This document shows positions 1 to 64,000 of a DNA stretch of 64,000 nt, one piece after another. Position 1 is the first letter of the stretch. Each line of letters opens with the position of its first letter. The stretch is from Armatimonadota bacterium (lineage in GTDB: Bacteria; Armatimonadota; Fimbriimonadia; Fimbriimonadales; Fimbriimonadaceae): the NCBI GenBank assembly GCA_017303935.1, contig JAFLBD010000002.1, positions 850,784-914,783 of the forward strand. The letters run 5' to 3'. A program made the position numbers and the translations under genes. Under the pieces are notes generated by a model, which worked only from the letters and a program-made list of their open reading frames with translations, was not told the origin of the DNA and made no database searches.

Positions 1-942
1 GTCGCAGGAATGGCCGAGCAGGTTGCGAACCTGCTGGTTAGCGACGAGTCGAAAGGCGACCTCCCTCCCCAGTCGATGTTCCTGAAGGACATCATCTCCG
101 GTCATATCGACGCCGACCGAACCGACTACCTGCTTCGGGACTCGCACCACTGTGGAGTGGAATACGGTCGCTTCGACCACCGACGCCTCATCGAGTGTTT
201 GACCTTACGTCAACTGAGTGGTGGAGGAGTTGAAATCGCTATCGAGGCCGATGGAATTCACATGGTCGAGGCGCTCATCATGGCTCGCTTCCAGATGAAC
301 GCCCAGGTGTATTTCCACCGGATTCGTCGCATTTACGACCACTTCCTGATTGAGTATCACGACGCTTTGGACAAGAGCAGGGACGGCTTACCGCGAGATG
401 ACGTTCTGTTGCTTAACGACGTGACGATGATGAATAGGATGTATGCCGACGGAGCCAGACCGCCTGAGGGATGGGAGACTTCCTGGAACGAAGGATACAC
501 CGGGGATGAGTCCGCTGACGAGGCGGTTGCTTTGAGGAAGCGGGCATACTTCGCGAAGCGAATCCTTGAGCGAAATCACCCCAAAGTAGTGTTTCAGACT
601 GGGGATTTTGCCAATGCCAAGGCGCTCGATGAGGCGCGAAGGGTTGCAAAGGCACTGAAAGCAATGTATACTGATGTCTACATATATTTGGACGAGATGG
701 GGAAGAAGCCTGTCGCCATCCACAAGTTCGAAGTGCCGGATGGGGACGACTTGGACTTCAAGGGTGCCGAGTTTATGGTCATCGACAAGGTGGGTCAAGA
801 GAAGCTTGTGACCGCCGACAGCAAGGTTTTGTCACGAATCCCTCGCGGCTTCCGGTGCCTGCGTTTGTTCGCCGACGTGGCGAACCAGGCTCAGAAGCAG
901 GAGATTGAGGCGTTTGTGGCCAAGGTGAGGAGTGGTAAATGA
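1..942 (+). CDS. HD-domain phosphohydrolase (dNTPase-like), C-terminal part, cut by window edge
   Basis: The reading frame is open from base 1, so the gene begins upstream; about 313 residues are visible. Near the start, HIDADRTDYLLRDSHHCGV followed by YGRFD matches the conserved block of SAMHD1/YwfO-type HD phosphohydrolases, which hydrolyse dNTPs or related nucleotides. The metal-binding HD motif should lie in the missing N-terminal part and cannot be checked. The stop overlaps the start of the next gene (ATGA), so the two are translationally coupled. In Bacillus an HD protein (YwfO) and YwgA are neighbours, and that pairing is repeated here in front of the DISARM genes. The family call is firm; substrate and role in defence are inference. 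Confidence 0.8.
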   Translation, partial: VAGMAEQVANLLVSDESKGDLPPQSMFLKDIISGHIDADRTDYLLRDSHHCGVEYGRFDHRRLIECLTLRQLSGGGVEIAIEADGIHMVEALIMARFQMNAQVYFHRIRRIYDHFLIEYHDALDKSRDGLPRDDVLLLNDVTMMNRMYADGARPPEGWETSWNEGYTGDESADEAVALRKRAYFAKRILERNHPKVVFQTGDFANAKALDEARRVAKALKAMYTDVYIYLDEMGKKPVAIHKFEVPDGDDLDFKGAEFMVIDKVGQEKLVTADSKVLSRIPRGFRCLRLFADVANQAQKQEIEAFVAKVRSGK

Positions 943-1511
943 AGGTGAAAATTGAGTTCGATTGGAGTTTGAGTCCAGAACAAGCAGTTCTGGCCGAGGT
1001 CGTGAAGCGGAGTCACGAACTTAAGCATCCCCTGGGTCGCACGGCGTTGCAGAAGATTCCTTACTTCCTGAAGCGCCACGGTGTTCCCCTGTCTTACTCA
1101 TTCGACCTTTACCACTATGGGCCGTTCTGCCAGGAAATCCTGTGGGATGCCGAAATGCTGGCCTCAATGGGAGTGATTGTCGACAAGGGCGGCTACAACG
1201 GCGGTTCTAGTTACGAGGTTGGGGAGAGCTTTGAAGCTCGAGTTACCGAACATCGAGAATTCTTGAATGAGCATGCCGACAACATCACGGCAGTGGTGAA
1301 CTTGCTTTCAGGCTTGGACGCCTCCACCTTGGAAGTAGCTGCGACCATCGACTATTTCTATCGTTATGTCTCGGCCAGCGATGCTCCGAGCCCACGCAAG
1401 CTGGCCGTTTTGGAGCGTTTTTATGAGGCCAAGCCCAAATACAAAGCTAAGCAGAAGGACGTAGAGCGACTGTATGACCAAATGGCAGCCATCGGCATGG
1501 TCGGGGCGTAA
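939..1511 (+). CDS. YwgA-like protein
   Basis: A 190-residue soluble protein with no signal peptide. RTALQKIPYFLKRHGVP (about residues 34-50) followed by YHYGPF (58-63) is the typical N-terminal block of YwgA-like proteins, which resemble the DUF4065/Panacea helical fold. No enzymatic motif is seen. The start overlaps the stop of the HD gene (ATGA) and its stop shares one base with the drmA start (TAATG), so it is locked into the HD-YwgA-drmA-drmB-drmC transcript. Panacea-type domains often act as antitoxin or regulatory partners, so it may control the HD enzyme. That is inference; the molecular role of YwgA is not known to me. Confidence 0.65.
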   Translation: MKVKIEFDWSLSPEQAVLAEVVKRSHELKHPLGRTALQKIPYFLKRHGVPLSYSFDLYHYGPFCQEILWDAEMLASMGVIVDKGGYNGGSSYEVGESFEARVTEHREFLNEHADNITAVVNLLSGLDASTLEVAATIDYFYRYVSASDAPSPRKLAVLERFYEAKPKYKAKQKDVERLYDQMAAIGMVGA

Positions 1512-4500
1512 TGTCTGTTCCCGAATCCCAAATCCGCGACGAGTTGCTTGAACTCGCCATCCGCGACCTTCTAGGGCCAGCAGGTGGACCGCACGAGGAG
1601 CTATCCCTCGACGCTGAGTACGGTCGGCTCATGAAGCCGACCGACCGGTACTTGCTCGGCATGCTCGCGCCTCGAGACACCGCTCTTCCCGAGACTGAAC
1701 TCAACGGCCCTGTTCCGACCGAAGTTGAAGACGACACGACCGATGACAACGTCGACCTCCAAACTCCAAAGGGCAAAGTAGACCCAGGCAAGTCGAAGGG
1801 AGGCGGGTTTGGAAAGTGTGTTGAGGAGGATGACGAGGAACCTGAAGTCGACCCGAGCAAATCCTACTTTCCCTCATCATTTGGCTTGACCTTTTGTGTC
1901 CGGAAGGACGTCGGCCGCATTGTCGTACAGGGCGAATGGGGACAATATATTCGCGAAGAGAGCGAGACCCTGACCGCCAAGGACGACCCGAACAAGAAGC
2001 TCATCGTTTGGAAGCGCTATCCGCGTGGTGGCAAGGTTGAGTTGACTTTACGAGCAGGGCCCATTCGAGGTCTCCAACTCGATGCAGGATTCCCGAATGT
2101 CGTGGTCACGGGCCGTGTGGTCGAGCGTGAGGACGACTGGCTTGTCACCCTGCTTCTCACCAACAACCAGGGTCCCGCAGAGAGCAAGGTCGAGACCATC
2201 ACCCGATGGTTGTTCCAGCCGGTTCTAAGCGTGGAGTCCTTGGATGGCTCCGGCGCCTTCATCAAGCGGCGCCGACGCATTCGGTACGAGAACCTTGACC
2301 CGTTTGAGAAGAACGAGGTTGAGGAACTTGAGATGTCGTACCGCAAGCGGGTCGAGTTCGCGGTCGGCCACGGAGTTGCTGTCGATTGGAACCGCAACCT
2401 CGGCAAGTGGGATTCTACCGACCGAATCTGGACGACTTGCGTTCCGGTCACGGAGGTTCCCAAGGCCACCCACAGCGGGCCCGAGAACGAACCGCTACTT
2501 AAGGGATTGGTCACCGACATGAAGGTGCTGTCGGAGACTCCAACCGATGAACTTAAAGACAAGCTCATGCCGCTTGTCGACGGCTATCGAAAATGGATTG
2601 AGAGCGAGGAGGCTAGAGTTGAGGTTGCCACCGAGGGCTTGGGCGAGTTTCGAGATGCAACTGAGCGAGTGCTCAAGCGAAGTCGCGAAGCCGCCGACCG
2701 CATCGAAGCGGGGATTCAGATTCTGCTTGACGATGAGAAGGCCGCGGATGCCTTCCGATTTGCGAACCGGGCGATGTATCTCCAGCGCGTCCACACGATG
2801 CTCTCTGAGGCTAAGCGCCGCGAGGAGTCGAAGACCCTGGCCGACTTCGACGAACCCAAGAACAGAAGTTGGCGCGCATTCCAGCTCGCATTCGTGTTGT
2901 TGAACCTGCCGTCCTTAGCGAAGCCAGGGCACTCTGACCGATTTGAAGACGGGGCAAACGAGCAGGTTGCCGACCTCTTATGGTTCCCAACGGGTGGCGG
3001 AAAAACGGAAGCTTATCTCGGCCTGACGGCATTCACGCTCGGCATCCGCCGACTTCAGGGTGATTTGGGTGGTTTGCGAGCAGATACCGGTGTGGCAGTC
3101 CTGATGCGCTACACGCTCAGGCTCTTGACCCTTCAACAGTTCCAGCGAGCAACCGCGCTTATCTGCGCTTGCGAGAGCATCCGACGTGATGAACCGAGTA
3201 AGAAGTGGGGTACTTGGCCGTTCCGAATCGGATTGTGGGTTGGGCAAGCAACCACTCCAAACAAGACGTCTGATGCTCAGGACCAAGTGAGCAACGATGG
3301 GTGGGGCCGTGGTTCGGTTCGGCAGCTCACCAACTGCCCGTGGTGCGGTAGCCCCATCGACTTCAAGCACAACGACATTGAGGTCGTCAATTCGGTTGCA
3401 ACCAAGAGGACGTACATCTTCTGCGGTGACGATGAGGGGATTTGTCCATTCAGCAAGGCGAACAGTCCGAAGAACGGTTTCGACGGCGGCTTGCCGGTGG
3501 TGGTGGTTGACGAGGAAGTCTATCGGCTGCTTCCCAGTCTCGTTATCGCAACGGTCGACAAGTTTGCGCAGATGCCGTGGAATGGAGAAACCCAGATGCT
3601 TTTTGGCCGCGTCGACCGGTTCTGCGTTCGACACGGGTTCTTGTCGTCCGAGAGCGACCACGACTCGAACATGCACCCAGCGCATCGAGGACTGCCTGCC
3701 GTTACTGTGCAGCCCCACGGCAATCTCAGGCCTCCCGACCTCATCATCCAGGACGAGTTGCACCTAATCAGCGGGCCGCTGGGTTCTCTCGTGGGAATCT
3801 ATGAAACGGCGATTGACGAACTCTGCTCCTGGGAACACGATGGAGTGAAGGTTCGCCCGAAGGTCATCGTGTCAACCGCCACGGTCAGACGCGCAGGCGA
3901 CCAAGTCAATCGGCTCTTTGCGCGCAACCTTAAGGTGTTTCCACCAGCGGGGATTGATGTCGAGGACAACTTCTTCAGCAAGCAACCACAAGCGACTCCC
4001 GACAATCCGGGCACCAAATACGTTGGAATCTGCAGTCCCGGCCGGAGGCTGAAAGCAGCTCTGATTCGCTCCTATTGCGCGGCGATGGCTTCGGCGCAGT
4101 TGATGTACGACCCTTCACGATACGGCAAGACTGCAGACCCCTGGATGACGGCGGTCGGCTACTTTGGGTCTATTCGAGAGCTGGCGGGCATGCGCCGTCT
4201 TATCGACGACGACATCCATCAGAAGCTTTGGAGGATGGACAGAGTCGGTCTAGGACAGCGGTCGATTCGGTCGTACGAGGAGTTGACTTCGCGGAAGTCG
4301 GCCGGCGACATACCTTACATCTTGGACCGCCTTGAGAAGCAATTTACAGTGGAAAAGACTGGGGTTACTCCATACGACATCCTGCTCGCCACGAACATGA
4401 TTTCAGTCGGTGTCGATGTGAAGCGCCTTGGTCTGATGATTGTTGCGGGGCAACCCAAGATGACCGCCGAATACATTCAGGCTACTAACCGCATTGGCCG

Positions 4501-5050
4501 TTCTCATCCGGGTTTGGTGTTCACCGTTCAGAACTGGGCGCGACCTCGCGACCTGTCTCATTACGAGAGCTTCAACTACTTTCACTCGACTTTCCACAAG
4601 CATATTGAGACGCCTTCATTGACGCCATTCTCGGATGGAACTCGAGAGCGAGCCCTGTCTGCCGTGCTGGTCAGCGGAGCGAGGCTACAAGGTCGCGAGC
4701 TCAATCCGAACTCCTCGGCTTCAACCGTGGACAACCACCGCCCCATAACCGATGTGGTCGTCGACGCCATCGTTCGGCGAGCAGAAAACGTACAGAGCGC
4801 AGAACTCGGTCAGCTTGTGCGGAGTGAGGTTCGCAGCCGGGTCGACAAGTGGAATCTTGAGGTGCGAAGGCGCCGCGACGCTGGCGCCTCGGTTGCCTAC
4901 AGGCAGTCTGGAACTGAGGTGGCCCTTCTCAAGAAACCCGACGACGGGAAGTGGCAAGACTTCACATGCCTCAACTCGCTCCGGGAAGTTGAGCAGAGTT
5001 CCGCGTTCGTGATGCACGAGCTGAGTTCGAACTCGGAGGATGAGGAATGA
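1511..5050 (+). CDS. drmA: DISARM helicase-related protein DrmA
   Basis: A 1179-residue superfamily 2 helicase. Walker A is FPTGGGKTEAYLGL (about residue 490), the Walker B equivalent is QDELHLI (about 747), motif III-like STATV lies near 787, and the C-terminal helicase motif ATNRIGRSHPG lies near 990. A zinc-finger-like cluster (CPWCG, then a CG and a C pair) sits between Walker A and B around residues 614-650. The long N-terminal region before the helicase core, the size and the adjacency to drmB and drmC identify DrmA, which in DISARM forms a complex with DrmB and loads on phage DNA ends. The stop overlaps the drmB start (ATGA). No frameshift is seen. Confidence 0.9.
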   Translation: MSVPESQIRDELLELAIRDLLGPAGGPHEELSLDAEYGRLMKPTDRYLLGMLAPRDTALPETELNGPVPTEVEDDTTDDNVDLQTPKGKVDPGKSKGGGFGKCVEEDDEEPEVDPSKSYFPSSFGLTFCVRKDVGRIVVQGEWGQYIREESETLTAKDDPNKKLIVWKRYPRGGKVELTLRAGPIRGLQLDAGFPNVVVTGRVVEREDDWLVTLLLTNNQGPAESKVETITRWLFQPVLSVESLDGSGAFIKRRRRIRYENLDPFEKNEVEELEMSYRKRVEFAVGHGVAVDWNRNLGKWDSTDRIWTTCVPVTEVPKATHSGPENEPLLKGLVTDMKVLSETPTDELKDKLMPLVDGYRKWIESEEARVEVATEGLGEFRDATERVLKRSREAADRIEAGIQILLDDEKAADAFRFANRAMYLQRVHTMLSEAKRREESKTLADFDEPKNRSWRAFQLAFVLLNLPSLAKPGHSDRFEDGANEQVADLLWFPTGGGKTEAYLGLTAFTLGIRRLQGDLGGLRADTGVAVLMRYTLRLLTLQQFQRATALICACESIRRDEPSKKWGTWPFRIGLWVGQATTPNKTSDAQDQVSNDGWGRGSVRQLTNCPWCGSPIDFKHNDIEVVNSVATKRTYIFCGDDEGICPFSKANSPKNGFDGGLPVVVVDEEVYRLLPSLVIATVDKFAQMPWNGETQMLFGRVDRFCVRHGFLSSESDHDSNMHPAHRGLPAVTVQPHGNLRPPDLIIQDELHLISGPLGSLVGIYETAIDELCSWEHDGVKVRPKVIVSTATVRRAGDQVNRLFARNLKVFPPAGIDVEDNFFSKQPQATPDNPGTKYVGICSPGRRLKAALIRSYCAAMASAQLMYDPSRYGKTADPWMTAVGYFGSIRELAGMRRLIDDDIHQKLWRMDRVGLGQRSIRSYEELTSRKSAGDIPYILDRLEKQFTVEKTGVTPYDILLATNMISVGVDVKRLGLMIVAGQPKMTAEYIQATNRIGRSHPGLVFTVQNWARPRDLSHYESFNYFHSTFHKHIETPSLTPFSDGTRERALSAVLVSGARLQGRELNPNSSASTVDNHRPITDVVVDAIVRRAENVQSAELGQLVRSEVRSRVDKWNLEVRRRRDAGASVAYRQSGTEVALLKKPDDGKWQDFTCLNSLREVEQSSAFVMHELSSNSEDEE

Positions 5051-6906
5051 GCCGGTCCAACGTAGGTCAGGTGAGACGAAGTCAAGCCATCAGCCCGTTC
5101 GGAGTTGGGGCGATGGTCGACTTGCCGTACGTGTCCGGAATTGTGCTCGGCCTCGACTACTGGAAGACGCGCGCCGAGGATGAAGTCAACGAGCCACGGC
5201 TATTGCAGACCATTCGACGGATGTATCCCACGGTGGAGCGCATCATGGCACCGGCTCTCTTGCACGAAGACTCTTCGGGGCAGCAAGTCGAGACAGTTGG
5301 TGTTCCGGTTGCTCCGTTTCCTCGTTGGATGGTCTGCTCGGCTTGTCGACTACTCGCCCGCTATGACTCGGGATACTTCCAGTCGATTTCAAATCCTTAC
5401 CGACCGGAAGAGTTCAAGTACGTGCATAAGCACTGCACGAAGCAGCCAAACATCGCCGACAAGAACAAGCGACCGGTCATTCCAGCCCGCTTCTTGGTGG
5501 CCTGCGAGAACGGGCATCTCAACGACTTCCCATGGCGTGAGTTCGTCCACGGTGGCCCGTCGGACTGCAACAAAGAACTCCGACTCATCGAATATGGCCT
5601 GGTAGTTGAGGCATCCGACATCGAAGTCACCTGCGCATGTGGTGCCAAGCAGCGCATGTCCAAGGCCTTCGGAACGAATTCGCTCCTCAACATCATCCGG
5701 CCAAAGTGCGATGGGCACCATCCTCATCACCGCTTGAGGAGCGAGGTTGCGGCTGATGACTGCAACGAGGTGCCACGGACAATTTTGCTGGGCGCTTCTA
5801 ACAGCTGGTTCCCAATCACCCTGTCTGCCATTTCCGTTCCCAGCGCCATGAGCGACTTGGAGCAAAGGCTTCAAGACAACTGGCCCGAGTTTCGCGACAT
5901 GGTCGATATTGGCGACCTGAAGTACGTCATGCGAAGGAACCAGTTCGACTGGCTAACTGGGCTCGAAGCTGAGCCAGTATGGGAGGCAATCGGCAGGGTC
6001 AAAGAATCAAGCGAATCTGAGGAAATCGGTTCGCTCAAAGACCCCGAGTGGACTGTCTTGAGCGCGGCAACCCCAACGCGGCATCCTTGGCTGCGGACCG
6101 CAATCACTCAACCACCTCCCGGATTCGATGATGTCATCGAAAAAGTCGTCTTGGTTGAGCGGCACCGCGAAGTGAGGGCGCTTGTAGCATTCTCAAGAAT
6201 TGATGCCCCTGGCGACATGTCTGAGTTGGATTCGCTTCCAGCGGAGCGCAGAGCCAGGTTGTCCCGAGCTGCTCCCAATTGGGTACCTGGAGTTGAGTTG
6301 CGTGGCGAAGGAATCTTCATCCAGTTCCGGGAGGATGCCCTCCGTAGTTGGGAAGGGCGCGACGATGTCAAGCGGAGACTTGGGGTTTTGAACAGCGGGC
6401 ACGACCTCTGGTGTGACCGGCGACCATGGCTTGACCCAAGGCCGCCCGGTCGCCCGGCTCGCTACTATCTGCTGCACTCCCTAGCCCACCTCCTCGTTCG
6501 CGAGATGTCGATTCGGTGCGGCTATTCTGCGGCCAGCCTGCGAGAGCGGCTCTACGCATCGATTTCCCACGATGGAGGTGGCAACATGGCCGGAATCCTC
6601 ATCGTCACATCGACGCCGGATAGCGAGGGGACGTTGGGTGGCTTGGTAGGGCTTGGGCAGCCAAATGAGTTGGCACCACTGTTGCGGTTGGCACTTGAAC
6701 GTGCGTCCTTGTGCAGCTCGGACCCTCATTGCTCCAGCCACGACCCAAAGCACGATGCGAAGCTTCATGGGGCTGCATGCCACAGCTGCCAGTTTCTCCC
6801 CGAAACGTCGTGCGAAACGGGAAATCGGTACCTTGACCGGGTTTTGGTGGTGCCAACCTTGAACGAACCCGAAGTGGCATTCTTCAGGGAGCATCACCTT
6901 GAATGA
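5047..6906 (+). CDS. drmB: DISARM protein DrmB (DUF1998)
   Basis: A 619-residue protein. The C-terminal part has the DUF1998 signature HSLAHLLVREMSIRCGY (about residues 476-492) and a later GGNMAGILIVTSTP. Several cysteine pairs look like metal sites: CSACR near residue 97, CACGAKQ near 196, and a Cys-rich stretch near 557-590 ending in CHSCQF. DUF1998 proteins pair with large helicases in DISARM, Druantia and Dpd systems; DrmB is the obligate partner of DrmA. It overlaps drmA by ATGA at its start and drmC by 8 bases at its end, so strict co-translation is likely. Confidence 0.9.
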   Translation: MSRSNVGQVRRSQAISPFGVGAMVDLPYVSGIVLGLDYWKTRAEDEVNEPRLLQTIRRMYPTVERIMAPALLHEDSSGQQVETVGVPVAPFPRWMVCSACRLLARYDSGYFQSISNPYRPEEFKYVHKHCTKQPNIADKNKRPVIPARFLVACENGHLNDFPWREFVHGGPSDCNKELRLIEYGLVVEASDIEVTCACGAKQRMSKAFGTNSLLNIIRPKCDGHHPHHRLRSEVAADDCNEVPRTILLGASNSWFPITLSAISVPSAMSDLEQRLQDNWPEFRDMVDIGDLKYVMRRNQFDWLTGLEAEPVWEAIGRVKESSESEEIGSLKDPEWTVLSAATPTRHPWLRTAITQPPPGFDDVIEKVVLVERHREVRALVAFSRIDAPGDMSELDSLPAERRARLSRAAPNWVPGVELRGEGIFIQFREDALRSWEGRDDVKRRLGVLNSGHDLWCDRRPWLDPRPPGRPARYYLLHSLAHLLVREMSIRCGYSAASLRERLYASISHDGGGNMAGILIVTSTPDSEGTLGGLVGLGQPNELAPLLRLALERASLCSSDPHCSSHDPKHDAKLHGAACHSCQFLPETSCETGNRYLDRVLVVPTLNEPEVAFFREHHLE

Positions 6907-7687
6907 TTCGTATGATGTCGTGGCCGATGTGGCAGCGAAAATTGCGAGAACACTCTCGGCTGGCAACTTGAGCAAACTGCTGCAACAGGCAAATCGCGAG
7001 ACGCCTGCCGTATCATTTCTGAACACGTTGGCCGCGGACTGTCGCCAACTAGAGCAGCGTTTGGTGCTGCAAAGTTCAGCTTCAAAGCTTGGTTTGGATT
7101 GCCTAGACCTTCGAGCAAGTGAGGTTGCAATGGTGGTTGCTGCTGCTCGTAGACAGATGACCGCGACAAGCCTGGAGGTCGTCTGGACGGGCCCCGCAAG
7201 CGTGGCTTCGGCCATGCGCGGGACCGAGCAGGTCTTGCTTGAGGTTATCGACAGCGCCAAACGAGAGTTGTTGGTGGTCGTCTACGCCGCATTTGATATT
7301 CGAAACATCGTCGCCGCGATTGACCGAGCGATAGCCCGTGGGGTTGTCGTCACCGTAGTGGTCGAGAGTCTCAATCCAAAGACAGGAGAGCAGAAACCGA
7401 ACTTCATGGCCTCATTTTCGGAGCCAATCCGAACAAGGTCCCGGCTACTACATTGGCCGCTCGCCACTCGCGACACCGATGAGAATGGACGAGCAGGATG
7501 TTTGCACGCGAAGGTTGCCGTTGGGGACCGAGAGGTCGTATTCGTCACGTCGGCCAACTTAACGGGGGCCGCCATGCGCGAGAACATGGAGATGGGGCTT
7601 CGAGTCGACAACTTCGAATTGGGTGAGCAAGTCGTCACCCACTTTGAGCGGATGCGAGATGATGGCGTCCTGGTCCAGCCGACCTAG
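6899..7687 (+). CDS. drmC: DISARM phospholipase D-like protein DrmC
   Basis: A 262-residue protein with one HKD motif: HAKVAVGD (about residues 202-209) followed by SANLTGAAM and the E of the family pattern. A single HKD per chain implies an active site formed by a dimer, as in Nuc-type PLD nucleases. It is the third gene of the drmABC core; in tested DISARM systems drmC was dispensable for some phages. The start is a TTG inside the drmB 3' end; no in-frame ATG lies nearby. The 3' end overlaps the convergent methyltransferase gene by four bases. Confidence 0.88.
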   Translation: MNDSYDVVADVAAKIARTLSAGNLSKLLQQANRETPAVSFLNTLAADCRQLEQRLVLQSSASKLGLDCLDLRASEVAMVVAAARRQMTATSLEVVWTGPASVASAMRGTEQVLLEVIDSAKRELLVVVYAAFDIRNIVAAIDRAIARGVVVTVVVESLNPKTGEQKPNFMASFSEPIRTRSRLLHWPLATRDTDENGRAGCLHAKVAVGDREVVFVTSANLTGAAMRENMEMGLRVDNFELGEQVVTHFERMRDDGVLVQPT

Positions 7688-8886
7688 GTTATCGACTCAC
7701 GGTACGAGCGAAGCGCATCCAGAAAGCCCGGCGGGAATCTGAGCGAGCTGTTCTCTGCTCGAGTAACAAAGCCATCACAGGCCCTGAAGCTGAGAGGAAC
7801 CAGAGGCTCAGTTAGGAACTGTTCTAGAGGAGTCAACGGCTCTAGGTCAACGTGGGTAGGCAGGTTGACTCCAAAACGACCACTGCCAACGTTCCACGCT
7901 GCAGTGGGCCAACTGCCATCAACGACAGGAACTCCATCAACTTCCGGTGACTCAGTCGAGCTTGAAGTCGCAAGCCCCTCACCAATCCAAGCCGACATTC
8001 GAACATTGACTGCGTTCCCAACGAGTCGCCAGCGTGCGTTTCTACCCAAGCCCTCGGCCCGCTCAGTCCATCCGGGCTCGAACCCTTGAAGTCGCTCAGC
8101 ATCGGCTATGGTCGGAGTGCCAACTTCACCGGATGGAAGTAGGATGGCCGGAGAACTTTTGATGCCGAGTCGAGACCCAGGCTTCAGAGGGGGAATGGCA
8201 TCGCAAACCAAACCGGACCCGGTGTTTCCTTCCGTCGAGTAGAAACCGATGGTGTTCATGCCCACGACTGGCTTGCGTTCGTTTCGGGACTCAGCGGCAA
8301 AGTCCCTGAACATGACCGACCGAGGGTCTCGTTCTCGAGATGCATACAAAATGACTCGAGGGCGTCGTTGAGGGATACCGAACGAGCGGGCGTCAATCGT
8401 GCGGTATGCCCACCGGAAACCGGCATGTTCCAAAGCCTCCGTGATTTCCTTCATCGCCGCACCTTTGCCAAGCCTCAGCATGAAAGGCACGTTTTCAAGG
8501 AGCAAGTTCTTTACTTCACTTGATGCGACGACCTGCAAAACGTGACGAATCAACCCTGATGACTTTCCGTCCAACCCAACCATCGGCCCGGCTTGCGACA
8601 GGTCGACACATGGGAATCCTGCGGTCACCAGGTCGATTGCAGAGTCAATTCTTTTCAAGGAAAGAATATTGTCGTGGACGCTTACCAAAGGGAAGCGATG
8701 TCGAAGGACCACCTTCGCGGCCTCGTCGATTTCGTAGGCACCTACTGTGTGGTGTCCTGCAGATTCAAGGCCTTGTTCTATTCCGCCGACGCCCGCGAAC
8801 AGTGCGAGCACATTCAATCTCTGGCGCGGACACTGTGTAAAAGCACTGTCCGCGCTTACCTCATTTGCAGTCAGTGACATCGCCAT
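7684..8886 (-). CDS. drmMII: DNA (cytosine-5) methyltransferase, DISARM DrmMII type
   Basis: A 400-residue m5C methyltransferase with all main motifs: motif I FAGVGGIEQGLESAGH (about 30-45), motif IV GFPCVDLSQAG with catalytic Cys93, motif VI ENVPFM (131-136), motif VIII QRRPRVILYAS, and motif IX/X near the C-terminus (RLQGFEPGW, VGNAVNVRM). In class 2 DISARM this enzyme marks host DNA as self. Here it runs convergent to drmABC and overlaps drmC by four bases, so it has its own promoter upstream of 8886. No restriction endonuclease lies beside it, which favours DISARM over an orphan RM gene. A slightly later start at MSLTAN is possible. Confidence 0.88.
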   Translation of the reverse strand: MAMSLTANEVSADSAFTQCPRQRLNVLALFAGVGGIEQGLESAGHHTVGAYEIDEAAKVVLRHRFPLVSVHDNILSLKRIDSAIDLVTAGFPCVDLSQAGPMVGLDGKSSGLIRHVLQVVASSEVKNLLLENVPFMLRLGKGAAMKEITEALEHAGFRWAYRTIDARSFGIPQRRPRVILYASRERDPRSVMFRDFAAESRNERKPVVGMNTIGFYSTEGNTGSGLVCDAIPPLKPGSRLGIKSSPAILLPSGEVGTPTIADAERLQGFEPGWTERAEGLGRNARWRLVGNAVNVRMSAWIGEGLATSSSTESPEVDGVPVVDGSWPTAAWNVGSGRFGVNLPTHVDLEPLTPLEQFLTEPLVPLSFRACDGFVTRAENSSLRFPPGFLDALRSYRESIT

Positions 8887-9004
8887 CAGGCCAAATTGTA
8901 CAGTAAAGTGCTTCTAAATCTCGAGCCCCCTTGCAACCCGGATTCCAAAGAACTGATTGATTTTCAGAATAGAATCGACGAGGGACCCCGGAGTGTCTGG
9001 TCTT

Positions 9005-9565
9005 CTAGCTTCCTCCCTGTTCGAGTGTTGACCGATAGAATGTTGAGCGTGAACAACCGAGGATTCGGCATGCTTCGTCGACTGGCATGTTGCGGTCTCC
9101 ACGTAACTTGCGTGCCAGCTCCAGTTTTTTGCCTGTGAGGACGGCTCGGCGACCGCCGCATCGTCCGCGCGCACGGGCGGCGGCAAGGCCAGCGAGTGTA
9201 CGTTCGCGGACGAGGTCCCTTTCAAACTCCGCAAGGCTCGCTACGATGTTGAAGAATAGTCGACCGGATGGATTGGTTGTGTCGATTCCTTCGGTGATTG
9301 AGCGGAAGCCGACTCCGCGTTCCCGAAGTTGCTCCACCAGGTCAACCAGGTGTCGCAACGAGCGACCAAGTCTGTCCAGGCGCCAGACGACGATTGTGTC
9401 ACCATCACGGGCAAACTCCAACAGTTCGTTGAGACCCGGCCGGTCGATGACCGACCCGGAGACCTGGTCGCTGTAGATTCTGTCGCAACCGACCTGGTTA
9501 AGTGCGTCGGTTTGAAGAATAAGGTTTTGTTCGTGAGTGCTTGTGCGCTGGTACCCAAGGTTCAT
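9005..9565 (-). CDS. Serine recombinase, resolvase/invertase family
   Basis: A 186-residue small serine recombinase. The N-terminus GYQRTSTHEQN carries the family R-x-S motif (Arg7, catalytic Ser9). WRLDRLGRSLRHLVDLV is the usual DxLxR block, ASLAEFERDLVRERT forms the long helix, and DEACRILGCSRSTFYR is the C-terminal DNA-binding HTH. Length and domain order match Tn3-type TnpR or Pin/Hin invertases. No transposase gene is adjacent, so this may be the remnant of a transposon or a resolution module of the island. Its presence supports horizontal origin of this stretch. Active site residues are intact. Confidence 0.88.
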   Translation of the reverse strand: MNLGYQRTSTHEQNLILQTDALNQVGCDRIYSDQVSGSVIDRPGLNELLEFARDGDTIVVWRLDRLGRSLRHLVDLVEQLRERGVGFRSITEGIDTTNPSGRLFFNIVASLAEFERDLVRERTLAGLAAARARGRCGGRRAVLTGKKLELARKLRGDRNMPVDEACRILGCSRSTFYRSTLEQGGS

Positions 9566-9753
9566 TTCTGCTCCTGCATGCCATCACTCATCAACTTGAC
9601 GTTCAAAGTCCTCGTTGATTGTGGGATGCAGGATTGGGACGCAGCGTTGAGTTCACGTCCAGGGCCGCAGATTTCGCTCCACAAGCGTGCCGCAACCGGT
9701 CGTTTGTGAGACGCTCAGATGGCGCGTCGACGAGCGACAATGCATCTTTGAGC

Positions 9754-9981
9754 TCAACTGCCTTTTCTGAACACCCGGTCGATAATCCGCTTTCGCAACT
9801 CCTCGTGGTCGTCGGGGTCTAGAACCTTGTTTATCTCGTGCGCAGCGAACTCGGTCATCCCGACCCTGCTCCAATCGCTGACCGTCCGATTGGCAAAACC
9901 TGCGGCCTTGATGATGTTGCTGTGCTCTTGGGGACTGAGACGAATGACGATTTGCTTCGTGCGGTTAGGCTTGCGGTCCAT
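9754..9981 (-). CDS. Ribbon-helix-helix / DUF1778 or MobC-like protein
   Basis: A 75-residue basic protein. NRTKQIVIRLSPQEHSNI followed by helices fits a ribbon-helix-helix fold: a short strand of alternating basic and hydrophobic residues, then two helices. Such proteins are DUF1778-type antitoxins (TacA-like) or MobC/NikA relaxosome factors. No GNAT toxin or relaxase lies next to it, so the partner is unclear; the next gene on this side is the resolvase. A 23-base imperfect palindrome sits 8 bases before the ATG, as expected for autoregulation by an RHH dimer. Confidence 0.6.
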   Translation of the reverse strand: MDRKPNRTKQIVIRLSPQEHSNIIKAAGFANRTVSDWSRVGMTEFAAHEINKVLDPDDHEELRKRIIDRVFRKGS

Positions 9982-9989
9982 TCTGTATA

Positions 9990-10012
9990 CATTGTAATGC
10001 AGTATTGCAATG
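9990..10012. promoter_or_regulatory. Inverted repeat, probable operator of the RHH gene
   Basis: CATTGTAAT and ATTGCAATG form 9-base arms around GCAGT, with one mismatched pair. The centre lies about 20 bases upstream of the ATG at 9981, in the gap between the divergent genes starting at 9981 (minus) and 10166 (plus). A TACAAT hexamer on the minus strand falls within the repeat and could be a -10 box. Position and symmetry suit repression by the adjacent RHH protein; binding itself is inference. Confidence 0.45.
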
Positions 10013-10165
10013 TCATGCCAGCCGAAAAAATCTCTATTTCAACCTAAATTCATGCATTTTGGTCGATTTCGCATCGGCCCGGCCTCGGAACCGCGTTTGC
10101 GACAGTGAGTTGAGATGCTGACAAATGGGGCGGCTCTAATACTGCCTGCCAGCAAGGAAAAATCT

Positions 10166-10714
10166 ATGAGGAAAGTACAAAAACGACAATCGACACTTGA
10201 TATCAAGCTCTCAACTTCACTCTCCATCGGGCAACTGCGCAATGAACAGTCCAAGGCCATGCAACGCTTGATGACCTGTCTGGGCCACTCTCGACCGGTG
10301 TACCACTGTTCGCATCCGATTCATGACATTCAACTCCTCTTTCTTGAGGTCATCGTTGCTGCAACCAACTTAGGTAGTACGGCGAGGTGGAAGGAAATGC
10401 CTCAGGTTGGTTCCAACCCAAGCCCGGAAGAGCTCAAGGAGCTCTTCAAACTCTTCGGTCAACTCAACGAAGTCATCCAGCCGCGAGCGAAGATGTTCGA
10501 GCCAATCTCTGGGAAAAACAAAGAGTGGCGGCGCTTGGGCGAGGCCATGCATGCGCTATATAGGTGCTTGCAGTGTGAGAACATGATTGTTGGGGGCGAG
10601 GAATGGGAGGACACCGTGATGACTCAGCAACTGGCAGAAGGCTTGAGTCGGGCAGAGGCGGGTGAGCAAGCCGCGGTGGACTTCGTAAGGGAAAAGTGGG
10701 GTGTAGCGAGCTAG
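10166..10714 (+). CDS. Hypothetical protein
   Basis: A 182-residue soluble protein with no signal peptide or membrane segment, which I do not recognise. The ATG at 10166 is preferred because AAGGA lies 7 bases upstream; an in-frame ATG at 10115 lacks such a site. The sequence is mainly helical, with an acidic stretch SPEELKELFKLFGQLNEV in the middle and Cys/His residues near the start (CLGHSRPVYHCSHPIHD) that could bind metal. It stands between the RHH gene and the GYF_2 genes and is followed by a strong hairpin. Confidence 0.5.
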   Translation: MRKVQKRQSTLDIKLSTSLSIGQLRNEQSKAMQRLMTCLGHSRPVYHCSHPIHDIQLLFLEVIVAATNLGSTARWKEMPQVGSNPSPEELKELFKLFGQLNEVIQPRAKMFEPISGKNKEWRRLGEAMHALYRCLQCENMIVGGEEWEDTVMTQQLAEGLSRAEAGEQAAVDFVREKWGVAS

Positions 10715-10724
10715 ACACTTGACT

Positions 10725-10751
10725 TCAGCCTGCGCGTAATGCGCAGGCTGA
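10725..10751. terminator. Hairpin after the hypothetical gene
   Basis: CAGCCTGCGC and GCGCAGGCTG pair perfectly around the loop GTAAT, and the flanking T/A adds an eleventh pair. It lies 11 bases after the stop at 10714. No T-run follows on either strand, so it is either a T-less terminator or an mRNA 3' stabiliser. Confidence 0.5.
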
Positions 10752-10869
10752 TTCAATCGAAACGGCGAATGATGGTACTAACGTCGGAGACTGCGCATGC
10801 GCGCGGCTGAAGTTCGCATACCCGACCGGGTCTCTGCACACGCTGCCGATGGCAATTCCGGCCCGTTGC

Positions 10870-11577
10870 TTAGGGAAAGTGTCGCCACCCAAAAAGGAGA
10901 AGGGCTAACCAAACGCCTGCCGCAACCACGAATGGGATGCCCCAAGCTCGGCCATCACCGCCAGTACGACGAAAAATCAGCCAAGGGACTAGCCAAGAAA
11001 TCGCGACTAAGAATACGGGAACTACGACCCAGCCAATCAGTCCCGAGTCACTCGCGACCCTATGCGGAATCAAGACAACTCTAAAAATCGAGTCACTCTC
11101 TAGGCTTTGCGGTGACCGGTTGTAGTCCCCGCTTCTGAAGTATGGCTTTGAAATGATAGTTTGCGGAATTCCATAGGATAACAGCGCAGCAATTCCCAAG
11201 AAATACAGATACATCAACAGTTGCTCTTTGGTGTTTGGCGAATTCGGGGTTCCGTATTGGCCATCAAAATCCTGAACTTTTCCGGTGCACCTTTCTGCGC
11301 TCGGTTGGTCAAGCTCAGGTGTAAATATGGAATCGTCGCCTTCAACTCGTTGAATGTCTGTCGCTGGCCCTGAGTTTTGGGAGTGGCGCCTGAGGAAGAA
11401 GACATCAAGGCCCGGAACTACAACAGCGGGTATTCGTCGTTCTTCGCCCTGGATTGATACTGCCGTTTCCCTCGTCACGATGCCGGTGGTAGCCCACTCC
11501 TTGAGCGTGGCGACATCTACTGGACCAAAGGTCGTTCCGTCAGGTTGGTGGACAATGTAGCTGGGGAAGTCAGACAC
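10870..11577 (-). CDS. GYF_2-domain membrane protein (second of pair)
   Basis: A 235-residue protein. The N-terminus is a GYF_2-type domain: a Tyr-Ile-Val strand, DGTTFGPVDVATLKEW, then an Arg-Glu-Thr block and an IPAVVVPGL end. A Ser/Pro-rich linker follows, then three hydrophobic segments (YFLGIAALLSYGI; a long one around IGWVVVPVFLVAISWLVPW; and IPFVVAAGVWLALLLFGW). GTG at 11577 is chosen because it follows AGGTGG and places the start just inside the end of the upstream gene; a longer frame would overlap that gene by 100 bases. The function is unknown; GYF_2 domains are thought to bind peptides or proteins. Confidence 0.6.
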   Translation of the reverse strand: MSDFPSYIVHQPDGTTFGPVDVATLKEWATTGIVTRETAVSIQGEERRIPAVVVPGLDVFFLRRHSQNSGPATDIQRVEGDDSIFTPELDQPSAERCTGKVQDFDGQYGTPNSPNTKEQLLMYLYFLGIAALLSYGIPQTIISKPYFRSGDYNRSPQSLESDSIFRVVLIPHRVASDSGLIGWVVVPVFLVAISWLVPWLIFRRTGGDGRAWGIPFVVAAGVWLALLLFGWRHFP

Positions 11578-12241
11578 GTCCCACCTGCCTAAGTGAATTC
11601 TGCCTTCGCCAGCAATAGATAGCGAATGCAATCGGCACCAGCCAGACCAGCACGGTGAAGCCAGTATCAAGCCCGCCTTCTGACTTACTTGGGGTCTCCA
11701 AAGCTCTTCCGATAAAATTGGTTACTGTCCCCAGGCAGCCTGCCACCAAACCAACCGAGAATGCCCAAGGTCGAGAGCGAATCAGCCCGATGAAGGCGGT
11801 TGCCATCACAAAGTTGACTAACCAAGTAAGAACAGCGCCTACCATATCTCCGGCAGACATGGTGTTGCCCCCCAATGCGACCACGAGAATCAGGCCGAAG
11901 AAGACGAGAACGCTTAGCAGGACACCAATCCATCCGACAACAACATCAGATTTGCTGCTAGTGAATATATTCCGACCGGAGCCTTTGATTATCGGCGTAA
12001 CACTTTGTGATGGAGACAGTGGTCGTGAAGGCTGAACCGGAGCCGGAGCTGAAGTTGGACCGAAAAGTCCCTGGATTGACACGGCTGGCACGCGTACTTC
12101 CGAGCCGACAATGCTTAGAGCAGTTGTCTTGCTAACCACACCAGCTTCGACCCAAACGCAAAGGTCATCTAGCGAAGCTGGCCCCAGTTCACTCCCGTCA
12201 GGCATGTGAACTAGGTAACTCGTGCCTGGATTGTGGGTCAT
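11570..12241 (-). CDS. GYF_2-domain membrane protein (first of pair)
   Basis: A 223-residue protein built like its downstream neighbour: a GYF_2 domain at residues 7-60 (SYLVHMPDGSELGPASLDDL and VRVPAVSIQGLFG), a Pro/Ser linker, then four hydrophobic stretches (VVVGWIGVLLSVLVFFGLI; MVGAVLTWLVNFVMATAFIGLI; SVGLVAGCLGTVTNFIG; FTVLVWLVPIAFAIYCW). The cytoplasmic GYF domain on a membrane anchor suggests a sensor or adaptor, but no partner is visible. The two genes overlap by 8 bases and probably arose by duplication. The start is 14 bases from the divergent XRE frame. Confidence 0.6.
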   Translation of the reverse strand: MTHNPGTSYLVHMPDGSELGPASLDDLCVWVEAGVVSKTTALSIVGSEVRVPAVSIQGLFGPTSAPAPVQPSRPLSPSQSVTPIIKGSGRNIFTSSKSDVVVGWIGVLLSVLVFFGLILVVALGGNTMSAGDMVGAVLTWLVNFVMATAFIGLIRSRPWAFSVGLVAGCLGTVTNFIGRALETPSKSEGGLDTGFTVLVWLVPIAFAIYCWRRQNSLRQVGRV

Positions 12242-12312
12242 GCCACGACTTCCATATGTCTATTTTGGACATGTCAGGGTTGGAAAGTCAAGCTCATGCA
12301 GCGACGCTCTGC

Positions 12313-12624
12313 ATGCTTAAATCAATCTATTCCCCCGAATACCGAACGATGGTTCGCCTGCTCCGCAAGACGCGGGAGCAACGCGGCCTGACTCAAGAGC
12401 AAGTTGCCAGGTCACTTTCCATTACTGCATCTATGCTCAGTAAATGGGAGTTGGGGGAAAGGCGAATCGACCTTCGCGAGCTGGACTTGTATCTGCGAGC
12501 ATGCGAGGCTGACCTGGTCGACTTTGTTGCCTCCTGGCAGCAAGCTATCCGGGAGAACAATGTAGTTGTGGGCATTGAAGTCAAGCTCAGAAAGGGAAGA
12601 CCAGTTCCCAAGAGTGCGAGGTAA
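12313..12624 (+). CDS. XRE-family HTH transcriptional regulator
   Basis: A 103-residue protein whose HTH_3 domain spans about residues 12-65: LRKTREQRGLTQEQVARSL and ITASMLSKWELGERRIDLREL are the typical recognition-helix pattern. ATG 12313 (MLKSIYSPEY) matches how this short regulator class usually begins; an in-frame ATG at 12256 would add 19 residues, and neither start has a clear SD. It is divergent from the GYF_2 pair and may control it. It is the last gene before the tRNA-Arg at the island edge. Confidence 0.8.
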   Translation: MLKSIYSPEYRTMVRLLRKTREQRGLTQEQVARSLSITASMLSKWELGERRIDLRELDLYLRACEADLVDFVASWQQAIRENNVVVGIEVKLRKGRPVPKSAR

Positions 12625-12635
12625 CACCAAGAGCA

Positions 12636-12699
12636 TTGGGGTTAATGTTGGGGTTCTCCGCGAATACCTGCGGATAATGGCGAACAAATCACCCCAACA
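12636..12699. repeat. Direct and inverted repeats beside tRNA-Arg
   Basis: TTGGGGTT occurs twice, 12 bases apart (12636 and 12648). TGTTGGGGT (12646-12654) is matched by its exact complement ACCCCAACA at 12691-12699. The set lies between the XRE gene and the 3' end of tRNA-Arg. Spaced repeats at this place are common for recombinase arm sites or an attachment junction, but no integrase is in view, so that role is inference. Confidence 0.35.
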
Positions 12700-12727
12700 A
12701 TCAAGAAATATTTGAACCTATTTGAAC

Positions 12728-12803
12728 TGGCGGCCCCGGAGAGATTCGAACTCCCGACTCACTCCTTAGGACGGAGGCGCTCTATCCACTGAGCTACGAG
12801 GCC
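12728..12803 (-). tRNA. tRNA-Arg (CCU)
   Basis: A 76-base cloverleaf on the minus strand with CCA encoded. The acceptor GGCCTCG pairs with CGGGGCC (one T-G pair), the D-stem is GCTC/GAGC, the anticodon loop is GTCCTAA (anticodon CCT), and the T-arm is GGAG-TTCGAAT-CTCC-like. The outer pair of the anticodon stem is a C-T mismatch. Minor Arg tRNA genes are frequent integration sites; this one borders the defence island. Confidence 0.95.
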
Positions 12804-12936
12804 GGAATGAGATAAGTATGACCGATGCCGGGCGGAAGGCGCACCAAATGCCATTGGGCGCGCACGGAAATCAAATTTTTGTATCCACATCCAAAAATCG
12901 CACAACATTGATGGCAAATCAGTGTAAAGTCAGTGT

Positions 12937-13521
12937 ATGAAATTGCCCAACTTGTTTCAAAAGAAGCTGACGCCAGAAGGATTTTGGACTTGGTTTGCCG
13001 CCAATGCCGAAGCGTTGAAGACTGGCGATCTAGAACGCAACATGGTTCAAATCGGAGAAAAACTGGCGCAAGTCGATGCGGATTTTTGCCCCGGATTGGC
13101 CCCGCTTCCGACTCATTTTCAGCTTGAAATCAGTGCGGGTGGCATCAAATCCGTGGCTCCAAGGGTTCTTGAAATGGTCCGCGCGGCGCCGTCCATCCCG
13201 GGCTGGAAAATCGTCGCTTTTCGCCAGCCGATGGATCCGCCGTGCATCCGAATGGGTAACCAAGAGATTGACCTGGCGCACACCAAGTTCGTCGTCACCG
13301 GGCGCGACCAAAACCTCCTCAACATTCGCTTGTTCGTGCCTGTACCGGTGGATTGCCCCAAGGATATCCTCGGCGAGATTGGGTTTCTGGGGTTGGATCA
13401 CACGCTCGGCGAAGAGATGGTGATGACAAGGCTCGGCGAGATCGAGTTTGACAACATCGTCAGCGCCCCACCCACCGCGCAGTTGATTTCTGAATTGGCG
13501 ATAATACTAAGCGGTTCATAA
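12937..13521 (+). CDS. Uncharacterised protein, tandem paralogue 1
   Basis: A 194-residue soluble protein of no family I can name. It begins with a basic stretch and a GFWTWFAANA block, has WKIVAFRQ near residue 90 and FVVTG near 110, and ends with GLDHTLGEEMVMTRL (about 150-164). The same four landmarks occur in the same order in the next gene, two bases downstream, so the pair is a tandem duplication. No catalytic motif, signal or membrane segment is seen. Its base composition resembles the surrounding chromosome. Confidence 0.6.
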   Translation: MKLPNLFQKKLTPEGFWTWFAANAEALKTGDLERNMVQIGEKLAQVDADFCPGLAPLPTHFQLEISAGGIKSVAPRVLEMVRAAPSIPGWKIVAFRQPMDPPCIRMGNQEIDLAHTKFVVTGRDQNLLNIRLFVPVPVDCPKDILGEIGFLGLDHTLGEEMVMTRLGEIEFDNIVSAPPTAQLISELAIILSGS

Positions 13522-13523
13522 CT

Positions 13524-14156
13524 ATGCGGTTATTTCGCAAAAAGCCTTCTCCTGATCATCCATTCTGGAAGTGGTTCAGAGAGAATAGTTCGGAATTGCA
13601 CCGGACCCAAGATTACGAAACAATCGTCAGGCAATTTGGAACGCATGCTCAAAATGTGTTGGTCGAAATGTTGACTGGAGACGGTGTGCGAAAGTCGACT
13701 CTAGTAATTACTCCTGACGGACAATTTCAGGCGTTAACAGAGGCCTACCAGTGGTATGAATCCGCTCCAAATGTTGCAGATTGGGATTTTGTACTATTTA
13801 GGCAGAGGTTACCGCGCGGCTCAGGATTAACTTTTAACGCGGTCGAATTCGATCCTTGGGATTGCAAAGTATTGATCACGGGAAAATCGAAGTGGAGGCA
13901 TATGCCAGTCGTAACCTACGCAATTGATGTATATCTTCCAATTCCGACTCAAAGTAGTGCATTTCTTAATGCGGCAGGAGTGCTTGCGCTTGATCATGCA
14001 CTTGGTGAAGAACTCCACATGTTTCGGCTTGCAAAAGCAACTTTCTATAGCGCCCAGAATTTGAATCCGAATGTCATGAGCATGCAAGAGTTTGTTGACT
14101 TCTTAGAGGAGCACCCAGGCCACGGAATCTGGAACGAACCCAGATTCAGACGATGA
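13524..14156 (+). CDS. Uncharacterised protein, tandem paralogue 2
   Basis: A 210-residue protein sharing landmarks with the upstream gene: FWKWFRENSS at the start, WDFVLFRQRLP in the middle, VLITGKSKW, and LALDHALGEELHMFRL near residue 155. It starts two bases after the previous stop, so the two are an operon. It is visibly more A+T-rich than paralogue 1, which argues that one copy was acquired separately instead of by recent duplication in place. The function is unknown. Confidence 0.6.
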   Translation: MRLFRKKPSPDHPFWKWFRENSSELHRTQDYETIVRQFGTHAQNVLVEMLTGDGVRKSTLVITPDGQFQALTEAYQWYESAPNVADWDFVLFRQRLPRGSGLTFNAVEFDPWDCKVLITGKSKWRHMPVVTYAIDVYLPIPTQSSAFLNAAGVLALDHALGEELHMFRLAKATFYSAQNLNPNVMSMQEFVDFLEEHPGHGIWNEPRFRR

Positions 14157-14207
14157 TCCGACGATGACTCTAACCAGTTTTCACTACTTTTAGATGCGTT
14201 ACTTTGG

Positions 14208-14300
14208 CTAAAACCGAACCGAAGTCCCGAAGCTCAGATAGTTGAATTGTGAGAAGTTGTACACCTTTGGGACGTCGGCACCGCCTTTCAAAACTTTCGT
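14208..14300 (-). pseudogene. Remnant: 3' end of the outer-membrane protein gene at 16167
   Basis: Read on the minus strand this encodes about 30 residues, VLKGGADVPKVYNFSQFNYL and then SFGTSVRF plus a stop, nearly identical to the C-terminus of the protein at 16167-16904. Bases 14224-14267 equal 16183-16226 exactly (44 of 44). A stop codon lies just before the conserved part, so no protein is made from it. Both copies point the same way and flank the M48 peptidase gene as direct repeats. Confidence 0.85.
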
Positions 14301-14367
14301 TCAGAGCAATCCAGCAGAGAAACTTTGCAAGTTCTTCTGATTCAACTGCCCAAGAGGGATTCAAAAC

Positions 14368-16155
14368 GTGAATAATCAAAGCATGCGTTTGATCGCAAAG
14401 CGTCTTGTTTGTGTCTTGCTGGCATTTGCGCTGACTACATTTGCCTTTGCCAAGGTGGTCGAGAGTTTTGATTGGCTAGTTAGAGGCTCGCAGCATAAGT
14501 GGCTGGACACCTTGCAGGACGAGTTTGGGACGCCAAACACCGAAATGCCCGAGGGAATGGCGGTTGTAGCAATTGAACTGGGCGGTGACCGCATGCAGGT
14601 GCTGGTCGTAGGCCCAGTGAGTGGTAACGCAAGAAAATATGCCGAAGCAATTGATCAGTGGCGACAACGAATCGGGCTGAAAGGCGATGTATTGTTCTCC
14701 CAAGAAAACGACTGTGCGGCGGCAACGTATTCATTCCAAACCAACAAGCTTTGGGCAACTTCGACAGATATTCGCGTTAACTTGAGAGCGCTCTTCCAAT
14801 ATCTGACCCCATTGGAGAAATCAGTTTCTTTGACCTTGCGAGTTCGGCAGACTTCAAAAATTGATGGCCTGCCGGATCCTAATTACACGTCAACCAGCGG
14901 AATAAGATACTGGAAATTTGAGCAGGCAGACACCGCGCCAACGGAGGTTACGGCAAGAATCACCGCCGGACCAAACGATGGAATCTTCGCGATGATCTGG
15001 CTCGGATTCATGCCTGTTGTTAACTGGATTCTAGCGCCCCTCTCATGGTTCGTAAGCGTCCGATTTGGGTCCAATATTCGAGAAAAGAGAGAGGCCTATC
15101 GCAAAGCACTGATGTATGGGGTTTTTGGATCGATTGTTTTCCATGCGATTTGGTCGATGTTCGTTCTGTTCAATCGCACTTTCGACCCTATCGCACAGGT
15201 GTGGTTCGCGGAGCGATTCAGTGCTGTCGCTATTCCTGTGGTACTGCTCGGTTTACCCATTGGTATTTTCCCACTCTTTTTGTTGTCAAAGTGGGAGAAG
15301 AAGCTATTTGGTCCTGCGGAAGATGAAGTCGTCATCGATGCGCCAAAGGTAATAGAGTCCATTGATCCTGAGGGCGAAAAACAGCATAAGAAGCTCAAAC
15401 TTTGGGCCAGTGTCGGTTGCATCGTTGCGGCAATTCCCTTTTACACCATGCGCTCATGGCTTCCGAAAGATGTGTTATTTCGAGAGTACGGGTCTATGAT
15501 CGGAATATTTGTTCTGATTATGCTGCCAAGACTAATACATTCGCGACTCGATCAAAAGCGAGCGAAAGTAGTCGATGCGAGTTCAAAAGTTATTGAACTT
15601 GAGGCGAGGCTTCAGTCAAGAGGAAGTGAAGTGAACAAGCTCATGAACTCATCGGCGAAATTCCGAATTGGCACTTCGGCAGACATCGGAGTGGGAGCAT
15701 TTGCCGGAACTGGCGGTTTAGTCACAATCAGCGCAAACCTCGTGGAATTGCTCTCCGATGAAGAACTTGACTTTATTCTTGCGCATGAAGTGGCGCATAT
15801 ACAGCTGAGTCATCCTCGTAATCGGATTCTTATCAGCTTTGTACCTGTCGTGCTTACGTTACCTATAGCAATCTTTTTGTTTTCCACAAAAAACTCCAGG
15901 GGTGTCGCAGTTGCAATGCTGGTAACCTGCCTTCTCATGTTGCTTTCGCTTCCGTTGAGGTCTCGCCTTAATAAGAAGCAAGAGTTTCAATGCGATCAAT
16001 TGGCACTAGCAGCACTTAGAACCAAAGATGCTGCTAAGTCCGCACTGAAAAAATCTACTGCCGCGTCAACGATGCCTGGAGTGCATTCGATCGATTCAGA
16101 AACCCACCCATCAATCCAACGAAGGCTTAAGGCCATTGATGAGATCGCTATCTAG
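14368..16155 (+). CDS. Membrane-bound M48-family zinc metallopeptidase
   Basis: A 595-residue protein. The zinc motif HEVAH (His473-His477) sits in a LSDEELDFILAHEVAHIQL context and the third ligand lies in KQEFQCDQLA (about 535-545), as in M48 (HtpX/Ste24/BepA-type) peptidases. The N-terminus is a signal-anchor (about 7-27), and further hydrophobic segments lie near 210-235, 250-272, 290-312, 345-365, 378-395 and 485-530. A 150-residue extracytoplasmic region follows the anchor. GTG 14368 has AGAGGG 9 bases upstream. It is A+T-rich and lies between direct repeats of an unrelated gene end, both signs of a recent insertion. Confidence 0.85.
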   Translation: MNNQSMRLIAKRLVCVLLAFALTTFAFAKVVESFDWLVRGSQHKWLDTLQDEFGTPNTEMPEGMAVVAIELGGDRMQVLVVGPVSGNARKYAEAIDQWRQRIGLKGDVLFSQENDCAAATYSFQTNKLWATSTDIRVNLRALFQYLTPLEKSVSLTLRVRQTSKIDGLPDPNYTSTSGIRYWKFEQADTAPTEVTARITAGPNDGIFAMIWLGFMPVVNWILAPLSWFVSVRFGSNIREKREAYRKALMYGVFGSIVFHAIWSMFVLFNRTFDPIAQVWFAERFSAVAIPVVLLGLPIGIFPLFLLSKWEKKLFGPAEDEVVIDAPKVIESIDPEGEKQHKKLKLWASVGCIVAAIPFYTMRSWLPKDVLFREYGSMIGIFVLIMLPRLIHSRLDQKRAKVVDASSKVIELEARLQSRGSEVNKLMNSSAKFRIGTSADIGVGAFAGTGGLVTISANLVELLSDEELDFILAHEVAHIQLSHPRNRILISFVPVVLTLPIAIFLFSTKNSRGVAVAMLVTCLLMLLSLPLRSRLNKKQEFQCDQLALAALRTKDAAKSALKKSTAASTMPGVHSIDSETHPSIQRRLKAIDEIAI

Positions 16156-16166
16156 CGATATTATCA

Positions 16167-16904
16167 TCAAAACCGCACTGATGTCCCGAAGCTCAGATAG
16201 TTGAATTGTGAGAAGTTGTACACCTTAGGAACGTCGGCGCCGCCTTCCAAAACCCTCTCGGCGAGTCGGATTTCCACGTCCGGATTAACCTTATATCCCA
16301 GGGCGAGTCCTAGATCAACGGCCCGGCCCTGTTTGGCCCATGCCGCATCGATGTCGAGGTTCGCGGTAAATCCTCCGCCGAGCTCGCGTCGCCCGGATAA
16401 ATGCAAAAGCGGTACTAGCCCTACATTCGATTCACTCGCCGAGGTCGCGCCTTGCTTCAGTGCAATTCTGGCATCGCGTAACTTTAGGGTCGCGCCGAGG
16501 CTCCAGCCTGGCGAAAATTCCCGCCGCCATGTGAGTCGGTACGAGTTGAACTTGTAGGTTCCCTGCGTCGTTGTGCTCGAAGCGAAAACTTGGCCCTGAA
16601 AACTCACCGGAGCCGCCAAGGTCCCGTTGCCGGAATATCTGAGCGGCGCGACGAGCAGCCTCCACTCCGTCGCCTTTCCACCCGGACGATAGATCAATTC
16701 TCCCCGAAAAGCTCTTTTTGATCCGGTTCCAGTAAGGTCTCGAAAACTGAACCGCGTCGCTCCGTTCGGCACCGAAATCTGGTTTTTGGACATCCAGACC
16801 GATTGCGCGTCGAAGTTCAGCGTCCACTCCTTGTCAGAATTCGCGAAGGACGTTGCGCTTACTGCGGCCAGAAGACCGATGGAGAGAAGAGATTTCACTC
16901 TCAT
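16167..16904 (-). CDS. Predicted outer-membrane beta-barrel protein
   Basis: A 245-residue protein with a signal peptide (MRVKSLLSIGLLAAVSATSF, cut after about residue 22). The rest alternates polar and hydrophobic residues in many short strands (for example FRGELIYRPG, YRLTWRREF, VGLVPLLHL) and ends in aromatic Phe after SFGTSVR, the usual barrel-assembly signal. It is close in character to DUF2490 proteins, but I cannot assign the family with certainty. Its last 30 codons are duplicated at 14208-14300. It is convergent with the M48 gene, 11 bases away. Confidence 0.65.
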   Translation of the reverse strand: MRVKSLLSIGLLAAVSATSFANSDKEWTLNFDAQSVWMSKNQISVPNGATRFSFRDLTGTGSKRAFRGELIYRPGGKATEWRLLVAPLRYSGNGTLAAPVSFQGQVFASSTTTQGTYKFNSYRLTWRREFSPGWSLGATLKLRDARIALKQGATSASESNVGLVPLLHLSGRRELGGGFTANLDIDAAWAKQGRAVDLGLALGYKVNPDVEIRLAERVLEGGADVPKVYNFSQFNYLSFGTSVRF

Positions 16905-16981
16905 TCGTACGAGATCAACCGCGAATTCATAGCGTCGAAAATCGGAACCGCTGATTCAATCTGCGTGTTGACATCAACAAA

Positions 16982-17530
16982 GTGGAGCGTTGGAGTCGCC
17001 TGAGTCGCGAAGTTAGAGTGCTTGGAACATCTGGGATTGCCGCGGTCTTGGTCTCAATCGGATTGCAGATCGCACCTCTTCCCGGTCTCTATCGGTACGG
17101 GCATCTCCTTATCGGTCAACCCTTCAGTGCCTGGAAGTGTAATGCGAGTGAATACACCGCTATCACGCGTTGCCGAGGACCGCAAAATGAGGACTTTTAC
17201 TTAGCACGGTCCGAACAAGAACTTCAAAGGCTTACAGGAATGCGTTCGCAATCACTATCGAATATCATAGGCGGCCCGATGGTTCTTCCATGGGCAGAGG
17301 CGACGATTACGCGGCAAGGTAAATATGATCTGCTCCAACTGCCGACTGAGGGTTTCTACGCAATCACTGAAGTCAAATCAGGCAAAACTTCGATCCATCA
17401 ACTTGAGACAAGTATCCATGCCTGGCATCCGTATTCGATGTTAATTGGATTTGTTGGGATTTTCTTGCTGTGGCTTTGCCGAGGATTTTACAAACTGGAT
17501 GCGATTAGCTTAAACGGGTCCAGGTCTTAG
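16982..17530 (+). CDS. Hypothetical small membrane protein
   Basis: A 182-residue protein with a hydrophobic N-terminal segment (GIAAVLVSIGLQIAPLPGL) and a C-terminal one (YSMLIGFVGIFLLWLC), leaving about 100 residues between them on the far side of the membrane. The central domain has two Cys residues flanking YTAITR that may form a disulfide. I know no family match. The GTG start is weakly supported; an internal GTG at about 17009 is an alternative. It stands alone between the divergent barrel gene and a convergent lipoprotein. Confidence 0.5.
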   Translation: MERWSRLSREVRVLGTSGIAAVLVSIGLQIAPLPGLYRYGHLLIGQPFSAWKCNASEYTAITRCRGPQNEDFYLARSEQELQRLTGMRSQSLSNIIGGPMVLPWAEATITRQGKYDLLQLPTEGFYAITEVKSGKTSIHQLETSIHAWHPYSMLIGFVGIFLLWLCRGFYKLDAISLNGSRS

Positions 17531-17618
17531 AAAGTAAATTCCTGCAGTCTGGGACGAAAATGCAAACCGAGTAGAGCAGTTACGAACTCCCCTGCAAACT
17601 CGAGATTCCTACTTTGGG

Positions 17619-17888
17619 CTACTTCTCAACGATGGTCACAATGTTGCTGCATCTGGCCGCGACCATTTTGTTTCCAGTGTCCAAGATCACCCATTGCGAA
17701 TCAGCCTGAACGATCTTCCCGCTGATTTCGTCTTTTCGCACTTCCGAGGTAGTCGCGGTAGTGATGACGGTGGGCTTTAGGTTGACTTGGACCTCTTTGC
17801 CGATCAACGGAGTTAGGCTCGTGCGGGCGGCGGGCTCCCCACAACTGAAAAGCACAGGAAGCAAAACTAACGCGAACACCCGTCTCAT
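17619..17888 (-). CDS. Small predicted lipoprotein
   Basis: An 89-residue protein from ATG 17888. MRRVFALVLLPVLFSCGEPA is a lipoprotein signal with the lipobox LFSC, so Cys16 should be lipidated. The mature part (about 73 residues) looks like a single small beta-domain (GKEVQVNLKP, ISGKIVQADSQWVILDTG), similar in character to an SH3-like or Sm-like fold. A longer frame from 17954 would bury the signal peptide and is rejected. The function is unknown. Confidence 0.6.
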   Translation of the reverse strand: MRRVFALVLLPVLFSCGEPAARTSLTPLIGKEVQVNLKPTVITTATTSEVRKDEISGKIVQADSQWVILDTGNKMVAARCSNIVTIVEK

Positions 17889-18007
17889 GAATCCTATTAT
17901 GTGCACAAGATTGCACTCAAAAGACGCTTGCCCATCCTGACGAAGTTGCCCCAAATCTGACTTTGGGACAGATTGGGCCCCGCGATGCGGGACAAAATAG
18001 AAGGTAG

Positions 18008-19123
18008 ATGATCACTGCTCTCGCTCTCGCTTCGCTCGCGCATATCCAGCCAGCAACGTGCAGTTGCCACGCGTTTCTCCCCCAAGTAGAACTGTTGCCA
18101 GCGCTAGGGATTGTGCCAGATCCGACACACGAAGACCTCCCGAACAACCCTGCCGAACCGAACCTGGTCAATGTACGGCAGCTGACTTTTGGCGGGCAAA
18201 ATGCCGAGGCGTACTGGAATGTGGATGGCACCAAGATCGTCTATCAATCGCGCCAGCCGAACTTCCCGGACGAACAGATTTTCACCATGAACCCCGACGG
18301 TTCCGAGAAGACGCTCGTGAGCACTGGGCTCGGGCGATGCTCCTGTAGCTACTTCTCTCCCGATGGAAAATGGATCTATTTCAGCTCGACTCACGAGTTC
18401 AATCGTGGTGCACAAGAGCACCCAGACATGAGCAAGGGCTATGTTTGGGTTGTGAATCCTTGGTTCACGTTGTACCGCTCGCCGGCAGTTTGGACTGGCG
18501 ACGGGCCACGTCCGGTTGAGAGAGTTCTGCGCCGATTTGGCTACATCGCCGAGACCACAATTGCGCCCAACGGCCAGTACATGACGTTCACTGGCGGGTT
18601 CGATGGCGACCTCGATATTTACCGCGCCGATCTGGATGGTGGCAACGTTCGCCGACTGACCGACGAAGTCGGCTATGACGGTGGACCATTTGTAAGCTGG
18701 GATAGTAAGAAGATCGTTTTTCGCCGCGATCTGATCGAGAGCAAAGAAGAATTGCACGATTATCAGGAGCTCTTTAAGCAGAATATGGTCCGCCCTGGCA
18801 AGCTCGAAATCTGGATCATGAACGCAGACGGATCGGGCAAGAAGCAGCTGACCAATCTAAAATCGGCTTCGTTTGCCCCGTTCATGCACCCGAACGGAAA
18901 GACGATTGTTTTCAGTTCGAACTACGGTGACCCGAAGGGAAGGGAGTTCGACATCTTCGCGATCGATGCGAACGGAAAGAACTTGCGACAAATCACCAAG
19001 ACACCGGAGTTTGATGGCTTCCCGATGTTCTCAAGAGACGGCAAGAAGCTGATTTTTGCCTCGAATCGCAACGGCAAGGTGAAGGGCGAAACCAACATCT
19101 TTGTCTGCGATTGGAAGGACTAG
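18008..19123 (+). CDS. TolB-like WD40/PD40 beta-propeller protein
   Basis: A 371-residue exported protein; a short hydrophobic N-terminus (ITALALASLAHIQPA) precedes the mature part. Repeated PD40 blades are easy to see: YWNVDGTKIVYQSR, FSPDGKWIYFSS, WDSKKIVFRRD, MHPNGKTIVFSS, FSRDGKKLIFASNRNGK, interleaved with DGS/ANGKN turns. Such periplasmic propellers bind peptides or sugars, like the C-terminal domain of TolB, but the TolB N-terminal domain is missing. The stop abuts the TTG of the next gene, so the two are probably one transcript. Confidence 0.8.
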   Translation: MITALALASLAHIQPATCSCHAFLPQVELLPALGIVPDPTHEDLPNNPAEPNLVNVRQLTFGGQNAEAYWNVDGTKIVYQSRQPNFPDEQIFTMNPDGSEKTLVSTGLGRCSCSYFSPDGKWIYFSSTHEFNRGAQEHPDMSKGYVWVVNPWFTLYRSPAVWTGDGPRPVERVLRRFGYIAETTIAPNGQYMTFTGGFDGDLDIYRADLDGGNVRRLTDEVGYDGGPFVSWDSKKIVFRRDLIESKEELHDYQELFKQNMVRPGKLEIWIMNADGSGKKQLTNLKSASFAPFMHPNGKTIVFSSNYGDPKGREFDIFAIDANGKNLRQITKTPEFDGFPMFSRDGKKLIFASNRNGKVKGETNIFVCDWKD

Positions 19124-19969
19124 TTGCTGGCTAGCCGTGTGCTGATGGTCCGCCCAGACCACTTCGGATTTCATGCCGAAGCTGGAGAAACTAACGCGTT
19201 CCAGACGACTGGGCGAACGGATCGTGTGGTCGCCGAGTTCGATGGTCTCGTCGCGGAATTGCGGGCAAACGGTATTCGCGTGGAAGTCGTTTCCCCGCGC
19301 TCCAACTCACCGGATTCGGTGTTTCCGAACAACTGGTTGGCGACTTTTGAGGAAGGACGTGCCGTACTCTTTCCTATGGCGACGGCATTGCGCCGACAAG
19401 AAGTCGATCGACTGCTGGTGAGTGATTTAGGATATGCCAATGTCACAGATTGGACGGAGCGCGCCGAGCGAGGTGTGTTCTTAGAAGGCACCGGGAGTTT
19501 GGTGCTGGACCGGTGGAATCACACGGCGTTTCTGTGCCGCTCGCCGAGGTCAGATGAAAGATTGGCGGCGGAAATTTGTTCGCAATTTTCTCCGAATTAT
19601 GACTTGGTCGCTTTTGATGCCGTCGACCAAGAGGGAGTTCCGATCTATCACACGAACGTGATGCTTTCGGTGGGTAGAAGTTATGCCGTGGTTTGCACCG
19701 AGAGCATGCCGGATGCTTCAATCTTAGTTGACCGACTCGTTGAAAAACAGATCATTGAGATATCTATCGAGCAGATGAATCATTTTTGCGGGAATATTTT
19801 GCAATTAAACGGTCCGATACTGGTCATGTCGTCCCGAGCGATAGATGCGTTCACGGATCAACAGAAAAAACAGCTAGAAAATCACGGAAAAATAGTTTCT
19901 GCCGACCTGGAGCAGATCGAAAATGTCGGCGGTGGATCCGCGCGGTGCATGATCGCCGAGCTATTCTGA
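19124..19969 (+). CDS. ctlX: CtlX-type amidinohydrolase (arginine deiminase/DDAH superfamily)
   Basis: A 281-residue pentein-fold enzyme. MVRPDHFGFHAEAGETNAFQ in the N-terminal region is characteristic of CtlX, proposed to act in citrulline use. The catalytic His lies in YHTNVMLSVG (about residue 183) and the catalytic Cys275 in GGGSARCMIAELF, the usual C-terminal position in DDAH-like enzymes. SPDSVFPNNW supplies the substrate-binding Asp/Asn loop. TTG at 19124 directly follows the stop of the propeller gene. Exact substrate (citrulline, dimethylarginine or another guanidine) is not decidable here. Confidence 0.82.
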   Translation: MLASRVLMVRPDHFGFHAEAGETNAFQTTGRTDRVVAEFDGLVAELRANGIRVEVVSPRSNSPDSVFPNNWLATFEEGRAVLFPMATALRRQEVDRLLVSDLGYANVTDWTERAERGVFLEGTGSLVLDRWNHTAFLCRSPRSDERLAAEICSQFSPNYDLVAFDAVDQEGVPIYHTNVMLSVGRSYAVVCTESMPDASILVDRLVEKQIIEISIEQMNHFCGNILQLNGPILVMSSRAIDAFTDQQKKQLENHGKIVSADLEQIENVGGGSARCMIAELF

Positions 19970-21496
19970 CTTCGCTGGGGAGAATGATTCAACGTCAAAC
20001 TCAATCCGGCGATTTTGGAATCGTCCGAACTCGGTCTCATTAGACGCGATCGGTTTGTCGGCGCCCATGCCCTCGGCTCTGACCTCAGAGTCTTCAACAC
20101 CAAGTCGTTTCAAGAAGTCGACCACTGCTTGCGCTCGCTTCAAACTCAAAGCCTTATTGGACTCCGGATTTCCGGTTGAATCGCTGTGCCCGATCACAAC
20201 CAGAGTGGATCTTGGCTTGACGTAGTCCATCAATTCCGCCGCAAGCGAGAGGATTTTGCGATTGAAATCGGGAATTTCTGCGCTGCCAACCTTGAAGTTG
20301 ATCGTCTGCAAGTTCAACCCAGCAATCAATTGGGCCGGAGTAGTCTCTTTCTTCCTCACCAGTCGGTCCAAGGCTTCGTATGCGCGAGAATTATTAGTTC
20401 GAGCTACTTCCTCAGGGTCGTAAACCACGACCGTCATGTCTTCTGCCACAAGATTTTGAAGGGATTCAAATTCCGATTGAGGCATCTCTCCGACGATCAT
20501 CAACGTGTTGCCAACAAATTGCAGTTCTAGCCCGGGTTTAAGGTAATCCGCGATGATGGCTCGAAGGTACTTCGACCATTTCTGATCCCCGACGCCCATA
20601 TCTACTTCCAGATCGCCCCGCTTTGCACCTGAGTCAGTCAGGATTTTTTGTAAGCGTTCCTTATCATTCGTTTCTTTGACGATTCCGGTGAAGGAGATTT
20701 CACCGCGCTTGTTCATCAAAGTCAGCGCAGACGGTTCCAAGGCAGAAGTTGCAGTAGCAGATGCGACCGCGGTTTCTCTCGGTTCCTGCGTTGATCCGTT
20801 CGTGGAAGCAACCGCCGATGGCGAAGCAACCGGCGCACGATTTGGCCGGCTCACCGAAAAGTATCCAACCAGCCCGACGATCGTTGCGAGTACGAGCGGC
20901 GTTCGCGCAATGAGCCAAAAATCAGAGCCGCTCTTCACCGGTCTGGCCGCGATCCGAGTATCCGGCGAAGTCACGGGCATTTCGTTAGAATCGATCTCGA
21001 CTGCAGCGTGGGTTGGTAGTGGTTCCCGGTGACGCACCGGCTCACTTCTTGGCCGGACGACCGGCTTCTTCGTGGAATCCACAGGCTTGGCCGTGTGAGT
21101 GTGCGTGCTCGTAAAATAGCCCGTCGCCCAAGCAGGAATGCTCGCGGGGATGTCCGCATTGATCGAAAGTTGATCGATGATTTGAGGCAAGGTAAAAGCG
21201 CAAATCTCAGCGAATGTGTCCCGATGAATCCCGCATTGATCCCCCGCAGATTCCAGCCAGCTGGCACCAAAAAGGTCGAAAATCGTCTCCTCAGAGATCG
21301 CTTGATTGGGGCCATAACCGATCCAACTCCGAACCATTTCGTCATAGCCGCGAGCCTGGAGGTCTTCAATCAGCCCGCGATATCCGCCGGAATAGTCGGT
21401 CGCAATGTGGGTAAGCAATGCATTGATTGCTGGTCCGGCATTAGCACCGATTCCAAAGTGCTGGGCAACCTCCTTTGTAAGCTGATCTAAAAACAT
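19961..21496 (-). CDS. OmpA-family protein with N-terminal DUF937/YidB-like domain
   Basis: A 511-residue protein in three parts. Residues 1-120 resemble DUF937/YidB (LTHIATDYSGGYRGLIEDLQ, later WIGYGPNQAISEETI). A Pro/Arg-rich linker leads to one membrane segment (about 190-212, TPLVLATIVGLVGYF). After it come a BON-like region (FTGIVKETNDKERLQKIL) and a C-terminal OmpA peptidoglycan-binding domain (VVIGHSDSTGNPESN, later QNRRIEFDV). The order suggests a cytoplasmic DUF937 domain tethered across the inner membrane to the cell wall. It overlaps the end of the CtlX gene by 9 bases on the opposite strand and is divergent from the sigma factor. Confidence 0.82.
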   Translation of the reverse strand: MFLDQLTKEVAQHFGIGANAGPAINALLTHIATDYSGGYRGLIEDLQARGYDEMVRSWIGYGPNQAISEETIFDLFGASWLESAGDQCGIHRDTFAEICAFTLPQIIDQLSINADIPASIPAWATGYFTSTHTHTAKPVDSTKKPVVRPRSEPVRHREPLPTHAAVEIDSNEMPVTSPDTRIAARPVKSGSDFWLIARTPLVLATIVGLVGYFSVSRPNRAPVASPSAVASTNGSTQEPRETAVASATATSALEPSALTLMNKRGEISFTGIVKETNDKERLQKILTDSGAKRGDLEVDMGVGDQKWSKYLRAIIADYLKPGLELQFVGNTLMIVGEMPQSEFESLQNLVAEDMTVVVYDPEEVARTNNSRAYEALDRLVRKKETTPAQLIAGLNLQTINFKVGSAEIPDFNRKILSLAAELMDYVKPRSTLVVIGHSDSTGNPESNKALSLKRAQAVVDFLKRLGVEDSEVRAEGMGADKPIASNETEFGRFQNRRIEFDVESFSPAKSE

Positions 21497-21614
21497 GGTG
21501 CAACAGGCACAATCAACAGGTGATGTACTACTAGTTTGGACGCGGAAAAACTCAAACTGTTAGCAAACTCTGCACATATGGCAAAAATTACAGGGAAGGT
21601 AGACTCTGCAAACT

Positions 21615-22181
21615 ATGCTGTTCCGAAAAGGGAACTCCAGTAAAGACCGATTCGAAAAGATGGTTGAACAGGTGTTTCCGGCACTGTTTGGAACGGCCCT
21701 GCGCCTCACCCGAGACCGCGAAGATGCGCACGACCTCACCCAAGAAGCGGTCGTTCGAGCCTACGAGGCGTTCGACAAGTTCGACGGGCGGAATTTCAAA
21801 GCGTGGATGCTTCGCATCCTCACGAACCTCTATATAAATAGGTATCGCCAAAAGAAGCGGGAGAGCCCGAGCGATTCCCTGGAAGAAGAGCACGTCCTCG
21901 AACCAGTCGCTCCAGAAGGCGAGATACCAGACCGAGCCCTATTTGACAACCTCGTCGAAAGCGAAGTAGAACAAGCGCTTGGCAAACTGCCCGCCGATTT
22001 CCGAACAACAGTCCTGCTCTCCGATGTGGAAGGCATGACTTATGAGGAGATCGCCGAGGCGACGAAGGTTCCAATCGGAACGGTTCGATCAAGACTAGCA
22101 AGAGGACGGGCAATTTTGCGAAGAGAATTGGAACTCTACGCCAAAGAACGTGGTTACATACGACAGGACGAAACAGAATGA
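21615..22181 (+). CDS. ECF RNA polymerase sigma factor
   Basis: A 188-residue sigma-70 factor of the extracytoplasmic-function class. Region 2 spans about 15-85 (LRLTRDREDAHDLTQEAVVR, then FKAWMLRILTNLYINRYR). Region 4 spans 115-170 (LPADFRTTVLLSDVEGMTYE and VPIGTVRSRLARGRAILRR). Region 3 is absent, as in all ECF factors. The stop overlaps the next start (ATGA), whose product looks like its anti-sigma factor. Confidence 0.93.
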   Translation: MLFRKGNSSKDRFEKMVEQVFPALFGTALRLTRDREDAHDLTQEAVVRAYEAFDKFDGRNFKAWMLRILTNLYINRYRQKKRESPSDSLEEEHVLEPVAPEGEIPDRALFDNLVESEVEQALGKLPADFRTTVLLSDVEGMTYEEIAEATKVPIGTVRSRLARGRAILRRELELYAKERGYIRQDETE

Positions 22182-22861
22182 GTGAGTTTTTGGATATACA
22201 CGCGCTAGCCGACGAGCAGCTTTCCGCAGAAGAAGCCACCAGGCTTCAATCTGCCATGCAATCCAATCCACAGCTTTCTGCCGAATACCATTCTGTTCTT
22301 CTCCTCAAAACCACCCTAAAGCGCGGCTGCCAGAACCAACACGATGAAGCGTGCTGGCAGGCCTGCCGTGCTCGGCTGAATGCACTCGAAAGATCCGACC
22401 GAGCAGGCAACTTCGTCGCCCGCTACGGCTGGGCGATGTGTGGTTCGCTCGTGCTCCTCATCGGTGCTGCTGGCGTCATTTCCAGGCAGTCCGGCGCGCG
22501 AACCATGGACCCGTCGCAGATCAGTCAGTACGCCTCTGTGCTCAACGGCGGAAGCCGCGATGCCACCGCCAAAAGGTACAACGACTGGCTAAACCGAAGC
22601 TGGCAAGTCAAGAACGTCGCGGGCGGAACCTACAACGGCCTGCAGATCGTGCGCTACGATCTCGCCGATAACTTTGGCAATTTCTCGCTCTACGTGATTC
22701 CCGGAGTATCTCGAATCGAAGGCTCGGACCGAGGCCAATGCTTCCGCCAAGTTCACGGTCAAAACTGTGTGAGCTGGGTCTCCAACGGAACCGGTCTCAT
22801 GATCGTGGGTTCGCGCTCACAGTCTGAGCTCCAGGCGCTCGCCGAAAAACTTCAACGATAG
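22178..22861 (+). CDS. Putative anti-sigma factor (membrane-anchored)
   Basis: A 227-residue protein. The N-terminus (FLDIHALADEQLSAEEATRL, then QSNPQLSAEY) is the helical anti-sigma fold seen in ChrR/RsiW-type proteins, but the HxxxCxxC zinc site is not complete. A single membrane segment (WAMCGSLVLLIGAAGVI) follows around residues 85-102, then an extracytoplasmic domain of about 120 residues with two Cys (GQCFRQVHGQNCVSWV). Four-base overlap with the sigma gene shows coupled synthesis, as usual for a sigma/anti-sigma pair. Confidence 0.75.
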   Translation: MSEFLDIHALADEQLSAEEATRLQSAMQSNPQLSAEYHSVLLLKTTLKRGCQNQHDEACWQACRARLNALERSDRAGNFVARYGWAMCGSLVLLIGAAGVISRQSGARTMDPSQISQYASVLNGGSRDATAKRYNDWLNRSWQVKNVAGGTYNGLQIVRYDLADNFGNFSLYVIPGVSRIEGSDRGQCFRQVHGQNCVSWVSNGTGLMIVGSRSQSELQALAEKLQR

Positions 22862-22965
22862 AGTGCGCTGGCCCTTTAGGTCAGCCGCCTCTCTGCCAAT
22901 CATATCCATAAGCCCGTAAATTTTCTGGGATTTCGCCAGAAACGTTAGCTTAAAAAGGATTGGCA

Positions 22966-24843
22966 TTGAAAACCACTTTCACTCGATTCGTTCGCGCCGC
23001 TGCGCAATTGGTCCCAGATTTGGCATGGGTCAATATCGCCTTGGCGGCCTCCCTTTGGATCGCCGCCGATCAAGTCTGGAATCCAATCGTCGAATCGGAA
23101 TTCTTCAGCATGGCGCCAAGCGTTAATCTTGCCGCGCTCGTCGTGCTGACCTGGAGAGGAATCCACCGAATCCAAGCCCGATACCTCGGACTGTACGACC
23201 AGCTCAATCTCGCGATCGCCTCCAGCATCCTCACCGCCTTCGCCGCCGTCCGCTACTCCTTCCCAGAATCGATCAACAATCTCGGATTCTTACTTCTGTT
23301 TGGATTCAACGTTTTCGCCGGACTCACCGCCACTCGCGTTGCGATGCGAATGTGGAATTGGCGCATCTCTCCGCTCAATTCCAAGCGCACCGGTGAACGC
23401 AAGGTCCGAACGCTCATCGTTGGTGCCGGAGATGCCGGTGAATTCGTCTTGCGCGAACTCGGAAGAGCAAACGAACGAAATCGAATTGTCATGGGGTTCG
23501 TCGACGACGACCCTGCCAAGAGGAACCTGATCATCCAAGGGGTTCGCGTGCTAGGGAACGTCGCCGAAATCCCGATGCTCACCGATAACCTGAACATCGA
23601 CGAGATTCTCATCTGCATCCCAAGCGCGCAAGGCGACACCATGCGCCGGATCAGCGATATCTGTATCAAAACCAACGTCCGAGTCCGAACCCTGCCAAGC
23701 GTCGCCGGATTGCTCAACGGACATTGGAATACCGCCAAGAACTTGCGCGAAATCGACGTCGAAGACCTCCTTCGCCGAGAACCTGCCGAAGTCGATCCAA
23801 ACGTCGTGGCCAGCATCACCACCGGCGAATCGGTGCTCGTCACCGGAGGTGGAGGATCTATCGGTTCGGAACTCTCTCGCCAGGTCGCACGGCTCAGTCC
23901 AGCGCGACTGACCATCCTCGGCAAGGGCGAAAACAGCCTTTACGAAATCGAACAAGAACTCGTCCAGACTTCAGCGCTCGCACCAAGCTGCGTCGTCGCT
24001 GATGTGCGAAACCAGGATTCGATGGAATACGCGTTCCAAAAATTCCGCCCGACCGTCGTCTTCCACGCCGCGGCCCACAAGCACGTCCCGCTCATGCAAT
24101 CGAACCCGATCGAAGCGATTCGAAACAACGTCTTCGGAACCAAGTGCGCGGTCACCACATCCATCAAACACGGCGTCAATCGCTTCGTTCTGATCTCGAC
24201 CGACAAAGCGGTGAATCCGACTAGCGTAATGGGAGCCACCAAGCGCGTGGCAGAAATGATCGTCGGCGCCTATGCCAACACCAGCGATACCAAATTCGCT
24301 GTGGTTCGGTTTGGCAACGTCTTAGGTTCTCGTGGGTCGCTGATTCCGCTTCTCAAGAATCAAATCGCGCGGGGAGGGCCAGTGCGCATCACCCACCCAG
24401 ACATGACGCGCTACTTCATGACGATCCCAGAAGCGGTTCAGCTGATTTTGCAAGCGGGAGCGCAAGGCGATCGTGGGGAAGTGTTCATTCTAGATATGGG
24501 CGATCCGGTCAAGATCATCGACCTCGCCTACGACCTCATTCGGCTTCACGGCCTGGCGCCGCACGAGGATATCGAGGTCAAATTCGTGGGGCCACGCCCA
24601 GGCGAAAAGCTGCACGAAGAGCTGACCTACGGCAAAGAGGAATTGGTGCCCACTCAGCATCCAAAGATCAACATGGCGCACACGTCGCCCGTGGATTTGC
24701 CTTGGCTCCTCGGCGAGTTGGAACAACTCTCCGAGCTGTGTGAGCAAGGGGATCAGGACGCGGCGCAGCAGTTCTTGATGGAGCTCGCCTGGGGCAAGCA
24801 CAACCTCATGCCAGACAGTTGGGACAAACTCCGAGCGGCTTAG
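22966..24843 (+). CDS. CapD/FlaA1-like nucleoside-diphosphate sugar dehydratase (polysaccharide biosynthesis)
   Basis: A 625-residue inner-membrane enzyme. Four hydrophobic segments fill residues 20-135, followed by a CoA-binding-like Rossmann domain (VRTLIVGAGDAGEFVLREL) and an SDR domain (VLVTGGGGSIGSELSRQV near 290). STDKAVNPTSVMGATKR has the Met-x3-Lys active site of WbpM/CapD-type UDP-GlcNAc 4,6-dehydratases. It should make the first sugar nucleotide for a surface glycan. TTG 22966 is chosen because AAGGA ends 6 bases before it; an in-frame TTG at 22960 is too close to that site. Confidence 0.85.
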   Translation: MKTTFTRFVRAAAQLVPDLAWVNIALAASLWIAADQVWNPIVESEFFSMAPSVNLAALVVLTWRGIHRIQARYLGLYDQLNLAIASSILTAFAAVRYSFPESINNLGFLLLFGFNVFAGLTATRVAMRMWNWRISPLNSKRTGERKVRTLIVGAGDAGEFVLRELGRANERNRIVMGFVDDDPAKRNLIIQGVRVLGNVAEIPMLTDNLNIDEILICIPSAQGDTMRRISDICIKTNVRVRTLPSVAGLLNGHWNTAKNLREIDVEDLLRREPAEVDPNVVASITTGESVLVTGGGGSIGSELSRQVARLSPARLTILGKGENSLYEIEQELVQTSALAPSCVVADVRNQDSMEYAFQKFRPTVVFHAAAHKHVPLMQSNPIEAIRNNVFGTKCAVTTSIKHGVNRFVLISTDKAVNPTSVMGATKRVAEMIVGAYANTSDTKFAVVRFGNVLGSRGSLIPLLKNQIARGGPVRITHPDMTRYFMTIPEAVQLILQAGAQGDRGEVFILDMGDPVKIIDLAYDLIRLHGLAPHEDIEVKFVGPRPGEKLHEELTYGKEELVPTQHPKINMAHTSPVDLPWLLGELEQLSELCEQGDQDAAQQFLMELAWGKHNLMPDSWDKLRAA

Positions 24844-24879
24844 GAACCTACTCCCAAGCCGCCCACTTTGGCTAGCGAA

Positions 24880-26010
24880 TTAGCGCCTTTGGTGCTTCTT
24901 GCGTCGCCGGAGTGCGATGCCCACCAGCCCAACTCCGAGAACGATTAGTTCCGATGGCTCCGGCACTGGGGTGAGGAGGAGGTTAAATTTGTAGACACTC
25001 CCAACGTAGCCGGAAGCAATGATCTCTCTACGGTTATTAAATCCTTTGACCAAAAGTGCACTCACGCCAGCACTGTTTTGTAGGGTCGACGAAATATTTT
25101 GTAGTCCCATTGATTCTGACCAGAAATAGGCATATGAAATTCCATTCGTTACCCCAGTTACAACAACCTCCCCGTTATCATTGATGTAACTAAGTTCACT
25201 TAATGGATTCGCAACGGTTCTTCGGTTACCGATATCGATTTTCTGAACTAATTGACCAGAAGCGTTCCAGATTGCCAGGAATCTTCGTGTGGAGTTGCTG
25301 ATTACGCCACTGATCATGCCGCTGGAGTTGATGCTACTAGCAACTCCGAAATGCCCCGCAACGGCAATGGTGGTGTAGCTACCATCAGGATTCCACCGAA
25401 TCGGATTGAAATTTACACAGCCGACTATGGTCCCAGCTTCATCGATGTCTCTGGCCAAGTTGTAACCGTCCCAGTATCCGGGATCAAGTAGTGCGCTACT
25501 ACTCGGTGAGTAGTACATCGCCTTGCCGATTGTGCCGTTGGAATTGTCCGGTCCGCCATATTCTGCTCGCCCGACCGCCATATGGGAACTATTCATCGCA
25601 TAGGATTGGAATTCGTAGTTCTGCCCGTTGTCTTCAACAAGTAGATCCGACATTCCCACTCCAGGAGTCCAATAGCTCATTTTGGTTCGGCCAGATCCGG
25701 GTAGTGGATTGCCATAAACGACCACATCTCCGGCTTCGTTTATTCCTCCTGTGTTGAAGTACTGATGTTGGTGAACCGACTGAGGAGCGAATTCCACTTG
25801 ACCATTGGTGTTGACTCGGTAGACACCCTGCGACGTTTGGCCCTTAGCTGACATCTGACCCGCGTTGTTGATGCCAGAAATGTACACAGCGCTCTCGCCA
25901 GGCAATGCCACCTCACGCATTGACCAAGTCAGCGCAAGCGACTGGGAACAGAGTGCAACCGCACACGCAACCACCAGTAACCTCGTCCTCAACGCAAAGC
26001 CCATCCCCAT
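24880..26010 (-). CDS. PEP-CTERM surface protein with HAF-type repeats
   Basis: About 376 residues. A signal peptide (FALRTRLLVVACAVALCSQS) leads a mature part of imperfect repeats of the type GINNAGQMSAKG, GGINEAGDVVVYG, DIDEAGTIVGC, SINSSGMISGVIS and YINDNGEVVVTG, the pattern of HAF extracellular repeats. The C-terminus VPEPSELIVLGVGLVGIALR plus a basic tail is a PEP-CTERM signal, processed by an exosortase. The start is uncertain: the frame runs to 26043, and MGMGF at 26010 gives a better signal peptide. No exosortase lies in this window. Confidence 0.82.
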   Translation of the reverse strand: MGMGFALRTRLLVVACAVALCSQSLALTWSMREVALPGESAVYISGINNAGQMSAKGQTSQGVYRVNTNGQVEFAPQSVHQHQYFNTGGINEAGDVVVYGNPLPGSGRTKMSYWTPGVGMSDLLVEDNGQNYEFQSYAMNSSHMAVGRAEYGGPDNSNGTIGKAMYYSPSSSALLDPGYWDGYNLARDIDEAGTIVGCVNFNPIRWNPDGSYTTIAVAGHFGVASSINSSGMISGVISNSTRRFLAIWNASGQLVQKIDIGNRRTVANPLSELSYINDNGEVVVTGVTNGISYAYFWSESMGLQNISSTLQNSAGVSALLVKGFNNRREIIASGYVGSVYKFNLLLTPVPEPSELIVLGVGLVGIALRRRKKHQRR

Positions 26011-26111
26011 CAGTATATGACGAAACCGCCAGACACACAACAAGAAGCGTGCCGATTAGCAACAAAGCAATGGAAGGTAAGAACGAGAAGGTGGTCCGAA
26101 GAAAGTGAGAA

Positions 26112-26187
<76 letters not shown>

Positions 26188-26233
26188 GAATCGGACCCAA
26201 CGATTATACCCGCACGGACGGTATTCTGAGCCA

Positions 26234-27064
26234 GTGCGGATTCCAGAATCCCTGATCGTCGGCCTGCGCGATGTGCCCAAACCGGAATCCACCGAAGAAG
26301 CGTTTCGCCTGTTTTGCCTTCCGGTGAGAACCCAGCCCCTCAAACGCGAGCAAGAGCTGTTGGCGGACGCCCGAGAATTCAAGATTCAGTGTCACGGGCA
26401 AGAGATCGTGGTGAACGAGTGGGGCACTGGTGATCCGATCCTGTTTGTCCACGGTTGGGGCGGCCGAGGCACTCAGTTTTCGAACCTGATTTCGGCGACG
26501 GTTGAGCAAGGATTCTCAGCAGTGGCGTTCGACGGGCCGGGCCACGGCAGGAGCGAAGGCGAGTTTTGCACGGGGCTGTTGATGGCCGAAATCGTGGGAG
26601 AACTGAGCCAGAAGTACGGCCTATTTGCCGCGATTGTGTGCCACAGCTTTGGGGCGATCGGGGTGAATGTGGCGATGTCGCGCGGCACCCAAGCGGCCAA
26701 AGTGGTTTATCTCGCTCCTCTGATTGATATCGTGCTGCGATGCGACCAGTTCGCCGCCGCAGCTGGGATGTCGAACGAAGAGACTCGGGAATTCTGGAAG
26801 CTGATCGACGCCGAATTTGGCGAAGGAACTCTTTCGAGGCTATCCGGCGATGCGTTAGCCCCCGGATTTGAGATGCCTGCTCTGGTGATCCACGATCCGG
26901 AGGACAACGACATCTGGCCGGAGGAGATTCTCCGATTTGTCGAAAACCACCCCAACGCGGAGTTTGTAGCTCCCGAGGGAGTCGGGCACCTTCGCATCCT
27001 ACGCGACCGAGCGATTCATCAAAAAGTTTGCGAGTTCCTTTTTGGCAATAACACGGGCGTATAG
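26234..27064 (+). CDS. Alpha/beta hydrolase
   Basis: A 276-residue hydrolase. ILFVHGWGGRGTQF (about residues 70-83) carries the oxyanion HGWG motif. The nucleophile elbow is CHSFGA (about 138-143), so the usual first Gly of GxSxG is Cys. The acid is likely in HDPEDNDIWP and the base His in GVGHLRIL near the C-terminus. The first 60 residues are an N-terminal extension of no clear fold. GTG start. Its stop is 16 bases before the BtuF-like gene; a shared transcript is likely. The substrate is unknown. Confidence 0.8.
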   Translation: MRIPESLIVGLRDVPKPESTEEAFRLFCLPVRTQPLKREQELLADAREFKIQCHGQEIVVNEWGTGDPILFVHGWGGRGTQFSNLISATVEQGFSAVAFDGPGHGRSEGEFCTGLLMAEIVGELSQKYGLFAAIVCHSFGAIGVNVAMSRGTQAAKVVYLAPLIDIVLRCDQFAAAAGMSNEETREFWKLIDAEFGEGTLSRLSGDALAPGFEMPALVIHDPEDNDIWPEEILRFVENHPNAEFVAPEGVGHLRILRDRAIHQKVCEFLFGNNTGV

Positions 27065-27079
27065 TCCACAATAGAACCT

Positions 27080-27919
27080 ATGTTCCGAGTGCTCCAGTGG
27101 GTGATGCTTTTAGGGCTATTTTTGGTGGGTTGCCAGCAAGAAATTCCTGTCGGGGGCACCCCGCGACCGAAGTCATATAAGACCGCTGTTAGCCTCAGCC
27201 CTGGCACAAGCGAAATCATGTCGTCGTACATTTTTGACGCTCAGCTGATCGGGCGGACGTCGGCTTGCAATAGCCCTGGAATGGCCGGCGTGCCGATCAT
27301 GGGCGACGTGAAGCCGAACTACGAAAAGATCGCCAAGGCCAAGCCAGACATCATTGTCTACGATCCAAAGCTGTACAACGCAAACGATATCGAGAAAATC
27401 AAATCGCTGAAGATCGACACGTTTGAAGTGACTGGCGACACCATCGATTCATTCATTGATTCGATTCGCAAACTAGCCACCAAGGTCGGGAGCGAAACCA
27501 AGATCAACGATTATGTCGAGCGCATTTTGGCGGCTCGCGCTGCGAACCTCGGCGAGAACTCGGCGAAGCGCAAGATCATCATTCTGATGGGTGGTAACGG
27601 CGAATACATGGCTGCGGGTGAAGGCTCGATCCAAGCCGACATCATTCGCGGCTGTGGCTACGAACCGGTCGGACCTTCAGGCAACAAGTTCTCGGTGATC
27701 AACGCCGAATCATTGATCCGCTGGAACCCGGATGTCATCATGGTCGCTGGCGACGTTTCCCAAGTATCGAAGGACAGCCGTTTGCAATCTTTGCCCGCCG
27801 TGAAGGGTGGCCGCGTGATGCGAGTTGATCCTGACGCCATCTTGCGGTCTGGAACTCGTATCGATCAACTTTTATCAAATCTTCGCCCTGCCGTTGAGGG
27901 CTTGTTCAAGGAAATCTAA
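27080..27919 (+). CDS. ABC transporter substrate-binding lipoprotein, BtuF/FhuD-like
   Basis: A 279-residue lipoprotein. FRVLQWVMLLGLFLVGCQQE is a lipoprotein signal with lipidated Cys18. The mature part is a helical-backbone metal/cobalamin-binding protein (class III): AVSLSPGTSEIMSSY, IMGDVKPNYEKIAKAKPDII and ADIIRGCGYEPVG are typical. No permease or ATPase is next to it, so the ligand (vitamin B12, siderophore or haem) is open. It sits 6 bases before mtnP, in a run of closely spaced plus-strand genes. Confidence 0.82.
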   Translation: MFRVLQWVMLLGLFLVGCQQEIPVGGTPRPKSYKTAVSLSPGTSEIMSSYIFDAQLIGRTSACNSPGMAGVPIMGDVKPNYEKIAKAKPDIIVYDPKLYNANDIEKIKSLKIDTFEVTGDTIDSFIDSIRKLATKVGSETKINDYVERILAARAANLGENSAKRKIIILMGGNGEYMAAGEGSIQADIIRGCGYEPVGPSGNKFSVINAESLIRWNPDVIMVAGDVSQVSKDSRLQSLPAVKGGRVMRVDPDAILRSGTRIDQLLSNLRPAVEGLFKEI

Positions 27920-27925
27920 ACTAAT

Positions 27926-28765
27926 ATGTCAGTTGCAGAAATTGGAGTTTTTGGAGGTTCTGGGTTTTACAGCCTCCTCGAGAATGTCACCGAAGTCAAG
28001 GTTGACACGCCTTATGGCCCGCCGAGCGATTCGGTGTTCTTGGCGGATGTCGGCGGTCGAAAGGTTGCCTTCTTGCCACGACACGGGCGCAAGCACACCA
28101 TCCCGCCGCACAAGATCAACTATCGTGCGAATGTTTGGGCGATGAAGCAACTCGGCGTCAAGGCGATTATCAGCCCGTGCGCCGCGGGTTCCCTGCAAGC
28201 GCACGTCGCTCCGGAGCATTTTGTGGTTTGCGATCAGTTTGTCGATCGGACCAATTCTCGCGCCGATACGTTCTACGATGGCCCGATCGTGACTCACGTT
28301 TCGCCGGCCAATATGTACAACCCAACACTTCGGCAGATCGCGATTGACGCGATCAAGAAGAACGGAATCACTTGCCACGAAAAGGGTACGGTGGTGGTCA
28401 TTCAGGGCCCACGCTTCAGCACAACCGCGGAGAGCCTTTGGTTCCACAACCAAGGCTGGGAAGTGATCAACATGACCCAGTACCCCGAGGCTTATCTCTG
28501 CCACGAACTCGGAATGGCTGTGGTCAACATCTCACTGATCACCGACTACGATAGCGGTGTTCACGCGGGAGCCGAGGCTGTGGATGCGCACAGCGTCCTC
28601 GAGGTCTTCCAGCGAAATAGCGAGCGAATCCGAAACGTGGTTCTTGATATGATCAAGAATATGCCTTCTGATTTGGACTCATTGGGCGGAGCAAAACATT
28701 TAGAATTCACGCGCGGAGATGGGCACGCAATTTCTGCCCATGACATTCGTCTGTACCAACAGTGA
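27926..28765 (+). CDS. mtnP: S-methyl-5'-thioadenosine phosphorylase
   Basis: A 279-residue enzyme that splits methylthioadenosine with phosphate in methionine salvage. GVFGGSGFYSLLE at the start is the phosphate loop. RHGRKHTIPPHKINYRAN (about 53-70) and MTQYPEAYLCHELGMAV (about 190-206) are the MTAP/PNP family 2 signature. Length is normal. TGA overlaps the GTG of the next gene. A human-type MTAP is favoured over purine phosphorylase by IKNMPSD and the SLW-type base-binding region, but specificity cannot be proven. Confidence 0.9.
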   Translation: MSVAEIGVFGGSGFYSLLENVTEVKVDTPYGPPSDSVFLADVGGRKVAFLPRHGRKHTIPPHKINYRANVWAMKQLGVKAIISPCAAGSLQAHVAPEHFVVCDQFVDRTNSRADTFYDGPIVTHVSPANMYNPTLRQIAIDAIKKNGITCHEKGTVVVIQGPRFSTTAESLWFHNQGWEVINMTQYPEAYLCHELGMAVVNISLITDYDSGVHAGAEAVDAHSVLEVFQRNSERIRNVVLDMIKNMPSDLDSLGGAKHLEFTRGDGHAISAHDIRLYQQ

Positions 28766-31098
28766 TTCATTTTCCCCGGCGACAACGTTTGCGAGGAGTG
28801 CTTGTTGGCTTGGCACTCCTCCCCGGCTTGGCCTTAGCTCAAGCATCGGTCTCACAAGTTAACGGCTCCTACATTTTTGGCAAGGAATGGGCCATGCCCG
28901 TCAACCTGGCTCACTGGGGAATCGAGCAGGCCGACGCCAAGCTGAATGCCGACGCGAAGAAGATCAAGATTCTCGTCGTCGTTCGAACTCGTGGCGAGTC
29001 GATCGAATCAGGCTCAGAGTTTCGCCAGAACCGCTACTACATCAATCAGTCCGAACTCGACTTTTTGAATTCCGAATTGAAGCGGTTCGAAAACTGGTTT
29101 GAAAACCTTAACCAGGGCAATGCCGATCTTCAGTTCGTGGTGCAAGCCGACTCGTCGCCTGTGCTTCAGTACCCCGGCGAAGATTTCTCGAAACTGGTGG
29201 ATCGCCGAAGCCGAGTCGCCTTCAACGAAGCCACGTTCGAATCGGATGACCAGACCTTCCGCGGGCCGTATAGCGGCGTTTGGATTCTGAGCCCGATTCC
29301 TGGACAAAAGTCCGTTACTTCGGGTGCTCTTCGATTCGGCACTCCGACATCCCAATTTTCTTTCATCCAGAACCCAGAATCGGTTGTTCCCGGCGCATTG
29401 AGTTCGGGATTTGCTGCTGCGCTCGCAGGAAATCTGGACCAGCGGTCAGCAAGTGGATTCGTCGGACTAGGATCGCCTTACGCAGAATTTTGGAAGACCA
29501 TTTCGGATGCAGGCGAGGACCTCCGGTTTACGGGAGAACCTGTATCCGGCGCCAAGCCGCCAAGCCCCTACCAGTTCAATTATTTCCCGCTCTATACAGA
29601 GGGCGAAGGGCAAGTTTGGCTGAACGCGTTTTGGATGAGCCAGATGAGAGTCAAGCCCGCACCAACGGGAATGCGTTCCAGCGAGCAAGGACCCGTCTAC
29701 GGATTTTCTCCTTCGGTTGTCGCGTCAATGCAGTCTGCTGCTACTCCAGTCACGCTTCCCGCTCCGAACGATCTGCCTACTGGTGGGTTCAAATCGCGCT
29801 CCGTTGAAGGCGATGTTCTCAAGATCAGCGTGGATTCCAATACAAGATGGGGCGCATGCCCAATCGGTAATTTCGCCGACAGGTCTGGCGGTAATAACGG
29901 CAAAACGACGATCAAGTTTGAGCTCAACACGGACCTCCAAGACCTGCTCGAACTGCGAACGCTGGATTCCAATGGCAAAATCCTGGCGCGAAGAACCTTT
30001 GGGACTGGAACCGGACTCGGCCTCCAACTCGAACCGCTTCAGGCACCTTCCTGGCAGCCGATTCGGTTAGTGCTCGATCTTTCCGGCGCAGAAGTTTTGG
30101 AGCTTGGATTCGCTCCCGAGGCGATGGCCTCCGAGCCTCGAAGTCTCGGGCCACGGTCCATTGCGATCCGTTCGCTAGAGTTCAATGCTGGTGTTCCTGC
30201 AAGCGCAGACAACGATCAATTCTCGCCAGATTCTATTTCTGGGATCAATGAGCTACCGACCGACGCGCTAGTCACGATGCTCACCGGATCGGCACCAAAA
30301 AAGACCTTGGCAGCTCTGGTGAGCCTCTCCAATCGAGAGGTGCCAGCCACAGCGTTTGCGAGGCTCAAAGAGCTCAGCCGAAACGCCGACCCTGCGACTG
30401 CGTTTTATGCCATCAAGTGCATCAGCAAGTCAGAGTCTCCTGAGGCCGTAGCTCAGCTCCAATACAACCTGCAGGTCGGACCATTTGACCATTGCCGATT
30501 TGCGGCGGCATATTTCGTTACTCCAAAGGCAAATTCTGCCTATATTGGTTCGCTCGCAACGTTCATGACCTGTTCAAGCGCGCTTGCCAGACAAGCAGCA
30601 ATTGAAGCGCTCGCCAAAATCGGTTCCAAAGAGTCGCAGATCATCGCAATTACGATGCTGCCCGATCCTGATCCAAGCGTCCGCCTCGCAGTTGCAGAGC
30701 ACGCCGATACAAGCCTAGAACTCATCAATCGAAGACTGCTATTTTCCGCCGTGAACGATCCGGTCGAAGAAGTACGGCTCGCCTGTTATCTGAAGCTCAT
30801 TCGCTCGACGATCAGCGACTACGTGACGGAAGGAATAAAAGGGGTTCGCGATGAGAGTCCATACGTTCGATTTGGCATCGTTCGATCGGTCACCCAAAAT
30901 CCAGCTCCAGTTCTCCGAACGATTGCTTTGCTTGGCGTAATCGACTCGGATGCACGAGTGAGGGCAGAAGCACTTTATGCGCTCGCCGCTCTTCCAGGAA
31001 ACGTCAAGAAAGATGAGCTGGGGCGAATCGCGAGCGACTCCGATCCAAGGGTCCAAGCCGCCTTCGCCGCGCTCAAGAAAGCCAAGGTCATCGAATGA
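28762..31098 (+). CDS. Exported HEAT-repeat protein
   Basis: A 778-residue protein with a signal peptide (RLRGVLVGLALLPGLALAQA, cut near residue 27). Residues 30-340 form a domain of unknown family with FRQNRYYINQSELDFLNSEL. Residues 350-480 look like a beta-sandwich carbohydrate-binding region (VDSNTRWGACPIGNFADRSG). The last 280 residues are HEAT-like repeats (LARQAAIEALAKIGSKESQI, PDPSVRLAVAEHA, DARVRAEALYALAALPG). GTG overlaps the mtnP stop and its own stop overlaps rpiB (ATGA). The function is unknown; a scaffold outside the cell membrane is plausible. Confidence 0.72.
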   Translation: MIHFPRRQRLRGVLVGLALLPGLALAQASVSQVNGSYIFGKEWAMPVNLAHWGIEQADAKLNADAKKIKILVVVRTRGESIESGSEFRQNRYYINQSELDFLNSELKRFENWFENLNQGNADLQFVVQADSSPVLQYPGEDFSKLVDRRSRVAFNEATFESDDQTFRGPYSGVWILSPIPGQKSVTSGALRFGTPTSQFSFIQNPESVVPGALSSGFAAALAGNLDQRSASGFVGLGSPYAEFWKTISDAGEDLRFTGEPVSGAKPPSPYQFNYFPLYTEGEGQVWLNAFWMSQMRVKPAPTGMRSSEQGPVYGFSPSVVASMQSAATPVTLPAPNDLPTGGFKSRSVEGDVLKISVDSNTRWGACPIGNFADRSGGNNGKTTIKFELNTDLQDLLELRTLDSNGKILARRTFGTGTGLGLQLEPLQAPSWQPIRLVLDLSGAEVLELGFAPEAMASEPRSLGPRSIAIRSLEFNAGVPASADNDQFSPDSISGINELPTDALVTMLTGSAPKKTLAALVSLSNREVPATAFARLKELSRNADPATAFYAIKCISKSESPEAVAQLQYNLQVGPFDHCRFAAAYFVTPKANSAYIGSLATFMTCSSALARQAAIEALAKIGSKESQIIAITMLPDPDPSVRLAVAEHADTSLELINRRLLFSAVNDPVEEVRLACYLKLIRSTISDYVTEGIKGVRDESPYVRFGIVRSVTQNPAPVLRTIALLGVIDSDARVRAEALYALAALPGNVKKDELGRIASDSDPRVQAAFAALKKAKVIE

Positions 31099-31538
31099 AG
31101 CTAGCGTTTTCATCTGACCACGCTGGATTCGAGTTCCGACAAGCTCTGGCCGATTGGGCGCGATCTCAAGGGCACCAGGTTGACGAATATGGCGCAAAGA
31201 GCCATTCGAGCTTCGACTATCCGGTCGCGGCAGATGAGGCGGTCGCGTCTATCCTCGCTGGTAGTCACGATCTCGGCGTTTTCATCTGCGGGAGCGGGAT
31301 TGGCATCAGCATCCGCGCGAACCGATATCCAGGAATTCGATGCGCGCTTTGTTGCGGCGTCGAAAGCGCTAGGCTCGCGCGATTGCACAACAACGCGAAC
31401 GCGATTGCACTAGGTGCGCGCATGATGTCCGCTGAAGATGGGATCGCAATTCTTGCCGAATTTCTCAGCACCGAACCGGACCCCGATGAACGGCACGCTC
31501 GGCGGGTGCGCCAGTTAGACTCGCCGCTTTCCTCGTAG
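31095..31538 (+). CDS. rpiB: Ribose-5-phosphate isomerase B (RpiB/LacA/LacB family)
   Basis: A 147-residue sugar-phosphate isomerase of the pentose phosphate pathway. SSDHAGFEFRQAL at the N-terminus and FICGSGIGISIRANRYPGIR (about 61-80) hold the phosphate-binding loop and the catalytic Cys of CGSG. The C-terminal HNNANAIALGARM is also typical. It overlaps the HEAT gene by ATGA. RpiB is normal in size; allose isomerase activity cannot be excluded. Confidence 0.92.
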   Translation: MKLAFSSDHAGFEFRQALADWARSQGHQVDEYGAKSHSSFDYPVAADEAVASILAGSHDLGVFICGSGIGISIRANRYPGIRCALCCGVESARLARLHNNANAIALGARMMSAEDGIAILAEFLSTEPDPDERHARRVRQLDSPLSS

Positions 31539-31636
31539 ATTCGCGGGTGCCCTAAGGACTGTTAGTCCCGATAATCAATGAGTCGAAAGAACTCTGCGAA
31601 CGATTTCGATGTTGAGCAGTGTATAAAGGTTTATCA

Positions 31637-32932
31637 ATGGCGAAAATGAGTCCAATTTGGGCAGGTGCTTCGGTACTGCTGATCATCGGCGGTGGAGTTG
31701 CAGGCAGCCTCGTCCGGCAGTCGCGAGAGAAAGGCGAGAACGCGATCAACGCTTCGGTTTTGGTCGACAGTCGGTCGCTGCTCGCGAGCACGGGCAACAC
31801 ACCCAAGGATGCCGAATCCGACATGTTCTACAACTTGCTCGACATCCTGAAGAGCAAGTATGTCGAAGAGGTCAAGGATGAACGCGCCCTAGCGGTCGGT
31901 GCAGTGCGAGGCATGGTCAATGGCCTTTCCGACCCCGCTGCGGTGTTCATGAATAAAGAGCAGTTTGCAGCCTTCTTGAACCGAGAAAAGGGCGAGTTCG
32001 AGGGGATTGGCATCGAACTAGAACTCCGACTCAGCCCCGAAGATCTCAAGAAGTTCAAAGACGCTCGCAAGAAGATTTCAGATTGGAACGCCAACGGACG
32101 CCCTGAAAAAGACGGATTGCCCGAAACGATGCCCGAGCTAGAAGCTGGGTCGCTGATTCCAGACGTATTGGTCACGGCGGTTCTCCCAGGCTCACCGGCG
32201 GAACGGGCTGGAATCAAACCGGGCGATTTGATCGACGGCGTCAATGATAAATGGGTCATCAGCCGCCGGGAAATCAAGCAGATCACAAATCTCGTGAATG
32301 ATTTACGCGAGAAGAAGGTCAGCGAAGATCAATATGTGAAGCTGCGCGAAGACTACATGAAGCGCATTGAGCACACGATTTCGGCTTCCCGAGTGATGGA
32401 TGTTCTGACCTTGGGCAAAGAAGGCACGGTCAAACTCTCTTGGCGCATCGGTGACTCGGACAAAGTCATCACAAAGACCATTGAGAAGCAAGTCACAAAG
32501 GTTCCTTCGGTTATCGGCGACTCTGTTCGGTTCTTCGATTCGGGTAAGGCTGAGATCGTCAACGCGCTCAAAACCAAGAAGAGAATCGACCTCCGCAACA
32601 GCACTCATGGAAACTTGATGGTGCTTTCCTCTTTGCTGGAGCAACTCGTTCCAGCTGGCACCTATGGCTACATTGCCGTTGACCGAGGCAGTTCGCGAGT
32701 TCCGGTCAAGCTGGATGGCAAGGTGACCACCGCGCCAAAGTGGACGCTCATCGTCGACAAGACCACACGCGGTGCAGCAGAGGTGTTTGCGACGATGCTG
32801 AAAGCCAAGGGTTACGCAACACTCGAAGGTGGGCCAATGGCAGGCGATGTGACTCAATATGAAGTCGTCAAGCTCGCAGACGGCTCTGGATACACACTCC
32901 CGACCGGTGTTTTCACCACGGAGGCTAAGTAA
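31637..32932 (+). CDS. S41/CtpA-like protease homologue without catalytic dyad (pseudoenzyme)
   Basis: A 431-residue protein with an N-terminal membrane anchor (WAGASVLLIIGGGVAGSLV), the S41 helical N-domain (FYNLLDILKSKYVEEVKDE), a PDZ domain (VLVTAVLPGSPAERAGIKPG near 175-195) and an S41 core. Where active CtpA enzymes have SASE and FGK, this protein has GAAE (Gly379) and PMAGD (Asp404), the same 25 residues apart as the Ser/Lys dyad of its active neighbour. It should therefore bind but not cut. AAGG lies 7 bases before ATG 31637. It ends directly at the ATG of the active paralogue, which suggests a paired complex. Confidence 0.8.
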   Translation: MAKMSPIWAGASVLLIIGGGVAGSLVRQSREKGENAINASVLVDSRSLLASTGNTPKDAESDMFYNLLDILKSKYVEEVKDERALAVGAVRGMVNGLSDPAAVFMNKEQFAAFLNREKGEFEGIGIELELRLSPEDLKKFKDARKKISDWNANGRPEKDGLPETMPELEAGSLIPDVLVTAVLPGSPAERAGIKPGDLIDGVNDKWVISRREIKQITNLVNDLREKKVSEDQYVKLREDYMKRIEHTISASRVMDVLTLGKEGTVKLSWRIGDSDKVITKTIEKQVTKVPSVIGDSVRFFDSGKAEIVNALKTKKRIDLRNSTHGNLMVLSSLLEQLVPAGTYGYIAVDRGSSRVPVKLDGKVTTAPKWTLIVDKTTRGAAEVFATMLKAKGYATLEGGPMAGDVTQYEVVKLADGSGYTLPTGVFTTEAK

Positions 32933-34180
32933 ATGAATGGATTGGTAAAGTTCCTCATCGTCGGCGCGGCGACATGTGCGAGTTTCGCTCTCGGGTTCGG
33001 TTGGAAAGATATCAAGTCTGGACAACCGCCAAAATCCCCGGTTCAAACCGCCGCTAAGTCCGAGATTGCACCAACACAACTGGTTATGGAGGAGTACCGC
33101 CGAATCCTCAATTTGTACGGCGGGGAAGTGGACTCAAATCAGCTCATGTACTCCGGACTGAGTGGCATGGTCTCGGCACTCGGTGATCCGTATACACAAT
33201 TCTTTGAGCCATACGTAGCCCAACAGTTCGAGAAGATCACGATGGGAACGGAGTCCTTTGGCGGCATTGGAGCGCGACTCGCGCCCGATCCACTGGGGGT
33301 CAAAGTGATTCAAGTATTCAAAGGCGGTCCTGCCGAACGCGGTGGCATTACTGGCGGTGACATTATCATCGGCGTGAATACCGAAACGGTTTCTGGAATG
33401 GCCAGCGACGATATTGTCGGCAAGATCAAAGGCAAGATCGGAACTTCGGTTTCGCTCAAGATTCTACGAGGCGGCAAGCAAACCCTCAACTTCCAGCTTA
33501 AGCGCGGCCGAATCGAACCTCCGAGCGCCGACGGAAACATCTTGGAAGGATCCAATATCGGCTACTTGATGGTCACTGGGTTTACCAGCAAGACGCCACG
33601 AGAGTTTTACGAATCGATCGACCGGCTTGAAAACCAAGGCATCGAAGGGCTGATCATTGACCTTCGCGACAACGGTGGTGGATTGTTAGAGTCGGCACAA
33701 ATGATGCTGGCCCGCTTCTATGAGTTCAAAACCGTGGTCACTATGCGTGAACGTGGTGGGTTCGAAGAAGTCGTCAAAACGCCGGGTGGATACTTGCATC
33801 CGTTCAATTATCCGGTGGTTGTGCTCACCAACGAGCAATCGGCAAGTGCTTCAGAAATCTTTGCGGGCGGACTTCGGGACTACAAGAAGGCAACTCTCGT
33901 CGGTACCACTACCTTCGGCAAGGCAAGCGTGCAGAACGTTCATCAGCTCGGTGATCGAACACAAGTCAAGGTGACGATTGCCAAGTATTACTTGCCGAGC
34001 GGAGAATTCATTGGCCGTAAGGAAGATGAAGACGGAGTCCGAATCAGCGGCGGAATCAAGCCCGACGTAGAGGTCAAAATGAGCCTCCGGCCGAATGTGG
34101 CCATCGGCGATCCGAAGACGGATAATCAGCTTCAAGAGGCGATGAAGGTCATTCGGCTCAAGAACCCAAGCGCAAAGTAA
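32933..34180 (+). CDS. S41 C-terminal processing peptidase
   Basis: A 415-residue CtpA-type serine protease. An N-terminal anchor (LVKFLIVGAATCASFALGF), a helical region, a PDZ domain (VKVIQVFKGGPAERGGITGG, about 122-141) and a protease domain follow in order. The catalytic Ser305 lies in NEQSASASEIFAGG and Lys330 in TTFGKASVQ, spaced as in E. coli Prc (452 and 477). IDLRDNGGGLLESA is the substrate-binding loop. The start codon follows the stop of the inactive paralogue with no gap. A strong terminator lies 11 bases after the stop. Confidence 0.92.
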   Translation: MNGLVKFLIVGAATCASFALGFGWKDIKSGQPPKSPVQTAAKSEIAPTQLVMEEYRRILNLYGGEVDSNQLMYSGLSGMVSALGDPYTQFFEPYVAQQFEKITMGTESFGGIGARLAPDPLGVKVIQVFKGGPAERGGITGGDIIIGVNTETVSGMASDDIVGKIKGKIGTSVSLKILRGGKQTLNFQLKRGRIEPPSADGNILEGSNIGYLMVTGFTSKTPREFYESIDRLENQGIEGLIIDLRDNGGGLLESAQMMLARFYEFKTVVTMRERGGFEEVVKTPGGYLHPFNYPVVVLTNEQSASASEIFAGGLRDYKKATLVGTTTFGKASVQNVHQLGDRTQVKVTIAKYYLPSGEFIGRKEDEDGVRISGGIKPDVEVKMSLRPNVAIGDPKTDNQLQEAMKVIRLKNPSAK

Positions 34181-34190
34181 TTGCCGCACC

Positions 34191-34225
34191 AAATCCTGTA
34201 GGTTCAGTTTGAACCTACAGGATTT
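34191..34225 (+). terminator. Rho-independent-type terminator after the S41 pair
   Basis: AAATCCTGTAGGTTCA and its complement TGAACCTACAGGATTT form a perfect 16-base-pair stem around GTT. The flanking A's and T's make it work on both strands, though the plus strand is the natural direction here. TCTCATTT follows. Confidence 0.85.
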
Positions 34226-34229
34226 CTCA

Positions 34230-34257
34230 TTTAAATCTTAACAGACGCATGTATAAT
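34230..34257 (+). promoter_or_regulatory. Probable sigma-70 promoter of leuA
   Basis: TTTAAA (34230-34235) and a perfect TATAAT (34252-34257) are 16 bases apart, and the leuA ATG is at 34275. The site starts right after the terminator of the previous operon. No leader peptide or attenuator fits in the short leader. Confidence 0.55.
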
Positions 34258-34274
34258 CACCGGTAAGCAACGCC

Positions 34275-35420
34275 ATGTCAAACCGAGTTCTTGTTTTTGA
34301 TACCACTCTCCGGGACGGAGAGCAAAGCCCCGGTGTGCACCTTTCCATGGATCAAAAGCTGGAGATTGGACACGCTCTGGTTGACCTCGGAGTGGACATC
34401 ATCGAAGCCGGATTTCCGATCAGTTCGCCTGGCGATTTCGAGAGCGTCAAAACTTTGGCCACCGAACTCAAAGGTGTCACGATTTGTGGCCTCACTCGGG
34501 CGAAAGAAAAGGACATCGATGTTGCTGCTGAAGCGCTCGCACCAGCGGAGAGTCGACGAATTCACACAGGACTTGGAGTCAGCGAAAATCACCTCAATTT
34601 CAAGCTGCGAATGACCCGAGAGCAGGCCATCGAAGTCGGCGTCGCTGCGGTCAAACGTGCGAAGCAGTACACCGATAACATCGAGTACTTCATGGAGGAC
34701 TCGGGCCGAGCAGACCGCGAGTACGTCTATCAAGTCGTCGAAGCGATCATCGGTGCTGGCGCGACCACCATCAACGTCCCCGACACAACGGGATTCACGT
34801 TCCCAACCGAATATCGTGACCTGTTCAAGGGCATCATCGAGAACGTGCCGAATAGCGACAAAGCCGTTTTTAGCTGCCACTGCCACAACGATCTCGGCAT
34901 GGCAACCGCGAACACTCTCGGCGGCGTCCTGGGTGGTGCGCGGCAAGTTGAAGTGACGATAAACGGCATCGGAGAACGGGCCGGAAACACCTCGCTCGAA
35001 GAAGTAGCCACCGCTCTTTATATTCGCAATGATTTCTTTAATCTGGAGACTGGGATCAAGCTCAATCAGCTTGTCCCGATCTCACGTTTGGTGAGCCAAC
35101 TCACCGGGATGGTCGTCCAGAAGAACAAAGCTATCGTGGGCGCGAACGCTTATGCGCATTCGAGCGGAATTCACCAAGACGGCGTGCTCAAAGAGCGCTC
35201 GACATATGAGATCATCGATCCGAAATTGGTCGGTGCAGATCGTTCTGAGATCATTCTCACCGCGCGAAGCGGTCGTCACGGTCTGAAGTACCGATTGATG
35301 GAACTCGGTTTCGATATGAGTGGAGAGCAGTTCGAAGATATCTACTCACGATTCCTCGCCATGGCAGACGTGAAGAGTGTCATCGGCGATGACGATTTGC
35401 GCGAACTCGCAGCTCGATAA
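34275..35420 (+). CDS. leuA: 2-isopropylmalate synthase, short form without regulatory domain
   Basis: A 381-residue acyl-transferase of leucine synthesis that condenses acetyl-CoA with 2-oxoisovalerate. [20 protein letters not shown] (about 8-27) is the HMGL catalytic start and [15 protein letters not shown] (about 201-215) has the HxH metal ligands. [15 protein letters not shown] and [14 protein letters not shown] are diagnostic of LeuA. Typical LeuA has over 500 residues with a C-terminal leucine-binding domain; here the chain ends after the linker ([17 protein letters not shown]), so feedback by leucine is unlikely. A homocitrate or citramalate synthase is possible but less likely. Confidence 0.85.
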
Positions 35421-35435
35421 GGCAGTTTATCGATC

Positions 35436-36422
35436 GTGCGCGTTCTGTTTCTTTGCCAAAATGCTTGGACCAACCCGGCAGATGAAACCGCGCGTAGTTT
35501 TCGCCAGTTCGGCAAGTGGCTCGCCGAAGCTGGACACGATGTTTCTTGCCTGTGTGGCGGCACCTTTCCGCATCTCATTGACGCTAATTTAGAGTTCGAA
35601 CTTCGCCTTCTTTCCGTGATCGGAGCCGGGCGATATCAGGTCGGCTCACGTTCCCTGGTGATGTTCAAGGACGGAGCAATTCGGGGGAACCTGGTTTGCA
35701 CTTCTTGGACGGCTGTCGATGACGTCACGGACCGGAGGACGCTCGTCAACCACGGTCAGAGGATCATCCGCGACTTACGGCCCCAACTCGTGGTGGTTAG
35801 CGGGCACAGTCCGGCACTTCAAGAAATCATCCGAATGGTGCACGGCGCAAAAATTCCGGTTCTGACGATGCTTTGGACTGATCGCCTACCGCCGGCTGAC
35901 TTTTTGAAAATGGCGTCTCGCGTAGTCGCCGCAGGTCCGAAACTTGGCGAACGGATATCGAAGGGTGGAGGACCAAAGCTGCTGGCATTCCCTCCGCCAG
36001 TTGTGGGTGGATTCGCGCTGAGCGAAGGGACAGATGTCGTGCTCCTGCGCCCGACAGAAGCCATGGTGGACATCGCAGAACAACTATTGGGGGCCAACAT
36101 AGTAGTGAAAGTCGCCGGGGAACGTGTGGTCGCAGGTGCGCCATTCACATTCATCCCGAACTACCGCTCCGCCGCAGACTTTTTGGACCAAGCCAAGGTC
36201 GTTGTCGATTCCGAATTCTCTGCAGTTCTCGAAGCAGAATGCGAAGCTCGCGGAGTGGGTTACGTCGTTTGTGGCGATCCCGAAACGACGATCTCTTCAA
36301 TCAAGGAGCGGTTGAGCCAATCCATTGACCAATCAGAAGTAGACAGGCTTTCGCGGACGTATGACGCGGGAATCCAATCTGCGGCCTATGTTCGATTGGC
36401 CGAGTCTCTCGTCAAGGTTTAG
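35436..36422 (+). CDS. Glycosyltransferase-like protein (GT4/GT-B fold)
   Basis: A 328-residue protein whose start MRVLFLCQNAWTNPADETAR, then FGKWLAEAGHDVSCLCGG, resembles the N-terminal Rossmann domain of GT-B enzymes. The C-terminal half (NYRSAADFLDQAKVVVDSEF, then LEAECEARGVGYVVCGDPE) has the layout of a donor-sugar domain with the late EAxA-like helix, but the classic E-x7-E is not clear. No membrane segment. GTG start. Convergent with the ABC permease genes by a four-base overlap. Confidence 0.55.
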   Translation: MRVLFLCQNAWTNPADETARSFRQFGKWLAEAGHDVSCLCGGTFPHLIDANLEFELRLLSVIGAGRYQVGSRSLVMFKDGAIRGNLVCTSWTAVDDVTDRRTLVNHGQRIIRDLRPQLVVVSGHSPALQEIIRMVHGAKIPVLTMLWTDRLPPADFLKMASRVVAAGPKLGERISKGGGPKLLAFPPPVVGGFALSEGTDVVLLRPTEAMVDIAEQLLGANIVVKVAGERVVAGAPFTFIPNYRSAADFLDQAKVVVDSEFSAVLEAECEARGVGYVVCGDPETTISSIKERLSQSIDQSEVDRLSRTYDAGIQSAAYVRLAESLVKV

Positions 36423-37222
36423 CGATCCTTGGGATCAAGCGCCGCTCGTAGCTCATCGCCCACAAAGTTGAGCGAGAAAATCGCTAGCGAAAGCACCAAG
36501 CAAGGCCATACCAACATCATCGGATTTGAGTTGAGATATGCCCGTGAGTCGTTGATCATGCTCCCCCAACTGGGTGTCGGCGGCGTGATTCCAATGCCGA
36601 GAAAACTGAGCGCGCTCTCCGCAAGGATCGTCCCGGCCAAATCGACCATCGCTACTGCCGCCAGAATTCCCGCCAGGTGAGGCAAGATATGCCTTCGAAC
36701 GGTATATCCGATCGGGGCGCCAAGAGCACGAGAAGCCACCACAAACTCACGGTCTTTCAGACTCGCAACCTGGGTTTTGACGATTCGGGCTACCGCTGGC
36801 CATGATGTCAGCGATAGCGCCACGATGATCGGAATCAAGCCGGTCGACCAAACGCCAATGATCAGAATCGCAAGCAAAATATCGGGAAACGCAAACATCC
36901 CATCAGTCAAACGGAGCAGAGGTTCTCGAATACACTTTGGAGCAAACACGCCTAGTACTCCTACCAATGTTCCGATCGTCAAGGAGATCAATTGAACGGA
37001 AATTCCGACCAAAAGCGACATCCGGGCGCCATATGCCAGCCGAGCGAAAATATCACGCCCTTGCTCGTCGGTCCCCAACCAATATTCTGAACCCGGAGGC
37101 ATGAAGGGTCTGCCCGCGGCATCCAGATAGTTGTGGCGCATGGTTGGCCCCACCAGTGCGAATACAATGAGGAGTCCAAGGAAAGAAACTCCAGTCCAGA
37201 ATAGAAATTTGGACCGCTTCAT
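36419..37222 (-). CDS. ABC transporter permease, dipeptide/oligopeptide type (DppC/OppC-like)
   Basis: A 267-residue inner-membrane protein with about six hydrophobic segments. WLGTDEQGRDIFARLAYGAR near residue 47 is the DppC/OppC start region; the cytoplasmic EAA loop is seen in VASRALGAPIGYTVRRHILP (about 163-182). It overlaps the downstream end of the DppB-like gene (ATGA), so the two form the heteromeric channel. No ATPase or binding protein gene is in the window; the partner genes must lie elsewhere. The substrate (peptide, nickel or glutathione) is unknown. Confidence 0.88.
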   Translation of the reverse strand: MKRSKFLFWTGVSFLGLLIVFALVGPTMRHNYLDAAGRPFMPPGSEYWLGTDEQGRDIFARLAYGARMSLLVGISVQLISLTIGTLVGVLGVFAPKCIREPLLRLTDGMFAFPDILLAILIIGVWSTGLIPIIVALSLTSWPAVARIVKTQVASLKDREFVVASRALGAPIGYTVRRHILPHLAGILAAVAMVDLAGTILAESALSFLGIGITPPTPSWGSMINDSRAYLNSNPMMLVWPCLVLSLAIFSLNFVGDELRAALDPKDR

Positions 37223-38172
37223 ACTTGACTCTCCCGGATCCGTGGATCAATGAGCGGCGATACGATATCGACCAGCAAGTTGATGCCAACAAACATTGCG
37301 CCCGCGACCAGAGTTGTGGCTTGGATCATCGGCGTATCGCCTTTCTTGATCGCTTCTATGGCTCGGCTACCAATCCCAGGGAGCAGGAAAGTGGTCTCCA
37401 TGATGTACGACCCAGTCAGCAAGTAACCAAAATTGGTTCCAATCGCAGTGACCACCGGCAAAATTGCGTTGCGAAGCCCGTGCTTCAAATACAGCTTGCT
37501 GGCAGGAACTCCCTTTGCCCGCGCGAGTTTGATGAACTCCTGCTGAAGGGTTTCGATCATGCTGGCTCGTGTAAGCCGGGTGAGTTGAGCAGCGGGCCGT
37601 GCCGCCAAAATCACAATCGGCATGATCACATAGAAAACGTCTGGTGCCACCCGATCGGTCTTCCAAACTCCGGGAAGAAGGTCGAGGTACTCGGTGAAAA
37701 ATTTGACAAAAATCGGCGCAAGAACAAAGGTCGGTACCGTGACGCCAAGAGTCCCGACCACCAAAATCGTGCTGTCAACCGGATTTCCTTTTTTGATGGC
37801 TCCGATGGTGCCGAAAACAAGCCCAATCAGCGATGCCAAAACGATCGCGCTGGTCGCCAACGTAGCGGTCATTGGGATGGTTTGGCGGAGCGAATCGATG
37901 ATCGGCTCCTTTGTACCGAAGTAACTCTTGCCAAAGTCCCCTCGCGCAAGACCTCCGATGTATTCGCCATAACGGACCGGCCAAGGTCGATTGAGTCCTA
38001 ACTCTTCGCGCAACCTGAGAACGGTTTCGTAGCTTCCTTTGTCACCGGCAAGAACGGTGGCTTGGTCACCCGGTGCAATTTCGTCCGCCAAAAATGTGAC
38101 CAGCGAAATGAAAAACAGGCTGATCGCGGCATAGCCGAGGCGGAGCAAAATGCTTCTGAGAAGGTTTGGCAC
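37219..38172 (-). CDS. ABC transporter permease, dipeptide/oligopeptide type (DppB/OppB-like)
   Basis: A 317-residue permease with an N-terminal segment (LGYAAISLFFISLVTFLADE), then RPWPVRYGEYIGGLARGDFG, the known OppB/DppB periplasmic loop, and five more hydrophobic stretches. The EAA-like loop ARAKGVPASKLYLKHGLRNA (about 221-240) docks to the ATPase. The stop overlaps the start of the DppC-like gene. It lies 14 bases after the stop of crtI on the same strand, so read-through from the carotenoid genes is possible. Confidence 0.88.
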   Translation of the reverse strand: MPNLLRSILLRLGYAAISLFFISLVTFLADEIAPGDQATVLAGDKGSYETVLRLREELGLNRPWPVRYGEYIGGLARGDFGKSYFGTKEPIIDSLRQTIPMTATLATSAIVLASLIGLVFGTIGAIKKGNPVDSTILVVGTLGVTVPTFVLAPIFVKFFTEYLDLLPGVWKTDRVAPDVFYVIMPIVILAARPAAQLTRLTRASMIETLQQEFIKLARAKGVPASKLYLKHGLRNAILPVVTAIGTNFGYLLTGSYIMETTFLLPGIGSRAIEAIKKGDTPMIQATTLVAGAMFVGINLLVDIVSPLIDPRIRESQV

Positions 38173-38186
38173 TTGGAGGCCAAAGG

Positions 38187-39623
38187 TTACCCAAGCAAAC
38201 TCGCGGATGCCAGACGCTGCTCGGCCAGTTCCGCGCTGATTAATACCATCGGCAGACCATTGCCCGGCACCGTGCTAGCGCCGACAAAGTACACGCCATC
38301 TTTGACGTTCTTTGGCCGGAAAAACGCGCTCTGAAACAGATCATGGGAAAGTCCAAATGCCGCGCCTTTGTCGAGGTTCAGTTCGCCCTGCCACTCGTTT
38401 GGGCCGTACGACCTCATCTCTTCGATCAGATCCGGATTCAGACCGACTTCTTCGGTCAGCCGAGTGATTGCCGCTTGCGAGAGAAACTCCTTTTCTTTTT
38501 CGGTGAATGGCGCATCCAGGTTCGAACACGGCACCAAAATGAACAGATTCTCATAGCCCGCTGGAGCGCGCTCGGGTTCGGTTTTGCAACTGGCGCAGAC
38601 GTAAAACGCCGGGTCTTTGGGGAGTTGGTGCCGGTCGAAAATGTCGTCGAGATTCTGTTTGAAGTCCGCCCCAAAGAACACGCTGTGATGGTTCAGCGGG
38701 GTCTCTCCTCGGTACTTGATATACAACACCAACGCGCTACACGAATATCGCCGAGGCTTTGAGGGTTTTCGCATCAGCGAGGCTTCGGCGTAAGGCAAAT
38801 CGGCGTTACTGACAACCGCTTTCGCTTCAATGACTTCACCTGATTCCAGCTTCACCGAATCCCTTTGGATTGATGCGACGGCGGAATTCAGGCGTATCTC
38901 TGCACCACGCGATTGAGCGAGCCTCGCCACAGCCTCGCTGATTGCGGGCAATCCTCCTTTTGGATACCAAACCCCAGAGCCGTATTCCATGTAAGTCAGA
39001 GTCGCATAGACCCACGGGGCATTGAAAGGGGACAACCCGAGATACATCGTCTGAAAACTGAAGAGCATTCTCAAGCGCTCGTCAGTGAAGAGCTTTGATA
39101 TCCGACCTCCTAGACTGCCGAGCATATGATGGCGCAGCACCAGAGCCAGAGCCTTCGGGTTGACGAGCGTTTTCCAAATCCCGTCGTAGTTCTTCCGAAC
39201 AAAATTTGGCACGCTCGCCTCATAGAGCGCGGCGAGCTCTCCGATAAACTTGGGATAACGCAGAGCGTCATCATCGGCGCCGATAGCCTCAATCTGCCGG
39301 ATCATTCGGGCAACGTTGGCGGTTGCATCGATACGGGTTCCGTCACGAAAATAAGCACGGTATGAAGGATCGCAGAGGGCGATCTCGACGTGGTCCGACA
39401 TCTTCTCGCCAAGGTCTGCGAACAACCGCTCGAAAGGATCAAGCATCATGAGCAGAGTTGGGCCGCCATCAAAGCTGCATCCGCCAAACTCGACCCGCCG
39501 ATTGCGACCACCGATTTGGTCGGTCTTTTCTAGAACCAGGACGTTTTCGCCGCGATGAGCCAGCCTTGCAGCCAAGGCGAGACCACCGAGACCCGCACCT
39601 ACAATCACAATCGGCTTACTCAT
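38187..39623 (-). CDS. Phytoene desaturase-type carotenoid oxidoreductase (CrtI family)
   Basis: A 478-residue FAD enzyme. IVIVGAGLGGLALAARLAHR at the N-terminus is the Rossmann dinucleotide site, followed by VLVLEKTDQIGGRNRRVEF. The C-terminus has DGVYFVGASTVPGNGLPMVL, the conserved FAD contact of CrtI/CrtN/CrtO enzymes. Internal FSFQTMYLGLSPFNAPWVYA is typical of bacterial CrtI. Product class (neurosporene, lycopene or C30) cannot be told. It is 24 bases from the CruF-like gene upstream on the same strand, so the two should act in one carotenoid pathway. Confidence 0.88.
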   Translation of the reverse strand: MSKPIVIVGAGLGGLALAARLAHRGENVLVLEKTDQIGGRNRRVEFGGCSFDGGPTLLMMLDPFERLFADLGEKMSDHVEIALCDPSYRAYFRDGTRIDATANVARMIRQIEAIGADDDALRYPKFIGELAALYEASVPNFVRKNYDGIWKTLVNPKALALVLRHHMLGSLGGRISKLFTDERLRMLFSFQTMYLGLSPFNAPWVYATLTYMEYGSGVWYPKGGLPAISEAVARLAQSRGAEIRLNSAVASIQRDSVKLESGEVIEAKAVVSNADLPYAEASLMRKPSKPRRYSCSALVLYIKYRGETPLNHHSVFFGADFKQNLDDIFDRHQLPKDPAFYVCASCKTEPERAPAGYENLFILVPCSNLDAPFTEKEKEFLSQAAITRLTEEVGLNPDLIEEMRSYGPNEWQGELNLDKGAAFGLSHDLFQSAFFRPKNVKDGVYFVGASTVPGNGLPMVLISAELAEQRLASASLLG

Positions 39624-39647
39624 TCGAGCGATTCTACGAACTCTGCC

Positions 39648-40370
39648 TCAGCGAGTTCCCGCCAGCGCCGCGATTCCCGCCAGCCCAATAACGAACAGCA
39701 AGAAACTGCCGAGGACGAGCTTCGCGTTTTTTTGGGCGATCACCTCACCGTAGCGCATTGACCCAAGCATGAAACTGCCGGCGGTAGCGGTCAAAAACCA
39801 GCCGACACTATTGAGGAGCGGTACTCCGAATGCGAGCTCTCCGATTGGAAAATTCGGTTCGACCCAGTGCCAGTAGCCCAAGACCTTGGTCATCGTGTAT
39901 TCCATCGGAAGATCGACCAAGACGGCGATGAATCCGGCCGAGACTGCGGCGACCGCCCCTGACAGGAATCGGCAGCAAAGTTGGTAGCACGCTGCGGTGA
40001 CCATCGCCCACGCAACCGGTAGCAAGACCGGAAACAACTGCTCACGAGGAAGTTCAACGACGGGTACCCAGGCGTGGGTGTAAATGTATTTGCCAAATGG
40101 ATAGCCGGTGTAGAGGCTGCAAATTTCTACCGCCGCGCCAAGGAGAACCAAGGCTAAGAAGGCTCTGAACGCAACTACGAACCCGCGATCAGTTGCAAAC
40201 GGGGCGAACAGCGCGATGCACCCGACCAAGAGTGTGGCAACACTGGCGATTGGCTTGATCGGGCCAGGATCTAGTTTGAGAAAGGCGGATAAGACCGAGC
40301 CGAGCAAGCTAAACAAAATCAGCCCGATAAATGATTTTGTCCAACCGGAAACTCGTTCTTCAGCCAGCAT
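39648..40370 (-). CDS. Carotenoid biosynthesis protein, CruF-like membrane protein
   Basis: A 240-residue integral membrane protein with about seven hydrophobic segments. YTGYPFGKYIYTHAWVPVVE near residue 87 is the best conserved block of CruF (DUF422) carotenoid hydratases, and LPREQLFPVLLPVAWAMVT plus PMEYTMTKVLGYWHW (metal-ligand-type His) support it. It precedes the CrtI gene on the same strand. CruF adds water to the psi-end of carotenoids; that activity is family knowledge here. Confidence 0.75.
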   Translation of the reverse strand: MLAEERVSGWTKSFIGLILFSLLGSVLSAFLKLDPGPIKPIASVATLLVGCIALFAPFATDRGFVVAFRAFLALVLLGAAVEICSLYTGYPFGKYIYTHAWVPVVELPREQLFPVLLPVAWAMVTAACYQLCCRFLSGAVAAVSAGFIAVLVDLPMEYTMTKVLGYWHWVEPNFPIGELAFGVPLLNSVGWFLTATAGSFMLGSMRYGEVIAQKNAKLVLGSFLLFVIGLAGIAALAGTR

Positions 40371-40440
40371 CGAACCTAAAGTTACCTGTAAATCGTCCTG
40401 CAGGCAGAAAGATGTTTTGGGGTAGCATATTGCTTCGGCT

Positions 40441-40532
40441 GGAGAGATGGCTGAGTGGTCGAAAGCGCCCGCCTGCTAAGTGGGTAAGTGACGCAAGTCG
40501 CTTCTCGGGTTCGAATCCCGATCTCTCCGCCA
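40441..40532 (+). tRNA. tRNA-Ser (GCU)
   Basis: A class II tRNA of 92 bases with CCA encoded. The acceptor GGAGAGA pairs with TCTCTCC, the anticodon loop CTGCTAA gives GCT, the variable arm is long (AAGTGACGCAAGTCGCTTCT), and TTCGAATC is the T-loop. Confidence 0.96.
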
Positions 40533-40558
40533 GCCTAAGCACATCCGGATTCAAGACG

Positions 40559-41560
40559 ATGCGCTCGATTTCCCCCCTCCTTTTACTTTTGGTTACTGCG
40601 ATCAGCCAGGCTCAGGTTGATGCACTTCAAGATTATTTGAAGATCCGCAAGAGTTCGGGAATCACCACAGCATCTGGCGTGGAAGCGCTGGAAACCGTTT
40701 TCGGCAAGCGCACTTTCGAGATCGTTGGTCATGTCAAAGGATCAATTCGAAGCGGCGAGTCCGGCACGATCATGGTGGAGGCGAGCAACGGCATGCCGCT
40801 ACCAATTCAAGCGAACCCGGTTCCAGACTGGCTGATCGGAGGCAATGTCGAGGCGCGACTGTTGATCCGCGCCGAGCGATCGCACGAAACCGCTCCGATC
40901 CGAGCGACCTTAGTTGGTGCGGTCCCCGAGCACATGATCGCCGCATGGGAGCTCAAGGACAAGCCCAAGCCGAGCACCAAGCCCGTTACCAACCCACCCA
41001 GAACTGGCAGCAACGGAAGGCCGGCACCTCTCCAAGGTCAGCTAAAGCCACCCTCGAATGGCAAGGTCTGGAACCTTCCGAGCAGCGACGCGTTGCCCTT
41101 CTACCGCGATTTCATCCAGAAGCAAAATAAGCGACTTTCGTTCGCTGAAGCTGACCGTATCGCCCGAGGCGTGATCGGCTTCAGCATTAAGTACGGTGTT
41201 GACGCTCGTCTCGTGATGGCCATGATCATGGTGGAAAGTGGGTTCAAACCGAATTCGAAATCTGGTGCCGGAGCGATGGGGCTTGGGCAATTGATGCCCG
41301 GCACAGCCCGTGAATTGGGAGTTTCAAACGCTTACGATTCCATCGAGAATCTTTCTGGGATGGTGCGGCTGGTTCGGTCGCATATCGACCGTTACAGCGC
41401 GACGACGGATAGTGATTACGAAGCTCTGGTTTTGATGCTCGCTGCCTACAACGCCGGCCCTGGCGCGGTCAGAAAGCACGGAGGCATTCCGCCGTACCGC
41501 GAGACTCAAGACTACGTCCGTAAGGTGACTTCTATCTATCGCCAGCTCTGTGGTGAGTGA
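40559..41560 (+). CDS. Lytic transglycosylase (SLT domain)
   Basis: A 333-residue exported murein hydrolase. The start is ATG 40559, giving a signal peptide (RSISPLLLLLVTAISQAQ); the frame runs further upstream through tRNA-Ser and cannot be coding there. A Pro/Lys-rich linker near 140-170 leads to a C-terminal SLT domain: MVESGFKPNSKSGAGAMGLG with catalytic Glu226, then QLMPGTARELGV and LAAYNAGPGAVRKHGG. It cleaves peptidoglycan glycan strands to anhydro-muropeptides. It is family 1E/1A-like by the AYNAGPGAV block. Confidence 0.9.
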   Translation: MRSISPLLLLLVTAISQAQVDALQDYLKIRKSSGITTASGVEALETVFGKRTFEIVGHVKGSIRSGESGTIMVEASNGMPLPIQANPVPDWLIGGNVEARLLIRAERSHETAPIRATLVGAVPEHMIAAWELKDKPKPSTKPVTNPPRTGSNGRPAPLQGQLKPPSNGKVWNLPSSDALPFYRDFIQKQNKRLSFAEADRIARGVIGFSIKYGVDARLVMAMIMVESGFKPNSKSGAGAMGLGQLMPGTARELGVSNAYDSIENLSGMVRLVRSHIDRYSATTDSDYEALVLMLAAYNAGPGAVRKHGGIPPYRETQDYVRKVTSIYRQLCGE

Positions 41561-41605
41561 GATTGTTTGCTCTAGAATCCAGGTAAATTCGAAGGAGTGG
41601 GCTCA

Positions 41606-41682
41606 CGGGATGTGGCTCAGCTTGGTAGAGCGCCTCGTTCGGGACGAGGAGGTCGGAGGTTCAAATCCTCTCATCCCGACCA
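41606..41682 (+). tRNA. tRNA-Pro (CGG)
   Basis: A 77-base cloverleaf with CCA encoded. The acceptor CGGGATG pairs with CATCCCG, as usual for bacterial tRNA-Pro (first pair C-G), the D-stem is GCTC/GAGC, the anticodon stem CCTCG/CGAGG holds TTCGGGA (anticodon CGG), and the T-arm has TTCAAAT. Confidence 0.96.
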
Positions 41683-41763
41683 TTCCTGCTGCCATTTCCT
41701 CATAAGAGCCAATTTGGCCCTCTGTTCTTACAAGGATAGATTGATTCAGAACTCGTCGAAAAC

Positions 41764-41777
41764 ATGACGTAGATCAT
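41764..41777 (+). promoter_or_regulatory. FNR/DNR-like operator upstream of the globin gene
   Basis: ATGACGTAGATCAT fits the TTGAT-N4-ATCAA pattern of the Crp/Fnr family at the TGA and TCA cores, with a 4-base dyad ATGA/TCAT. A CAAAAT hexamer at 41800 would place the dyad near -41.5, the class II activator position. It lies 64 bases before the globin ATG. Regulation by low oxygen or NO is inference. Confidence 0.4.
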
Positions 41778-41840
41778 AAAACCCCAGAGCAGGAGTTCGC
41801 AAAATTGTCTTGGGCCTAGAAATCCGGCCCGGGAACAACA

Positions 41841-42224
41841 ATGTTAGAAACTCAATCTGAATCCCTCTTCGCCAAGTTGGGCGGGTCTGCCGCCGTCGAT
41901 GCTGCTGTTGACAAGTTCTACCGACGCGTGCTCGCCGATGACCGAGTCAACCGATTCTTCGAAGGCGTCGACATGGACAAGCAAGCCACCAAGCAAAAGG
42001 CATTCTTGACCATGGCGTTTGGTGGTCCAAATAACTACACCGGCCTTGACATGAAAAAGGGCCATGAGCACCTGCTCAAAATGGGCATGGATGACACTCA
42101 CTTTGACGCGATTGTCGAGAATCTCGGCGCGACGCTTAAAGATATGGGCGTTGCGGACGAACTGATCGCACAGGTCGCAGCCACGGCAGAAACAACTCGT
42201 GAAGCCGTGATGGGGCGAATCTAA
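41841..42224 (+). CDS. Truncated haemoglobin, group I (TrHbN-like)
   Basis: A 127-residue 2-on-2 globin. FYRRVLADDRVNRFF (about 26-40) contains the B10 Tyr and B/C helices, AFGGPNNYTG (about 59-68) is the glycine/EF motif, and GHEHLL (about 73-78) gives the proximal His. Length matches TrHb1. Paired with a 2Fe-2S/FAD reductase 4-16 bases downstream, it is likely an NO dioxygenase or O2 scavenger; this pairing replaces the fused flavohaemoglobin. A Crp/Fnr-like box precedes it. Confidence 0.92.
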   Translation: MLETQSESLFAKLGGSAAVDAAVDKFYRRVLADDRVNRFFEGVDMDKQATKQKAFLTMAFGGPNNYTGLDMKKGHEHLLKMGMDDTHFDAIVENLGATLKDMGVADELIAQVAATAETTREAVMGRI

Positions 42225-42240
42225 ATCATTGGGCACGGGC

Positions 42241-43182
42241 ATGCTCCTGCTTGCTGGCGAAACCTTGGATGTTCTGCCAGGGGAGACCGTTCTTGACTGC
42301 TTGGTGCGGCACCAGGTGGAGGTTAAGAGTGGATGCAAAGCTGGAGCATGCCAAAGCTGCCTCGTTCGAACGAACAACGTCCCACCCGCAAAATCGCAGA
42401 AGGGCCTACGCCAAGATCTGATCGACCGCGGCTACTTCATGTCTTGCCAATGTTCCGCGGACGAACTCGCCGAAATCGAACTCGCAGATACCGAAGTCTT
42501 TCCGTCGTACGAAGCAAATTTGATCCAGGTGGATCAATTAGCGCCGAACATCTTTCGCTACTGGCTCTCGCCAGAATCACCGATTCCGTTTCGGCTCGGT
42601 CAATTTGTGAAGCTCAAATATCACGCCGTTGAGAGGTGCTATTCGATCGCTGAGGAGCGGGACGGCATGCTCGGATTTCATGTGCGATTGATCGAGGACG
42701 GAGCCATGAGTTTGCTTCTTCGGCACGCCAAGCAGGGTGGTAGCTTTACGATCACTGGCCCGCTTGGGAATTGCAGCTATCAGGCCAAATCTAAAGAACA
42801 GCCGCTGCTGTTGGTTGGATCGAGCACCGGGCTCGCCCCGCTTTATGGCATTCTTAAAGATGCCCTATGCGCGGGCCATTCTGGACCAATTGCGCTGTAT
42901 CACGGGGCGGCGGATGCCACCGGAATCTATCTTCAATCCGAACTTCTGCAACTCGCGGATAATCATCCGAATTTCAGCTATGTGCCCTGCACCGATGTTG
43001 AACAAGACGAATTCCGAACCGGGAGCCCGGTCACTATTTCATTATCCGATCTGCCGGATTTGACCGGATATCAGGTTTACATCTGCGGGAATCCTGCGAT
43101 GTCCCGAGCGATGCAAAAGAAGGCGTTCCTCGCGGGAGCAAATCTCGCCGATCTCTTTATGGATCCGTTTGAAGCTCAGTAA
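42241..43182 (+). CDS. Ferredoxin-NAD(P)H reductase: 2Fe-2S plus FAD/NAD domains
   Basis: A 313-residue electron-transfer chain. The N-terminal plant-type ferredoxin domain has CKAGACQSC with a fourth Cys in YFMSCQC about 38 residues later. The FAD domain has CYSIAEE, the RxYS equivalent with Cys in place of Tyr-flank Arg order (ERCYSIAE). The NAD domain has LLLVGSSTGLAPLYGILK and YICGNPAMSRAM. Layout matches benzoate/phenol hydroxylase and CDP-glucoseen reductases. It presumably reduces the adjacent globin. ATG 42241 is preferred; TTG 42229 in frame would add four residues. Confidence 0.82.
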   Translation: MLLLAGETLDVLPGETVLDCLVRHQVEVKSGCKAGACQSCLVRTNNVPPAKSQKGLRQDLIDRGYFMSCQCSADELAEIELADTEVFPSYEANLIQVDQLAPNIFRYWLSPESPIPFRLGQFVKLKYHAVERCYSIAEERDGMLGFHVRLIEDGAMSLLLRHAKQGGSFTITGPLGNCSYQAKSKEQPLLLVGSSTGLAPLYGILKDALCAGHSGPIALYHGAADATGIYLQSELLQLADNHPNFSYVPCTDVEQDEFRTGSPVTISLSDLPDLTGYQVYICGNPAMSRAMQKKAFLAGANLADLFMDPFEAQ

Positions 43183-43187
43183 CTGCG

Positions 43188-44579
43188 CTACTTGCTGCCC
43201 AAAATTCTAGAGATTTTTTTCCCGGCGCGTTTACCCAACTTCTGCATTTTGTAGAGCTTCCCACGCAAACCGGTGTAGGTATTCACTGGAACGCTGAGCA
43301 ATTCCGGCCAAGCGTCTTTACAAGTTTCCACCAGGAAAGACTTGCCAATACGATCTTCCCACTGAATTTGGTGCATGAGCATTAAGTTCTCCTGGCTCAG
43401 CATGGGTGCCAAGTTTGGAGCCTGTCTGCCTAAAGTATTTTGATAATTTGCCCATCCACCGAGTCGAATTTCGGCGAAGCTCATGCTCAACACGCTATGG
43501 AGGTCGTCCCTCTCCAGTTCGTGGATGTATTTTTCCATCCTAGAGATGTATTCAGGAATAATAGCCAGTCGCATTCGCTTTAGAACTTCTTCAGCTGTAA
43601 TTTTGCGATCCGGATCATCTTCTGGCTTCTGATAGACATAGCGGAAGTTCTCACCTCCCAGTCCGTTCAAAATCGTTGTCTTGGGCATGTAATCGGAGAC
43701 AGTTCTCCAACAGTACGCCAACCCGCCACTGATGGTGTAGCCCACCATCTCGAAAAATTGCTTTCGTTCTGCTTCCGTGGACTCCTGCACTTGAACAGAT
43801 TCCCAAGGTATCCCGGCAATTTTCGCGATCTGACCAGCGATTTTGGCTTCAATCGGGTCAATTTTAGGGCTCACCATAGAAAACGCTGTGAGATCTTCAA
43901 TTCCTCGGGAGCAGGCCAACACGAATCTCGAATCGTTCCCAGCAGTTAAGGCGAGTACTGCCGGACCGAGTTTCTTTATTCCGCGAATATGGAGGTTGGT
44001 ATTCGTTGCAACTTTCCGAACCGTCTCAGAATAGGTGTGATGACCGTGGCCCGGATGTCCGCGGAGACGAAAAGTCTCCAACGTGCTAAGGTTCAATCCG
44101 TGATTCGGCAGAACTTCTTCGACATCTAAAAACGGTGTAAAACCGAGCGGGTAGTAGCCATCGCTGTTAGGGTGCCCTGTGATTTCGACGAGCCTATGAT
44201 TCAGATTTGTCGAAAGCAAATATGGGTTTGAGCTGACGACGCCGTCGGAAGGACGAAATGACATGGGCATCATCATCGTGGCGCCGCCTTCGGCATACCC
44301 CGCATCAAAATCAAATGCTACCCATCGCCCGCCCCAGTTAAATCGCCTGTTTGGGTTGCTCGCGGGAGAAACAGGGTTGTCGGCATCAATTGCATGACCG
44401 ATGACGACCGTGTTCCCTACCTCTATGATTGGTAACACTGGGTGGGCAGCAAATGTCCACCCTGCCTTTTCGATTGACCGAAAGTCTTCTGGGACTTGAA
44501 AGCTACCGATTGGACCCGCAATGTAGTGGCCGTGCCGTGCATGAGGCATTGTCGCAGGTTCCAAAGTTGCCATAGTCAT
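43188..44579 (-). CDS. Asparagine-synthetase-like protein lacking the N-terminal catalytic Cys
   Basis: A 463-residue protein. Residues 70-130 (GGRWVAFDFDAGYAEGGATM, later DGVVSSNPYLLS) resemble the glutaminase half of AsnB, but the chain begins MTMATLEP with no Cys2. The synthetase half has ALTAGNDSRFVLAC in place of the SGGxDS PP-loop and NGLGGENFRYVY later. Without the amidase Cys it would need free ammonia or another nucleophile. Such proteins are often found in surface-polysaccharide or natural-product clusters. Function and substrate are unknown; the fold assignment is fair. Confidence 0.6.
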   Translation of the reverse strand: MTMATLEPATMPHARHGHYIAGPIGSFQVPEDFRSIEKAGWTFAAHPVLPIIEVGNTVVIGHAIDADNPVSPASNPNRRFNWGGRWVAFDFDAGYAEGGATMMMPMSFRPSDGVVSSNPYLLSTNLNHRLVEITGHPNSDGYYPLGFTPFLDVEEVLPNHGLNLSTLETFRLRGHPGHGHHTYSETVRKVATNTNLHIRGIKKLGPAVLALTAGNDSRFVLACSRGIEDLTAFSMVSPKIDPIEAKIAGQIAKIAGIPWESVQVQESTEAERKQFFEMVGYTISGGLAYCWRTVSDYMPKTTILNGLGGENFRYVYQKPEDDPDRKITAEEVLKRMRLAIIPEYISRMEKYIHELERDDLHSVLSMSFAEIRLGGWANYQNTLGRQAPNLAPMLSQENLMLMHQIQWEDRIGKSFLVETCKDAWPELLSVPVNTYTGLRGKLYKMQKLGKRAGKKISRILGSK

Positions 44580-44610
44580 TCAAAATTATTGGGCAAGATC
44601 TGGTTCAACT

Positions 44611-44937
44611 TTAGCAAGGAATGAGGTCGACACACTCGATTTCGAAGACCAAATCTGTGTGTGGGGGAATCACATGGCCTGCACCGCGCTCGCCATAACC
44701 CATCTCGCTTGGGATGTGCAGAGTTCGCTTGCCGCCTTTCTTGATGCCGTAGAGTCCCATCGTGAAACCTTGAATCAGGCTCGTGACGCCCAAGGTCACC
44801 ATAAAGGTTTGGTTGCGGTCTAGGCTGGAATCGAACTTCTCTCCATCAGTGAACATGCCCGTGTAATGGAGTTCGAGCTGATCCCCTTCCTTTGCTTCCG
44901 GTCCATCGCCGACGACTGTATCTTCAATCTGCATCAT
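44611..44937 (-). CDS. FKBP-type peptidyl-prolyl cis-trans isomerase
   Basis: A 108-residue single FKBP domain. LHYTGMFTDGEKFDSSLDRN, then GFTMGLYGIKKGGKRTLHIP and GYGERGAGHVIPPHTDLVFE are the classic strands. ATG 44937 (MMQIED) is preferred because the longer frame to 45003 adds a basic stretch overlapping the divergent gene at 44995. There is no signal peptide, so it is a cytoplasmic folding enzyme. Confidence 0.92.
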   Translation of the reverse strand: MMQIEDTVVGDGPEAKEGDQLELHYTGMFTDGEKFDSSLDRNQTFMVTLGVTSLIQGFTMGLYGIKKGGKRTLHIPSEMGYGERGAGHVIPPHTDLVFEIECVDLIPC

Positions 44938-44994
44938 ATCGGCAAGATTATATCTGGTTGAAGGTCGCCGGCTACGGGTAAATTCAAGGCAAGC

Positions 44995-45702
44995 GTGAGG
45001 CAACGTCGTCCCAAATTTTCATCGCTCGCCTTTGCGCCGCCCTATTTCCCTGAACCTGTGGTGGTGCCGCAAAACGTCGCCAGCGATGGGTACGATGCCC
45101 GGCTGAGTTTTGTTCGACGGGTGATTCTGGTTCATGCATTGACAGTTGCGATCGCAACCGCGCTCGCGATTTGGCTCCCGATATTCTTATCCAGAGAAGC
45201 TGCGATTATGGTTCTATTGGGTTCCATCGCCCTTCTGTCGGCATTTCGAAAGATTCTCCATGGGAAGATCGGAATCGCCCCGACGACCATTCTCGCCACA
45301 ACAGCTATCATCGTCAGCGCATCTCAAGTGGCGCAATATCTGGAGCGAGATGGATGGCCGGTGATGGTGCTTCCGCTCGGAGTTTTAGGCGGTTTGCTCT
45401 ACACCATCGCCTGCGGCAGAGACTTTAGCTTCGTGGGGCAATTCGTGCTCGCAGGACTATTCACGGTCCTGGGCTGCTTTGGCATCGCGTGGGCTTGGCC
45501 CGGCGCAGTGACAAATCCTGGCCTTGCAGGACTCTTCGGCGTCCTATCACTTTTGTACTATGTGTACGATCTTGCCATGATTTTAAAGCGGCGTAAGTCT
45601 GAAGAATGGGCTTATGCCGTGGCAGATCTGTATTGCGACACGCTGAACGTGTTCACCTATCTCTGGCGTGTTGTTCAGCATTGGCGCAAAATGCAACTGT
45701 AG
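44995..45702 (+). CDS. Hypothetical multi-pass membrane protein
   Basis: A 235-residue protein with about six hydrophobic segments (LVHALTVAIATALAIWLPIF; AIMVLLGSIALLSAF; ILATTAIIVSA; VMVLPLGVLGGLLYTIA; FVGQFVLAGLFTVLGCFG; GLFGVLSLLYYVYDLAMIL). The N-terminal FAPPYFPEP and the C-terminal YCDTLNVFTYLWRVV recall BAX-inhibitor/UPF0005-type proteins, whose last helix has a similar Leu-rich YLDIINLFLYLLR block. The GTG start fits the space to the FKBP gene. It may share a transcript with the PII gene 14 bases downstream. Confidence 0.55.
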   Translation: MRQRRPKFSSLAFAPPYFPEPVVVPQNVASDGYDARLSFVRRVILVHALTVAIATALAIWLPIFLSREAAIMVLLGSIALLSAFRKILHGKIGIAPTTILATTAIIVSASQVAQYLERDGWPVMVLPLGVLGGLLYTIACGRDFSFVGQFVLAGLFTVLGCFGIAWAWPGAVTNPGLAGLFGVLSLLYYVYDLAMILKRRKSEEWAYAVADLYCDTLNVFTYLWRVVQHWRKMQL

Positions 45703-45715
45703 GTCCGATTCTTCG

Positions 45716-46054
45716 ATGTACCAAGTTACTGCCATCATCCGACCCCACCGACTGGAGGACGTCAAAGCCGCAGTCGCCGATGTTGGCGTTACTGGAATTT
45801 CCGTGAGCGACGTTCGTGGTTGCGGAAACTCACCTGAGCCTCCAATGTTCCTGGCTGGACAAGAGATCAAGATCGCCTTGCCGCTCAAATCGAAACTGGT
45901 GACGGTCATCACCGATGAGCAACTTGAACCTGTTATCGAAGCAATTTTGATGCACGCACACACCGGAGAACCTGGGGATGGCAAAATTTTTGTCGAACGT
46001 GTTTCAGATGCGATTCGAATCCGAACGATGGAGCGTGGAAACTCCGCCGTATAA
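45716..46054 (+). CDS. PII-family signal protein with altered T-loop
   Basis: A 112-residue PII-like protein. YQVTAIIRPHRLEDVKAAVA at the start, HTGEPGDGKIFVERV (about 79-93, the ATP-binding B-loop) and AIRIRTMERG match GlnB/GlnK. The T-loop (RGCGNSPEPPMFLAGQEI, about 35-52) is of normal length but Tyr51 of the uridylylation site is Leu and the QKGHTE block is gone. It probably still binds ATP or ADP and 2-oxoglutarate but cannot be modified in the usual way. No amtB is near. The partner is unknown. Confidence 0.85.
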   Translation: MYQVTAIIRPHRLEDVKAAVADVGVTGISVSDVRGCGNSPEPPMFLAGQEIKIALPLKSKLVTVITDEQLEPVIEAILMHAHTGEPGDGKIFVERVSDAIRIRTMERGNSAV

Positions 46055-46092
46055 CTAGCGAATTTAAGTCGTCATAATAAGTGCAAACTGCC

Positions 46093-47880
46093 ATGTTGAA
46101 TAAGAATCGATTTTTGCTGTCCGCTTTTGCGGTACTGGTTTCGGCCGCCGCCTTCGGCCAGATCAAAATGAAGTGCAGCGTCGCCGATGGTCAAACGATC
46201 AAAGGCGTCCAGGAATTTAAGGTCACCATTGAATCCAAGCATCTGGTAAACGATGTCGAATTCTATGTCGGCGACGACCTGAGATCAACCGACGATAGCA
46301 CTCCGTACGAGTTTTTCGTTGACACGGTCGCAGAGGCAGAAGGACCGCTCAAGGTCAAGCTCCTTGCGTACGACAGCGAAGGTGGTAAGGCCGAGATCAT
46401 GCTCAACCTGAAAGTGGACAACGAGGTCGGCAAGGGTGCCGATTTCCACGTCGACCTAGGTAAGGACGCTCTGTCTGAAGGCAAGTGGGAAGAGGCTATC
46501 ATGCAAGGCCGAATCGCCCTCAAAGCCAAGGCTAAGTACATTCCTGCTCGAATGTTGCTTGCCCGAGCGAACTACGGCAAGGGACTCTATGATGCCGCTC
46601 AGAAGTTCGTGGAAGGCATTCTCGCCGAAGATCCAAACAACATCGAAGCACTCGATCTGAAGTCTGCAGTTGCACTCGAAAGCGCGTTTGGCGCCCGAAC
46701 AGGATCGCGCGACACCCAAATCGTCGCCATCGGCAATGCGCTCAAAATGGCGGCAGAAAGTCGGGCAAAGGTGTACACCACTCAATTGGATGCATTCGGC
46801 GCCATTAACGAAGAGAACCGGATCAAGTGGGCTGACCTCGCCATTCGCGCAGGTCGCTATTCCGCAGTGATTTCTGAACTTGCACCGCAGTACCGGGCCA
46901 ATATTCAAAACTCGTCGATCGTCAACCGATATCTCTACTCGCTCATCCGCGCGGGTCGAGATAGAACCGCGATGGAAGTTGCTCAGCAATATGCCAAGCG
47001 CGGAGTGCCAGACGCGGCAGGATACGCGCTCATCGCGCTGACCTATGAAAAGGCAGGAGACTCCGCGACGGCAGAATCGATGGAGCGAGAAGCAATCAAG
47101 TCCGACAGCACCGATCTCACCGTTCGATCGGCACTGGCTTACCTTGCAATGAGTCGCGGTCGATCTAGCGCATTTGTGCAGTTTGTCAACGACCTCGGTC
47201 AAGAAGAAGATTTCCGGTTTGAAGTGCTTTCTTACCGCTCGCAAGCTTCGTACCTGGGCAATGACTACGAAGGAGCACGAAACTACTTCGAAGAAGCGGT
47301 TCTGAACGAACCGACAGCGTCTGACACTTACGTTCAGCGCTCGGTCCAATTGATGGCTTATGGCACCGATCCAGGTTTGACTCCAGAAGATCGTGGTTAC
47401 TACTTCGGTTTGGCGAAGGTGTTCTTGGATGCGGCCCTGGTTGCACGCCCAGAATCATACGAAGCGCTAACCGGCCTATCAATCATGAATATGATGGGGA
47501 ACAAGGCTGCCGAAGGGCTGAGCTTGGCCCAATCGGCCGCAGCTGCCGGACCAGAATACGCCGCGGCTCACTACCAACTCGCCTTCTGTGCGAGCGTGGT
47601 AGCGAACACTTACAACGTTCAATCGCAAGCATTGGAATCCCAAGCAGAAGACCTCAAGCGGAATCGCCAATTTGACGAAGAAGCCAAGGTTCGCAAGAGC
47701 TCTGTTGAAGCGAGAGACTACAGCAAGAAGATGTCGAATCTGGCAGATTCTTCGCTGAAGAAGGCCGGGGAATTGGATAAGAAGAACCTGGCTGGCCGTT
47801 CGTTGCCAAACCTCAACGAATCTTGGATCTACTACGTTCGATATGGTCGAACTCCGATGCTGATCCCGCCACAGTACTGA
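46093..47880 (+). CDS. Exported TPR protein with N-terminal Ig-like domain
   Basis: A 595-residue protein. The signal peptide is FLLSAFAVLVSAAAFGQ. Residues 22-110 form an Ig-like domain (VADGQTIKGVQEFKVTIES, LKVKLLAYDSEGGKAEIML). The rest is a string of TPR-type helices (ARMLLARANYGKGLYDAAQK, GYALIALTYEKAGDSATAES, SYLGNDYEGARNYFEEAV). ATG 46093 is taken over GTG 46081 because it gives a proper signal. It is probably a periplasmic or outer-membrane scaffold. It ends before a strong terminator. Confidence 0.78.
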   Translation: MLNKNRFLLSAFAVLVSAAAFGQIKMKCSVADGQTIKGVQEFKVTIESKHLVNDVEFYVGDDLRSTDDSTPYEFFVDTVAEAEGPLKVKLLAYDSEGGKAEIMLNLKVDNEVGKGADFHVDLGKDALSEGKWEEAIMQGRIALKAKAKYIPARMLLARANYGKGLYDAAQKFVEGILAEDPNNIEALDLKSAVALESAFGARTGSRDTQIVAIGNALKMAAESRAKVYTTQLDAFGAINEENRIKWADLAIRAGRYSAVISELAPQYRANIQNSSIVNRYLYSLIRAGRDRTAMEVAQQYAKRGVPDAAGYALIALTYEKAGDSATAESMEREAIKSDSTDLTVRSALAYLAMSRGRSSAFVQFVNDLGQEEDFRFEVLSYRSQASYLGNDYEGARNYFEEAVLNEPTASDTYVQRSVQLMAYGTDPGLTPEDRGYYFGLAKVFLDAALVARPESYEALTGLSIMNMMGNKAAEGLSLAQSAAAAGPEYAAAHYQLAFCASVVANTYNVQSQALESQAEDLKRNRQFDEEAKVRKSSVEARDYSKKMSNLADSSLKKAGELDKKNLAGRSLPNLNESWIYYVRYGRTPMLIPPQY

Positions 47881-47899
47881 GCTGAAGTCAGTGCCAATT

Positions 47900-47928
47900 A
47901 GCGCAAAGCGGAGTATCCGCTTTGCGCT
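47900..47928 (+). terminator. Rho-independent terminator after the TPR gene
   Basis: AGCGCAAAGCGGA pairs perfectly with TCCGCTTTGCGCT around GTA, and TTAATTT follows. It ends 7 bases before the next ATG, so it separates the TPR gene from the methyltransferase gene. Confidence 0.88.
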
Positions 47929-47935
47929 TTAATTT

Positions 47936-48808
47936 ATGAAGATGCAGCGAACGAAAGCAATGATCAAGTTGGCAGATCGTTTGTTTGCCGAACAATCTGA
48001 CAGAGAGTTGTTCCTCGATACACTCTGTGAAGGACGAAGTCAGCGAAAGGCTGTAATCGATTTTTCGGGGAATTTAGACTGGGTTCAACCGTTGCCCGCG
48101 TGTCCGTTCGTGAAGCTTGTCCCAGACGGCATGCGCGTTGGCGAACTTCCGGAGTATTCCAACGGCGCCATATATCCGCTTGATCTTTCCTCCTGTCTTA
48201 CTGCTTCTGCAATGGTAGCGCTTGACAACGCTCCGAAGAGAATTTTGGACCTTTGCGCGGCACCAGGAGGGAAGACAATGTTCGCGGCGGCCCAGTTTCC
48301 GGGTGCGTCGTTCGTTGCCAATGAGGTCATCGGCAAGCGGCATGGAATGTTGATCAGCAACCTGAAACGGTGCAATATTGATGCCGAAGTCTGGGGGGTT
48401 GATCCGAAAGAGATCGCTTTGCAGCATCCAGATGAGTTCGACTTGGTGATTGTTGATGCACCATGCAGCGGACAATCGTTGATCGCAAGGGGGCAAGATG
48501 CATATGGCTGCTTCTTGCCGGACACCATCCGCGCGAACGCCCGGCGACAAAGACGAATACTCAGCGAAGCCATAAAATTCGTCGCGCCAGGAGGCGCAAT
48601 GCTCTACACAACGTGCACGTTTTCTCCTGAAGAAAATGAGCTAATAATTCAACAAATAATCGAGGAAAATAGTGATGTGCATGCCGTGGAAGTCGCCCAC
48701 CTTCATGAATTTCAATCGATTTTTTCGGAAAATAAATGCTATCGACTTTATCCTCAAATGGGCTTTGGCGCAGGTGGCTTCTCTGGCCTCCTTGCGAAAA
48801 CTAAGTAG
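47936..48808 (+). CDS. RsmB/NOP2-family RNA m5C methyltransferase
   Basis: A 290-residue SAM-dependent methyltransferase. ILDLCAAPGGKTMFAAAQFP (about 101-120) is motif I, DLVIVDAPCSGQSLI holds the release Cys of PCSG, and MLYTTCTFSPEENELII the catalytic Cys of TCT. The chain is shorter than RsmB, lacking the N-terminal RNA-binding NusB-like part, so it is closer to RsmF-core or archaeal Nop2 types. The target base in rRNA or tRNA is unknown. It follows the terminator of the TPR gene directly. Confidence 0.88.
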   Translation: MKMQRTKAMIKLADRLFAEQSDRELFLDTLCEGRSQRKAVIDFSGNLDWVQPLPACPFVKLVPDGMRVGELPEYSNGAIYPLDLSSCLTASAMVALDNAPKRILDLCAAPGGKTMFAAAQFPGASFVANEVIGKRHGMLISNLKRCNIDAEVWGVDPKEIALQHPDEFDLVIVDAPCSGQSLIARGQDAYGCFLPDTIRANARRQRRILSEAIKFVAPGGAMLYTTCTFSPEENELIIQQIIEENSDVHAVEVAHLHEFQSIFSENKCYRLYPQMGFGAGGFSGLLAKTK

Positions 48809-48841
48809 GGAAACGAACCATTCGTTTATCGCAGGATCAAA

Positions 48842-50332
48842 TTAGCAGGTTTGAAATGCGGGAGCTGCGCGCAGAAGCTCGTAGGCATTCCACAATTGCC
48901 CATAAAGCCACTCGTCGTTGCCAGATTGGAGCGGTTGCATCCCTCCATGTTTCTCGAAGTTTGACTTGAGTGATTGATAGCTCTCATCAGACAGTGTTGT
49001 GTCGAAATAGATCAAAAAGCTCATTACCAGCGCGTCGAGTGAAGCGATTTTGCGGTTCTTGACCCAATCGAGCATCTGCTGCCCGCATGGCCCTGCGCCC
49101 CATTTCTTCCGCTCGGGATCTTTGGGTTCCCAGGTCAAAATTCCGCCGAATTTCATCCGCCACATCATTGTGTTGGTGTTGATCCAGTCCTCGCCCCAGT
49201 CCCATCCGGCTACATTAGGCGGCATCAACAGGTTCATCCCGCATTGCCCGAGCATCCAAGTCACTCCCCCGATTGAATCCATCGCTTCTTTGCTCAAGGG
49301 TTCATTAAACCGCTTGCTGGAGCCTCCAACCAACGGCGGTACGCAGCTCATTGAATTCATGGCGCGACAGATTCCAACCAGATAGTCCACCGGCGACTTG
49401 ATCTTCTGACGGTACGACTTCTCGCCATAGAATTCTGGGTGGCGACCGATCGCATAGAGAACAGCGCGAATAGAACCTTCGGACTTAAGGTAGGCGTTGA
49501 TCAGCGGTTCGAGCACACGCCGATCTTCTGTCGGATACGCGAAGTAGGACCACAATTTCCCGCAGATGAACTCGGCGCATCGAGGAAGCATCGCGACATG
49601 CCTCAACAACGCCTCACCAGTAAAATTGGCCGTCTTACCAAGCACAGACTTCTGTCCAGAATCAAAGAACTCTGGACTGAAACAAAATCCGCTGTACGGC
49701 TGCTGGTATTTTTCCATCAGCTCGAGCTTGAGGTTGTTTGAACCTTCGATTGACCAGTACCGGTTGATGCTGCTCCAACCCGTAAAGCACCGCGAAGCCT
49801 CCTTGATATCGCTTTCTGAGTAGTGTCCGACCCCCAGTGTATACAGCTCAAAAAGCTCTCGAGCGAAGTTCTCGTTTGGATGGGCTCGCGTGCTGTCTGT
49901 CATCGTCAGCATCGCCATAAACGACGGATTCTTAGCGATGTTCTCAAGCAGGTCGCCAAATTTACCGGTCGGATTTGACCTCAATACGTTCATGTATTGA
50001 AGCATCATCAATCCGTCTCCGCCCGACTCTTCATCCACGGCAAAATGGTCGTGCCAGAAGATTGCCAGCTTCTCCCGCAGCGGAGTTTTTGTTGTGAGTA
50101 GGTGGTACACCCAATGTGACTTCAAGCGCCACGCGCCTGGCTCCGCGTCTTCGCCTTCTCTGAAGGCAAAGCGGAACGGGTGGACGGTATCAGGCTCGGG
50201 TTTAGCGTCGATCAGCTTCGCTAGTGTGCCTTCCACACGCAATGGCTTGTATTCGGCCATCTCGTAGTGGCTCGCGCCGAGGCCAAATCGCCTCAAAAGA
50301 TGCGCAACCTTCTGATCTTCCGTCAACACCAT
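48842..50332 (-). CDS. DUF1800 domain protein
   Basis: A 496-residue protein with the DUF1800 hallmarks: VAHLLRRFGLGASHYEMAEY at the start, WHDHFAVDEESGGDGLMMLQ (about 89-108), NFARELFELYTLGVGHYSES near 150-169 and CFTGWSSINRY. No signal peptide is seen in this copy. DUF1800 proteins usually pair with a DUF1501 gene, which is not adjacent here. The function is not known; roles at the cell surface have been suggested for the family. It follows the scp-dac-rlu operon terminator on the same strand. Confidence 0.88.
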   Translation of the reverse strand: MVLTEDQKVAHLLRRFGLGASHYEMAEYKPLRVEGTLAKLIDAKPEPDTVHPFRFAFREGEDAEPGAWRLKSHWVYHLLTTKTPLREKLAIFWHDHFAVDEESGGDGLMMLQYMNVLRSNPTGKFGDLLENIAKNPSFMAMLTMTDSTRAHPNENFARELFELYTLGVGHYSESDIKEASRCFTGWSSINRYWSIEGSNNLKLELMEKYQQPYSGFCFSPEFFDSGQKSVLGKTANFTGEALLRHVAMLPRCAEFICGKLWSYFAYPTEDRRVLEPLINAYLKSEGSIRAVLYAIGRHPEFYGEKSYRQKIKSPVDYLVGICRAMNSMSCVPPLVGGSSKRFNEPLSKEAMDSIGGVTWMLGQCGMNLLMPPNVAGWDWGEDWINTNTMMWRMKFGGILTWEPKDPERKKWGAGPCGQQMLDWVKNRKIASLDALVMSFLIYFDTTLSDESYQSLKSNFEKHGGMQPLQSGNDEWLYGQLWNAYELLRAAPAFQTC

Positions 50333-50349
50333 GCTTGCATTCTATGACG

Positions 50350-50379
50350 AAAAAGCCCCGCAACTTTGTTTGCGGGGCC
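50350..50379 (-). terminator. Rho-independent terminator of the scpA-scpB-dacA-rluB operon
   Basis: On the minus strand GCCCCGCAA/TTGCGGGGC form a 9-pair stem with a 6-base loop (ACAAAG) followed by TTTTT. It starts 13 bases after the rluB stop and just precedes the DUF1800 ATG at 50332. Confidence 0.9.
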
Positions 50380-50391
50380 ATTATTTTTGAA

Positions 50392-52197
50392 TTAGTCTTT
50401 TGGTCGGTAGGGCCGGTTCGGTCTTGAACTACCACCCGAGCCATAAGGCTTCTTGGGACGGTCGTCCCGGTTGCCATAAGGCCGCTGAGGGCGATCTCCG
50501 CTTGGACGCTGTGGCCTGTCACCGTATGGTCGTTGCGGCCGATCTCCAAAGTCTCGCTTTGGTCGATCGTCCCGATTACCGTAAGGTCGCTGAGGGCGAT
50601 CGCCGCTCGGTCGCTGTGGCCTGTCACCGTATGGTCGTTGCGGCCGATCTCCAAAGTCTCGCTTTGGTCGATCGTCGCGGTTTCCATAAGGTCGTTGCGG
50701 GCGGTCTCCGTTCGGACGCTGTGGCCTGTCACCGTATGGCCGTTGCGGTCGATCACCAGAGTCTCGCCGTGGACGATCTTCTCGATCACCAAACGAGCGC
50801 TGTGGTCGATCTCCAAAATCTCGTCGTGGACGATCTTCTCGGTCTCCGTACGAACGTTGAGGTCGATCACCAAAGTCTCGTCGTGGACGATCTTCTCGGT
50901 CTCCAAACGAGCGTTGTGGTCGATCACCAAAGTCTCGTCGTGGGCGATCTTCTCGGTCACCAAACGAGCGTTGAGGTCGATCTCCAAAGTCTCGTCGTGG
51001 TCGATCTTCTCGGTCTCCGAATGAGCGCTGTGGTCGATCTCCAAATTCTCGTCGAGGACGATCTTCTCGGTCCCCAAACGAGCGTTGTGGTCGCTCTTCA
51101 CCATCGCCAAACGTCCGTTCTCCTCGCTCGCGTTCGCGCTCCATCGTCCGGCGTCGGTCTTCAGGTCGTGGCCGTGCATAGCTGCGCTGAACGTCCGGTC
51201 CACTCATTTCGAGCAGTTGGTTAATCTCAGCGACTCCGAGCCGGCGTGCTTGTCCAGAAGCCAGGCCCTTGATCAATAGGTGCCCAATTCGAACCCGGGT
51301 GAGTTCTTCGACTGGGTGACCCACGGCGTCGCACATCAACCGGATCTGACGGTTCCGGCCTTCGTGGATCACCATTTTGAGCTTGGTGGTATCCGTGCGC
51401 CGTTCGTAATTCAACAATTCGACATGAGCTTCGGAAGTCCACCGCCCCATGATGCAAACCCCTTCTCGGAGCCGCTTCACCGACTTTTCTTGGACCTCGC
51501 CCTTGACGATCACGTCGTACTCTTTTTCGACACCGAATTTCGGGTGAGTCAATCGATCTGCCAGGTTCCCGTCGTTTGTACAGATCAAGAGCCCTTCGGT
51601 GTCCATATCGAGCCTTCCAACAGGGCGAAGCATAACGCCCACATCAGGAAGATAATTGACGATTGTCGACCGCTTTCGGGGGTCGCTGAGTGTGGTCACG
51701 ACGCCCTTTGGCTTGTTGACCAAGTAGTACAGAAGGCGCTCAGGTTGAACCGGAAATCCGTCTACCTTGACGATATCGGATTCGGGGTCAAGCTTGTGGC
51801 CCTGCGTGGTGACGAGTTGGTCATTGACCTCAACTCGGCCCTCTGAAATGAGTGCTTCGGCAGATCGGCGACTTGCAACGCCGCATCTAGCGAGATATTT
51901 GTGCAGTCGCTCAAGCTCAACTCGCACTGGTCGGTCAGAAAAGCTGCGTTCGCGTCGCTCACGGTCCGGTCGAGGACGATCATATCTCGACGCCGATGGA
52001 TCGGCATGGTTGATCCCTTGAACTTCGTTAAAAAGGTGCTTGGCAGATCGACTTGGTGGTCGTCCAAAGCCTGGTCGTGCGGGCCTGCTCGGTCCGCTGG
52101 AGTTGGGTCGAAATGATTTCGAAGGGCCAGCGTCACCCCGACGCGGGCCTGCAGACTTTCCTCGGTTGGAAAAGTCGCCGTTATTTGGTTTTCTCAA
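50392..52197 (-). CDS. rluB: Pseudouridine synthase RluB/RsuA-type with long repetitive Arg-rich tail
   Basis: About 601 residues from TTG 52197. After a basic leader, an S4 domain ([20 protein letters not shown] near 105) and the RsuA-type catalytic core follow ([20 protein letters not shown] with the catalytic Asp; [19 protein letters not shown]). The core ends near residue 335. The last 260 residues are a disordered Arg/Asp/Gly repeat: first six copies of a 19-residue unit with [12 protein letters not shown], then three copies of a 35-residue unit with [19 protein letters not shown] overlaps the dacA stop (TTGA), the same coupling as the rest of the operon. The tail probably binds RNA. Confidence 0.88.
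50470..51110. repeat. Two nested tandem-repeat arrays inside rluB
   Basis: GATCTTCTCG recurs at 50775, 50832, 50889, 50946, 51003 and 51060, an exact 57-base period. GTGGCCTGTC recurs at 50511, 50616 and 50721, an exact 105-base period. Both keep the reading frame. The arrays encode the tail of RluB and explain the long false frames on both strands here. Confidence 0.92.
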
Positions 52198-53354
52198 TAG
52201 ATCCTCGTACGCTTTTTGTAGAGCAGTGCGCCACCAGCGACTGCCGCTCCAAGAGCGTACCACGCAAAGGCCGGAATTCGACCTTCAAAGTTGAACATTT
52301 GTGGCTTTACATCCACACTTTCTAGCGCGACTACCGGGACTCGGACCTGAAATCCCGTGCCGTCATCGGCAACCGCATAACCCAGCTTTTGCCCAGCCTT
52401 GATCGGTGCTACCGCGCGGTTCTCGAGCCGGAAGGTGAACTTCGGCTTGGTGCCAACCTTGCTCAATAACTGCGTATCGACCAATGGGGCGAGCCCCAAA
52501 GTGGGAACCGTTCCGCCGGTGATCGGTACCTCGCAAAGGAGTTCGCCGGGCCGGGCGGAGAGTCCGACTTCGTAGTTTGAGAACGACCACTTCAGCATCG
52601 CATCCTGATCGACTTGGGTATCCGGCGAATTCATGATCACGGTGATAACACGGAACCCATTGCGCACTGCGCTACCCACGTAGCAGTGACCAGCATCGTT
52701 TGTAAAGCCAGTCTTGATCCCATCCGCGGTTGGGTCTTTGAGCAACCACTTGTTGCGCGTCTCTAAGAAAGTATCTTCTTGATTGATTGACCTTTGGATC
52801 ACGCGCTGCCTGGTTTTGGCGACTTCGCGAAACATCGGATTCTTCATCGCAACTCGCGCAATTCGGGCGAGGTCGTGTGCGGTGGTCACGTGCTCCTTAT
52901 CGGGGAGTCCGTGGGGATTGTGAAAGTGCGTTCCAGTGCATCCAATCTCCTTGGCGCGCTCGTTCATCCGATCGGAAAATGCGCTGACTGAACCTGCTAG
53001 ACGCACCGCCGCGGTGTAGCAAACGTCATTTGCGCTCCGGAGAATCATTGCGTAAACCGCGTCTTCAACCGAAATTTCCTCGCCGGGCCTGAGATGAAGG
53101 CTCGAACCCTCGACCGAAGTCACGCTTGCCGGCGCTTTCAGAAGATCGAACAGGTCCTTGCTTTCCAAAGTCAGCAACGCCGTCATGATCTTTGTAGTGC
53201 TTGCTGGATACCGCGGCACATCAGCATCCTTTTCCCAAAGCACTTTGCCCGTGGCTGCGTCGATGATGATCGCGCTTTTGCCCTGCACCGTCGGCGCCTG
53301 CGCGAAGCATGAACCGAAGAAAAAGAAAGCGAGAATGGCAGCAGGGAACTTCAT
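52194..53354 (-). CDS. dacA: D-alanyl-D-alanine carboxypeptidase (PBP5/DacA type)
   Basis: A 386-residue penicillin-binding protein that trims the terminal D-Ala of peptidoglycan stems. The signal peptide is FPAAILAFFFFGSCFAQ. The catalytic triad motifs are SxxK in YPASTTKIMTALL (Ser52, Lys55), SxN in RSANDVCYTAA and KTG in DGIKTGFTNDAGHC. The C-terminus has the PBP5-associated beta domain and a membrane helix (WYALGAAVAGGALLY) ending in a basic tail, where PBP5 has an amphipathic helix. It overlaps scpB (ATGA) and rluB (TTGA). Confidence 0.9.
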   Translation of the reverse strand: MKFPAAILAFFFFGSCFAQAPTVQGKSAIIIDAATGKVLWEKDADVPRYPASTTKIMTALLTLESKDLFDLLKAPASVTSVEGSSLHLRPGEEISVEDAVYAMILRSANDVCYTAAVRLAGSVSAFSDRMNERAKEIGCTGTHFHNPHGLPDKEHVTTAHDLARIARVAMKNPMFREVAKTRQRVIQRSINQEDTFLETRNKWLLKDPTADGIKTGFTNDAGHCYVGSAVRNGFRVITVIMNSPDTQVDQDAMLKWSFSNYEVGLSARPGELLCEVPITGGTVPTLGLAPLVDTQLLSKVGTKPKFTFRLENRAVAPIKAGQKLGYAVADDGTGFQVRVPVVALESVDVKPQMFNFEGRIPAFAWYALGAAVAGGALLYKKRTRIY

Positions 53355-53905
53355 GACTGAACGAACTCAGACGATTCTACCGGTTCGGATTCTGGCTGCG
53401 TTTCGATCGAATCAAAGTCGATTTGGGGGAGTTCGCTCAAATCGTTGAGCTTGAACTGATGCAAAAACTGTTCGGACGTACCGTATAGCAAGGGTCGCCC
53501 TGGGGTTTGCTTTCTGCCGACTTCTTTCACCATTCTCCGGTCTAGGAGTGCTCGGACCGTGTGGTCGCTTTGCACTCCACGAACAGCCTCAATTTCGGCC
53601 ATCGTGACTGGCTGTCGGTAAGCGACAATCGCCAGAGTTTCGAGTTGACTGCGGGTGAGCTTCTGCCGGGCTGGACGTAGGAACCGAGCCACAATTTCCG
53701 CCATTTCGGGCTTGGTGCTGAACTGGAATCCTCCAGCGATTTGCATCAGCTGAATCCCGCGATTCTCGGAGCATACTTGTGCGATTTTTCGCAGTTCATC
53801 GCGCACGACAGTCTCTTCAACATCGAGTAGTTTTGCGAGCTCTGCAGCGGGTACTGGAGAGTCAGCGACGAACAGAATGGCTTCGATCTGATTCGAGAGG
53901 TTCAT
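53351..53905 (-). CDS. scpB: Segregation and condensation protein B
   Basis: A 184-residue winged-helix kleisin partner. MNLSNQIEAILFVADSPVPA begins ScpB; the two winged helices are around KLLDVEETVVRDELRKIA and LETLAIVAYRQPVTMAEIEA, with VRGVQSDHTVRALLDRRMVK and PGRPLLYGTSEQFLHQFKL, all diagnostic. The longer frame to 54007 lies in scpA and is not the start. ATGA overlaps on both sides (scpA stop, dacA start). Confidence 0.94.
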   Translation of the reverse strand: MNLSNQIEAILFVADSPVPAAELAKLLDVEETVVRDELRKIAQVCSENRGIQLMQIAGGFQFSTKPEMAEIVARFLRPARQKLTRSQLETLAIVAYRQPVTMAEIEAVRGVQSDHTVRALLDRRMVKEVGRKQTPGRPLLYGTSEQFLHQFKLNDLSELPQIDFDSIETQPESEPVESSEFVQS

Positions 53906-54663
53906 GCCGCCACCGCCATCAAATAGAACCGGACCTCGCCATTCTCCAGCACCGATACTCCTGCAGTGCCGAGTCGGATCAGCTCCAGCAAAGCGAGGAA
54001 CCACCATAAAGCCTCAACTCGCGTGTACTCCCCTTCGACGAGGTCGACCAGTGATCGCTGGTCTTGCGAAAGGCATCTCTCGACCACCTGCATCATTTCG
54101 GCTAGCGACCGTCGAGGTCTGCTCAAGAACACTTCGGGTTGCTGTGTGGCGCGTTCTAGGAGAGCTTCCAACGCTCGAGCTAGATCGTTTCCGTTGACGC
54201 CTTTGATTTCGAACGGAATTTCGTAATTCGGCTCGCCCGCGCTCCGGAAAAACAGCTCTTGCCGATCTTCAAATGAAAGGCTCAACGATTTGAGCGCGGT
54301 TTGGAAATCGAGAATCCCTGGGCCGTCGTAAACGTGTAATTCATCTTCGAGCTCTTCAGGTTCTGGCACCGGCAAAAGGCGATGTGCCTTCCGCTCAACG
54401 AGGTAGGCAATGGCAATTAAAGCGGTAGTCGCACCTTCCAAGTCCTCGGAATCGCTGCCCATTACGTACTCGGCGTACGCCTGGCAGATCGGCAACATTG
54501 GGATGTCGTACAGGTCGACTTTTTGGTGTAGGACACAGCGCACCAACGCGCCCAAACTTCCGGTGTACGCTTCGCATTCGATCGCGATCTCGGGCGGGGC
54601 AGTCAATCCCAGCGGACCCTGAAACACCAGAGTCTCTTTTGCGCGCACGAGCGAAGTTGACAT
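53902..54663 (-). CDS. scpA: Segregation and condensation protein A
   Basis: A 253-residue kleisin of the SMC condensin complex. FQGPLGLTAPPEIAIECEAY then LGALVRCVLHQKVDLYDIPM is the N-terminal SMC-neck-binding part. The middle is acidic and the C-terminal winged helix contains VEALWWFLALLELIRLGTAG. ATG 54663 (MSTSLVRAKETLVF) is used; the frame to 54756 overlaps the divergent DUF4127 gene. First gene of the four-gene operon scpA-scpB-dacA-rluB. The SMC gene is not in the window. Confidence 0.92.
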   Translation of the reverse strand: MSTSLVRAKETLVFQGPLGLTAPPEIAIECEAYTGSLGALVRCVLHQKVDLYDIPMLPICQAYAEYVMGSDSEDLEGATTALIAIAYLVERKAHRLLPVPEPEELEDELHVYDGPGILDFQTALKSLSLSFEDRQELFFRSAGEPNYEIPFEIKGVNGNDLARALEALLERATQQPEVFLSRPRRSLAEMMQVVERCLSQDQRSLVDLVEGEYTRVEALWWFLALLELIRLGTAGVSVLENGEVRFYLMAVAA

Positions 54664-54731
54664 GCTGAAAAGGACGAACAAATTGCGCGATTTGGAGTTC
54701 GATTTTGATGCCAGCGGGTATCGTATTTCGT

Positions 54732-56378
54732 ATGCGCAAGGGACTGTGTGGAGCACTACTCATCATCGCCAGCAGTGTTTCCCACGCTTCCACATCCTTT
54801 TCCACAAGTTATCCACCCGATGGCTCGATTGGCAACTACAAAAAAATCCTGTTGATCCCTATCGACGATCGTCCAGCGACAGGACAATTTCCGGCCATGA
54901 TCGGCGCTATAGCCGATGTCCGAGTGCAAACTCCTCCAGCATTTTTGTTGGGTCGTTTCTTGAATCCGGGTTCACCGGACGCACTCCTGGACTGGTTGGA
55001 ATCACAAGATCTGCGACAATATTCCGCAATCGTTGCTAGCGCAGACATGATCGCCTACGGAGGGTTGATCGCTTCAAGAACCGGTACGACTTCTTTGGAA
55101 TCAGCTAAGTCGCGAGCTGCTCGGTTTGAAGAGATTCGTAGTCGTTTCCCACAAACAAAGTGCTTCGTCTTCAGCAGTTTGATGCGGCTCGCCCCGACCG
55201 CGACGACAGAGAACAGGCCCTGGCGCGAGAACCTCGTTCGAACGGTCATCTCCCGCGAGAGATTCTTGAAGCGGCCGATGTGGGAGAACTTCGTGCCGTT
55301 TTTCACAAACTCCTCACGGTTGCCCGAGAAGATTCTTGCCGACTTTGACGCTGTTCGGGCACGAAACTTTGAATTCCAAACCTACTTGATGAACCGGACG
55401 AAGGCAGGGAGTTTTGACTTTTTGGTGCTCGGGCAGGACGATGCACAGCCCGAAGGTCCGCAGATCGCCGAGCAACAAAAGCTGCGATCTTTCAACAACG
55501 ATCCGAATTCCTTGGATCGCATCTATTTTTGCGAAGGAATTGATCAGCACGCGAACGTTTTGGTGAGCCGAGCGATCCTTTCGACGATTGGGTGGAAACC
55601 ACGCGTTCGTGTGGTCTACACGGATAACCAAGGGGCCGAACTTACTCCGACCTACGAAATCCGTCCACTCAAAGAGTCTGTGAATGAGCAGATCATCGCG
55701 AGTGGCGGCGAGATCGCCAAATCCGTCGAGGATTCAGATTATTCGCTGTACATCAACACTCCAAACCCGAGTCAATCCAGCTTTGCCACTTTCTCCGGGA
55801 ACCTAGGCGAAGAACTCGAAATGGGATTCCCAGTGGCGGTGGCCGACGTCAATCTTGGCAAGACTGGCACCGGCGATCCGAACCTTTTTGACGCACTCAC
55901 CCAAGGCGACCGGGCCATGAAATTGATTGGATACGCAGGCTGGAACACGGCGGGGAACACGATCGGAACCACCATTCCGATGGCGAATGTCTACCTGGCA
56001 GCAAGGCGATTACCCGTCGATCCGCTTCAGCGCGAACTAAACCAGAGAGCATTTTTGTTGCACCGGCTCGTGAACGACTTTGAGTACCACCGGTTCACGC
56101 GCCCGATGGCCTACGAATTCATCGACAACAACCCGCCCGCAACCCGAGAAGAGACGTATGGAGAGCGATTTGAATCCGTCAACCGACTGGTCCAACAAGA
56201 TCTCTCACAGCGACTGAACCGAGTTTTTACTCAACAATTCCTCGGCAGGACTTTCTTTGCGGGTACTCGCCAATATGTGCTCGACGGGATCGATGCGGTC
56301 AGCGTCGATCTACCTTGGCCCCGTGCCTACGAAGTTCGGCTCGGATTCCAACTCCGTGCGCAAGAGGTCAAGCGCTAA
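54732..56378 (+). CDS. DUF4127 protein (exported)
   Basis: A 548-residue exported protein with a signal peptide (KGLCGALLIIASSVSHA). After it, ILLIPIDDRPATGQFPAMIG and IVASADMIAYGGLIASRTG are the N-terminal DUF4127 blocks. The later FLVLGQDDAQPEGPQIAEQQ and GMPF-like GYAGWNTAGNTIGTTIPMAN are also conserved. The family function is unknown to me. ATG 54732 is preferred over 54705 because it starts the signal peptide. Four bases separate it from ruvA, so ruvA may be co-transcribed. Confidence 0.85.
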   Translation: MRKGLCGALLIIASSVSHASTSFSTSYPPDGSIGNYKKILLIPIDDRPATGQFPAMIGAIADVRVQTPPAFLLGRFLNPGSPDALLDWLESQDLRQYSAIVASADMIAYGGLIASRTGTTSLESAKSRAARFEEIRSRFPQTKCFVFSSLMRLAPTATTENRPWRENLVRTVISRERFLKRPMWENFVPFFTNSSRLPEKILADFDAVRARNFEFQTYLMNRTKAGSFDFLVLGQDDAQPEGPQIAEQQKLRSFNNDPNSLDRIYFCEGIDQHANVLVSRAILSTIGWKPRVRVVYTDNQGAELTPTYEIRPLKESVNEQIIASGGEIAKSVEDSDYSLYINTPNPSQSSFATFSGNLGEELEMGFPVAVADVNLGKTGTGDPNLFDALTQGDRAMKLIGYAGWNTAGNTIGTTIPMANVYLAARRLPVDPLQRELNQRAFLLHRLVNDFEYHRFTRPMAYEFIDNNPPATREETYGERFESVNRLVQQDLSQRLNRVFTQQFLGRTFFAGTRQYVLDGIDAVSVDLPWPRAYEVRLGFQLRAQEVKR

Positions 56379-56381
56379 GCC

Positions 56382-56981
56382 ATGATTTCCAGGCTCATGG
56401 GTGAACTCCTTGAGGTCGGCGGGGGCCGGGCGGTCATCCTTTGTGGTGGCGTCGGCTACGAAGTGTTGTTGCCCGAATCGGCTCTGCATGCGCTGCCACC
56501 AATCGGAAACAGCACGAATATTTACACGCGTCAAATCGTGCGAGAAGACGCCTTGTTTCTCGTCGGATTTCTTTCGGAAGGGGATCGAAAACTATTCGAT
56601 CTACTCTCGGATGTTAAGGGCTGCGGTCCGAAAATCTCCTTGCAAGTGATCAGCGATCTCGGAGCAGAATCGGCATTCGAATCGATCGCCACAGAAGACG
56701 CAAAGGCTCTGGCCAAAGCCACCGGAGTGGGGCCGAGGCTTGCAGAACGGATCATTCTCGAACTCAAAGACAAAGTTCGGCAGGTCGGATTCGAGCGAAA
56801 ACTCGTTGGCGTTTCGACGAGCGGCAAGGCGGTGGTTGCGGCCGAGGACGATCTGGTTGAAGCACTGATGTCACTTGGGTATCGCCGCGCCGAGGCCGAA
56901 GCTGCTGCCTCACAAGTCTTGCCGAGCGAAGGGGACCTCAGTGAAAGATTACGCATCGCCTTGCGAGGGCTGACGAAGTAA
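56382..56981 (+). CDS. ruvA: Holliday junction helicase subunit RuvA
   Basis: A 199-residue protein. MISRLMGELLEVGGGRAVIL begins the OB domain, LLSDVKGCGPKISLQVISDL and ATGVGPRLAERIILELKDK are the two HhH motifs, and the C-terminal domain III (DDLVEALMSLGYRRAEAEAA) contacts RuvB. Full length and intact. It is 6 bases before ruvB. Confidence 0.96.
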   Translation: MISRLMGELLEVGGGRAVILCGGVGYEVLLPESALHALPPIGNSTNIYTRQIVREDALFLVGFLSEGDRKLFDLLSDVKGCGPKISLQVISDLGAESAFESIATEDAKALAKATGVGPRLAERIILELKDKVRQVGFERKLVGVSTSGKAVVAAEDDLVEALMSLGYRRAEAEAAASQVLPSEGDLSERLRIALRGLTK

Positions 56982-56987
56982 ACCACC

Positions 56988-58031
56988 ATGTCACACGGCC
57001 GCGATAACAAGGAACTCGATCCGTTTCAACACGTCGTTGACCGGGCGCCAGATTTGTCGCTTCGTCCAAAGCGGCTTTCAGAGTTCATCGGCCAAACAAA
57101 GCTGAAGGAAAATCTCGCGATCTTTCTCAAGGCGGCTCAAGTTCGCCAGGAGCCGCTGGATCACCTCTTACTTTACGGTCCGCCCGGTCTAGGAAAGACG
57201 ACCCTTGCTCACATCGTCGCTGCGGAGATGAACACGCTCATCCACGTCACCAGCGGACCCGCTATCGAGCGTCCGGGCGATCTTGTAGGGATTCTCACCA
57301 ACCTCGAACCTGGGGCGGTCCTGTTCATCGACGAAATCCACCGACTTTCGCGACCGGTCGAAGAAATTCTATATCCAGCAATGGAGGATTCAAAGGTCGA
57401 TATCATGATCGGCAAAGGACCCGCCGCGCGTTCGATCCGCCTCGAACTACCGCAATTCACGGTGATTGGTGCGACCACCCGACAAGGCTTGCTCACCGGC
57501 CCACTCCGCGATCGATTTGGGATCGTGATGCATTTCGCGTTTTACGATTCTGAAGCGCTGTTCGAGATCATCACGCGATCAGCAGGAATCTTGGGCTACT
57601 CAATCACTCCCGACGGAGCGCGGGAACTCGCAAAGCGTTCTCGGGGAACACCGAGAATCGCCAACCGCTTGCTGCGACGGGTGCGTGACTTTGCTCAGGT
57701 CGAGGGTCTCGTAGAGATCACTCACGCCTCATGCGAGCGCGCATTGAAAATGCTCGAAGTGGACTCCTGCGGACTAGACGAAGTCGACCGAATGATCCTC
57801 AAAACGATGATCGAAAAGTACAACGGCGGACCAGTGGGTTTGGAGACGATCGCGGCTTCCACGGGCGAGGATAGCGGCACCATCGAAGACGTTTATGAAC
57901 CGTATTTGATGCAGATGGGATTTGTGCAGCGGACGCCACGAGGCCGGATGGTCACCGCCTCGGCGTATGCTCATCTGGGAATCCCGAAGCCGAAAACAGC
58001 GGCACCAGACACTCAAGGCGACCTCTTTTAG
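56988..58031 (+). CDS. ruvB: Holliday junction branch-migration ATPase RuvB
   Basis: A 347-residue AAA+ motor. [20 protein letters not shown] near 26, Walker [13 protein letters not shown], Walker [21 protein letters not shown], sensor and finger region [20 protein letters not shown], and the winged helix ([20 protein letters not shown]) are all standard. With RuvA it drives branch migration in recombination. No ruvC is in this window. Confidence 0.97.
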
Positions 58032-58033
58032 CC

Positions 58034-58906
58034 GTGCAACAATTGCAGGAATTCGCACCCGACTCGTTCTACCTTGATTCCGAAATGATGGGGCCGGGGC
58101 ACATTGGCATTTCGCTCCTGCGCTCGGGCGGTGAATTCGCTATCGTCGATACTGCGATGGCGCCAGCTGCATCTCGAATCATCGATTCCATCCAGGCTCT
58201 TGGCGGCTCACCAGAGGCAGTCACCGCCATCTTTGTGACCCATGTGCATCTCGACCATGCTGGAGGCGCAGGAAGTCTTGCAGAGCTATGCCCGAACGCC
58301 AAGGTCATCGTTCATCCGCGAGGAGTCCGGCATATGGTTGACCCGAGTCGGCTCATCGAAGGCACGCGGGCAGTCTGGGGAGAACAGAATTACTCAAAGT
58401 TCTTTGGCGAAGTTCGACCTGTTCCAGAGCGACAAGCAGTCGAAGCCGATTTCAGCACTGAGGTTCGGTTCGGGGATCGCACATTTCAAATTTTCGATAC
58501 TCCGGGCCACGCCAAACATCATTACTCGCTATTCGAACCCGCATCGGGAGTTCTCTTTCCGGGTGACACGCTCGGATTGGCCTATGATGGCCAATCGGTT
58601 TTCCCGTCGAGTAGTCCGGTCCAATTCGATCCGGATGCTCTAAAGGAATCTGTTCGGCTCTTCGCAAATCTAGGTGCTTGCTGCGCTGCCATCGCGCACT
58701 TCGGAATTCTCACCGACGTCGAAGGCGCCTGCGATCAAATGCTGACGCGCATCGATGGATTTGTGGACGCCTGCCAAAACTCCGATTCTGAAAATGAACT
58801 TAGGGAGAAGCTTTTGCAGCTTCTCCCCAGTTCGGTCCGGTCCATGTATGAGCTAGACGCTCAAATCAACGCACAGGGCTTGATGCACTGGAAGGCGTCT
58901 CAATAA
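58034..58906 (+). CDS. MBL-fold metallohydrolase
   Basis: A 290-residue metallo-beta-lactamase-fold enzyme. [10 protein letters not shown] (about 70-79) gives the HxHxDH zinc ligands, [13 protein letters not shown] (about 154-166) a further His, and LFPGDTLG the bridging Asp. [10 protein letters not shown] near residue 219 has the last His. GTG start, two bases after ruvB, so it is in the ruv transcript. Its 3' end overlaps the convergent proS gene by 7 bases. The substrate is not predictable. Confidence 0.85.
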
Positions 58907-60411
58907 GCCTTCGCGAAGATCACGCGCTGCTTTGACGGCTTGCCAGAAAACACGCACGTTCCTGGCTTAGCGTCGTCTGGATGGAGCGGCTGGAGCGGGA
59001 TGCACCGAATCGTCGCCTTCGTGATCTCAGCGATTTTGTCTTCGGTTTCCTGAGTTCCGTCCCAATGCGCGATCACGAATCCGCTGCCGCCTTCGCCTTC
59101 GAACACCTTTGCGAACTCGTCCCATGTGTCCACGCGCTGAGTCATCTTTTCTCGTCGTTCGGTTGCGATTTGGAGCAGATTGTTCTGCGCGGATTCGAGG
59201 TAGTCGAGCACCGTGTTGCCAAGCTGATCAAAGCCAACAAACTCTTTACCTTCGGCATCTCGGCGCGAAACAGGGCAAGCCTGATTGTCGATATCTCGAG
59301 GACCGAGTTCGATGCGGATGCACGCTCCTTTCAGCTCCCAATCATTGAATTTGAATCCAGGTGAGAGGTTCTCCCTGTTGTCCACATGGACCCGGACCTT
59401 TTCGTCCTTCCAGCGCAAGCCTCGGAGCTCTCCGGCGATCCGGTTAGCTTCTTCCATGACACGCGGTCGATCTGCGTCCTTACCGATCGGTACGATCACA
59501 ACCTGAATTGGCGCGATGCGAGGTGGAAGAACCAAACCCTTGTCGTCGGAATGCGCCATGATCAGCGTGCCGATAAGCCGTGTCGAAACGCCCCAGCTCG
59601 TGGCGTAAACGTATTCCAACTTACCGTCTCGGCTCTGGAATTTGACGTCAAATGCCTTAGCAAAATTCTGCCCGAGGTGGTGCGATGTGCCCGCTTGAAT
59701 CGCACGGCCATCTTGAACCAACGCCTCGATGCAGTACGTGTGATCGGCTCCGGCAAACTTCTCGCCTTCCGACTTAACGCCGGTAATGACGGGTACGGCC
59801 AAGAACTCTTCAGCGAAAGTCTTGTACACGCCGAGCATCTTCATCGCCTCTTCTTCGGCCTCCTCGTAGGTTTCGTGCGCGGTATGACCTTCTTGCCACA
59901 AGAACTCCGCCGTGCGCAAGAAGAGCCGTGTGCGTCGTTCCCATCGGACCACGTTTGCCCACTGGTTAACGAGAATCGGCAGGTCGCGATAACTTTGAAT
60001 CCAGTTTCGGTATGTGTTCCAGATGATCGTTTCGCTGGTCGGACGAATAATCAGTTCCTCTTCCAGCTTGGCCGTTGGGTCCACAATGACACCGCCACCG
60101 TTCGGATCGTTCATCAATCGGTAGTGGGTCACCACGGCACACTCTTTGGCAAATCCTTCGACGTGATCGGCTTCTTTGCTCAAGAATGACTTCGGGACAA
60201 ACAAGGGGAAATAAGCGTTCTGATGCCCGGTGGCCTTGAACATGTCATCCAAGCCACGCTGCATGTGCTCCCAGATGGCGTAACCATGCGGCTTGATCAC
60301 CATGCAACCGCGAACATCAGAGTGTTCGGCGAGCCCGGCCTTTTCGACAACGTCGTTGTACCAAGCGGAGTAGTCCTGCTCGCGGGGTGTAACGCCCAAA
60401 TTGTTTGCCAT
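58900..60411 (-). CDS. proS: Prolyl-tRNA synthetase, eukaryote/archaeal type (ProS type 3)
   Basis: A 503-residue class II synthetase. [20 protein letters not shown] begins type 3 Pro[22 protein letters not shown] is motif 1, [19 protein letters not shown] and [20 protein letters not shown] motif 2, and [20 protein letters not shown] motif 3. The insertion domain of bacterial-type ProRS is absent. The C-terminal domain ends VIFAKAY, with the terminal Tyr typical of this type. It charges tRNA-Pro such as the one at 41606. Confidence 0.95.
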
Positions 60412-60436
60412 AAGCCCTATTTTGGCATAGGCAAGG

Positions 60437-61828
60437 TCACTTTCGAACGATGCGAAGCTTCACCAGCTGGCTAGCCATCAGATTGCCGGACTCATCGTAG
60501 GCCTCTGCCCGCAGCAGATGATTGCCAGGCTCATAGTAATTTGGATCGATCATCATGCCCCAGTCGCGCTGAGAATCGCTGCTGAACAGCGGCTTCCCGT
60601 CAAATACAAACTTGACGAAACTGATGTCTGCATTGGCGTCAATCGCTACGCTGATTCGGGTCCTCTCAGAGATTTCCAAGCTTTTCGAAACTCGGACTGA
60701 ATAGCGGCCCTCCTTTGAACCTGAATCCTGCGGTGCAGAGAGGAAGTAATCGTTTCGAATCGCCCGCCGATACGCTTCTAGCACTCTCGAATCGTGTAGC
60801 AGTGAGTAGTTATTATTTCGGCGGTGGGCTAGCGCCAAGTTGTTCGAACTGAAGTAGTTGATCGCCTTCACACGTGGAAAGTCGGTGCGAAGCGACTTAT
60901 AAAGGTCCAAGATGTTATTCGCTGCAAAATAGCCCAGCGACCGGTTCTCGAGGGCAGAGAAGTGAGTCGTGGCGTACTCGCAGATCATGATCGGCTTGCG
61001 GTCGGCATATCGTTCATAGACCGGAGTCAACAGGTCCATCGGAGAAATGTCTTTCGCAGGGGCCATCGGGTCTTGATTGAAATAAGACACGTTGTACAGG
61101 TTCACACCAACCCAATCGACCTGATCGTCGCCCGGATAATACTCTTCGATGTTCTGAACGGGAAGCGCATAAGGACACCAAACCATCGCGACATTTGGCG
61201 CGTTGTCTCGCATGATTCGAGTGACCAAGCTCCACTTTTCTTTGTACAGAGTCGGATCGCCGTGATACTTCACCCAATCCCCGTTCATCTCGCTGGCAAA
61301 TCGCAAGAAAACTCTGGTACCACTAAGCCGCAGGTCCTTGGCGAGTTGGAGGAGGTACTCATCCTCGTTCACCATTTCGAGGCCGTCATTGGGTTCCAAC
61401 GCGATGTGAACAAACTTGTTTTGCGAAGCGAGATAGCGCAACCAATCGAGCGGAATAGGCCGGCCATACCCGAGGTAGAAGAAGTACATGGCATGGGGTT
61501 TGTCCACCCACTTCTCAAACTCGTCAGGACGTCTTCGATCAGCGTGATTCGAATCCTTGTAAATCTGCTTCAGGTTGGATTCGAGGTCAATGTAGGCACC
61601 CAAGTAGCAACCTCGCGTGGGTTCAAACTTGGCCAATCCGATTGGTTCCTCGCGCACTGGATTGGTTTTCTCGGCGAGGACATACAGCCGGGAAGGGTGA
61701 AGCGTTGGTTTGACTTCTGCAGACTTAGACAATTCCGAACGCACCAAGACGGCGCCCGCGACAACCACGAGAACCGCCAGCATCCATCGGAATGCTGCCC
61801 CTAACCCCATGCTACTTTCATTCCACAT
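60437..61828 (-). CDS. GH26-like glycoside hydrolase (mannanase-like)
   Basis: A 463-residue exported or anchored enzyme: hydrophobic N-terminus ([17 protein letters not shown]), then a TIM-barrel of GH26 type. [20 protein letters not shown] has the acid/base Glu of the GH26 EMNG motif; [13 protein letters not shown] carries the likely nucleophile Glu. MVWCPYALP and [15 protein letters not shown] are the usual W and Y blocks. The C-terminus is an Ig-like domain ([27 protein letters not shown]). Substrate may be beta-mannan or another beta-glycan. An alternative start at 61810 is possible. Confidence 0.82.
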
Positions 61829-61867
61829 CCGGGTTCAATTCAACCACGACCGGAACGATAAAGTGCC

Positions 61868-62428
61868 CTAATCGAGTTTCTCGCCAAGTTCAGGCTCGGC
61901 GGCAAGGCCCGGGAACTCGGCCCTAGAATTCGCGCCCGTAATGTCGTTATCGGTGGCGACTCGTGCAATGATCTCGCCCATCATCGGAGCACTCACGCCT
62001 TCCCATCGGCCCTGAAGGATCCCGCGCTTGCCGATGTAGACCCAGGTCGGGCTCTGCTTAACCTTGTACGCCTGCGAAGTGCGGCGGTCTGGATCCGCAA
62101 TAGTTGGCACTGGCAAATCGACCTTGGACTTCCAGGTATCAAACTCCGCAACACTAACTTGCGAGACGATCAGAACCTGTGCAGACTTCTCGCCGAGAGC
62201 GGATTGCAGGATTCCTGTCGCCTTGATCGCCTTGGCTTCGACGGCCCCTTCAGGACTTGTGAACAACACCACGAGAGGGCGATTCATCGTGATATCCAGC
62301 ATGGAATAGTTTTGCTTGTCTTGGGCTTGACCTTGGAACGGTGGAGCCAGTTCGCCGGCCTCACTCCGCATAAGCGCACAACCCGAAATCATTCCGAGCC
62401 CGATCAACGCAATTGCAAATTTCTTCAT
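61868..62428 (-). CDS. Thioredoxin-fold lipoprotein lacking the CxxC motif
   Basis: A 186-residue lipoprotein from ATG 62428: MKKFAIALIGLGMISGCALM has a lipobox with Cys17. The rest looks like a thioredoxin/TlpA fold: MNRPLVVLFTSPEGAVEAKA (where CxxC would sit, here SPEG), VLIVSQVSVAEFDTW, and cis-Pro region VKQSPTWVYIGKRGILQGRW. So it is redox-inactive at the usual site and may bind a ligand. The frame to 62800 overlaps DUF423 and is rejected. Its start overlaps the DUF423 stop (ATGA). Confidence 0.7.
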   Translation of the reverse strand: MKKFAIALIGLGMISGCALMRSEAGELAPPFQGQAQDKQNYSMLDITMNRPLVVLFTSPEGAVEAKAIKATGILQSALGEKSAQVLIVSQVSVAEFDTWKSKVDLPVPTIADPDRRTSQAYKVKQSPTWVYIGKRGILQGRWEGVSAPMMGEIIARVATDNDITGANSRAEFPGLAAEPELGEKLD

Positions 62429-62811
62429 GCTTGCTCCGTGGGGACCAGCCCCGAAAACGCGACGAGTAACCATCCCGTGATGAATGCAACACCTCCAAAC
62501 GGTGTGATCATTCCCAACATTCTTGTCCCAGTTGCCGCCAAGGCATACAGTGAACCTGAAAAAAGCAAACAACCGACCAGAATCAAGGCAAATCCAGCGA
62601 AAGCCCGCTTCGGCACGGAGCACCGGTCGAGAAGCAATAAAATCAGTAATGCTCCAATGGCTTGAATCTGGTGATACTGGGCACCGGTGTGAAAGATCAC
62701 CATCGATTCCGCAGGAACTTTCTCGCGAAGGCTGTGCGCGCCGAAGGCCCCGATCACGATCGAAAGTGCGACGTTGATGCCCGCCAAAGGCAATGCCCAT
62801 TTGGGTGTCAT
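62425..62811 (-). CDS. DUF423 family membrane protein
   Basis: A 128-residue protein with four hydrophobic segments. GINVALSIVIGAFGAHSLRE near the start, FHTGAQYHQIQAIGALLILL, and GSLYALAATG with ITPFGGVAFITGWLLVA are the pattern of the YgdD/DUF423 family of small inner-membrane proteins. The function is unknown. The stop overlaps the start of the lipoprotein gene by ATGA. Confidence 0.9.
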   Translation of the reverse strand: MTPKWALPLAGINVALSIVIGAFGAHSLREKVPAESMVIFHTGAQYHQIQAIGALLILLLLDRCSVPKRAFAGFALILVGCLLFSGSLYALAATGTRMLGMITPFGGVAFITGWLLVAFSGLVPTEQA

Positions 62812-62834
62812 TTCAAGGTAGAGGGTACCGAATT

Positions 62835-64000
62835 CTAAGCGGCTTCGGCGGAAGTCTTGGTCATTGATTGAAGCGCGTGAACAACCGAATCCGCAGTCTC
62901 TTTGTTCTTCTTGGCTTCGTTCATTTGGGCTTGGATGCTCTTGTACTTCTCTGAGTACTGTTCGTTGACCTGATCCACCCCTTCATCGGATCGCATTTTT
63001 GCGACCAAGTTTCGCCTGTTGAGCTCATTTTGTGCGGCCATTCGCCGCAGCCCGTCCACGATCGTGAAGATGATTCCTAGCGCAATCGGAACGCTAATGG
63101 ACAGCAAGATAATCCGCCCCAACGAACTGCTCGGGCCAATAGCTCCCGCCATCCCCGAAACGAAGGTGAGCAGAATCGCATAAATCGCGAATCCGGCGCA
63201 GCCCATGCTCGATGCGAACATACAGCCGACTTGGGTTCGGTCGCTCGAAGTTGTCAGGCCGACTTCTTGGCGATTGATCGCCTCCGTAGTCTCGCGAGTG
63301 TAGCGCAACATGTTGATCTCGTGATCGCGCCAAGCCTTCAATTCTTCAAGCGATTTCGACGAATTCGTGATCTGAATCTGGTGAGATTCGGATTCGGTTT
63401 TGGCTTGCCGGATGCAGATCGAAAGTGTATCCATCGATAGCCGCTTGCACTCTTGGCGGCTGAACCATGCCACCAAAGCGTCGTTGGAATTCACCGCCTC
63501 TTCCAATTCTGCCAGCGGCCCAGTGACGGTCAACGGCGGTTCAAGGTGAACCCCGTGCTGTTCGCCTGTGCTTTGAATTCGATCCAGCAACGAGCGCCAT
63601 TCCGCAACGTCTCGCTTTGCTTCACGGACCTGAACATCGGCAAATCGAATTGCGGACTTGTACCAATCTCCGGCTTGAGATGCTAGCTCGGCATCTCCAA
63701 GAAGGCTGAGAATTAATAGAGGGCTTGCCTCAAACGCTTCATCCAGCAAGGTCGGAAGCTCGCTCGTGTGATCCGAAAGGATCGTATACCGAACCATTTC
63801 TGCACAAGTCGAAAGGGTCTTTTCGGTTTGGTAGACCTTGAGCATGGTCTGGTACGCCGCTTCGTGCAATCCGCGCTGGGACTGTAAATGCGCGAGACAG
63901 CGACTTGACTCAATGAAAATTGCGTCGCGATACTTCGAGGTCTGAAGGGTGGCTTGAATGAACGCGGTGATCGCCGCTTCGGCGCAATTCTCCCGCATCA
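62835..64000 (-). CDS. Membrane protein with helical/coiled-coil region, 5' end probably outside window
   Basis: At least 387 residues. The N-terminal half is helical and TPR-like (YQTMLKVYQTEKTLSTCAEM), then a coiled-coil region (ITNSSKSLEELKAWRDHEIN) leads to two membrane segments (CAGFAIYAILLTFVSGMAGA, and IILLSISVPIALGIIFTIV), and the end is another long coil (YSEKYKSIQAQMNEAKKNKE). An ATG at 63998 exists, but the frame stays open to the window edge, so the true start may lie beyond. No family is recognised. Confidence 0.55.
   Translation of the reverse strand, partial: MRENCAEAAITAFIQATLQTSKYRDAIFIESSRCLAHLQSQRGLHEAAYQTMLKVYQTEKTLSTCAEMVRYTILSDHTSELPTLLDEAFEASPLLILSLLGDAELASQAGDWYKSAIRFADVQVREAKRDVAEWRSLLDRIQSTGEQHGVHLEPPLTVTGPLAELEEAVNSNDALVAWFSRQECKRLSMDTLSICIRQAKTESESHQIQITNSSKSLEELKAWRDHEINMLRYTRETTEAINRQEVGLTTSSDRTQVGCMFASSMGCAGFAIYAILLTFVSGMAGAIGPSSSLGRIILLSISVPIALGIIFTIVDGLRRMAAQNELNRRNLVAKMRSDEGVDQVNEQYSEKYKSIQAQMNEAKKNKETADSVVHALQSMTKTSAEAA

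Follow-up and report, generated by a model that had tools for sequence, protein, structure and literature searches.

A pair of genes encoding an HD-domain protein and a YwgA protein lies between drmMI and drmA of a class 1 DISARM locus in an Armatimonadota genome, and recurs in DISARM loci of other Armatimonadota and in BREX type 3 (BREX-3) operons of three MAGs. It is reasonably likely that the pair is a portable cassette of a dNTPase and its restrainer, which has been recruited into class 1 DISARM and BREX-3, probably as a backup effector. The stretch of DNA that was analysed, hereafter called the window, comprises 64,000 nucleotides (G000:C2:850784-914783). Its edge cuts the DISARM locus, and the upstream stretch is referred to as L002.

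Gene content and class of the DISARM locus

The features of the locus are as follows, with positions in the window unless L002 or the contig is named:

L002:4252-7392, upstream of the window: drmD (NF038317, 1248.8 bits, cut-off 610)
L002:7389-11495, upstream of the window: drmMI, adenine methyltransferase (PADLOC DrmMI, E=0, 1417 bits)
L002:11492-12181, minus strand: AbiGi-like gene (PF10899), between drmMI and HD
G000:C2:850295-851725 (L002:12296-13726), plus strand: full HD gene, 476 amino acids from the likely start, with 489 bases before the window
1-942, plus strand: 3' part of the HD gene, dNTP triphosphohydrolase-like (Pfam HD 3.9e-10, HD_assoc_2)
939-1511 (L002:13723-14295), plus strand: ywgA, 190 amino acids, DarG-C-terminal-domain / SocA-Panacea family
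1511-5050, plus strand: drmA, DISARM helicase, 1179 amino acids, the class 1 size (NF038325, 1324.9 bits, cut-off 950; PADLOC DrmA 8.7e-302)
5047-6906, plus strand: drmB, MZB/DUF1998 protein (NF038324, 631.1 bits, cut-off 240; Pfam MZB 5.3e-9)
6899-7687, plus strand: drmC, PLD-family nuclease, TTG start (PADLOC DrmC 1.3e-48; Pfam PLDc_2 7.1e-19)
7684-8886, minus strand: DNA cytosine-5 methyltransferase, convergent with drmC (Pfam DNA_methylase 1e-38)

By the published descriptions of the DISARM classes (PMC9142583, PMC12458937), drmA, drmB and drmC in the window, together with drmD and drmMI directly upstream, make this a class 1 locus, for which restriction of phages or of unmethylated DNA is predicted. 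All five class 1 genes are present in order (drmD-drmMI-drmABC) and are of full length by HMM; the locus differs from class 1 DISARM in having HD, ywgA and the minus-strand AbiGi-like gene between drmMI and drmA. The preliminary description had assigned it to class 2, because drmD and drmMI (1249 and 1417 bits) lie outside the window. Class 2, defined by drmMII and drmE, is ruled out by these two genes, and the cytosine methyltransferase fits a generic type II methylase (PADLOC MTase_II, 1.3e-116) far better than DrmMII (7.8e-19). Methylases of this kind are likewise found next to class 1 DISARM in three plasmid loci (L010, L011, L014). In class 1 DISARM drmE is not expected, and no match to it was found among the genes examined; the flank of the window contains drmD and drmMI. 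The HD-ywgA pair, which had been thought to take the place of drmE, is an extra unit that separates drmMI from drmA and replaces neither drmE nor another core gene.

HD, ywgA, drmA, drmB and drmC are co-directional and, in agreement with the overlaps of 1 to 8 bases described earlier, successively overlap by 4, 1, 4 and 8 bases, the junctions being ATGA (4 bases) for HD/ywgA, TAATG (1 base) for ywgA/drmA, 4 bases for drmA/drmB and 8 bases with a TTG start for drmB/drmC. The AbiGi-like gene on the opposite strand separates this run from drmD-drmMI. The HD/ywgA overlap is not evidence of a link to DISARM, since ATGA-type overlaps of 4 bases are common in HD-ywgA pairs without DISARM; the overlap of ywgA with drmA is such evidence. 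The longest open reading frame of HD spans L002:12194-13726, and its likely start, judged by the lengths of homologues, is Met-35 (G000:C2:850295). Promoter matches near HD were matches to consensus only.

The HD and YwgA proteins

With the full HD gene recovered from the upstream sequence, as the preliminary description had proposed, the catalytic set was found to be complete. The nearest solved relatives in a phmmer search were 2hek (8.9e-42), 2o6i, of the EF1143 type (9.2e-38), and SAMHD1 (3.8e-25). The HD fold and the full set of metal and catalytic residues of the SAMHD1/EF1143 type are present (R100, H103, H155/D156, H159, H164, H175/E176, D236, Y240 and D244), and at least 74 of the 76 aligned homologues retain these residues; with R237, which is K in three of them, the SAMHD1-type set is complete in at least 73. 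Models of the dGTPase family matched the protein weakly, far below their cut-off. HD is a SAMHD1/EF1143-type protein by these comparisons and a predicted dNTPase, which would hydrolyse dNTPs.

The YwgA protein of the window gave no Pfam match, and its C-terminal part matched DarG (PADLOC 5.7e-13, NCBIfam 1.6e-11), as did three other YwgA proteins in NCBIfam. A profile of 72 YwgA sequences matched the DarG chain of PDB entry 7yk3 (2.1e-8); the next matches, to 40 residues of coiled helix in apolipoprotein A-I, were taken as compositional. Alignment with hhalign to the DarG encoded beside the HD-YwgA pair of L086 gave 98.6% (6e-16). The AlphaFold model (pLDDT 94.3) matched 7yk3 in a Foldseek search against the PDB (1.7e-5, probability 1.00), and chains of 7yk3 were its only PDB fold matches below E = 0.001. 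The Pfam model SocA_Panacea was matched by 28 of the 72 YwgA relatives, although not by the window protein itself. By sequence profile and modelled fold, YwgA belongs to the DarG C-terminal domain / SocA-Panacea group.

Panacea antitoxins form complexes with diverse toxins (PMC8832971; the term 'HD domain' is absent from the text of that paper). PanAT systems resemble HD-ywgA in being small operons of two genes, one of which encodes a promiscuous neutraliser. DarTG shares with the pair the profile and fold of the DarG C-terminal domain; unlike DarTG, the window pair has neither macrodomain nor DarT, and the partner of YwgA is an HD enzyme. In the members of the group that have been studied, the neutraliser binds its toxin directly, and membership of this group suggests that YwgA would bind HD directly and restrain it. 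The earlier proposal that YwgA holds HD silent draws its support from this homology to direct toxin neutralisers.

Distribution of the HD-ywgA pair

A genome scan with an alignment of HD sequences, HD alone having given none, yielded 80 loci, chosen by similarity to the window HD. In 77 of these 80 closest relatives, which represent the subfamily of the window HD and not HD proteins at large, ywgA lay immediately or almost immediately downstream of HD. Of the three exceptions, L044 and L047 stop at a contig end, and in L077 the break lies no more than about 300 bases from such an end. The hosts include many bacterial phyla and archaea, and no gene other than ywgA recurs beside HD in more than five of the 80 loci. 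About 70 of the 80 pairs are not beside recognised defence genes, as judged by eye and with selected queries. In L110, L120 and L121 the pair is apparently carried by a phage or prophage, whereas ywgA is missing beside the more distant HDs of prophages (L122-L136). Searches of plasmids and phages gave no match for YwgA and only distant HDs for HD. In the open-access literature no paper was found that joins DISARM and YwgA. HD-YwgA is an old, widespread two-gene unit in its own right, which contradicts the view that it is peculiar to the DISARM operon. The HD of L006 (G047, of the same order as the window) is identical to that of L092 (an Armatimonadetes MAG).

Among 291 Armatimonadota genomes, the drmMI-drmA slot could be seen in full or in part in six class 1 loci, and in three of the six (the window, L029 and L025) it held HD-YwgA or YwgA. 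The proposed search for HD-YwgA beside drmA in other genomes thus found the pair in the DISARM operon of a Fimbriimonadaceae MAG (L029/L040), a contig (L025) that ends in a YwgA gene immediately preceding drmA, probably another case of HD-YwgA nested in DISARM, and a divergent, reversed YwgA-HD pair adjoining a truncated drmA (L038). The other Armatimonadota slots contained a Fic gene (L026), PIN and other genes (L023) or a protein of no known kind (L027). None of the eight plasmid class 1 loci examined has an HD-ywgA insert; their slots hold XisH/XisI (L007), GIY-YIG (L008), an ATPase with an O-methyltransferase, or three hypothetical genes, and elsewhere the slot is empty or the operon rearranged. 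A remnant of Schlafen AlbA_2 is also among the slot contents of other class 1 loci. The drmMI-drmA junction is a variable slot.

In BREX-3, the order brxF-brxC-HD-ywgA-pglXI was found in L084, L103 and L105, with one to two additional small genes between brxC and HD in L103, and with overlapping start and stop codons joining HD-YwgA to brxC in L105. The three MAGs are labelled Bacillota, Deltaproteobacteria and BMS3Abin06. In two other BREX-3 loci, L138 and L145, the brxC-pglXI slot is occupied by a Schlafen AlbA_2 gene. Near other defence genes, HD-YwgA lies beside DarTG and a DUF1156-type methylase in L086, and type I restriction genes are near it in L064 and L120. Since neither the eight plasmid DISARM loci nor the 11 other BREX-3 loci examined have it, HD-YwgA is a minority accessory of both systems. 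The preliminary description had looked to recurrence in several phyla for support and to pairs lacking defence genes in all other genomes for refutation. The further DISARM carriers and the three BREX-3 MAGs count in its favour; the DISARM loci found with HD-YwgA come from Armatimonadota only, loci outside this phylum having been compared on plasmids only.

On the DrmA tree the carriers of HD-YwgA are scattered, with the window beside L026, L025 beside L023, and L029 beside L027/L038. The defence-linked rows require 10 changes on the HD tree, where their clustering is no greater than that of shuffled labels. Because carriers are scattered on the former and defence-linked HDs on the latter, the cassette must have been gained or lost repeatedly. 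The HDs of the BREX-3 loci are close relatives of one another, and these cases may be one single recruitment. Between the window and L029 the HDs are 50% identical and DrmA, DrmB and DrmMI 31-36%, which is consistent either with a cassette that moves on its own or with an enzyme that evolves more slowly.

Proposed role and alternatives

In the reading that we prefer, an old stand-alone pair would have been recruited by several methylation-based defence operons, at the drmMI-drmA junction of class 1 DISARM and the brxC-pglXI junction of BREX-3. YwgA, made from the overlapping start codon, would restrain HD, which once free would be the effector, destroying dNTPs so that phage (and host) DNA synthesis stops. 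In DISARM and BREX-3 the cassette would probably act as a backup effector; as to the trigger that would free HD, DrmAB or a phage block of the core system is a guess. The nearest tested precedent is Clover, in which a dGTPase is restrained by its partner (PMC12265719). Clover (CloA dNTPase and CloB nucleotidyltransferase) resembles the proposed HD-YwgA arrangement, in which an operon partner would silence an HD dNTPase effector. It differs in that YwgA is DarG-CTD/Panacea-like with no nucleotidyltransferase match, and that the HD of the window resembles EF1143 and SAMHD1 more closely than it does the dGTPase family models. For BREX, a 2026 survey describes backup effectors that are nucleases, and its main text contains no dNTPase, DarG, YwgA or phosphohydrolase (PMC12839542). 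A wider reading, possible but advanced tentatively, is that HD-YwgA is an unrecognised, very widespread dNTPase-antitoxin immune module of bacteria and archaea, which is also nested in DISARM and BREX-3 as a backup effector that is released when the core is blocked or engaged.

HD-YwgA could also be an independent defence or toxin-antitoxin-like cassette with its own trigger, for which the slot is a safe landing site and which has no functional link to DISARM. The stand-alone occurrence of the pair in most genomes, its apparent carriage by phages or prophages and the unrelated genes in sister slots (Fic, PIN, XisH/XisI, GIY-YIG) agree with such independence. We nevertheless regard it as unlikely, given that overlapping codons tie the pair to drmA in the window and to brxC in L105, that one BREX-3 inter-gene slot is used in three genomes, and that co-transcription suggests shared expression at least.

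A housekeeping pair that serves the dNTP pool, like ywfO/ywgA of B. subtilis, might instead have hitch-hiked in a defence island with no role in defence. Many HD-YwgA pairs do lie among housekeeping genes, for example beside a tRNA synthetase gene in L042. A search of 36 further genomes from the family of the window gave, however, no match to YwgA, so that it is not a housekeeping gene of that family, and the intact active sites and the insertion within two types of defence operon also make this explanation improbable.

It is very improbable that YwgA acts on DrmAB and not on HD, occupying the DNA site of DrmAB in the manner of a DNA mimic and tuning DISARM activation. YwgA is mildly acidic (pI 5.9) and its gene overlaps drmA, and the title of Deep et al. 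(2023; a reference in PMC12170906) describes the DarG C-terminal domain as mimicking ssDNA; yet HD accompanies YwgA in almost every case, with DISARM nearly always absent. A class 2 locus in which HD-YwgA replaced drmE, for which nothing spoke beyond the truncated window, was already refuted by drmD and drmMI directly upstream and retains practically no probability.

The core prediction of the preferred reading, that of a restrained dNTPase recruited as an accessory, is that HD is toxic and that YwgA cures this toxicity. If it is true, nucleotide depletion would be a further effector activity associated with DISARM and BREX, the conserved YwfO/YwgA-type pair would gain a function, and the DarG/Panacea group of neutralisers would extend to an HD enzyme. 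The junction between the methyltransferase gene and its neighbouring core gene (drmMI-drmA, brxC-pglXI) would then be a place to seek accessory effectors.

Surroundings of the DISARM locus

Features noted in the window and in L002, the stretch reaching upstream of it, are as follows.

L002:368-1939, minus strand, type I restriction methylase, lying on the upstream side of DISARM
L002:11492-12181, minus strand, single AbiGi-like gene (PF10899, 3.2e-6), upstream of the window
Window 9005-9565, minus strand, serine recombinase, downstream of the DISARM locus
Window 50392-52263, minus strand, RluB-like pseudouridine synthase

The recombinase and the methylase flank DISARM in a layout like that of a mobile defence island. 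The AbiGi-like gene lies within the DISARM locus, on the opposite strand to the DISARM genes, and is accompanied by a sigma-70-like promoter match (10/12). Elsewhere, the RluB-like protein carries a long, degenerate C-terminal repeat (19 protein letters not shown).

HD-YwgA pairs in other genomes

L120:8001-9868, HD-YwgA pair whose neighbours are type I restriction genes and one phage-like gene
L121:7998-9828, HD-YwgA pair surrounded by phage tail genes
L038:248-2151, distant YwgA-HD pair whose gene order is reversed; the pair and a truncated drmA are divergent

Phage tail genes also surround the pair in L110, and the pairs of L110, L120 and L121 are apparently phage or prophage cargo. The L038 host is another genome from the family of the window.

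Viral proteins resembling YwgA

When the predicted YwgA structure (window 939-1511) was compared with viral models using Foldseek, uncharacterised archaeal virus proteins were matched with probability 1.00 but E > 0.001: A0A3Q8Q497 of Sulfolobus polyhedral virus 2 (TMt 0.66) and A8TKI0 of SSV4. The YwgA fold may have its viral counterparts in these proteins.
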